A program made the position numbers and the translations under genes. A stretch of 24,902 bases of DNA from a virus. The notes under the pieces are model-generated. The model saw nothing but the letters and a program-made list of their open reading frames with translations, ran no database searches and was not told where the DNA came from. Below, one piece after another: positions 1 to 24,902 of this stretch. The stretch is from IMG/VR virus record IMGVR_UViG_3300030451_001014, positions 1-24,902 of that record; one strand, 5' to 3'. Positions within the stretch are counted from its first letter, which is position 1; each line of letters begins with the position of its first letter.

Positions 1-1197
1 AACTGTCATTGTTACTACACCTGTTGATGTTGAGTAACCTGTTCTAGTTTGGAAGTCAGTAGAAGGACTCATAGCAGGAACTCCCATTATTGTTCTGCCA
101 CCTTGTGTTACTGCCGTGAAGTGATGATAGTGTCCGTGTACAATCATTCTTGCCAAGCCAACAGGATTATCTCCTGCTTCGTTAAGTCCAAACATCTGAC
201 CCTTCCACCAATTCTCTATCTTCTTTGCAGGAGTTCCACCACCTGCCGTAAGATGTCCGTGAGTAAAACCCATTAGGTAACCTTTGACATCAAGTAAGAG
301 ATGTGGAGATTCAGGCACAATGACTTTTATATTTTTATATTTAGATTCATACACCAAGTCTCCAACCTGTTCTAGTATCTGCAAGTCTAGGTTGTCTAGT
401 TCTTCTGTTGCCAAGCTCTGCTTACCACTTCTGTTCTGACCGTGATTAGATGTAACACCTGACAAAACAACTTTGTAGTTTTGGTCTGCAAAGTTCTTAA
501 CAATCTTCCAAAGCAATCTTCTTGCAACTGTTATTTGGTCTCGCAGGTGTAAATCAACATTCCATATCTGAGATGAATACCAACCTGATATATCACAGTT
601 CTCTACAATATCTCCAAGACCAATGACATAGACTTCATCAATAGTATGTCCTGCCTTTTTTAATTCTTTTAATCTTGCATTAGCAGAGTCAAGTGAATCT
701 AAAACCTTGCTTACAATTTCTTCACTACCTTTACCGTCTCTCTTACCTAGTTGATAATCTGCAACATAGTACATAAAAGCAGTATTGCCTTTTTGTATTG
801 GTTGTGCTTTTACTTTGTAACTCTTTATTTCTTTTAATAATTTTGCAAAGTCTGTATCAAAGTCAGGAACTTTTTTTCTAATGTCAGCTTTGTAATACCA
901 AGCCTGTTGGACATTACCGTCTCCCATATTCATATCCCAAGTTCTAACTTGTAGGTTTCCGACTATCTCATATTCTTTTGGGTCGAATCCCCATTCACTT
1001 AGTAGTGTTGCAAATTCAGGCTCTTGTTCTTTTGTGCCACGAGAAACTAATGTACCTTTGTTAGTCTTTGGGTCATACTCTGCGTGTGGTTGCCAACCTG
1101 TAGGGTACTTTTCTTTTGCTAGAGCTTCATTATGTTTCTTATCGTCATAGCGAGTAAGGAACTGATTAAGATTTTTGGATTCGTTTTTTTTGCTCAT
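1..1197 (-). CDS. Metallophosphoesterase / MRE11-like exonuclease, C-terminus beyond the left edge
   Basis: An open frame of 399 codons runs from ATG at 1197 to the window edge with no stop, so the 3' end is missing. Calcineurin-like metallophosphoesterase motifs appear in order: VADYQLG (about 145-151, a D-x-Q variant of D-x-H), GLGDIVEN (193-200, the GD motif), SNHGQNR (250-256, the GNH position), FTHGH (311-315) and HGHYHH (354-359). These residues would bind two metal ions. Many actinobacteriophages carry a protein of this layout annotated as an exonuclease or MRE11-like nuclease, and that is the most likely role, in DNA replication, recombination or host DNA breakdown. The first 130 residues have no domain I can name. 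The start overlaps the upstream 79-aa gene by 32 bases, so the two are probably co-translated. The family call is fairly sure; the substrate is not. Confidence 0.85.
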   Translation of the reverse strand, partial: MSKKNESKNLNQFLTRYDDKKHNEALAKEKYPTGWQPHAEYDPKTNKGTLVSRGTKEQEPEFATLLSEWGFDPKEYEIVGNLQVRTWDMNMGDGNVQQAWYYKADIRKKVPDFDTDFAKLLKEIKSYKVKAQPIQKGNTAFMYYVADYQLGKRDGKGSEEIVSKVLDSLDSANARLKELKKAGHTIDEVYVIGLGDIVENCDISGWYSSQIWNVDLHLRDQITVARRLLWKIVKNFADQNYKVVLSGVTSNHGQNRSGKQSLATEELDNLDLQILEQVGDLVYESKYKNIKVIVPESPHLLLDVKGYLMGFTHGHLTAGGGTPAKKIENWWKGQMFGLNEAGDNPVGLARMIVHGHYHHFTAVTQGGRTIMGVPAMSPSTDFQTRTGYSTSTGVVTMTV

Positions 1198-1405
1198 TGA
1201 TTCTATTTGTTATAGATTTCGGAGTTACTCCGTCCCAACCACATTCATCAACCAACCAATTAACTAATGCAGTTGTGTCTTTGTAACCTTCTTCGAGAGC
1301 TTGTAAAACTTGTTCCCACTCAGCTTCACGCTTCTCTGTACCATAGAAATAACCACGCTTCATTTGTGGTGGTTTATAGTTCTCAAGATATTCTTTAAGT
1401 GCCAT
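1166..1405 (-). CDS. Small protein upstream of the exonuclease, possible helix-turn-helix
   Basis: A 79-aa basic protein with no recognised domain. The N-terminal half is charged (KPPQMKRGYFYGTEKREAEW) and is followed by predicted helices. The C-terminal half has a helix, a turn around GWDGVTPKSI and a final basic helix ending in KKRIQKS, a pattern that could be a DNA-binding helix-turn-helix. Its end overlaps the start of the metallophosphoesterase gene by 32 bases, which suggests coupled translation and a shared role in DNA metabolism. A perfect TATAAT -10 box lies about 27 bases upstream, so this is probably the first gene of a leftward transcript. Function unknown; the DNA-binding idea is a guess from layout. 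Confidence 0.7.
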   Translation of the reverse strand: MALKEYLENYKPPQMKRGYFYGTEKREAEWEQVLQALEEGYKDTTALVNWLVDECGWDGVTPKSITNRINEQKKRIQKS

Positions 1406-1431
1406 TTGCGTCCTGTCTTTTGCTTACTCAA

Positions 1432-1437
1432 ATTATA
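1432..1437 (-). promoter_or_regulatory. Consensus -10 box upstream of the 79-aa gene
   Basis: TATAAT is read on the minus strand (ATTATA on plus). No good -35 lies at 17 bases (CCCTTA). Its position 27 bases before the ATG at 1405 fits a promoter for the leftward exonuclease operon. This promoter is divergent from cassette A on the plus strand. Confidence 0.45.
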
Positions 1438-1507
1438 GATTACAAGTGCGTCATTAAGGGTATTTCTAGGGAAATTTTCAAAGTTTTTTTTTGGGAATAG
1501 CTAAAAG

Positions 1508-1520
1508 CCTATAAACATTG
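1508..1520 (+). promoter_or_regulatory. Upstream element CCTATAAACATTG of cassette A
   Basis: The 13-mer CCTATAAACATTG lies 67 bases before the predicted transcription start of cassette A. The identical 13-mer lies 66 bases before the predicted start of cassette B (minus strand, 16485-16473). A near copy, CCTATAATCATTG, occurs at 20586-20598 near cassette C, in the opposite orientation to that gene. Same sequence and same spacing suggest an activator or polymerase contact site shared by the cassettes. Its role is inferred. Confidence 0.5.
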
Positions 1521-1552
1521 GGTTTATTCTTTATAAAATTTACAAGAAATAC

Positions 1553-1587
1553 TTGCATATATATAATCAAAGATTATTATTTAAGTA
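1553..1587 (+). promoter_or_regulatory. Promoter of cassette A with inverted repeat in the spacer
   Basis: -35 TTGCAT (1553-1558), 16-base spacer, -10 TATTAT (1575-1580), then 7 bases to a conserved TTGAATGAAACA (1588-1599) where transcription would start. The spacer holds a perfect inverted repeat ATAATC-AAA-GATTAT (1563-1577) that overlaps the -10, as expected for a repressor operator. Cassette B has the same repeat in its promoter. The TTG at the predicted +1 opens a four-codon frame, TTG AAT GAA ACA TAA. Confidence 0.6.
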
Positions 1588-1626
1588 TTGAATGAAACAT
1601 AAAAAAAAAGAAGGGAGTTGATTTCA

Positions 1627-1986
1627 ATGAAAAAAGTAGAACTAAAAAAAGTAAAAAATACTTTAGAAGAAATACAAAAATATGACGGTAAAAATTATGA
1701 TGTTGAATACATTAATGAAGATTTACCAACTGAAGATAGAGAAATTAGAATTAGTTTTGTTGAGAAAATTGGCAATACTGATATTAACAAAGTCGTTTTT
1801 ATGTCTTTATACACAGATAGCAAAGTTGTTAAGCACGAAGAAGGGTTTAATACTTGGAAGAAGTTTTATACATTAAGTACAAGAATTGTTATCGGTGGAG
1901 AAGTTGTTGCTACTAGATTATTTGAACTTAATACTTTAGATAATCTTAAAGTAAAAATTAACTGTGCAAAAAAAGGTATATTCTAA
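1627..1986 (+). CDS. Unknown 119-aa protein of cassette A
   Basis: An acidic/basic mixed soluble protein that I do not recognise. It has a lysine-rich N-terminus (MKKVELKKVKNTLEEIQKY) and several alternating hydrophobic stretches suggesting beta strands (VVFMSLYTDSKVV, TRIVIGGEVVATRLFEL). ATG at 1627 is chosen because AAGGGAG (1611-1617) sits 9 bases upstream. The TTG at 1618 is directly adjacent to that Shine-Dalgarno and cannot use it. The gene is alone on the plus strand between two leftward operons, with its own promoter and terminator, so it behaves like a moron: an independently expressed accessory gene. Very AT-rich codon use. Confidence 0.75.
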   Translation: MKKVELKKVKNTLEEIQKYDGKNYDVEYINEDLPTEDREIRISFVEKIGNTDINKVVFMSLYTDSKVVKHEEGFNTWKKFYTLSTRIVIGGEVVATRLFELNTLDNLKVKINCAKKGIF

Positions 1987-2001
1987 ATATCTAAAACTAA
2001 A

Positions 2002-2031
2002 CCCACCTGCTTCGGTAGGTGGGTTTTTTTT
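2002..2031 (+). terminator. Bidirectional terminator between convergent genes
   Basis: A 9-bp stem CCCACCTGC / GTAGGTGGG (one G-T pair) closes a TTCG tetraloop and is followed by eight T on the plus strand. On the minus strand the stem is preceded by the A run and followed by TTTAGTTTTAG, so it may also stop the leftward transcript that ends at 2030. The CCACC/GGTGG core is shared with the terminators at 16031, 20166 and 23425. Confidence 0.9.
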
Positions 2032-2491
2032 ATTGTTCCCAAGTTTCAAGTAAGGCAAACACAACTTCATCTAACTTATCAAGCTCTACTACAACTAATC
2101 CATTAGAAGTTCCGTCAGGCATAGCAACAAACATAAATGGTCTTGTATCTCCAATCCTTGTATTAGCGTCAGATTGTTCTTTGGCTTTTTGATATTTAGT
2201 CCATAAGGTTTGTACTTGCTTACCTGCTTTGACTTCTACTCTGACTTCTCCTTGCCAAGATTCTTCATTACCCATTTGGCTTCTAAACTTTGTATCAGGT
2301 ATTCTAAGTTTCTTCCTTGCTAGGTTTTGTTTCCTTCTACCTTTGTTCTTATTAGTTAGCCCACGCTTTTGATTGTCAGACCAACCTTCTCTTTTCTTAA
2401 CTGTCTTTTGACCCATACCTTGCATACCTTCGTGTTTTCTCATCTTGTATTCGCTAAAGGTTTCATCTTCTCGCCACTCAATCTTGCCCAT
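2030..2491 (-). CDS. Nuclease-like protein with E-x-K motif
   Basis: 153 aa. The N-terminal half is strongly basic, including KGRRKQNLARKKL. The C-terminal half contains GEVRVEVKAGKQV, resembling the E-x-K strand of PD-(D/E)XK nucleases, followed by GDTRPFMFVAMPDGTSNGL. I recall a similar arrangement in actinophage proteins called endonucleases or resolvases. I cannot place the upstream Asp with certainty, so the nuclease assignment is tentative. ATG at 2491 is preferred because AAAGGA lies 8 bases upstream; the TTG at 2509 has no Shine-Dalgarno. The start overlaps the end of the methyltransferase gene (2478) by 14 bases, so it belongs to that operon. The gene ends at the bidirectional terminator. 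Confidence 0.65.
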   Translation of the reverse strand: MGKIEWREDETFSEYKMRKHEGMQGMGQKTVKKREGWSDNQKRGLTNKNKGRRKQNLARKKLRIPDTKFRSQMGNEESWQGEVRVEVKAGKQVQTLWTKYQKAKEQSDANTRIGDTRPFMFVAMPDGTSNGLVVVELDKLDEVVFALLETWEQ

Positions 2492-3158
2492 AAATTCTGT
2501 CCTTTGCAATATTGTAATAATCTTTATTCAATTCTATTCCTATAAACTCTTTATTCATTCTTTGTGCTACTACACCTGTTGTACCACTTCCCATATAAGT
2601 ATCTAAAACAATCTTACTATCTTCAAAACACATTAATATATCTTCAACAAGTTTCTCAGGATAAGCTCTTGTATGGTTACCTTTTGTGCCAACAGGTTTC
2701 CAATCTTTACTATCAAATAAGTCGTGATGATTTATTGCATTGTAAAGTTTTGTTTTTGGACTTTTGACTAGCCAATATACTCTCTCTGTCATTGGATAGA
2801 ATCTAATTTTATCAAAGTTTTGACTTCTGTTAAACCAAACTAATTCTTGCTTAATTATCCAATTCGTTTTCAAAAGCCATTCATAAGGTGTTATTTGTAC
2901 ACCATTTTTAATTCTGTTTTTATGATTGTAAAATAAACTACCTGTTTCTTTTGTAACTCTATTTATCTCATTAAGAACATTTATTTGTTGTTCCTGATAT
3001 TCTTTTTCAGGTAAATTATCGTCATACGCTTGATGATAGTTACTACCTGTATGATGTTTGTTTCCTAAATTGTAAGGTGGGCTTGTAATTGTAATGTCGA
3101 TAATTTCACTATTAAATTTTTTTAAGACTTCTAAGCAATCGCCATTAATCAGCTTCAT
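2478..3158 (-). CDS. DNA methyltransferase (beta-type N6-adenine/N4-cytosine)
   Basis: 226 aa, an S-adenosylmethionine-dependent DNA amino-methyltransferase. The catalytic motif IV TSPPYNLG is near the N-terminus (25-32). The cofactor-binding motif I region DTYMGSGTTG is near the C-terminus (186-195), followed by FIGIELNKDYYNIAKDRI. That order (catalytic first, cofactor last) defines the beta class. The S-P-P-Y form is common in N4-cytosine enzymes but also in N6-adenine ones, so the target base is open. The Shine-Dalgarno AAGGAG lies 8 bases before ATG, inside the end of the upstream nuclease gene, which it overlaps by 14 bases. The pairing with a nuclease looks like a compact restriction-modification unit. 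It could instead protect phage DNA from host restriction. Confidence 0.93.
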   Translation of the reverse strand: MKLINGDCLEVLKKFNSEIIDITITSPPYNLGNKHHTGSNYHQAYDDNLPEKEYQEQQINVLNEINRVTKETGSLFYNHKNRIKNGVQITPYEWLLKTNWIIKQELVWFNRSQNFDKIRFYPMTERVYWLVKSPKTKLYNAINHHDLFDSKDWKPVGTKGNHTRAYPEKLVEDILMCFEDSKIVLDTYMGSGTTGVVAQRMNKEFIGIELNKDYYNIAKDRIYGQD

Positions 3159-3705
3159 TCAAAACTCCTTGCAGTACATTTAGGCTTACTAAAAAACTAT
3201 TTACTTGTTTTAGTTTATCAAATTCATAAGTCGGTACAAGCAAACAATGAGCAAACCATTTGTCTCCTTGTTGATTCTCATTAATTACTTTTACTGTTTT
3301 GTATTTACTGTCTCTTATCCAAGTAACAATGTATGGTTGTAGCTTTGTAGGATTCCAATATCTTACAAAGTTAGTTGGGTAACTCCAATACATCATAAAA
3401 TCAGCAAAGGTTTTCATCTGACAACCAATCTGTAAGTTGCCATTCTCCTGCTCAATCAAATATTCCAAAGCTATATTCTTTGTTTCTTCTATCTGAGTAT
3501 CTGTTTTAACTTCTATGTAATTAGTTTTAAGGCTCTGATTGAACACCATAAGGTCAGCACCTTGCAGTTGTTCATCTATTCTTGTAGCTCTTGCGTGATA
3601 CTTATTGCCACTCTCATCTGTAATTGAGTTGTAATGGTTAAGTATTAACTTCTCTCCGAGCTTCCCTACTTTGTCTTGTTCTGTAAAGTTGTACTTCTTT
3701 ATCAT
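3145..3705 (-). CDS. PD-(D/E)XK nuclease paired with the methyltransferase
   Basis: 186 aa. The core of a PD-(D/E)XK nuclease is visible: an N-terminal helix with GKLGEKL (E18), then QGADLMVF (D51), then YIEVKTD (E65, K67), followed by KNIALEYL, which matches the helix region after the E-x-K strand in phage nucleases of this fold. The rest, rich in Trp and Tyr, has no named domain. Candidate roles are a restriction endonuclease for the methyltransferase directly downstream (14-base overlap), a Holliday-junction resolvase, or a host-DNA-degrading enzyme. The family is a strong call from motif order; the role is inferred. ATG follows GAGGAG by 5 bases. The gene sits 35 bases downstream of the endolysin, in the same transcript. 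Confidence 0.8.
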   Translation of the reverse strand: MIKKYNFTEQDKVGKLGEKLILNHYNSITDESGNKYHARATRIDEQLQGADLMVFNQSLKTNYIEVKTDTQIEETKNIALEYLIEQENGNLQIGCQMKTFADFMMYWSYPTNFVRYWNPTKLQPYIVTWIRDSKYKTVKVINENQQGDKWFAHCLLVPTYEFDKLKQVNSFLVSLNVLQGVLNEAD

Positions 3706-3740
3706 TCAACTCCTCGTCTATGTCATCTAGTAATGGTGTA

Positions 3741-4163
3741 TCAAAAATCATAATTCCAACAATGTTCTGAGCTATACCAATGTTTTCCCCTGCCGTCATT
3801 ATAAAAGAGCCAAGAAGCTATCTTAATATTCAGGATTGGGTTTTTCCTATCTCCTGTAAAGTTAAGTTTGTCTTGCAACCAAGTCCAAGTTACATCATTA
3901 AACATAAACAAACCTTCGTCCATTGTGCCATTGGTATTGTGATTATGTATCAAAGGTCTGCCTGATGATTCACAAAAGACAATAAGACTAGCTTGTAATA
4001 CATCTTCTTGTTTAAAGTGTGTTTGCAATATAGGAATCCATTGTTGTACAACTTCTACTTTTCTATATTGTTCCCTGCAATTTAAGTAATTGTCCATATC
4101 ATTTGCCGTTGGTGGCAAAGTCAAGAGACAAGCAATCACACCTTCAATAATCAATGAAGGCAT
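3741..4163 (-). CDS. Endolysin, lysozyme/transglycosylase-like
   Basis: 140 aa. The N-terminus (about 3-20, LIIEGVIACLLTLPP) is hydrophobic and could be a signal or signal-anchor sequence, although it lacks the usual positive residues. The body has the layout of lytic-transglycosylase/lysozyme-like enzymes: SLIVFCESSGRP with the probable catalytic Glu at 65, then NTNGTMDEGLFMFNDVTW, where soluble lytic transglycosylases have a G-L-F-Q-I-type motif, and NIKIASWLFYN followed by HWYSSEHCW near the end. Cleavage of the host peptidoglycan at the end of infection is the likely role. A good Shine-Dalgarno (AAAGGAG) lies 6 bases before ATG. It follows a Cys-rich micro-ORF and is downstream of its own promoter. 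Confidence 0.8.
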   Translation of the reverse strand: MPSLIIEGVIACLLTLPPTANDMDNYLNCREQYRKVEVVQQWIPILQTHFKQEDVLQASLIVFCESSGRPLIHNHNTNGTMDEGLFMFNDVTWTWLQDKLNFTGDRKNPILNIKIASWLFYNDGRGKHWYSSEHCWNYDF

Positions 4164-4175
4164 AAATCTCCTTTG

Positions 4176-4286
4176 TTAAGTTTTTATATCTTCAAGTTTT
4201 GTTTGTATTAATTTAAAATTCAAACAATTTATGTCGTTGCAAAACAAAGCACCACGAATCGTGGTAAGATGTTTTCCACAGAACAT
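4176..4286 (-). CDS. Small Cys-rich, zinc-ribbon-like protein before the endolysin
   Basis: 36 codons from ATG at 4286. An in-frame GTG at 4313 would give 45 aa and include SCMFCGK, so that the four cysteines form C-x2-C ... C-x4-C, a zinc-ribbon layout. The GTG form has almost no leader after the TATAAT at 4326-4321 and would be near-leaderless. The gene ends 12 bases before the endolysin ATG, with the endolysin Shine-Dalgarno in the gap. A related cysteine pattern occurs in the 43-aa gene at 6922-7053. Function unknown. Confidence 0.5.
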   Translation of the reverse strand: MFCGKHLTTIRGALFCNDINCLNFKLIQTKLEDIKT

Positions 4287-4320
4287 ACAACTTGTGTTCT
4301 TTACTTTATTCACAATAAGT

Positions 4321-4357
4321 ATTATAAATCATAAATTGACGAATCTGTGATTTATAA
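4321..4357 (-). promoter_or_regulatory. Promoter -10 with a 10-bp inverted repeat upstream of the endolysin group
   Basis: A perfect inverted repeat TTATAAATCA (4322-4331) / TGATTTATAA (4348-4357) flanks 16 bases. On the minus strand the distal arm ends in TATAAT (4326-4321), a consensus -10, without a clear -35. It lies directly after a strong terminator, so a new transcript for the endolysin, nuclease and methyltransferase probably starts here. The repeat may be an operator. A second small palindrome, ACCACG-AAT-CGTGGT, is at 4251-4265, inside the Cys-rich micro-ORF. Confidence 0.5.
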
Positions 4358-4403
4358 ATAAAAAAAAGACCTTAGATACTAGCAATAGCTTCTAGGGTCT
4401 TTT
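4356..4403 (-). terminator. Terminator after the membrane-protein genes
   Basis: A 13-bp stem (4364-4376 with 4391-4403, one G-T pair) is followed on the minus strand by a T run interrupted by one A (to 4356). It lies 47 bases after the stop of the 61-aa membrane protein and ends the transcript from the fibre/holin side. Confidence 0.9.
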
Positions 4404-4450
4404 GTATTAAATGATTAAACTATGTCTTAAAACGGCTCTAAATGGCTAAT

Positions 4451-4636
4451 TTACATAGAATATTGGATAATTCCACCAATAAGTATGACAATAAAGGTAG
4501 CAGTAGCCATTAACTCTGACCTAGAAATCTTTGTATTTACCTTCTCGTGTAGTTCATCAATGCGAGAATTTATCTTATCTTGTCCTTCTAAAACAAGCAT
4601 TAACATCTCTTTGTTTGTCATACCACTATCTGCCAT
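4451..4636 (-). CDS. XhlA-like small membrane protein (lysis)
   Basis: 61 aa. Residues 1-40 form a charged amphipathic helix (GMTNKEMLMLVLEGQDKINS and a coiled-coil-like stretch), followed by one C-terminal membrane segment (about 43-59, MATATFIVILIGGIIQY). This is the layout of haemolysin XhlA-type and related phage proteins encoded beside holins. It may help place or time endolysin release. ATG follows AAGGAG by 5 bases and overlaps the stop of the 28-aa gene (TAATG). It is the last gene before the terminator. Confidence 0.65.
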   Translation of the reverse strand: MADSGMTNKEMLMLVLEGQDKINSRIDELHEKVNTKISRSELMATATFIVILIGGIIQYSM

Positions 4637-4722
4637 TAGTTCTCCTTACAATAAACGCTTCCGTGTTTGCAGTTACATATTTGCACAAAAGAGCCGTCAT
4701 CTTTTTTAGTTACCATACACAT
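4636..4722 (-). CDS. 28-aa Cys-rich micro-protein in the lysis group
   Basis: ATG at 4722 overlaps the stop of the 60-aa membrane gene and its own TAA overlaps the next ATG (both TAATG). These junctions are the main evidence that it is translated. It holds four cysteines (one at residue 2, then ICNCKHG and VYCKEN), possibly a minimal metal-binding site. No strong Shine-Dalgarno, so it would depend on coupling. Function unknown. Confidence 0.5.
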   Translation of the reverse strand: MCMVTKKDDGSFVQICNCKHGSVYCKEN

Positions 4723-4904
4723 TATTTTCTAAACCTTATTGTAATTAACCATATTGCCAATGTAATTATTGTTGCATAAAATGTTATCGTTCTCGAAGCA
4801 CCACTCAAAGTCAATATGGCAATAATCATTCCCACTAATGTCCAAGCGAGATTAAGAGTTTCTTTAACTGCTTCAACTAACCAAGACCACAATTTATTTA
4901 TCAA
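4722..4904 (-). CDS. Holin-like protein with two membrane segments
   Basis: 60 aa with two hydrophobic segments (about 18-33, LNLAWTLVGMIIAILT, and 40-56, TFYATIITLAIWLITI), a short linker and a basic C-terminus (IRFRK). That layout is typical of small class II holins and of the second membrane protein often found beside actinophage holins. The start is a TTG at 4904 that overlaps the TGA of the large secreted protein. AAGGAG lies 6 bases upstream, inside the end of that gene. It may be a holin, antiholin or accessory membrane protein alongside the r1t-like protein at 6710-6922. Confidence 0.65.
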   Translation of the reverse strand: MINKLWSWLVEAVKETLNLAWTLVGMIIAILTLSGASRTITFYATIITLAIWLITIRFRK

Positions 4905-6706
4905 TTAAATCTCCTTACTGCTAATGATAAAATCCTTACCATAACTGTTGGCACTATTACTTCTTGTGCCTTCTCTTTTTGCTGAGAACTCATATCATCA
5001 GTAATGTTTGCTAAATTTATTGCGTCTAAATCAACATCAATAATAACACTAAAGTCTCCCTGAGCTAAAGACTCGAATGTTATTTCTGTTGTAACATCTG
5101 CTAAGTTGTAATCTTCTACATCAGCGTTGGCAACAACTCTCTCTACATATTCTTCTACTGCTTTAGCAACTGTCTTATCTGTCTTAACTGCTTCAGCAAT
5201 AACTTGTACATCATCTGTTTCTGTAAAGCCAAGCACTTCAGCTACGACTTCTTGTTGTTCTTCTGTAAGCTCGTCAGCTTTTTCTATAGATTGTTCTACT
5301 ACTTCTGCTACAACTTCAAGTACATCTTCGCTAACTTCTGTAAGATTTTCCAATCCTGCGTCATTAACTTCTTCAATGATTTCCACAACTTCTTCTGTTT
5401 CAAGTTCTTCAACATTAGTCTCTTGTATAGCTTCAATCTTTTCTTCAACTTCTTTTACTTCTTCCTGTATTTCTTCTTCAGTTAATTCTACTTCTTCGAT
5501 TACTTCTTCTTCAATAACAAGTTCATCTTCTTCTTGAATTTCTGCTTCTGATTCGGTGTCATCTGTAAGTATTTCTTCGTCCAACTCATCTTCTATAACT
5601 TCTTCTTCTACATCTTCTTCAATAATAATTATTATTTCTTCAGGAATCTCAATAACAATTTCTTCTTCATCAAACTTAAATTCTTCTTCAAGTTCTTTAA
5701 CATCAATTTTAATTTCTTCTTCGACAACTTCATCTTCAATATCTTTAATTTCATCATCAGACTCCACTTCAAGTACCACAATATCATCATCAGGAAGCTC
5801 TGTTTTGGTATCTGTGATTTCTTCATCTTCAATTTCTATAATAACTTCTTCTTTTTCTTCTTCTTGTTTTAAGAAATCATTATAAGCAGGACAATCTCCA
5901 CGCTCTAATGCAATATCTGTAACATAGCAACCCCACTCATCTTCATTAGCTTGTCTCTCTATATCTCTATCAATAGTTCCGTCATTAAGTTCTTCTTGGG
6001 TGTATTCAACTTCTTTTCCATTAATCTCGACAATTACAGGTGCAAGAGTGGTCGTAGTTGTAGGTGGTGGTGGTGGAAGCGTAGTTGTAGTAGTAGTTGT
6101 TGTGGTTGTAGTTGTTGTAGTTGATGTTGTAGTTGTAGGTGGAACAGTAGTTGTTGTAGTTGATGATGTTGTTGTAGTAGTAACAGGAATGTCTTGATAC
6201 TGCCAATAAAGTGTATCTAAAACAGATAAGTCAGATAAAGTTACTTCAAACTTAGTAATATACTTATCTGTGTTAGCTTCATCATTGTTGTAATCAGTAA
6301 ATGATTTATAAAAGCTATCGTACATAGTAGAAAAGTCTGCGTTACTCTGACCTGATTTTTGTATAGTTTCATCTGTATTATCTGAATAATAATACTTAAC
6401 ATCATAAGAATTATTTACTGCACCTACAATAAACCCTACTTCATAGACATCTTCTGAAAACCCAAAGACATAAGTACCACCTGATATTGCTAATGAACAA
6501 CCTGTAGTCCCATATCTATCTTGTTCATTACAATAAATAAATACATCAGTATTACCACCACTAATAGTTAAACCTGATTCGTATGTACTATCTTCAAAGC
6601 CTTCATTTACTGTAACTTCGTAAGGTACATCTTCAGCCAATGCAGGTATTGGAACTGCAATTAGGCACACAGAAGCAATACAAAGTAACTTCTTTAGGTT
6701 GAACAC
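4901..6706 (-). CDS. Large secreted protein with poly-Thr linker and Glu-rich region
   Basis: 601 aa. Residues 1-25 form a classical signal peptide (KK, then LLCIASVCLIAVPIPALA). Residues 26-172 are a folded-looking domain with two cysteines (59, 70) and many Gly/Tyr/Ser. Residues 176-222 are nearly pure Thr with Pro. Residues 223-280 are a small domain with cysteines at 260 and 272. Residues 281-445 are extremely rich in Glu/Asp with Ile/Val. Residues 450-525 are predicted helix, and the C-terminus ends in MVRILSLAVRRFN. Exported proteins of Acidimicrobiia often carry such Thr/Pro linkers, so the gene looks host-derived. It sits among holins and the endolysin, 3 bases after the r1t-like holin gene. 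A role in cell-wall interaction, superinfection exclusion or lysis is possible; none is shown. It starts with GTG. Confidence 0.8.
   Translation of the reverse strand: MFNLKKLLCIASVCLIAVPIPALAEDVPYEVTVNEGFEDSTYESGLTISGGNTDVFIYCNEQDRYGTTGCSLAISGGTYVFGFSEDVYEVGFIVGAVNNSYDVKYYYSDNTDETIQKSGQSNADFSTMYDSFYKSFTDYNNDEANTDKYITKFEVTLSDLSVLDTLYWQYQDIPVTTTTTSSTTTTTVPPTTTTSTTTTTTTTTTTTTTLPPPPPTTTTTLAPVIVEINGKEVEYTQEELNDGTIDRDIERQANEDEWGCYVTDIALERGDCPAYNDFLKQEEEKEEVIIEIEDEEITDTKTELPDDDIVVLEVESDDEIKDIEDEVVEEEIKIDVKELEEEFKFDEEEIVIEIPEEIIIIIEEDVEEEVIEDELDEEILTDDTESEAEIQEEDELVIEEEVIEEVELTEEEIQEEVKEVEEKIEAIQETNVEELETEEVVEIIEEVNDAGLENLTEVSEDVLEVVAEVVEQSIEKADELTEEQQEVVAEVLGFTETDDVQVIAEAVKTDKTVAKAVEEYVERVVANADVEDYNLADVTTEITFESLAQGDFSVIIDVDLDAINLANITDDMSSQQKEKAQEVIVPTVMVRILSLAVRRFN
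6041..6181 (-). repeat. Low-complexity Thr-codon tract
   Basis: About 140 bases built from ACA/ACT/ACC triplets encode the Thr/Pro linker of the secreted protein. The tract is prone to slippage, so length may vary between related phages. Confidence 0.85.
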
Positions 6707-6709
6707 CTT

Positions 6710-6922
6710 TTATTTATTATCGAATGTCTGCTTTGGTTTATATTGTTCTAAGCCGTTTTGTACAACTGCTAATCCTGAACTCAAAAACGCAACACCAATT
6801 AATTCAATCATATTTGCGTCAATTATTCCTGATGAGTTTGCTAGATACAAAGAGATTGCTGATTGCAACCCTGTTCTAAAAGCCTTAGATAAAATAAATT
6901 TCCAATATTCTTTATTTTTCAC
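6710..6922 (-). CDS. r1t-like holin
   Basis: 70 aa. It has the pattern of the phage r1t holin family: a charged N-terminus (MKNKEYWKFILSKAFRTG), a first hydrophobic helix (about 19-30), a short G-I-I-D-A-N turn, then a second hydrophobic helix (IELIGVAFLSSGLAVVQNGL), and a polar tail. Holins of this type form membrane lesions that release endolysin at the set time. It starts with GTG overlapping the TAG of the 43-aa gene (TAGTG) and is followed 3 bases later by the secreted protein. The family call rests on pattern only. Confidence 0.8.
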   Translation of the reverse strand: MKNKEYWKFILSKAFRTGLQSAISLYLANSSGIIDANMIELIGVAFLSSGLAVVQNGLEQYKPKQTFDNK

Positions 6923-7053
6923 TATTCTTCTTCCTTTATTTGTGGGTTGCTAAGTAATACCTTACCATACAATGTGCATTTTTTATTAACACACTTATAT
7001 CCAACTTTATAAAGTTTGGTGGGTTGGTTGCATAAATGACATATTAAATGCAA
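6922..7053 (-). CDS. 43-aa zinc-ribbon-like protein
   Basis: TTG start at 7053 with AAGGAT 5 bases upstream; the stop overlaps the holin GTG. Cysteines are arranged as ICHLCNQ ... KCVNKKCTLYG, i.e. C-x2-C then C-x4-C about 14 residues later, a plausible zinc ribbon. The cysteine spacing is close to that of the small gene at 4176-4313, suggesting related micro-proteins in the lysis region. Function unknown. Confidence 0.6.
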   Translation of the reverse strand: MHLICHLCNQPTKLYKVGYKCVNKKCTLYGKVLLSNPQIKEEE

Positions 7054-7065
7054 GTTATCCTTCGG

Positions 7066-7662
7066 TTAGAGTATGTTTCTGCCTTCTAGTTTAGCAATAA
7101 GTTGTCTCATCATTCCCTTAATCTCAGATATATCTTCTTTGATAAAGTCAGGGTGTATCATATCAGGTGGAGAATCGTTTGATATAACTTTATCAAAGTC
7201 AATACTACTAACTGTTATTGTAACTTTTTTCCCTGCAAGTATTTGTTTAGCAACTTTATCATACATTCTTTTGTATGCGTCTCTCGACCTGCCAATCATA
7301 CCGTCTTTACCTAAGTCAAGGTCTTGTTGAGTTGAGCCTGTCAAAATGCAACCGAGTGAGTGGTCGTCATTATTCCCACTATGTAGATAGATGTACTCGA
7401 AGGACATTTTATCATTCTTAACATCTTGTAGCCATAACATACCATAGTGTTGGTCTCCGTATCTAGCTTTGTACTTCTTTGTAAAATTCCCTTCTGTACG
7501 AAACTTTATATCATAAGTTCCTTCAGGAATTGCAGTTTCCCCATATACTTTTTCTTCTCTTACTTCATCTTCTAAGGTGTAGCATTCAAACACACCGTCA
7601 ATAAATAGCATTCCATTAGTAGCGTCTTTACCAAATTGTGTTCTTAATAAATCAAGTTTCAT
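7066..7662 (-). CDS. DUF5675-family protein
   Basis: 198 aa. The first 130 residues match what I know of the DUF5675 family: FIDGVFECYTLEDEVR, then GETAIPEGTYDIKFR, then YLHSGNNDDHSLGCILTG. The H-x-G-N ... G-C-I arrangement resembles the active-site region of L,D-transpeptidase-like folds, but catalysis is unproven. The family is common in phages and integrated elements near lysis or tail genes. Residues 150-198 form a separate tail with a helical, charged C-terminus (EDISEIKGMMRQLIAKLEG). The start overlaps the 28-aa gene upstream by 11 bases. Confidence 0.85.
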   Translation of the reverse strand: MKLDLLRTQFGKDATNGMLFIDGVFECYTLEDEVREEKVYGETAIPEGTYDIKFRTEGNFTKKYKARYGDQHYGMLWLQDVKNDKMSFEYIYLHSGNNDDHSLGCILTGSTQQDLDLGKDGMIGRSRDAYKRMYDKVAKQILAGKKVTITVSSIDFDKVISNDSPPDMIHPDFIKEDISEIKGMMRQLIAKLEGRNIL

Positions 7663-7738
7663 ATCTCTTTACCTTCCCATTGTAAGTAACTTCGTAAGTC
7701 CATTCGTGTTGTTCTTTACGAAATCTGCGTCTAGGCAT
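7652..7738 (-). CDS. 28-aa basic micro-protein
   Basis: ATG at 7738 overlaps the stop of the upstream gene (TAATG) and the stop lies 11 bases inside the DUF5675 gene. The peptide begins MPRRRFRKEQHEW and is Arg/Lys-rich. It may be real through coupling, or a passive bridge that brings ribosomes to the next start. Confidence 0.45.
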   Translation of the reverse strand: MPRRRFRKEQHEWTYEVTYNGKVKRYET

Positions 7739-8148
7739 TATCCTTGTTCCCAACCTGTTGTGTTATCTGATTGATAAGCATTTTCATTCCAAAAATAAAA
7801 TACTGTATCGAAATCGCTTGGTTTATCCAATGGTGCTTGCCATACAAAGTTATCATCTAAAGACCAACTTGGATATGGTTGTGGTGGTATAAAAACATCG
7901 TTTTCTGAATCATAAGAGAAACCAATACCTGCATAAGTTCCCCTAAAAGGAGTTCCACCAAGAATATGTACACCTTCAACTGTATTATATGATGTTCTTT
8001 TACAACTTGTAGCTTCAGGTCTTTGTGTCAAATACCAATCTTCCCAACTGTCAAAACCTTCAGGTAATGTATCTGTATTATCTTCATCAATTCCTGTTAT
8101 AACTTCTGTTACAATGTTGTTTTCGTCTATAAATGCGTAATGACCCAT
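7738..8148 (-). CDS. Conserved marine-phage protein beside the fibre genes
   Basis: 136 aa. It matches a widespread protein of marine tailed phages: an N-terminal strand (HYAFIDENNIVTEVITG), then SYNTVEGVHILGGTPFRGTY, then AGIGFSYDSENDVFIPPQPY, PSWSLDD and a Trp-rich end. It is usually encoded next to tail fibres. The function is not established; a fibre tip or attachment accessory role is inferred from position. AAGGAG lies 6 bases before ATG. It follows the Gly-rich fibre gene by 8 bases. Confidence 0.8.
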   Translation of the reverse strand: MGHYAFIDENNIVTEVITGIDEDNTDTLPEGFDSWEDWYLTQRPEATSCKRTSYNTVEGVHILGGTPFRGTYAGIGFSYDSENDVFIPPQPYPSWSLDDNFVWQAPLDKPSDFDTVFYFWNENAYQSDNTTGWEQG

Positions 8149-8156
8149 ATATCTCC

Positions 8157-9068
8157 TTATGAAAAAGTTACTGTTCCTGTACCTGCGGTAAATTCTATAT
8201 ATTTATATGCTCCACCTTCTGTGGATTGTTCGCCACCACTTGTTAAACCTGCACCAACACTTATGGTGTAAATGTTTGGATATTTAAGTATCACTATACC
8301 TGAGCCACCTGCTGATGAGTTACCTGAGCCACCGCCCCCTGTATTAACTGTGCCACCGCCCCCGTCTTGTGTTGAGCCTGCTTGGTGTCCTGTATTCACT
8401 CCTGCTCCTGCTCCACCGCCACCACGACCTACTGCTGAGCCTGTGATTGATGATGTAATACCAACCCCACCGTCTCCTGCGTGTCTTGATGAACTGTCTG
8501 AGCCGTTGATTGCGTCTCCGCCTTCGCCACCAACACCGCCACCGCCACCGCCTGAGAAAAATGGGTTAGCGTCAACTCCTGCTCCACCACGAAATCCCAT
8601 TGAATTACTTGTAGAGCCTACTTCAGCTTGTCCGTGTCCACCACCGCCAGAGCAACCCCCACTATTGCCTCTTGGATAACTTGAGCTAACATTACCACCA
8701 AGACCACCACCGTCTGAACTGATTGTTGCAAAAACAGAGTTGCTACCATTAGAGCCTTGACTAGCATAAGCACCACCACCACCAACTGTTACGGTATAGC
8801 TTGTTGCTTTTTCAAATTCAAATTGTGATTCAACAGTTCCACTTGCAGACCCTGAAGCACCATTATCAGAGCCACCTGACCTTTCGCCACGCACCGATGA
8901 CCGATAACCGCCTGCTCCACCGCCCCCTGCACCGCGAGCCCCATTAGATGACCCGCCCCCGCCACCTGCTTGAACAATATATTCAATTTTTTTAGGCGAG
9001 GCAAAAGAGTTTAAGTCTTTAGATTTACTACCTGTTAAACCTGAATTGATAATACTTGTAATAGCCAT
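8157..9068 (-). CDS. Glycine-rich tail fibre / receptor-binding protein
   Basis: 303 aa. A short N-terminus (MAITSIINSGLTGS) is followed by repeated GGGG/GAGG blocks with Ser and Asn spacers (about 33-250), then GGSGIVILKYPN and a final beta-rich domain (YTISVGAGLTSGGEQSTEGG to the end). Gly-rich domains with a G-I-V-I-L-K/R-Y close are common in fibre or adhesin proteins of marine phages and form polyglycine-type folds that touch the host. Position between the baseplate-like genes and the marine-phage accessory gene supports a receptor-binding role. It starts 3 bases after the preceding stop without a clear Shine-Dalgarno. Confidence 0.75.
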   Translation of the reverse strand: MAITSIINSGLTGSKSKDLNSFASPKKIEYIVQAGGGGGSSNGARGAGGGGAGGYRSSVRGERSGGSDNGASGSASGTVESQFEFEKATSYTVTVGGGGAYASQGSNGSNSVFATISSDGGGLGGNVSSSYPRGNSGGCSGGGGHGQAEVGSTSNSMGFRGGAGVDANPFFSGGGGGGVGGEGGDAINGSDSSSRHAGDGGVGITSSITGSAVGRGGGGAGAGVNTGHQAGSTQDGGGGTVNTGGGGSGNSSAGGSGIVILKYPNIYTISVGAGLTSGGEQSTEGGAYKYIEFTAGTGTVTFS

Positions 9069-9071
9069 TGT

Positions 9072-9401
9072 CTATGTAATTTCTGTACCATAAACACTAA
9101 ATGTTACATTATTATCACTAGCACCAACGCATATCACATCTGAAGCGTCTAATGTAATACCTAAAGTTAAAGTAATAGTATCATTAGCTTGTATATTAGA
9201 ATCAAAAGCTATGTAATCTTCATCTGCTATTGAGCCACCATTAGCTTTAATTCCAAGCCTAAAAGTGTTTGCAGAGTTTTCCCTATTACAGATTATAATA
9301 GAAGAAATTATTGTCTCAGTTGATGAAGGAACTGTATAAAGGGTAACATCATTTGCACTACCGTCTCCTACTTGTCCTAATATTTTATAAGCATTTGCCA
9401 T
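9072..9401 (-). CDS. Small beta-rich tail appendage protein
   Basis: 109 aa, mostly alternating beta strands: VTLYTVPSSTETIISSIIIC, then NTFRLGIKANG, then DTITLTLGITLDASDVICVG. Proteins of this pattern recur beside fibres in marine phages and probably form a small jelly-roll that joins or decorates the tail tip. The start has GAAAGGAA 7-8 bases upstream. Specific function unknown. Confidence 0.7.
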   Translation of the reverse strand: MANAYKILGQVGDGSANDVTLYTVPSSTETIISSIIICNRENSANTFRLGIKANGGSIADEDYIAFDSNIQANDTITLTLGITLDASDVICVGASDNNVTFSVYGTEIT

Positions 9402-9416
9402 TAAATATTCCTTTCT

Positions 9417-9893
9417 TTATGCACCTATAAGTAAAAATTCGCTAAAAGCAGTACCACCGCCACTAGCTATTTGATTTGGATTTACTTTTTTAACTGTATT
9501 ATCTGTTGCATCTTCTAATATTAGCAAATCATTTGCAGTATCAACAGTAATACCTGTACCGTCTGTAAGTTGGCTTGGGTCAACAGTTAATGTACTTGAA
9601 AAAGCACCTGAAGTAGCTGACGCACCACCTGATAAACCTGAAGTAGCAGAAGTCGTGATTGTTACTCCTGTTATGTCTCCTTCTCCAATAAAACTTGCCC
9701 AAGCTGAGCCATTATAAAAAGTTAAAGTGTTTGTGTCTTTAAGAAAAGCAAACATACCTTCTTCAGGAGAACTAATTTGTGAATCTCTAGTAGTCGATGA
9801 ATCAAACCTACCTATAACCTGTTCTTGTAAATAATTGTTAAAATCAGAAGCATTAACCAAGTCTCCTGTAGTCCATACTTTAAATCCTGCCAT
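9417..9893 (-). CDS. Tail fibre / baseplate appendage protein
   Basis: 158 aa. The N-terminus (FKVWTTGDLVNASDFNNYLQ) is a common opening of phage fibre and appendage proteins, followed by GMFAFLKDTNTLTFYNGSAW, a motif of fibre shafts. The rest is a Thr/Ser/Gly-rich stretch and a short hydrophobic end (FSEFLLIGA). Likely joins the baseplate to the fibre. AAGGAG lies 10 bases before ATG. Confidence 0.75.
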   Translation of the reverse strand: MAGFKVWTTGDLVNASDFNNYLQEQVIGRFDSSTTRDSQISSPEEGMFAFLKDTNTLTFYNGSAWASFIGEGDITGVTITTSATSGLSGGASATSGAFSSTLTVDPSQLTDGTGITVDTANDLLILEDATDNTVKKVNPNQIASGGGTAFSEFLLIGA

Positions 9894-9912
9894 TTATAAA
9901 ATCTCCTTTTTA

Positions 9913-11178
9913 CTAAGCATATACAAATCTTGTTCCTTCTCCAAGTTTAGCTTGACCTAATATCCAAGCCGAGCTTCCCGCAGGGCTTAATGTTGCCGTC
10001 CAAGACCAACTTTGGTTGGAAGCATTTACATTGTGAGATATAGATTCAATCCATAACTCATCAGTAAAGCTACTGCCGTCCACATTGACTATCTTAACAG
10101 ATATTCTGTCTCCAAACTCTCTACCTAAAACTTGTTCCCAAAGAGATGTGTTTTCTCTTGGATTGCAAGTTAGTTCATCAATTCTAACAATAGGCAAAGA
10201 TGTCTCTGCTAACTTCTGTTCAATTATAGACAAAACATCTCCGTCTGAAACATTAATAGTAGTTTTATTAGATTCTTTAGCTCTATATCTCAGTACAGAA
10301 TCAGCGTCAGCTTTATATTGAACTGTGCCACCGCTTCTCTGCCATTCATAAACATTTATTATTTCATTGTCATCAAAAGAAGTTGATACATTTGTATAAG
10401 GTAAATTACTTCCGTCATTACTAAATATACCTTGAACATTAAGGGCTTTGGTATTTGATAATTTATAATCTCTATTTCTAAATGTAGCCTTACCGTCCTT
10501 TGCAATAAAAAACTGTCCATTTTCAGCAGTTTCACAATCTCTTAAACCTGTTAAAACATTTGTAGTTATTGATTGTGATATTACTTGTTTTGTACCTGTG
10601 AGAATATCTCTACGATTACTAGGGAATCCAATAGCGTTTAATATCCTAGTTATTCTTGCAGATGTTAGTTCTTGCTCATCTACATAAGATAGTCTTGTAG
10701 ATGTGCCAAGTTCAGAAAAACCTGCTAGACCTAATCTCCAACCTACACCGTCTAATTGTGCTGATTGAAATATCTTAAATGCGTCAACACAGGTAAAAGT
10801 AACAATAGAGTCAGCACCTTCTGATATAAACTTTACAGGTACAGATTGTAAAAAACCTTCAAAGATTCTGTAAGTAGTCGAATCATAAGTAGCAGACATT
10901 CTAACTCTTTTAAGTGGTTGTATCTTTGTTATTGCGTTAGCAGAATCATAATAAGGACTAGAAGTATTATTAGGATTAAATCTATTGTCTGCGTTTGATA
11001 CTGAAAAGCTCATTGTTCCTGAAACAAACTCTCCAAGCTCATTAGCTCTACCACGCCTTGTTGTAAATGCTCTAAGGTAAGAAGTTATATCTGTAAAAGA
11101 TTGTGTTTCATCAAATGGCTCTGAATCAAAACCTACTTCAAGTGTTAACGATACATTGGAATCAAAGTTTGCACTCAT
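9913..11178 (-). CDS. Minor tail protein, baseplate-hub-like
   Basis: 421 aa. The N-terminal portion resembles actinophage minor tail proteins: an opening strand, then DITSYLRAFTTRRGRANELG, GTMSFSVSNADNRFNPNN, and RVRMSATYDSTTYRIFEGFL. The middle and C-terminus are beta-rich (VTFTCVDAFKIF; EQVLGREFGDRISVKIV). Proteins of this type sit at the distal end of the tail tube after the tape measure and often form the hub on which fibres assemble. ATG overlaps the tape-measure stop (TAATG), so translation is coupled. Confidence 0.85.
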   Translation of the reverse strand: MSANFDSNVSLTLEVGFDSEPFDETQSFTDITSYLRAFTTRRGRANELGEFVSGTMSFSVSNADNRFNPNNTSSPYYDSANAITKIQPLKRVRMSATYDSTTYRIFEGFLQSVPVKFISEGADSIVTFTCVDAFKIFQSAQLDGVGWRLGLAGFSELGTSTRLSYVDEQELTSARITRILNAIGFPSNRRDILTGTKQVISQSITTNVLTGLRDCETAENGQFFIAKDGKATFRNRDYKLSNTKALNVQGIFSNDGSNLPYTNVSTSFDDNEIINVYEWQRSGGTVQYKADADSVLRYRAKESNKTTINVSDGDVLSIIEQKLAETSLPIVRIDELTCNPRENTSLWEQVLGREFGDRISVKIVNVDGSSFTDELWIESISHNVNASNQSWSWTATLSPAGSSAWILGQAKLGEGTRFVYA

Positions 11179-13631
11179 TATGTAACTACTGTTATACCTT
11201 TACGCTGAGCTTGTCTAAGAGCTTCTGCAACTGCTAATTGTACTGTTTCTTCTGTACCAAGTAAGTTACCTGTATTAACTGTAATTACAGTTCCACCTGC
11301 ACCTGTTCCAACTCTACCACCTGAACTCTCTGCAAAATTAGACACAAATTGTTGTTCAGCTTCTCCTAGTATTCCAAACTTACGACCTTTAGTTTGTCTC
11401 GTAGGTGGTTGTGATTCATCTGCAATATCTTGTAAGTCATCAATTATTCTATTTTCTGTAGCAGGTAAATCTTGTGTACCAATAACTCTTTGTCCTAAAT
11501 TAATTAATGGTTGAAATTTTTTTGTTAAAGTATCTATGTCTCCACCAACGAGTCTTACTATCTCAGCTATTCCTTCTGCAAAAGTATTAGCACTTGTTAA
11601 ATCTGCTAATGCTTCATCAAGTTGTTGCTTTGCAATAGCCTGTTCTAAAATGTTTTCTGTTGAGTCGGCAGTTGCTTTAGCTAAATCTTCTTGTGCTTTT
11701 TGATAGTTTTTTTGAGCTTCTTGTAATCTTTCTGTCTGTGTAACAACATCTGCTTCTGCTTGTTCTATGCTTCTAAGTGCTTGTTCTTCTTCTCTTGAGA
11801 TTGCTATAGATTGTTCTTCAAGTTTAATTAATTTTTCTCTTGCTACTGCTAGTTGGAGTTTTTGTATTTCAGATTTATCTTCAGCTTCTTCAAGTTTTCT
11901 TATTTCTTCTTTTTGTCTAGCTATTGCTAGGGCTTCTTCATTAGTAACTTTTGCCCCAAGACCTGCAACTTTTTCAAAATCTTCTTTTGCTTTTGTAACT
12001 TTTTTATTAGCTTTTTCTAAATTAGCATTAGCTTTATTAAGTTTTGTAAGTGCTTCCGCTTCCTTATCAGCTAGGTCTAACCTGTTTTGTTCTATGTCTC
12101 TAAGGCTTTGGTAAGCGTCATTAAGTTTTTGTAATGCGTTGAGACCTGATGTTGCCCTATCCTTAGCAAGTTGCTTTTCTGCTTCTATTTCTTCTTCAGT
12201 AAGTTCTATAGTTTCTTTTTTGGTATCGTTATAACTACTTGTTTCTCTATCTAATTCGTGAGTGTTATTAATTAAATCTTTTTGTATAAGTTCTTGCATT
12301 CTCATACCGTCAGATAATTCTTTATGTGATTTTATTAAGTTTTCTTGTTCTCTCTCAGCGTTAAAAACTGCATAGCTATATTTGTCATAAATACTCTCTT
12401 GTTTTGAAACTATAAATCCATTAGCTTCAGCAATCCTTTTACCTTCTTCAAGTCTTTTGTTAAAGTCTGATTGTGGGTCAAGAACATTTATAATTGATGT
12501 AGCTAATTTATCAAAGAATCCAATAGTAGATTCAAGAGCAGGAGATAATTTATCAACTATTAATAAACCAATCTCCGAAAACTTTGAGCTAAGAATATCT
12601 ATCTGTCCTTGTAATGATAAAACTTGATTATCTGCAACTTCTTGAGTAGTGCCACCTGCACCTTTTAAGGCTTGTTCGTATTCTCTTATTTGGTCTCCTG
12701 CACCTGACAATATCTTTACTGCGTCTGCAACACCACGATTTAGTCCTAATTGGTCTAATAAAACTGCTTTTTGTTGGTCGGACAAACCTGCCATACCACC
12801 GTCTAGTTCATCAATAACATCTGCTAAGTTTTTAAGGTTTCCGTTACTGTCAACAATATCAATATTGTATTGTTTGAAAACTTCAGAGTTCTTACCTACT
12901 GCTCTTGTTGTATCTCGAAGTAATTGATTAAGTTTCTCTCCTGCTTCAGCACCTTTAACACCCCTGTCTGCAAAAGCTGAGAGAACTGCAACACCTTCTT
13001 CAATAGATTTGTTTGTAACCTTTAATGCTGAGCCTGACTTTGTTGTGAGTGCTTCTGCAAACTGTTGCACAGAAGCGTTTGCTAATGTGTTAGCTTTTAC
13101 TAAGACATCGGTAACTCTTGTAAGGTTTGTTAAGTTTTGTTCTGCGTCTGCAACTGTAAGACCTAATGCAGATTGAGAGTCAGTAGCCAAGTCAGTAGCA
13201 AGTGCCATATCAAACATACCTGCTTGAGCAAACTTGGTAACTTGTGGAAGTGCAGATATAGATTGTTCAGCGTCTAAACCTGCAGACGCTAAGAAGAAAA
13301 ATGCTTCTGCTGATTCACTTGCTGATATACGAGATTCTATTGCAACTTGACGAGAAGCTCTTGCCATAGCCAACTGTTGTTCTTCAGTTGTCTGCATAAT
13401 TGCAAGAGATTGGTTAAGTTTATCTTCAAAGTCTATGAATTGTCTTGTAGCTTCTGATAATGCTTTTACAAGAACTGTACCAACGGCAACTGCACCAATC
13501 TTGGCAACAGTACCAAACTTACTTAACTTGCCACCTGACTCGTCAGTTTTCTTACCCAAATTATTCATTTGGGCTTTAGCTTTGTTAAAACCTTCTAATA
13601 CGAGTTTGATAAGGATATTTGAACTACCCAT
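11178..13631 (-). CDS. Tail tape measure protein (TP901 type)
   Basis: 817 aa. Residues about 65-370 match the TP901-type tape-measure core (FEDKLNQSLAIMQTTEEQQ, SAEAFFFLASAGLDAEQS, VADRGVKGAEAGEKLNQLL-like stretches). Residues about 470-690 are long coiled coil rich in Glu, Lys, Ala and Gln. The tape measure sets tail length. At about 0.15 nm per residue an extended helix of this length would be roughly 120 nm, so a siphovirus tail of modest length is expected. No lysozyme or peptidase insert is seen. ATG overlaps the end of the chaperone extension by one base (TAATG). Confidence 0.95.
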   Translation of the reverse strand: MGSSNILIKLVLEGFNKAKAQMNNLGKKTDESGGKLSKFGTVAKIGAVAVGTVLVKALSEATRQFIDFEDKLNQSLAIMQTTEEQQLAMARASRQVAIESRISASESAEAFFFLASAGLDAEQSISALPQVTKFAQAGMFDMALATDLATDSQSALGLTVADAEQNLTNLTRVTDVLVKANTLANASVQQFAEALTTKSGSALKVTNKSIEEGVAVLSAFADRGVKGAEAGEKLNQLLRDTTRAVGKNSEVFKQYNIDIVDSNGNLKNLADVIDELDGGMAGLSDQQKAVLLDQLGLNRGVADAVKILSGAGDQIREYEQALKGAGGTTQEVADNQVLSLQGQIDILSSKFSEIGLLIVDKLSPALESTIGFFDKLATSIINVLDPQSDFNKRLEEGKRIAEANGFIVSKQESIYDKYSYAVFNAEREQENLIKSHKELSDGMRMQELIQKDLINNTHELDRETSSYNDTKKETIELTEEEIEAEKQLAKDRATSGLNALQKLNDAYQSLRDIEQNRLDLADKEAEALTKLNKANANLEKANKKVTKAKEDFEKVAGLGAKVTNEEALAIARQKEEIRKLEEAEDKSEIQKLQLAVAREKLIKLEEQSIAISREEEQALRSIEQAEADVVTQTERLQEAQKNYQKAQEDLAKATADSTENILEQAIAKQQLDEALADLTSANTFAEGIAEIVRLVGGDIDTLTKKFQPLINLGQRVIGTQDLPATENRIIDDLQDIADESQPPTRQTKGRKFGILGEAEQQFVSNFAESSGGRVGTGAGGTVITVNTGNLLGTEETVQLAVAEALRQAQRKGITVVT

Positions 13632-13810
13632 TACTTCATTCTCTTTTTCTTAGCTTCTGCTTCTGCCATAGCTCGTTGTTTATCTCTCTCTTGTTGTTCT
13701 ACATAATAAAATGTAGCCCATTGTGAATACTCTAATGATGACATTTTAGTTCGCAGTTCGCCAACTGTCATTCTTAAATCACGAGCTAATCTAAATTGAA
13801 AAACTAAATC
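13631..13810 (-). CDS. Tail assembly chaperone C-terminal extension, reached by +1 frameshift
   Basis: 59 codons in the +1 frame of the upstream chaperone, starting with GAT at 13810 and ending at TAA overlapping the tape-measure ATG. The peptide DLVFQFRLARDLRMTVGELR ... MSSLEYSQW has the typical sequence of the second half of siphovirus tail assembly chaperones (R-L-A-R-x-L-x-M-T-V-x-E-L, then S-x-x-E-x-x-x-W). It has no start of its own with a Shine-Dalgarno. A full fusion would be 175 aa (116 + 59). The fusion form would bind the tape measure during tail assembly, as known for lambda gpGT-like proteins. Confidence 0.85.
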   Translation of the reverse strand, partial: DLVFQFRLARDLRMTVGELRTKMSSLEYSQWATFYYVEQQERDKQRAMAEAEAKKKRMK

Positions 13811-13814
13811 AGGA
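13808..13814 (-). promoter_or_regulatory. Programmed +1 frameshift site TCC TGA T
   Basis: The last sense codon TCC (13814-13812) and stop TGA (13811-13809) of the chaperone are followed by T. Skipping one base at the slow TGA stop puts the ribosome on GAT in the frame of the extension. TCC-TGA-T is the same heptamer class as the eukaryotic antizyme +1 site. Listeria phage PSA uses a related CCC-TGA site for +1 shifts in structural genes. Most tail chaperones use a -1 shift, so this is a less common type. Confidence 0.7.
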
Positions 13815-14159
13815 TTCGCTTTTGAAATCTTCTGCTAATGCAGATTCAATCTCACTTCCTACTCCATTAAGAGTATTTAGTTCGGCAAATATTAAGTCAA
13901 TGACGGTTGCGTCTTTTTCATACAACTCATCTATTGCTTCATCTGATAGTTCAGGCTCAACAACACTTGCCTTTAATAATGCTTTTTGATAATCAAAAGC
14001 GTCTGTTGTTTCTCCATTGATTAATCTACCAAGTTCTATTTGCATTTTTTTAGATATGCCTTTGACCTTTATAGAGACATTCCATTGTGGAATATCAATA
14101 GTTTTAGTCGGCACATCAGGTAATGACTTGATGTCATCTAAGTTTAAAATCTTAGCCAT
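13809..14159 (-). CDS. Tail assembly chaperone, short form
   Basis: 116 aa, located between the tail-tube genes and the tape measure, the usual place of the chaperone. It resembles known examples: an opening LNLDDIKSLPDVPTKTIDIP, strand VSIKVKGISKKMQIEL, and an acidic helical C-terminus (LSDEAIDELYEKDATVIDLI). It ends at a TGA that forms a +1 frameshift site with the next frame. The short form (G-like) and the fused form (GT-like) together coat the tape measure and recruit tail-tube subunits. AGGAG lies 10 bases before ATG. Confidence 0.9.
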   Translation of the reverse strand: MAKILNLDDIKSLPDVPTKTIDIPQWNVSIKVKGISKKMQIELGRLINGETTDAFDYQKALLKASVVEPELSDEAIDELYEKDATVIDLIFAELNTLNGVGSEIESALAEDFKSES

Positions 14160-14181
14160 ACGCCTAGCTCTCCTATTCTAC

Positions 14182-14592
14182 TTAGTGTGTACCACGAGTT
14201 ACTGCACCTGAAACTTGAAGGTCTGCTGAATATCCAACTGCGTCTCCGACAGGACTAGAAATAGCATAAGAAGTTAATATTGCTTCTCCTGTATATTTCA
14301 CTTTTCCTGACGCAGTACCTTCAGGGCTATATTCATAAGATAAAGTTGCTGATTGTCCAACAACTGCACCAAATATAGCGTCTGCAGTAGCGTCCCAAAG
14401 ACCTGACAATGAAATTGTAGCGTCCTTAAGACCTGCTATATAAGTTTTATTATCTGCACCTAATGTTGTAGTTTCAGATACATCTGCAGTTTCAGGGAAG
14501 TCCACATTATTTACATAAGTTGAAATATCAGTTAATGAGCCACCTGAGTTATCAAGTTTAAAAACTGAATCTTTACCGTGTGTAAATGCCAT
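14182..14592 (-). CDS. Major tail (tube) protein, copy 2
   Basis: 136 aa. It shares its opening with the upstream 235-aa protein (MAFTHGKDSVFKLDNSGGSL against MAFIHGKDTKVIIDSTDLSA) and the segments ETTTLGADNKTYIAGLKDAT and AISSPVGDAVGYSADLQVSG. This is the compact tail-tube fold of siphoviruses with a beta barrel that stacks in rings. It directly precedes the chaperone. AAAGGAG lies 6 bases before ATG. This copy, without extra domains, is probably the main tube subunit. Confidence 0.85.
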   Translation of the reverse strand: MAFTHGKDSVFKLDNSGGSLTDISTYVNNVDFPETADVSETTTLGADNKTYIAGLKDATISLSGLWDATADAIFGAVVGQSATLSYEYSPEGTASGKVKYTGEAILTSYAISSPVGDAVGYSADLQVSGAVTRGTH

Positions 14593-14603
14593 AAATTTCT
14601 CCT

Positions 14604-15311
14604 TTAATTATTTCTTCCAAGTCCAACTATAACACTGAAACTTGGAGTTGTTCCTGATACAGTATAAACCACTTTTAAGTATCTGTTTATTGTTGTACCA
14701 CTTGCAATTTCTTTTACTTCTGCACCTGCTGAAGTTAAAGCAGTAAATGTTACCAAGTCTGCATAAGTTACATTATCTGCTGAGTGTGTAATCTTAGCAG
14801 TTAAACTTGGTGTGCTACCACTTACTGTTGTTGCTACTATAAAAGCACCACCACCATTGGCAGTAGAGCTTCCATTATCTCTAGCAGTTCCGTTACCTGA
14901 AGCCGTTACTGTTGCGTTTTCGAGTACGCTACCACTAAAGAAACCACTTGCTTGTAAGTCAAAGGTTACTGCAACAACATCTCCTACAGGACTTGAAATC
15001 CCATAGTTAGTTGTTACGCCTTTACCAAACATACAATCATCTGTTGCGTCAATACCGTCAAAACCAATAACTGCAACTTTGTCGTTAGTTCCGATTAAAC
15101 CTTGAATAATATTGTCTGCCGTTGCGTCAAAGAATCCACCAAAAGATACAGTAGCGTCCTTTTCTCCTGTGATATAAGTTTTGTTAGAGCTACCAAAAGT
15201 TGTAGTTTCTCCTACATCAGCAGTTCTTGAAGGCTCTGCACTATTGAGATAAGCACTTAAGTCTGTTGAGTCTATAATTACTTTGGTGTCTTTACCGTGA
15301 ATGAATGCCAC
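14604..15311 (-). CDS. Tail tube paralog with C-terminal decoration domain
   Basis: 235 aa. Residues 1-130 are a paralog of the 136-aa tail-tube protein (ETTTFGSSNKTYITGEKDAT; ISSPVGDVVAVTFDLQASGF). Residues 131-235 form an extra beta-rich domain (NGGGAFIVATTVSGSTPSLT, then RYLKVVYTVSGTTPSFSVIV) of the type that decorates tail tubes. Two tube proteins in tandem could build different parts of the tail or be used at different ratios. It starts with GTG overlapping the TAG of the 13-aa ORF (TAGTG). Confidence 0.85.
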   Translation of the reverse strand: MAFIHGKDTKVIIDSTDLSAYLNSAEPSRTADVGETTTFGSSNKTYITGEKDATVSFGGFFDATADNIIQGLIGTNDKVAVIGFDGIDATDDCMFGKGVTTNYGISSPVGDVVAVTFDLQASGFFSGSVLENATVTASGNGTARDNGSSTANGGGAFIVATTVSGSTPSLTAKITHSADNVTYADLVTFTALTSAGAEVKEIASGTTINRYLKVVYTVSGTTPSFSVIVGLGRNN

Positions 15312-15352
15312 TATCTACCACCTTTGCAACAACCGTTACCACAACAATCCAT
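15311..15352 (-). CDS. 13-aa peptide with two Cys pairs
   Basis: ATG at 15352 overlaps the stop of the basic 28-aa ORF (TAATG) and its TAG overlaps the GTG of the tail protein. The full peptide is MDCCGNGCCKGGR, with a CC-x3-CC pattern. Strict junction overlaps on both sides argue that it is translated. It could bind a metal or just pass ribosomes to the next gene. Too short for family assignment. Confidence 0.4.
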   Translation of the reverse strand: MDCCGNGCCKGGR

Positions 15353-15438
15353 TATTTTTTACCTCTCGTGTTTCTTCTTCTTCTTCTATTTCTTCTACCT
15401 GATGACCCTGAGCCACCATATCCATATCCTTTTGGCAT
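15352..15438 (-). CDS. 28-aa Arg-rich micro-protein
   Basis: AAGGAG lies 5 bases before ATG, a clear ribosome site. The peptide opens MPKGYGYGGSGSSG and continues with an Arg-rich run (10 Arg among the remaining 14 residues or so), like a protamine-type nucleic-acid binder. It lies between the gp10-like gene and the tail-tube genes. Its role may be in DNA or RNA binding at the head-tail junction, or a regulatory leader. Function unknown. Confidence 0.6.
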   Translation of the reverse strand: MPKGYGYGGSGSSGRRNRRRRRNTRGKK

Positions 15439-15457
15439 ATCACTCCTTATAATACAC

Positions 15458-16012
15458 TTATCTTTTCATTTTCCAAGCCAAAGAGATTTCTGCTGAAACC
15501 CTGCGAGTGATTTTGCGTCTTGCTTTTCTCGTATTTTTTTCGGCTAATAGTAAGAATGGAACTAATGGAGTTCCACGCTCATTGATTGAGTTTACCACAC
15601 CCCAAGTGTTCAAGTCTCTTTTTGTAGCCCAATCTTCTATCGGTTGTATTGGTGGATAATGTGGTCTTGTTCTCCAATTTTTGTTACCCCAATTCTTCCT
15701 TCTTTTAGGTGGTGGTGGTTTATATCCACTAGGTAATCTTCTAAATCTTCCGTGTACAAACTCTGAGTGTGGTGCAGTAGCTTCAATCTGAATCTTCTTA
15801 GGTAATCTACCTACCATAGCAACTTGTTTGAAGTCAATAGAGTTTGCTAATGCACCTGTATCTTTTGGTGCAACCTTCTTAGCTTCTTTCGTAATAACTT
15901 CTGCGTGTTCATTCATAAGATGACGCAAAGGAATTAAAGTAAAACCTGCATTTGTAAGTTTTCTTTTTATTTGAGTCATTCCTTCAAATTGGAAGTTTCT
16001 ATTAGTTGCCAT
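15458..16012 (-). CDS. HK97 gp10-like head-tail / tail completion protein
   Basis: 184 aa. The section VAPKDTGALANSI (about 46-58) is the hallmark of HK97 gp10-like proteins, followed by strand HSEFVHG and a basic, Pro-rich loop (SGYKPPPPKRRKNWGNKNW) and a final helix-rich basic end. Such proteins join the neck or complete the tail. The ATG lies 15 bases after the T run of the terminator of cassette B and has no clear Shine-Dalgarno, so read-through of that terminator is needed for expression from the structural operon. Confidence 0.8.
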   Translation of the reverse strand: MATNRNFQFEGMTQIKRKLTNAGFTLIPLRHLMNEHAEVITKEAKKVAPKDTGALANSIDFKQVAMVGRLPKKIQIEATAPHSEFVHGRFRRLPSGYKPPPPKRRKNWGNKNWRTRPHYPPIQPIEDWATKRDLNTWGVVNSINERGTPLVPFLLLAEKNTRKARRKITRRVSAEISLAWKMKR

Positions 16013-16026
16013 AAAGACATACTAAC

Positions 16027-16052
16027 AAAAAAGCCACCTGAGTAGGTGGCTT
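16027..16052 (-). terminator. Terminator of cassette B
   Basis: An 8-bp perfect stem AAGCCACC / GGTGGCTT (16031-16038 with 16045-16052), loop of 6, followed on the minus strand by T's. The stem is identical to that of cassette C at 20166-20187; only the loop differs. It lies inside the structural gene run, upstream of the gp10-like gene. Confidence 0.9.
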
Positions 16053-16070
16053 CTTTGAGTTATGTTTTAT

Positions 16071-16373
16071 TTAATATACCCAAGTTGGTGGATTTTTATA
16101 GCTCTCTGCACAACTTTTATCACAATGCCATTGAGTCCAACCGTCTTTTCTTGTCATTGTCATCAATCTTTTATCATTAAGTTGTGCCATAGCTTCGTTA
16201 TAACAAATACTTAGGTCATTAATTTTCCAACCTGAAAATTTGTTAGCTCTCTCGAAACAGTTACAAGCACCTAAGAAATTAATGTCGATTTGCCCACAAT
16301 CCTCGTAATGCTTCTCTCCTGTTTCCCAATGCTTTACAACTTTAACTTTTTTAAGGTTTTTTTCCTGTGTCAT
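16071..16373 (-). CDS. Unknown Cys-containing protein of cassette B
   Basis: 100 aa from ATG at 16373, chosen because AAGGAG lies 5 bases upstream. An upstream in-frame ATG at 16406 (MNETNKLEGVK added) coincides with the predicted transcription start and could act as a leaderless start, giving 111 aa. The protein is basic at the N-terminus (KNLKKVKVVKHWETGEKHYE) and has six cysteines (CGQ, CNC, ICY, HCDKSC), so metal binding or disulfides are possible. I do not recognise it. It has its own promoter and terminator in the middle of the head-tail genes, typical of a moron. Confidence 0.75.
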   Translation of the reverse strand: MTQEKNLKKVKVVKHWETGEKHYEDCGQIDINFLGACNCFERANKFSGWKINDLSICYNEAMAQLNDKRLMTMTRKDGWTQWHCDKSCAESYKNPPTWVY

Positions 16374-16406
16374 TTTGACTCCTTCTAATTTGTTTGTTTC
16401 ATTCAT

Positions 16407-16441
16407 AAGAATATATTATATAATCTTTGATTATAATGCAA
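16407..16441 (-). promoter_or_regulatory. Promoter of cassette B with inverted repeat
   Basis: On the minus strand: -35 TTGCAT (16441-16436), 15-base spacer, consensus -10 TATAAT (16420-16415), then 8 bases to ATGAATGAAACAAA at 16406. The spacer is filled by the inverted repeat TATAATC-AAA-GATTATA (16435-16419). The distance from TTGCAT to the TGAATGAAA motif is the same as in cassette A. CCTATAAACATTG lies further upstream at 16485-16473. Confidence 0.7.
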
Positions 16442-16508
16442 ATATTTAATAAGAAATATACTAAAAAAAAGTCAATGTTTATAGGGTTTTAGAAAAAATT
16501 TAAAAAAA

Positions 16509-17147
16509 TTATAGAATTGTGCCACTCAAAGTGGTCTTTTTGTGTGCTTTAAGTAATGTTTGGACATCAGGGTCAATCTTGGAGAATAGCTCACTAACTC
16601 CTGTATTGACATCTCCATAAGTATTGAATGGAGTATCTTTTCTTTTGAAATATCTAAGGGCTTGTATCAATGTTGCAGTTTTAATATCTTCAGGAACTAT
16701 TGAGTAACCCCACTTGGCAGTTACTTGAACATTGTTTTTTATTGTTGGGTCGAATCTCTCTGAGCTTCTAGTGTCAAGAATTGTAATCTTGTTGTAAGGC
16801 TCATAGTAAGTTGTGCCACCGTCTATTTTAATTATTCTAGGATTGCTTGGCTCAACTATAAAATCTGTGTTGATTGTTAAAGTAGTTTCATAAGTACCGT
16901 CATCATTGTCATCTAACTTTACTATGAGACCTGTGGTTGTACTTATGTCAGGCACATCAAGATAAAGACTTGACTTTGGTGTAAATACTTTTGCGTTTGC
17001 AGAACTATCTTGATTAAATCTTCTACCTGTTACTGCGTCTATTAATCTACAAGCTGAGTTAATAGCAGTATTAATATTGAAATCTTGAGCAGTACCTGAT
17101 AGACCAATGTATGCCTTAAAATCGTCCTTATCAACATACTGTGCCAT
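16509..17147 (-). CDS. Head-tail connector, gp6-like
   Basis: 212 aa. It has the pattern of HK97 gp6/YqbG-type connectors: an N-terminal helix pair (KDDFKAYIGLSGTAQDFNIN, then AINSACRLIDAVTGRRF), a beta-rich middle, then NVQVTAKWGYSIVPEDIKTA followed by a helix with RYFKRKDTPF. Connectors of this type form the ring below the portal. It lies downstream of the capsid gene as expected. The Shine-Dalgarno is weak. Confidence 0.85.
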   Translation of the reverse strand: MAQYVDKDDFKAYIGLSGTAQDFNINTAINSACRLIDAVTGRRFNQDSSANAKVFTPKSSLYLDVPDISTTTGLIVKLDDNDDGTYETTLTINTDFIVEPSNPRIIKIDGGTTYYEPYNKITILDTRSSERFDPTIKNNVQVTAKWGYSIVPEDIKTATLIQALRYFKRKDTPFNTYGDVNTGVSELFSKIDPDVQTLLKAHKKTTLSGTIL

Positions 17148-17154
17148 TTAAGAC

Positions 17155-17346
17155 CTACTTAGATTTATTTTCTTTTGGTTGTTTTGCTTTTGCTTCTACG
17201 AACTTAAGAGCTTTGTACTCTGCTTCAGGCATTTCCCAACCTTCTCTTGCAACAAGTTTGCCTTTACGCCAACCTTTAGGCATACCGTCAGCAGACTCTT
17301 TACAAAGTCCTTCTTCATTCATATAAATATCTTTTTTTATTTTCAT
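17155..17346 (-). CDS. Small protein between capsid and connector
   Basis: 63 aa from ATG at 17346, with AAGGA 4-5 bases upstream; a longer frame to 17403 would swallow the hairpin and has no Shine-Dalgarno. The sequence MKIKKDIYMNEEGLCKESAD then GKLVAREGWEMPEAEYKAL resembles small proteins often encoded after the capsid gene in actinophages, which look like a short beta hairpin plus helix. Lys-rich tail. Structural or assembly role inferred from position. Confidence 0.75.
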   Translation of the reverse strand: MKIKKDIYMNEEGLCKESADGMPKGWRKGKLVAREGWEMPEAEYKALKFVEAKAKQPKENKSK

Positions 17347-17362
17347 AATTTCCTTTTTGCTA

Positions 17363-17395
17363 GATGTCCCACTCTCATAAGACGAATGGGACATC
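17363..17395 (-). promoter_or_regulatory. Hairpin between capsid stop and the next Shine-Dalgarno
   Basis: A perfect 9-bp inverted repeat GATGTCCCA / TGGGACATC (17363-17371 and 17387-17395) with a 15-base loop. No T run follows, so it is not a normal terminator. It may protect the 3' end of the capsid message or mark an RNase site that lets capsid be made in excess. A similar arrangement is at 22051-22074. Confidence 0.6.
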
Positions 17396-17411
17396 AAAGC
17401 CATATTAACTA

Positions 17412-18677
17412 TTAAAAGTTAGTAATAGTACAGAAAGCAGTTGGTCGATAGACAGGGAATCCTAATCTAACGGTTGCTTTCATAACCATAATATCTTTTA
17501 CGAAGTTTTCATCGTGGGAATCAGACATAGCTACTTCCATACCTTGTCTTGCAACAATATGACAAGCCTGTCCACCACCGAAAACACCTACGATACAAGT
17601 TCCTGCAGGTCTAGTTGTATCTAACACGACAGGGAGACCCCATAGTGTTTGTCCAACTGCACCACCGAACTGTCCTGCACCAACAAAGAGTGGGTTTAAG
17701 CTACCACTTGTAGTAACTGCATTTACTTCAGTTACAACTTGGTACCAATCTGAAGGGTGCATAATTATAGCGTCAGGACTTAAGAAGCTATCTTTTTGTA
17801 TTTCTGTGATTGCTTCATAAATTTGACCTACTCTCTTAAGGTTTCCTGAGAATGATGAGAAATCAAATGTATTGATTCCTGAAACATTCAAAAGACCTGT
17901 TAAGTTAGGTGCAACACCTGAGCCTGCAAGTAGTTGGTCTCCAACTGCAAGATTAACCATTGTTCGTAATCTTGAGTCAAGATAACCACTAACTGCTGAA
18001 ACATCTGCTAACAATTCTTCTGTTACAGGTAAGAATGAGCCGATTTTACGGATATTCTCTGTTTTTTCTGTGAATGCAAGTGCGTTCTCGCCCAATGCTG
18101 AGCCTTCTGCAGTTGCACTAGAGTTGTTAGTGAATGTGGATTCTTCGAGATACTTGTATTGGTAAGTATCTGTTGTAATTGTGTCGATTAAGTCAATAAC
18201 AGTTTGTGGGTTTCTTAATGCAGTAGGAACGATTAAATCGCTTCTTGTTACTGCAGGTGGATAACCTGTTTCTGTTAATGTTGTTTTTAATTCGACTTGT
18301 GGATTCCACTTAAGTTCTGAATTGATGTTCTTTTGCCCATTGTCCATAAAACTTTTGTAAGCACTAGACTCAATGAGTTGGTCGCCAAGAGTTTTTCTCT
18401 CAACTTCTTCCTTCTCATTGTGAATTGGCATAGATTTTACTTCTTTACCTTTTTCTAATGCTTCTTCAAGTCTTGCTTCTTGAGTTTCGAGAGCATTTAA
18501 TTCATTAACTTTTTCATTAAGTTTCTCAATTTCAACATTTCTATCTTCGATAGCTTGTTTCTTTTCAACAGAGATTTCAGAGCCACCTTCATAGGTGTCC
18601 TTCATTTCTTTAACTGCGTCAAATTGAGTTTGTCTTAATGCGTGGAGTTCCTGTGTGAGTTCTGTTAATTTACTCAA
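17412..18677 (-). CDS. Major capsid protein, HK97 fold
   Basis: 421 aa from TTG at 18677. Residues about 1-95 are a charged coiled coil (the delta scaffold of HK97), followed by the fold proper: GYPPAVTRSDLIVPTALRNP, FLPVTEELLADVSAVSGYLD, GSGVAPNLTGLLNVSGI, ITEIQKDSFLSPDAIIMHP, and the C-terminal strand VRLGFPVYRPTAFCTITNF. The prohead protease directly upstream would remove the scaffold. TTG is preferred because AAGGAG lies 6 bases before it, and that Shine-Dalgarno is encoded within the first residues from the ATG at 18692. The start overlaps the protease end. Capsomers of this protein build the icosahedral head. Confidence 0.95.
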   Translation of the reverse strand: MSKLTELTQELHALRQTQFDAVKEMKDTYEGGSEISVEKKQAIEDRNVEIEKLNEKVNELNALETQEARLEEALEKGKEVKSMPIHNEKEEVERKTLGDQLIESSAYKSFMDNGQKNINSELKWNPQVELKTTLTETGYPPAVTRSDLIVPTALRNPQTVIDLIDTITTDTYQYKYLEESTFTNNSSATAEGSALGENALAFTEKTENIRKIGSFLPVTEELLADVSAVSGYLDSRLRTMVNLAVGDQLLAGSGVAPNLTGLLNVSGINTFDFSSFSGNLKRVGQIYEAITEIQKDSFLSPDAIIMHPSDWYQVVTEVNAVTTSGSLNPLFVGAGQFGGAVGQTLWGLPVVLDTTRPAGTCIVGVFGGGQACHIVARQGMEVAMSDSHDENFVKDIMVMKATVRLGFPVYRPTAFCTITNF

Positions 18678-19479
18678 CTTTATCTCCTTCATTAACTACG
18701 CCTTGACTTCTTGCCAAGACTTCTTGTGTGTTTAGCCAAAGTGCGTCTATATCATCTTTAGGTTGCTCTGCTTCTTCTTCTCCTAGTCCAAGTATGTTGT
18801 CTAAATCGTTATAGACTTCTTGGATTCGGTCTTGAATCTGCATAAGAGATTCTTGAGCAGACTTTGACAATGTTTTGCCTTTTTCTAAGCGTAAAGAAGT
18901 AAGTTCTTTTGCTCTGTCAATGAAGTTGTTAATTGTGATAAGCACATTATCAGCTTCATCTGTGAATCTAAGACCTGATTGCACATCTTTTAATTCTTCA
19001 TCTTTTTGTTCTTTTACTGCAACTGTGTAAGTTGATTGGTTTGCACCAACAAGAACAGGCGAGACTTCAAACACAGTAGCAGATTTTATATACCTTACTT
19101 CCTGTGATTGTCCGTCTTTTTGGAATTGTCCTTGTTCTGCGTCATCAACTTGGAATCCAAAAGACCATTGTTGCAAGTCTCCCATAGCTTTTACAATTTC
19201 ATAGGCTTCTTTGCCACTCTCAGACGACATAATGAACTCGCCTTTAAATGTTGCCTTGTCATCATCTTGAACTATGCGTCCTTTACCAATAGGATTCTCC
19301 CATTTGTGAGACCATACCATTGGTACTTCGCCTTCTAAACCTTTAAATGATTTTAGTGAGTTTGGTAAAACTACATCTCCGTCAGAATCTACATTATTAA
19401 ATACAGAGAAAACTGCTTCTACTTTGCCTTCCTTGTCGGTGTCCAATGCAAAGTCTATTGATTTAAACTCTTTGTCCAT
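18670..19479 (-). CDS. Prohead protease, HK97 type (peptidase S78-like)
   Basis: 269 aa. N-terminal domain FALDTDKEGKVEAVFSVFNN and DSDGDVVLPNSL, then VPMVWSHKW with the catalytic His at 58, QQWSFGFQV with the nucleophile Ser at 106, and FEVSPVLVGAN, the family pattern of the HK97 prohead protease. The C-terminal part (about 170-269) is helical and charged, likely the removable scaffold interaction part. It cuts the delta domain of the capsid protein and then itself. ATG at 19479 overlaps the upstream stop (TAATG). Its end overlaps the capsid start, the usual gene order. Confidence 0.95.
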   Translation of the reverse strand: MDKEFKSIDFALDTDKEGKVEAVFSVFNNVDSDGDVVLPNSLKSFKGLEGEVPMVWSHKWENPIGKGRIVQDDDKATFKGEFIMSSESGKEAYEIVKAMGDLQQWSFGFQVDDAEQGQFQKDGQSQEVRYIKSATVFEVSPVLVGANQSTYTVAVKEQKDEELKDVQSGLRFTDEADNVLITINNFIDRAKELTSLRLEKGKTLSKSAQESLMQIQDRIQEVYNDLDNILGLGEEEAEQPKDDIDALWLNTQEVLARSQGVVNEGDKVE

Positions 19480-19739
19480 TATTCTTCTTCCTTTTCTACC
19501 CACGCTTCGTTTTCTTCTGTGTTAGGGTCGTCTGCAATAAAATGTCCTTTGTCATTCCTTGCCCTTACTTTACTAGCTTCTTGTAATTTTTTTTCTTTTT
19601 CTGCTTTTGTAATTTTAACAAGCGTACCTTGTTCAATTAACCATTTAATACTTTTTTGTGGAATACCTTTGCCGTCAATAAACTCGCCTTCAGCAAAGTA
19701 TTTATCTTTGACAGTTATTCCGTTCATCACTTCATACAT
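19479..19739 (-). CDS. Small protein upstream of the protease
   Basis: 86 aa. Residues 1-50 look like a small fold (KDKYFAEGEFIDGKGIPQKS, then IKWLIEQGTLVKI). The C-terminus has KVRARNDKGHFIADDPNTEE and NEAWVEKEEE, a D-P-N-T-x-E-N-E-A-W ending seen on several marine-phage structural proteins. Role unknown, likely head or neck related. Both junctions are TAATG overlaps, so it is tightly coupled with both neighbours. Confidence 0.75.
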   Translation of the reverse strand: MYEVMNGITVKDKYFAEGEFIDGKGIPQKSIKWLIEQGTLVKITKAEKEKKLQEASKVRARNDKGHFIADDPNTEENEAWVEKEEE

Positions 19740-20146
19740 TATGTAATTATCTCCACGCTAAATTCTACGCCTAAGTAATCAATACTATTCACAGTATAAA
19801 CACCATAATTAGACGCTTCAACAACTCTAGCAGAACTTACCACTCCACCTAAAGTTGTATCTCCTTCAATAGCTGATTTTACACTTGTACTTCCACTTCC
19901 GTCTAAATAAGAATCTAAAGAATCCTGCGAGAGTTCTGCGTCAACTCTTGAAACATACATATAGATTGGAATGTTATAAGTATCTGAGCCACGAGCCATT
20001 GTTGAATCATATTCCAATGAACTCATTACACCAACAACTGCCGTAGGTGGCTCAATAGAATCAGGTACAAAAGAAAATATACTTAATCCTGAGATTGTTG
20101 CTAATCGTGTTTTTAATCCTTCTCTTATGCTAGATAAACTTGCCAT
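19739..20146 (-). CDS. Neck / tail-terminator-like protein
   Basis: 135 aa. The pattern REGLKTRLATISGLSIFSFV, PDSIEPPTAVVG, then DTYNIPIYMYVSRVDAELSQ, DSLDSYLDGSGSTSVKSAIE and a closing beta strand matches actinophage neck proteins usually called tail terminators. These form a ring that stops tail-tube growth and joins it to the head. Here it lies upstream of the protease and capsid rather than between connector and tail tube, which is not the usual order. The ATG has no clear Shine-Dalgarno and follows the terminator of cassette C. Confidence 0.7.
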   Translation of the reverse strand: MASLSSIREGLKTRLATISGLSIFSFVPDSIEPPTAVVGVMSSLEYDSTMARGSDTYNIPIYMYVSRVDAELSQDSLDSYLDGSGSTSVKSAIEGDTTLGGVVSSARVVEASNYGVYTVNSIDYLGVEFSVEIIT

Positions 20147-20161
20147 AGGTATTACTATAAC

Positions 20162-20187
20162 AAAAAAGCCACCAATGTAGGTGGCTT
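20162..20187 (-). terminator. Terminator of cassette C
   Basis: Stem AAGCCACC / GGTGGCTT (20166-20173 with 20180-20187), loop AATGTA, then a T run on the minus strand. Stem identical to cassette B. It lies between the cassette gene and the neck gene at 20146. Confidence 0.9.
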
Positions 20188-20206
20188 AAATGCTTTTGTT
20201 AATTGT

Positions 20207-20509
20207 TTATATTTTTTCTAAACAATCTGTGCAAACTAAGTCAAGAACTTTTACTTCTTCCATACCTAATTTACCCATACTTTTTGTTGCATTGTTAATA
20301 ACAATGTCGTAGTAGTCAAGAGAGTTTGTCATACCTACTCTAGCACCACAATTCATTGAGCCAATCCAACTTTTTTGATTCATAGTCTTTTGAATATGAA
20401 AATCTGTAGTTATTTGTACAAATCCGTGTTCGCTTAAATTATGACCTATAAGTGTAAGTCCTAGTTCTCTTGCTTCTTTTACTTTGTTTAGTTTGTTTGT
20501 TTCATTCAT
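20207..20509 (-). CDS. Unknown protein of cassette C
   Basis: 100 aa starting at ATG 20509, which is also the predicted transcription start, so it would be a leaderless message. No internal start with a Shine-Dalgarno is seen. It opens MNETNKLNKVKEARELGLTL and contains three cysteines, two as VCTDC near the end, plus a beta-looking middle (EHGFVQITTDFHIQ). The first 14 bases are identical to those of cassette B although the proteins differ beyond MNETNKL. Not recognised. Confidence 0.7.
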   Translation of the reverse strand: MNETNKLNKVKEARELGLTLIGHNLSEHGFVQITTDFHIQKTMNQKSWIGSMNCGARVGMTNSLDYYDIVINNATKSMGKLGMEEVKVLDLVCTDCLEKI

Positions 20510-20545
20510 ACCTATTAGAGTAATCGAAGATTACAAAAGTTACAA
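20510..20545 (-). promoter_or_regulatory. Promoter of cassette C with inverted repeat
   Basis: On the minus strand: -35 TTGTAA (20545-20540), 17-base spacer, -10 TACTCT (20522-20517), 7 bases to ATG at 20509. The inverted repeat GTAATC-TTC-GATTAC (20534-20520) covers the spacer and the -10, as for an operator. Confidence 0.55.
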
Positions 20546-20585
20546 GTTTTATAGTAAAAATCACTATAAATCAGTTCTGTAAAAG

Positions 20586-20609
20586 CCTATAATCATTGAT
20601 TATTTTAGG
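20586..20609. promoter_or_regulatory. Second inverted repeat and CCTATAA element near cassette C
   Basis: ATAATC-ATT-GATTAT (20589-20603) is flanked by CCTA (20586-20589) and TAGG (20606-20609), so the whole block is a near palindrome. It is another member of the AATC-N3-GATT repeat family and includes the CCTATAATCATTG element seen upstream of cassettes A and B. A T-rich stretch (20616-20654) without genes follows. Confidence 0.5.
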
Positions 20610-20660
20610 TATGTAAAAATTATTTTATTTTTTTTTCTTTTTTTTGGTGTTTTTGACTAT

Positions 20661-20731
20661 AAAAAGCAGATAGCTGACCCTTCGGAGTTGATTGCTGAAT
20701 GAATGAAACAAAGGGTCAGCTTCTTATCTGC
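20661..20731 (-). terminator. Strong terminator hairpin with a 28-base loop; possible regulatory RNA
   Basis: GCAGATA (20666-20672) pairs with TATCTGC (20725-20731) and GCTGACCCTT (20673-20682) with AAGGGTCAGC (20711-20720), separated by a 4-base bulge, 17 pairs in all. On the minus strand five T's follow, so it terminates the early operon. The loop (20683-20710) reads on the minus strand UGUUUCAUUCAU..., complementary to the conserved start of the cassette messages, and also AAUCAACUCC, complementary to the Shine-Dalgarno area of cassette A. The large loop is unusual for a pure terminator. Confidence 0.75.
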
Positions 20732-20842
20732 GTGTTCAATGATACAGGGAATTGGATTATCGAACTATCTAATCTTAATACAATAAATTAAGTGTGCAAT
20801 ATATACAACTCTTTACATATTGCAATTCGTGTTTTTCACAAA
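20732..20842. other. Gene-free tail of the early operon
   Basis: No convincing gene on the minus strand. It contains an 8-bp inverted repeat TGCAATAT / ATATTGCA (20795-20802 and 20817-20824) and a smaller one, CTTAAT / ATTAAG, near 20773-20791. The whole gap 20510-20842 holds only promoter C, the repeat block, a T-rich stretch, the hairpin and these repeats. Confidence 0.5.
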
Positions 20843-21166
20843 TCATTCTTCTCCAAACAGTTCATCAAAGCATTTAGGGTGTGAGCCTGAGATAATTTGT
20901 TCCCAACCTGACTTGTCTAGGTAAGGGAAGTAATCTTTGACATCTTTTCTTGGAATATCCCATTGGTACTCGTGCCAATCTTTTCTGATAACTTCGATAG
21001 TACCTTCTTGGCTACAGATAATACACTTATCTGTTGGAACAGTAACAATATCATCATCAACATTCCTATTCATAAATTGAGTTGATGTGTATAAGAGTTT
21101 CTGTTCCTGCAGGGTTAAATGACCTGCACAGTTTTTTTCTTCAGGGCAGTTGCATTTAGTTATCAT
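20843..21166 (-). CDS. Cys-rich early protein
   Basis: 107 aa. Two cysteine clusters: KCNCPEEKNC near the N-terminus and KCIICSQEG at about 47-55, with a further Cys near the end (HPKCFDEL), so zinc binding is likely. The middle has a Trp/Tyr-rich section (RKDWHEYQWDIPRKDVKDYF). I do not recognise the family. Last gene of the leftward early operon; ATG overlaps the stop of the 41-aa gene (ATGA). Confidence 0.75.
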   Translation of the reverse strand: MITKCNCPEEKNCAGHLTLQEQKLLYTSTQFMNRNVDDDIVTVPTDKCIICSQEGTIEVIRKDWHEYQWDIPRKDVKDYFPYLDKSGWEQIISGSHPKCFDELFGEE

Positions 21167-21288
21167 TTTTCTCTCTCAATCAATCCAATTTCTAATTTTC
21201 TTTTTAGTAACAATCTCTCAGCTAACTCAATTTGTTCTTTAGTTTCTAAGTGATTGTAAATCTGTTCTAGGTTTTCAAAGATTGTCAT
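21163..21288 (-). CDS. 41-aa helical early protein
   Basis: ATGA overlaps on both sides (21288/21285 and 21166/21163) support translation. The sequence MTIFENLEQIYNHLETKEQI continuing into LAERLLLKRKLEIGL is one long amphipathic helix with leucine spacing suggesting dimerisation. Function unknown. Confidence 0.65.
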   Translation of the reverse strand: MTIFENLEQIYNHLETKEQIELAERLLLKRKLEIGLIEREK

Positions 21289-21668
21289 TTAAAATCCTTC
21301 AACTTTTTACTAACTGCTTTTATTTCTTTTTTACCTATCTTTAAAATCTCTTTATATTCTTGTTCTTCGTGTTCTCTCCAACAGGTAACATAATCGTACC
21401 AATCTCTATCGATTCCATATTCAATCTCTTTAAATATAAACTCCATAATTAATTTATCTTTTGTATTGTCAATGTTAAAAATGCAATACTTATCAGGTTT
21501 CCAATAATCTTGACTATTCCAATTAATTTTCCACTTACTAAAAAAAGTATCAACATCTTTTTTAGATACATCAATTAATTTATTATCTATATCTTCTTCT
21601 AGGTTTATAAAATATAACTCATCATCATATGGAATAGACCAAGTGTCTTGACTAATTTTTAGTTTCAT
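21285..21668 (-). CDS. Unknown early protein, 127 aa
   Basis: Acidic N-terminal half with many aromatic residues (DTWSIPYDDELYFINLEEDI, KWKINWNSQDYWKPDKYCIF) and a Lys-rich C-terminal helix (KEILKIGKKEIKAVSKKLKD). No known domain recognised. ATG overlaps the stop of the zinc-ribbon gene (ATGA). Confidence 0.75.
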   Translation of the reverse strand: MKLKISQDTWSIPYDDELYFINLEEDIDNKLIDVSKKDVDTFFSKWKINWNSQDYWKPDKYCIFNIDNTKDKLIMEFIFKEIEYGIDRDWYDYVTCWREHEEQEYKEILKIGKKEIKAVSKKLKDFK

Positions 21669-21811
21669 TTTTTTAACACCATATCTTCCTGCTCAATTTC
21701 TTTATCACAATGAATACAGACAAGTGCAGACCAATACAAATGTGTTACTTCTAATTCCAAAGTACATTCAGGACAATCAAATCTAAATGTTGTTCTCTTT
21801 TGATAAATCAT
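21665..21811 (-). CDS. 48-aa zinc-ribbon protein
   Basis: CPEC at 13-16 and CIHC at about 32-35, a C-x2-C ... C-x2-C zinc ribbon. The rest is FRF before the first pair and an acidic tail. Such small ribbons bind DNA, RNA or proteins. Both junctions are overlaps (TAATG at 21811, ATGA at 21668). Missed by length filters. Confidence 0.7.
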   Translation of the reverse strand: MIYQKRTTFRFDCPECTLELEVTHLYWSALVCIHCDKEIEQEDMVLKK

Positions 21812-21909
21812 TAGACTCTCTTAGTTCCTTTCTTCCTGCTTGTAGTTTGATATAACAAAGCTCTACCTTTTGCTTTTGATTTAGCTTTTCTTCTTTGGTG
21901 TCTGTTCAT
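21811..21909 (-). CDS. 32-aa highly basic protein
   Basis: MNRHQRRKAKSKAKGRALLY then a second basic part ending in RKKGTKRV. Half the residues are Lys/Arg. Small basic proteins with an M-N-R-x-Q-R-R-K-A-K opening are common in phages and may bind nucleic acid. It ends in a TAATG overlap with the zinc-ribbon gene and starts 1 base after the stop of the previous gene. Confidence 0.65.
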   Translation of the reverse strand: MNRHQRRKAKSKAKGRALLYQTTSRKKGTKRV

Positions 21910-21910
21910 A

Positions 21911-22030
21911 TCAACTTCCTAACTTGTAATCTTTTGGCAAATTAAATTCTTCTATGATTCTCTGCCTGATAGATTCTTTGTTAGCTACCCACCACTTGTG
22001 GCTTTTCATTTGTTCTTCATATAGTTTCAT
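21911..22030 (-). CDS. 39-aa early protein
   Basis: AAAGGAG lies 8 bases before ATG. The sequence MKLYEEQMKSHKWWVANKES continues into an Ile/Glu-rich helix. The ribosome site is preceded by a perfect hairpin (22051-22074). Function unknown; a small regulator or inhibitor is possible. Confidence 0.65.
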   Translation of the reverse strand: MKLYEEQMKSHKWWVANKESIRQRIIEEFNLPKDYKLGS

Positions 22031-22050
22031 TCTTTATCTCCTTTATCCTA

Positions 22051-22074
22051 ACGGTGTCCAAGTTAGGACACCGT
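22051..22074 (-). promoter_or_regulatory. Hairpin before the 39-aa gene
   Basis: A perfect 9-bp stem ACGGTGTCC / GGACACCGT (22051-22059 and 22066-22074) with a 6-base loop, 12 bases after the stop of the first early gene. No T run follows on either strand. It may stabilise the upstream message or be cut by an RNase, setting different levels for the first gene and the rest. Confidence 0.6.
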
Positions 22075-22086
22075 ATAAGATTATTC

Positions 22087-22485
22087 CTAGAACATACTAG
22101 GGAACTCAACCATTGATTGGTAGTTCTCTAATTGTTCTAATAGTTCTTTAATTTCGTATAGATGTTCGATACATTCTTCTAACTGTTGGAACTTCTCTGT
22201 GTTCTCAAGATTAGTTCCATTCATATTGTCTATCCAAGATTCTATTTCTTCATATAAAGAATCAACTTCATCTTTAGCGTCAATACAGTTAGTGATTACA
22301 TCTTCCAATCTATCACTTCTACTTTTATGCTTCCTAAGTTCCTTCTGAACTTGGAGTGGCTTTACAGTATTATACAAGTCAGTTAGTTGTCTATCACTAA
22401 CTGTTAAGACACCTTCGCTTACTACTGCACTACTAGGCAAACTAATAACTACAGGTGGTCTGACTCGTCTTGGTCGCTTATTCAT
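22087..22485 (-). CDS. First gene of the leftward early operon, coiled-coil protein
   Basis: 132 aa from ATG at 22485, because AAAAGGAG lies 6-7 bases upstream; an ATG at 22512 would place that Shine-Dalgarno inside the coding part. N-terminus very basic (MNKRPRRVRPPVVISLP), then a basic middle (QKELRKHKSRSDR), and residues about 60-122 are acidic coiled coil (EIESWIDNMNGTN, EECIEHLYEIKELLEQLENY). A nucleic-acid-binding or host-takeover role is possible; no family is recognised. Driven by a near-consensus promoter. Confidence 0.75.
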   Translation of the reverse strand: MNKRPRRVRPPVVISLPSSAVVSEGVLTVSDRQLTDLYNTVKPLQVQKELRKHKSRSDRLEDVITNCIDAKDEVDSLYEEIESWIDNMNGTNLENTEKFQQLEECIEHLYEIKELLEQLENYQSMVEFPSMF

Positions 22486-22521
22486 ATTCAACTCCTTTTC
22501 ATAAATAATCAACTTAGTTGG

Positions 22522-22550
22522 ATTGTAATTTAAGATTTTATGATTGTCAA
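22522..22550 (-). promoter_or_regulatory. Near-consensus leftward early promoter
   Basis: On the minus strand TTGACA (22550-22545), 17 bases, TACAAT (22527-22522). It is the best sigma-70-type promoter in the window and directs the early gene chain. Its -35 is part of a small inverted repeat GATTGACAATC. Confidence 0.8.
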
Positions 22551-22563
22551 TCTTCTATTATAA

Positions 22564-22576
22564 AAATCTTCGATTT
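22564..22576. promoter_or_regulatory. Inverted repeat between the divergent promoters
   Basis: AAATC-TTC-GATTT, member of the AATC-N3-GATT family. It overlaps the -35 of the rightward promoter (22575-22580) and lies 14 bases upstream of the leftward -35. One bound protein could control both directions. Confidence 0.55.
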
Positions 22577-22608
22577 GACAAGTAGGAGAGTTTCTGCTAT
22601 CGTAGATT
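22575..22608 (+). promoter_or_regulatory. Rightward promoter of cassette D
   Basis: TTGACA (22575-22580), 17 bases, TATCGT (22598-22603), then 5 bases to ATGAATGAAA at 22609, the conserved start motif of the cassettes. Confidence 0.7.
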
Positions 22609-22636
22609 ATGAATGAAAAATATAAAAGGAGTGAAA

Positions 22637-22894
22637 TTGCAAAAATTTACTTATCAAGTCTTAAAATCTTTTAAACAAGATTACACAGACTTACAAAACT
22701 TCCAAGACGCAGAGCTAGTTTTGGAAGATACTATCGAGCTTGATTGCTCAGGCTATCACAATCCACTAGAAGTGTTTTGGGCTTGGAGAATCAGAGAAGC
22801 TCGTATCTATAACAAAAAATTGTCAGACCAAGAGAAAAAAGTTTTCTCTTATATTGTCAGGCAAAAAGATTCTTTGAAGGGAGAAGAAGAATGA
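22637..22894 (+). CDS. First gene of cassette D, unknown
   Basis: 85 aa from TTG at 22637, chosen because AAAAGGAG (22624-22631) lies 5 bases upstream. ATG at 22613 in the same frame adds MKNIKGVK but has no Shine-Dalgarno. The sequence has aromatic and acidic helices (LQKFTYQVLKSFKQDYTDLQ; HNPLEVFWAWRIREARIYNK). No family recognised. Another ATG at 22609 opens a different 21-codon frame. The end overlaps the next gene by 4 bases (ATGA). Confidence 0.7.
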   Translation: MQKFTYQVLKSFKQDYTDLQNFQDAELVLEDTIELDCSGYHNPLEVFWAWRIREARIYNKKLSDQEKKVFSYIVRQKDSLKGEEE

Positions 22895-23262
22895 GTGAAT
22901 ATATAGAAATCGATAGAGATGATTTGATTAAAAATCAGTTGCTCTATAACAATAAAGATAATGACCATTTTATTCTAGGAGATAAACTAGATACAATTTG
23001 GTGGAAGCAGATAAATCACGAACAACTATCCACAGGAGAAGTTGGTAGTGGTTATCAAATTGACTTTGCTGACGGAACACAATTAAAGTTATCAACTTTA
23101 CAACTGTTTAGCATTATCAATGATTGGGAACTTACAAGTATTGAAACTAAGCGTTGGACATTACACGAAATTGATAAAGATACTTGGAAGGGAACAATCA
23201 GAGAAAAAGTAGTATTTGATTCATTTGATTCTAAAGTCTATGCAAAGGAAGAAGAAGAATGA
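22891..23262 (+). CDS. Second gene of cassette D, unknown
   Basis: 123 aa, acidic, rich in Trp, Asp and Lys. Probably a beta-rich fold in the middle (GSGYQIDFADGTQLKLSTLQ) and an acidic tail ending in EEEE. AAGGGAGAAGAAG precedes the ATG, and both ends overlap neighbours by 4 bases (ATGA). Not recognised. Confidence 0.75.
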   Translation: MSEYIEIDRDDLIKNQLLYNNKDNDHFILGDKLDTIWWKQINHEQLSTGEVGSGYQIDFADGTQLKLSTLQLFSIINDWELTSIETKRWTLHEIDKDTWKGTIREKVVFDSFDSKVYAKEEEE

Positions 23263-23399
23263 TTAGTAATTGTGTTGAATGCAATAAAGAGATTAGATAC
23301 TCTCCATTTGCTTTTGACCCAAACTCAGAATACGCAGAAGTAACAATGTCAGGTCTATGTTCAAATGGCATAGACGGTTGTTGGGAATTAAAGAAGTAG
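23259..23399 (+). CDS. 46-aa Cys-containing protein, third gene of cassette D
   Basis: Cysteines form NCVECNK at the N-terminus (C-x2-C) and GLCSNG ... GCWEL near the end, a four-cysteine layout that could bind zinc. ATG overlaps the previous stop (ATGA); a terminator follows 25 bases later. Function unknown. Confidence 0.7.
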   Translation: MISNCVECNKEIRYSPFAFDPNSEYAEVTMSGLCSNGIDGCWELKK

Positions 23400-23424
23400 C
23401 TTACACTTAATCGGAACTCGGAAG

Positions 23425-23448
23425 CCCACCGTTCATTCGGTGGGTTTT
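23425..23448 (+). terminator. Terminator of cassette D
   Basis: Stem CCCACCG / CGGTGGG (23425-23431 with 23438-23444), 6-base loop, followed by TTTTCGTTT on the plus strand. It lies between the convergent cassette and MuF-like gene. On the minus strand a poly-A/poly-T palindrome at 23460-23473 precedes it, so leftward stopping is uncertain. Confidence 0.85.
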
Positions 23449-23481
23449 CGTTTGTCGTTTAAAAAATTTTTTTGCTTACCG

Positions 23482-24902
23482 TCAAATAGAAGGAGTAATA
23501 ACTTCGTCAGGTCTTGGCTCACGGTAGATTACATTACATCGACAGTTCACAGTTTCTTTGGCAGATAGATTTGGTGCTTTAGGATATTGGGCAAACTCGC
23601 CACCAACTCTAAAGTTATCGTTCTGCCCTACGACTTGTCCGTCAGCAGTAATGTGAGTATCTCTTGAATTGTTAAATTGTGTTTGCCATTCCTTTACAGT
23701 AATGAGACCTGAACTCTCAACTGCGTCATACTGACCGAACTGAGCTAAAGCCCCACCTTCAGTTCTAGCAATAGTTGAAGCTCTACTTAGTAACTTCTTA
23801 GGTAAGACATTCTCCACTTGTCCTGTAATGTAGTCATACATTAAATCTCCACTAAGTCCAAGCTCAACTGCTTCGTCAATACTTCTACGGATTGTTCTGT
23901 TCAAATTAGCTTTAGTAGTTTTAGCTAAGTCAGGCATAACAGAATCTAACCTATCATTTACAAACGCAACGGCTTTTCTATTGTATCTACTTCTAGGTAT
24001 TGGAGAAGTACTACTTGGTATAACATCGCCACCCTGCAACCGTATCGGATAGAATCCTTCATTGATTACTTGATTACGAGTCTTGCGTCTATTCTTGTAA
24101 GTATATAAATCCGTATCTTCCAACTCAGAATAACCTTTAAGAGATTCAGGTAAGAGAATACCAAATTGAAACAAGTTAAAGTCATAGACCTGAGACAAGT
24201 AAATATCATACAAGTCAAGTTTCCATTCAAGCGTAGTCTCATCTATGATGTTATTTAAAATCGGAGATTGTCCATTCAAAACAAAATTTTTGTATGCAGG
24301 GTTGTCTTTTCCACGCACTAAACTTCTCGTGATTTTTTTTAACTGACTACGAAGCAGACCGACATAGTAATCCGTGTACCACAGTTCCCAATTCCGTAGC
24401 ATAGCGTCATAGTTCCGATAGATACCTTGCTTTACTTCCGTAGATGTAAGACGACTTGTTCTGTACTCTGTGTCTGCTTGTTCTCTTAGCTTATGCCTAC
24501 GCACCAACTCTGAAGCTGACTTCTCTACTTCGTCTCTCTTGTTCATAGCTCTTACTAACTTACTACTCCACCTTTGTCCTGCGTTGCCACCCCATAGCTT
24601 CCAAGCAATAACTCCATTCGTAGCTCTATCAGTTCTTCCTGCGAGATAGTCTCTTGAGTCTTGTGTCTGTAAGTCTCCTTCGTGTCTAGGGAAGTACTTA
24701 GCTATGTGTCGTACCTTCTCAGGACTAGCCTTTGTATTGGAGACGAGATACCTAGCAGTACCGATACCAACCGATGTACCACCCCTGCCAAACTCAGCAC
24801 GGAGTCGTAGTCCTTGTTCGGCTTGTGCCTTAACTCCTTTAGGTATCGAGAAATCCAAGTCATCGTACTTTCCTTTTTTATTACTTCCACTTATGCCTGT
24901 GT
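23482..24902 (-). CDS. MuF-like (SPP1 gp7-type) head morphogenesis protein, 5' end beyond the right edge
   Basis: At least 472 codons are open up to the window edge. A TTG at 24858 gives 458 aa, but the frame continues upstream without a stop and with plausible protein sequence (GISGSNKKGKYDD), so the real start is probably outside. Near the visible N-terminus there is a domain with KASPEKVRHIAKYFPRHEGD and IAWKLWGGNAGQRW, a pattern found in several phage head proteins. The C-terminal part contains RASTIARTEGGALAQFGQYD, EWQTQFNNSRDTHITADGQV and NCRCNVIYREPRPDE, the hallmark of the Mu F / SPP1 gp7 family. Such proteins bind the portal and are packaged into the procapsid. The portal gene is expected just upstream. 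Confidence 0.85.
   Translation of the reverse strand, partial: TGISGSNKKGKYDDLDFSIPKGVKAQAEQGLRLRAEFGRGGTSVGIGTARYLVSNTKASPEKVRHIAKYFPRHEGDLQTQDSRDYLAGRTDRATNGVIAWKLWGGNAGQRWSSKLVRAMNKRDEVEKSASELVRRHKLREQADTEYRTSRLTSTEVKQGIYRNYDAMLRNWELWYTDYYVGLLRSQLKKITRSLVRGKDNPAYKNFVLNGQSPILNNIIDETTLEWKLDLYDIYLSQVYDFNLFQFGILLPESLKGYSELEDTDLYTYKNRRKTRNQVINEGFYPIRLQGGDVIPSSTSPIPRSRYNRKAVAFVNDRLDSVMPDLAKTTKANLNRTIRRSIDEAVELGLSGDLMYDYITGQVENVLPKKLLSRASTIARTEGGALAQFGQYDAVESSGLITVKEWQTQFNNSRDTHITADGQVVGQNDNFRVGGEFAQYPKAPNLSAKETVNCRCNVIYREPRPDEVITPSI

Follow-up and report, generated by a model that had tools for sequence, protein, structure and literature searches.

A conserved two-hairpin RNA predicted in marine phages, with a loop complementary to the 5′ tag of their gene cassettes

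The large-loop hairpin and the tag of the cassettes

Does a viral hairpin whose large loop is complementary to the starts of several gene cassettes belong to an RNA acting on these cassettes, or is it an operon end, a cis-acting or DNA element, or the remnant of a further cassette? This question is raised by one virus record of 24,902 bases (G000), the whole stretch of DNA that was analyzed, hereafter called the window. It carries a leftward block of structural genes, including those of the major capsid protein (17412–18692) and of the tail terminator (19739–20146), and four small cassettes (A to D), each with its own promoter-like sequences. Re-reading of the window found every feature of the initial annotation at its reported position. 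The hairpin, here called hairpin 2 (20666–20731, minus strand), consists of a 6-bp outer helix, GCAGAT (20731–20726) paired with ATCTGC (20671–20666), a 4-nt bulge (AAGA) and an 11-bp inner helix, AGCTGACCCTT/AAGGGTCAGCT; the stem previously described as 17 bp does contain 17 paired bases but is split into 6 and 11 bp by the bulge instead of being unbroken. The loop has the 28 nt initially counted, and folding closes a U·G and a G-C pair, leaving 24 nt unpaired and extending the inner helix to 13 bp. The minimum free energy (MFE) of a 109-nt RNA from the window is −34.3 (z = −6.1), z values range from −5.7 to −7.2 overall, and the loop of hairpin 2 is unpaired in both the MFE and the centroid structures.

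The anti-tag UUUGUUUCAUUCAU of this loop (20699–20712, minus strand), complementary to AUGAAUGAAACAAA, matches perfectly 14 nt of cassettes B (16406–16393) and C (20509–20496), 11 nt of cassette A (1589–1599) and 10 nt of cassette D (22609–22618), as first reported. The second half of the loop, AAUCAACUCC (20693–20684, minus strand), is complementary to GGAGUUGAUU of cassette A (1614–1623), also in agreement with the initial annotation. The window contains four exact copies of the 10-mer TGAATGAAAC (0.09 expected), three of ATGAATGAAACAAA (0.001 expected) and two of GGAGTTGATT (0.06 expected); with one mismatch allowed, nine copies are found compared to 3.6 expected. None of 1000 dinucleotide-shuffled loops reached the observed complementarity to the leaders, and 0 or 1 of 1000 reached the observed duplex energy. 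The complementarity between the loop and the cassette starts is thus real and far from chance.

In all four cassettes, the matched tag lies at the predicted +1. Cassette A (1553–1986, plus strand) has a TTGCAT (1553), an operator-like TAATCAAAGATTA (1564–1576) and an ORF starting at 1627; its tag, UUGAAUGAAACA, forms a 4-codon upstream frame (1588–1602) followed by a Shine-Dalgarno (SD) sequence. Cassette B (16071–16442, minus strand) has TTTGCA/TATAAT elements with an operator-like palindrome (16433–16421), and its tag, AUGAAUGAAACAAAC, is a start encoding MNETN, in frame with an inner SD-led ATG. The same tag, AUGAAUGAAACAAAC, again encoding MNETN, opens the ORF (20509–20207) of cassette C (20207–20545, minus strand), which has an operator-like palindrome (20533–20521) and a terminator (20187–20166) and is absent from relatives with an empty site. 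Cassette D (22575–22894, plus strand) has TTGACA (22575) and TATCGT spaced by 17, the tag AUGAAUGAAA (22609–22618) and an ORF at 22613–22894. Within its own leader, the tag is unpaired in cassettes B, C and D (0.92–0.98); the value for A is 0.51.

The target of the loop can be written (A/U)UGAAUGAAA(C) and is found at the predicted +1 of cassettes behind several promoter types. Cassette promoters combine a TTGCAT-like element, an operator-like TAATCNNNGATTA and a −10 element, with the tag (A/T)TGAATGAAAC about 7 nt after the −10; other layouts, such as TAATCTTTGATTATGAATGAAATAA and that of cassette D, likewise have the tag at their predicted +1. It precedes 61 protein clusters, or about 40 unrelated orphan families once chance hits in unrelated contigs are removed, and ten representative cassette proteins gave no match to a Pfam domain. 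All tag-bearing contigs that were checked come from the same phage group. The tag is often the start codon itself (ATGAATGAAACA, encoding MNET) and in some cases forms a short frame of its own (TTGAATGAAACATAA) upstream of GGGAGTTGATTTCAATG; constant nucleotides in such different coding roles point to a function of the tag as nucleic acid. Many tagged cassette mRNAs look leaderless, AUGAAUGAAAC being read as MNET. Among cassettes collected by promoter and operator alone, the tag is present in 49 of 75 in clade A, 26 of 37 in clade B and 0 of 5 in clades C and D, tag counts being inflated by some contigs that were retrieved by the tag pattern, and at least eight of the untagged clade A matches fall inside known genes. 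Some operator cassettes carry near-miss tags, and nine further cassettes of this collection in clade A and two in clade B contain GGAGTTGAT.

Several other features of the cassettes and of the window were recorded. The terminators of cassettes C (20166–20187) and B (16031–16052) are near-identical (AAGCCACC...GGTGGCTT) and that of A (1997–2028) is related to them, which suggests that a cassette moves as one unit of terminator, gene and promoter-tag; in the case of cassette C, there are also precise empty sites. Upstream of cassettes, AAARCCTATAANCATTGR (1504–1521, 16489–16472 and 20582–20599) forms a terminator-like short stem (AAAGCC...GGGCTTT in relatives) with a T-tract, has a nearly fixed inner sequence, TATAAACATT, and is frequent in many other viral contigs. 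The candidate AAARCCTATAAACATTGR upstream of cassettes was rejected as a part of the promoter: it reads as a terminator-like stem with a T-tract and is found in many unrelated contigs. Elsewhere in the window, a 601-aa reading frame (4901–6706) encodes a threonine run and long acidic low-complexity stretches.

A conserved two-hairpin element between two genes

About 60 viral contigs from a group of marine phages carry hairpin 2 flanked by the same pair of genes. Downstream is the tail terminator gene (19739–20146, minus strand; PHROG 17840, E = 1.9e-36), a fixed neighbor, and upstream is usually a gene of unknown function (20843–21166, minus strand) for which neither Pfam nor PHROG gave a match. 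The tail terminator gene directly follows the hairpin in many phages (empty site), and in others a cassette is inserted between them. This gene itself also seems to be served by a leaderless extended −10 promoter (TGTTATAGTAATACC-ATGG; 20130–20175 and relatives), a candidate that is kept with or without an upstream cassette. A search of IMG/VR for GGAGTTGATT...TGAATGAAAC retrieved 46 stretches, most of them carrying the same hairpin; a second one, with the stem sequence fixed and the loop free, retrieved 77, and a third one 61. Although the stem-only search did not demand the loop, the loop seed is present in all its true members.

In an alignment of 16 distinct sequences of hairpin 2, the stem has 19 pairs and all 304 of 304 pair cells are intact; four pairs have changed on both sides, and slid pairings reach at most 43% paired. 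The anti-tag is invariant except for its last U, which is A in one subgroup. An invariant U·G pair and one change from A-U to G-U fit an RNA made from the minus strand. Folding energy does not discriminate between strands. These data bear on two other explanations of the complementarity. The hairpin could be a decayed fifth cassette, proposed in the initial annotation because GGAG and ATGAATGAAAC stand in sense order on the plus strand and open a 30-codon frame (20699–20791). This frame does exist in the window; however, across relatives it ends after 14, 18, 26 or 30 codons, and without a conserved frame the decayed-cassette reading does not hold. The compensatory changes of the stem and the near-invariance of the anti-tag point to selection acting on an RNA, and the plus strand has no cassette promoter upstream, so that this explanation is hardly credible. 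Alternatively, loop and tag could be homology or recognition sites for cassette exchange at the DNA level, their antisense orientation being incidental. Clean empty and filled sites beside the hairpin and the recombination of promoter-tag modules among cassettes are in line with such a DNA element, but cassettes A, B and D are located at sites devoid of the hairpin, and the minus-strand G·U pairs suit an RNA while the other strand would have A-C mismatches; we consider this explanation very unlikely.

The element is not limited to hairpin 2. A small hairpin 1 (20734–20765, minus strand), with the stem GUUCGAU...AUUGAAC and a loop containing UUCCCUGU, lies upstream. Its stem varies by group but its pairing is kept (GUUCGAU/AUUGAAC, GUUGAAU/AUUCAAC, CUGAAU/AUUCAG and UAGCUAGG/CCUAGUUA). 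In clade B (L198/G007 and other loci), the hairpin 1 loop UUUCAUUCCCUGUA includes UUUCAUUC, a second copy of the anti-tag core. In the window, hairpin 1 is preceded by a putative −10, TAAGAT (20772–20777, minus strand), accompanied by TTGCAC (20799–20794) at a spacing of 16. Relatives have TAAGAT, TAACAT, TAATAT, TAAACT, TATTAT or TACTAT at an equal distance from hairpin 1, giving a TAnnnT motif in which T1, A2 and T6 are invariant and the inner bases variable, with a TGN often just before; this motif lies about 7 nt ahead of hairpin 1 in every group. Since the second small hairpin and TAnnnT precede hairpin 2, the element has the appearance of a free RNA about 100 nt long. In the window, the predicted small RNA (20661–20765, minus strand) would be about 105 nt long, from the first base of hairpin 1, about 7 nt past the −10-like element, to a U5 tract, and this two-hairpin arrangement is kept in 24 distinct sequences. 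The predicted RNA is small and strongly conserved. Its 5′ end is probably located about 35 nt further upstream than hairpin 2, at hairpin 1 (about 20765), and it is probably transcribed from its own −10-type promoter just before hairpin 1.

This organization changes the interpretation of hairpin 2 as the terminator and 3′ end of an early operon. The UUUUU expected of a terminator does follow the stem in the window, but many relatives have no U-tract: their hairpin is followed by CUAAAAG, CAAAAAG or CCAAAAG and then by the next gene. The bases right after ATCTGC vary (TTTTTATAG, TAAAAGTTTG, TATTAATAG, ACAATTAAA or CAAAAAGTTTG), so that a U-tract, and with it intrinsic termination, is restricted to some members. 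The RNA is not simply an operon 3′ end either, as the −10-like element and the second hairpin precede hairpin 2 in all clade A and B sequences; furthermore, the "early" label is not established, the gene downstream of the hairpin being that of the tail terminator. On the other side, the 3′ end is unexplained in members without a U-tract, which counts against the small RNA reading.

Searches for the element beyond this phage group were negative. In a set of 100 loci selected without the hairpin, the covariance model R1 detected no copies. The hairpins of clades C and D escape this model and were located instead by their position and by a search for the loop. Neither the tail terminator gene context nor the tag nor the RNA is shared by the distant relatives of clade E (L210–L225), in which this gene lies in another context. 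The window has no Rfam match at the gathering threshold, only spurious families being found at 20500–20850 (E up to 5), and no tRNA or tmRNA was found. A search of bacterial genomes for a homologous RNA found nothing, and relatives of the tail terminator protein did not indicate a host.

Loops and tags in related clades

If the loop acts on the tag, both should change together, and the initial annotation proposed their covariation across related phages as a check. This is observed between clades A/B and clade D. The longest complementarity between the loop and the leaders of its own clade averages 12.6 nt in clade A, 12.2 in B and 11.0 in D, a match length reached by 0 of 1000 shuffled loops for A and B and by 0–1 of 1000 for D, compared to 5.8–6.2 for the cross pairs of A with D and D with A. 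The 10-mer TGAATGAAAC is absent from eight sister contigs (126.8 kb) and from G029, G033 and G009. Clade D has the leader GAAAGGAAAC(G) behind the same operator, with UGAAAGGAAAC as tag (G029, G009, G030, G034 and L271), and a conserved intergenic large-loop hairpin, GGGGGG-UAGUUUCCUUUCAGAAACGCACCUAAACAG-CCCCCC, which runs along the gene direction, carries AGUUUCCUUUCA and exposes in its loop 11 nt that are perfectly complementary to UGAAAGGAAAC. This hairpin also exists in a version with other stem bases and the same loop (z of −3.7 and −3.8). The clade D hairpin was found by looking for the complement of the tag, sits elsewhere in the genome than that of the window and might exert a cis effect on the ribosome-binding site that follows.

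Clade C gives a neutral to negative result for the coupling of loop and tag. Its hairpin is at the exact position of that of the window, before the tail terminator gene, with empty and filled forms; the tag is AUGAAAGAAAC, and the loop UCUUUCUUUAAUUCCCCUUUGUUU pairs over 9 nt with AAACAAAGG and over 7 nt with the tag. However, about 200 of 1000 shuffled loops match the energy of this loop against its own leaders and about 20 of 1000 its longest match, a marginal advantage, and this pyrimidine-rich loop pairs no better with its own leaders than with those of clade A. Ranking start regions by RNAduplex energy placed tagged cassettes near the top in the window and in G002, at mixed ranks in G001 and low in G033; ranking of whole start regions is too noisy for a clean separation of targets. 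Another long hairpin was noticed in L360 and L361 (G033), on the minus strand near 16683 and directly before a replication-initiation-like gene: its 35-nt loop, UUCAUUUCCCACCUUUUGUUU, looks antisense to an SD and start codon.

The clade comparison also weakens part of the initial evidence. The match of AAUCAACUCC to the SD area exists, but the clade B loop has lost AAUCAACUCC except AACUCCG, and the GGAGTTGAT ribosome-binding sites persist in this clade; a specific anti-SD role is therefore doubtful, and the matching anti-SD change predicted in the clade B loop (GGAGTTTAGA) was not found. Untagged operator cassettes of clade A (L026, L096, L275, L349, L351 and L355) mostly use GGAGTTGAT, which matches this other half of the loop.

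The element could also be a cis-acting structured 5′ leader or boundary that insulates or pauses transcription, with the loop match as a relic of a cassette start. Its fixed position before the tail terminator gene, the U-tract that makes it a terminator in some members (the window and L384) and the insertion of cassettes right after the hairpin would all suit such a role. The absence of a conserved U-tract, the retention of the loop while the stem diverges and the matching loop of clade D at another locus argue against it and make it an unlikely explanation.

Proposed mode of action and known phage RNAs

Our preferred reading, which we hold with moderate confidence, is that of a trans-acting antisense RNA repressing the cassettes. 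A structured phage RNA of about 100 nt would be transcribed leftward from its own −10-type promoter just before hairpin 1, and the 24–28-nt loop of hairpin 2 would display an antisense copy of the tag (A/U)UGAAUGAAA(C). This loop would pair in trans, over 10–14 bp, with the tag as the extreme 5′ end of cassette mRNAs. In the many mRNAs that look leaderless, the pairing would cover the start codon; in mRNAs with an upstream frame, it would cover the loading site, ribosome binding being blocked in both cases. As many mRNAs appear to begin with AUG, repression of leaderless initiation is the simplest outcome. The same complementarity would be expected if the RNA instead activated or protected its targets, by shielding leaderless 5′ ends or delivering them to a protein, and the sign of a regulation is invisible in sequence; this is nevertheless unlikely, since a duplex over a 5′-terminal AUG should impede the loading of 70S or 30S.

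If the RNA does repress the cassettes, any cassette arriving with the tag would come under its control, and one RNA may switch off all tagged cassettes together. A broader proposal appears possible rather than probable: a phage-wide "barcode" regulon, in which acquired cassettes of any function are placed under one RNA through a leaderless-mRNA tag and tag/loop pairs orthogonal to each other have evolved in sister groups (AUGAAUGAAAC with UGUUUCAUUCAU; UGAAAGGAAAC with GUUUCCUUUCA). Such a regulon would be a simple viral route to common control of any incoming gene and would involve an RNA acting on the 5′-terminal start codon of leaderless mRNAs; the tag-loop pairs are directly testable by swapping.

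Loop-seed small RNAs are known from bacteria that lack Hfq or have little of it, such as the actinobacterial small RNAs with C-rich loops, stable hairpins exposing a seed against translation-initiation regions. The seed in the window lacks such a C-rich composition, and its match is to a +1 tag rather than to a generic SD. Like P22 sar and lambda OOP, the window RNA would be a small phage RNA blocking phage genes by base pairing, but these are described as single-gene regulators (of ant and cII, respectively; PMC12197685), whereas the locus of the window RNA is distant from cassettes A, B and D, and its match is short and shared. PreS and VpdS are, as proposed here, trans-encoded phage small RNAs with many targets in principle (PMC12197685); however, they depend on Hfq and act on host and phage RNAs, while the visible targets of the window RNA are the phage's own cassettes.

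The closest known system in working principle is the C4 antisense RNA of P1 and P7, whose loops pair with the ribosome-binding site and with sequences preceding it (PMC5320573, PMC12197685) and which has three stems, loops a′ and b′ and cleavage by RNase P at GGW (PMC5320573). Like C4, the window RNA would be a phage-encoded antisense RNA with target complementarity in loops, one part of it directed against a ribosome-binding site, and it probably acts on the phage's own messages. Nevertheless, the Rfam library, which includes C4-type RNAs, gave no match to the window RNA, and the architecture of three stems with loops a′ and b′ is absent from it. Furthermore, C4 has one main target (ant), whereas the predicted window RNA has two hairpins, one large loop and dozens of putative targets sharing a 5′-terminal tag. 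The antisense RNAs known from phages usually guard a single gene or a few; in the present case, a single loop matches the 5′ tag of about 40 unrelated cassette families, and the sister group (clade D) has a different tag and a different matching loop.
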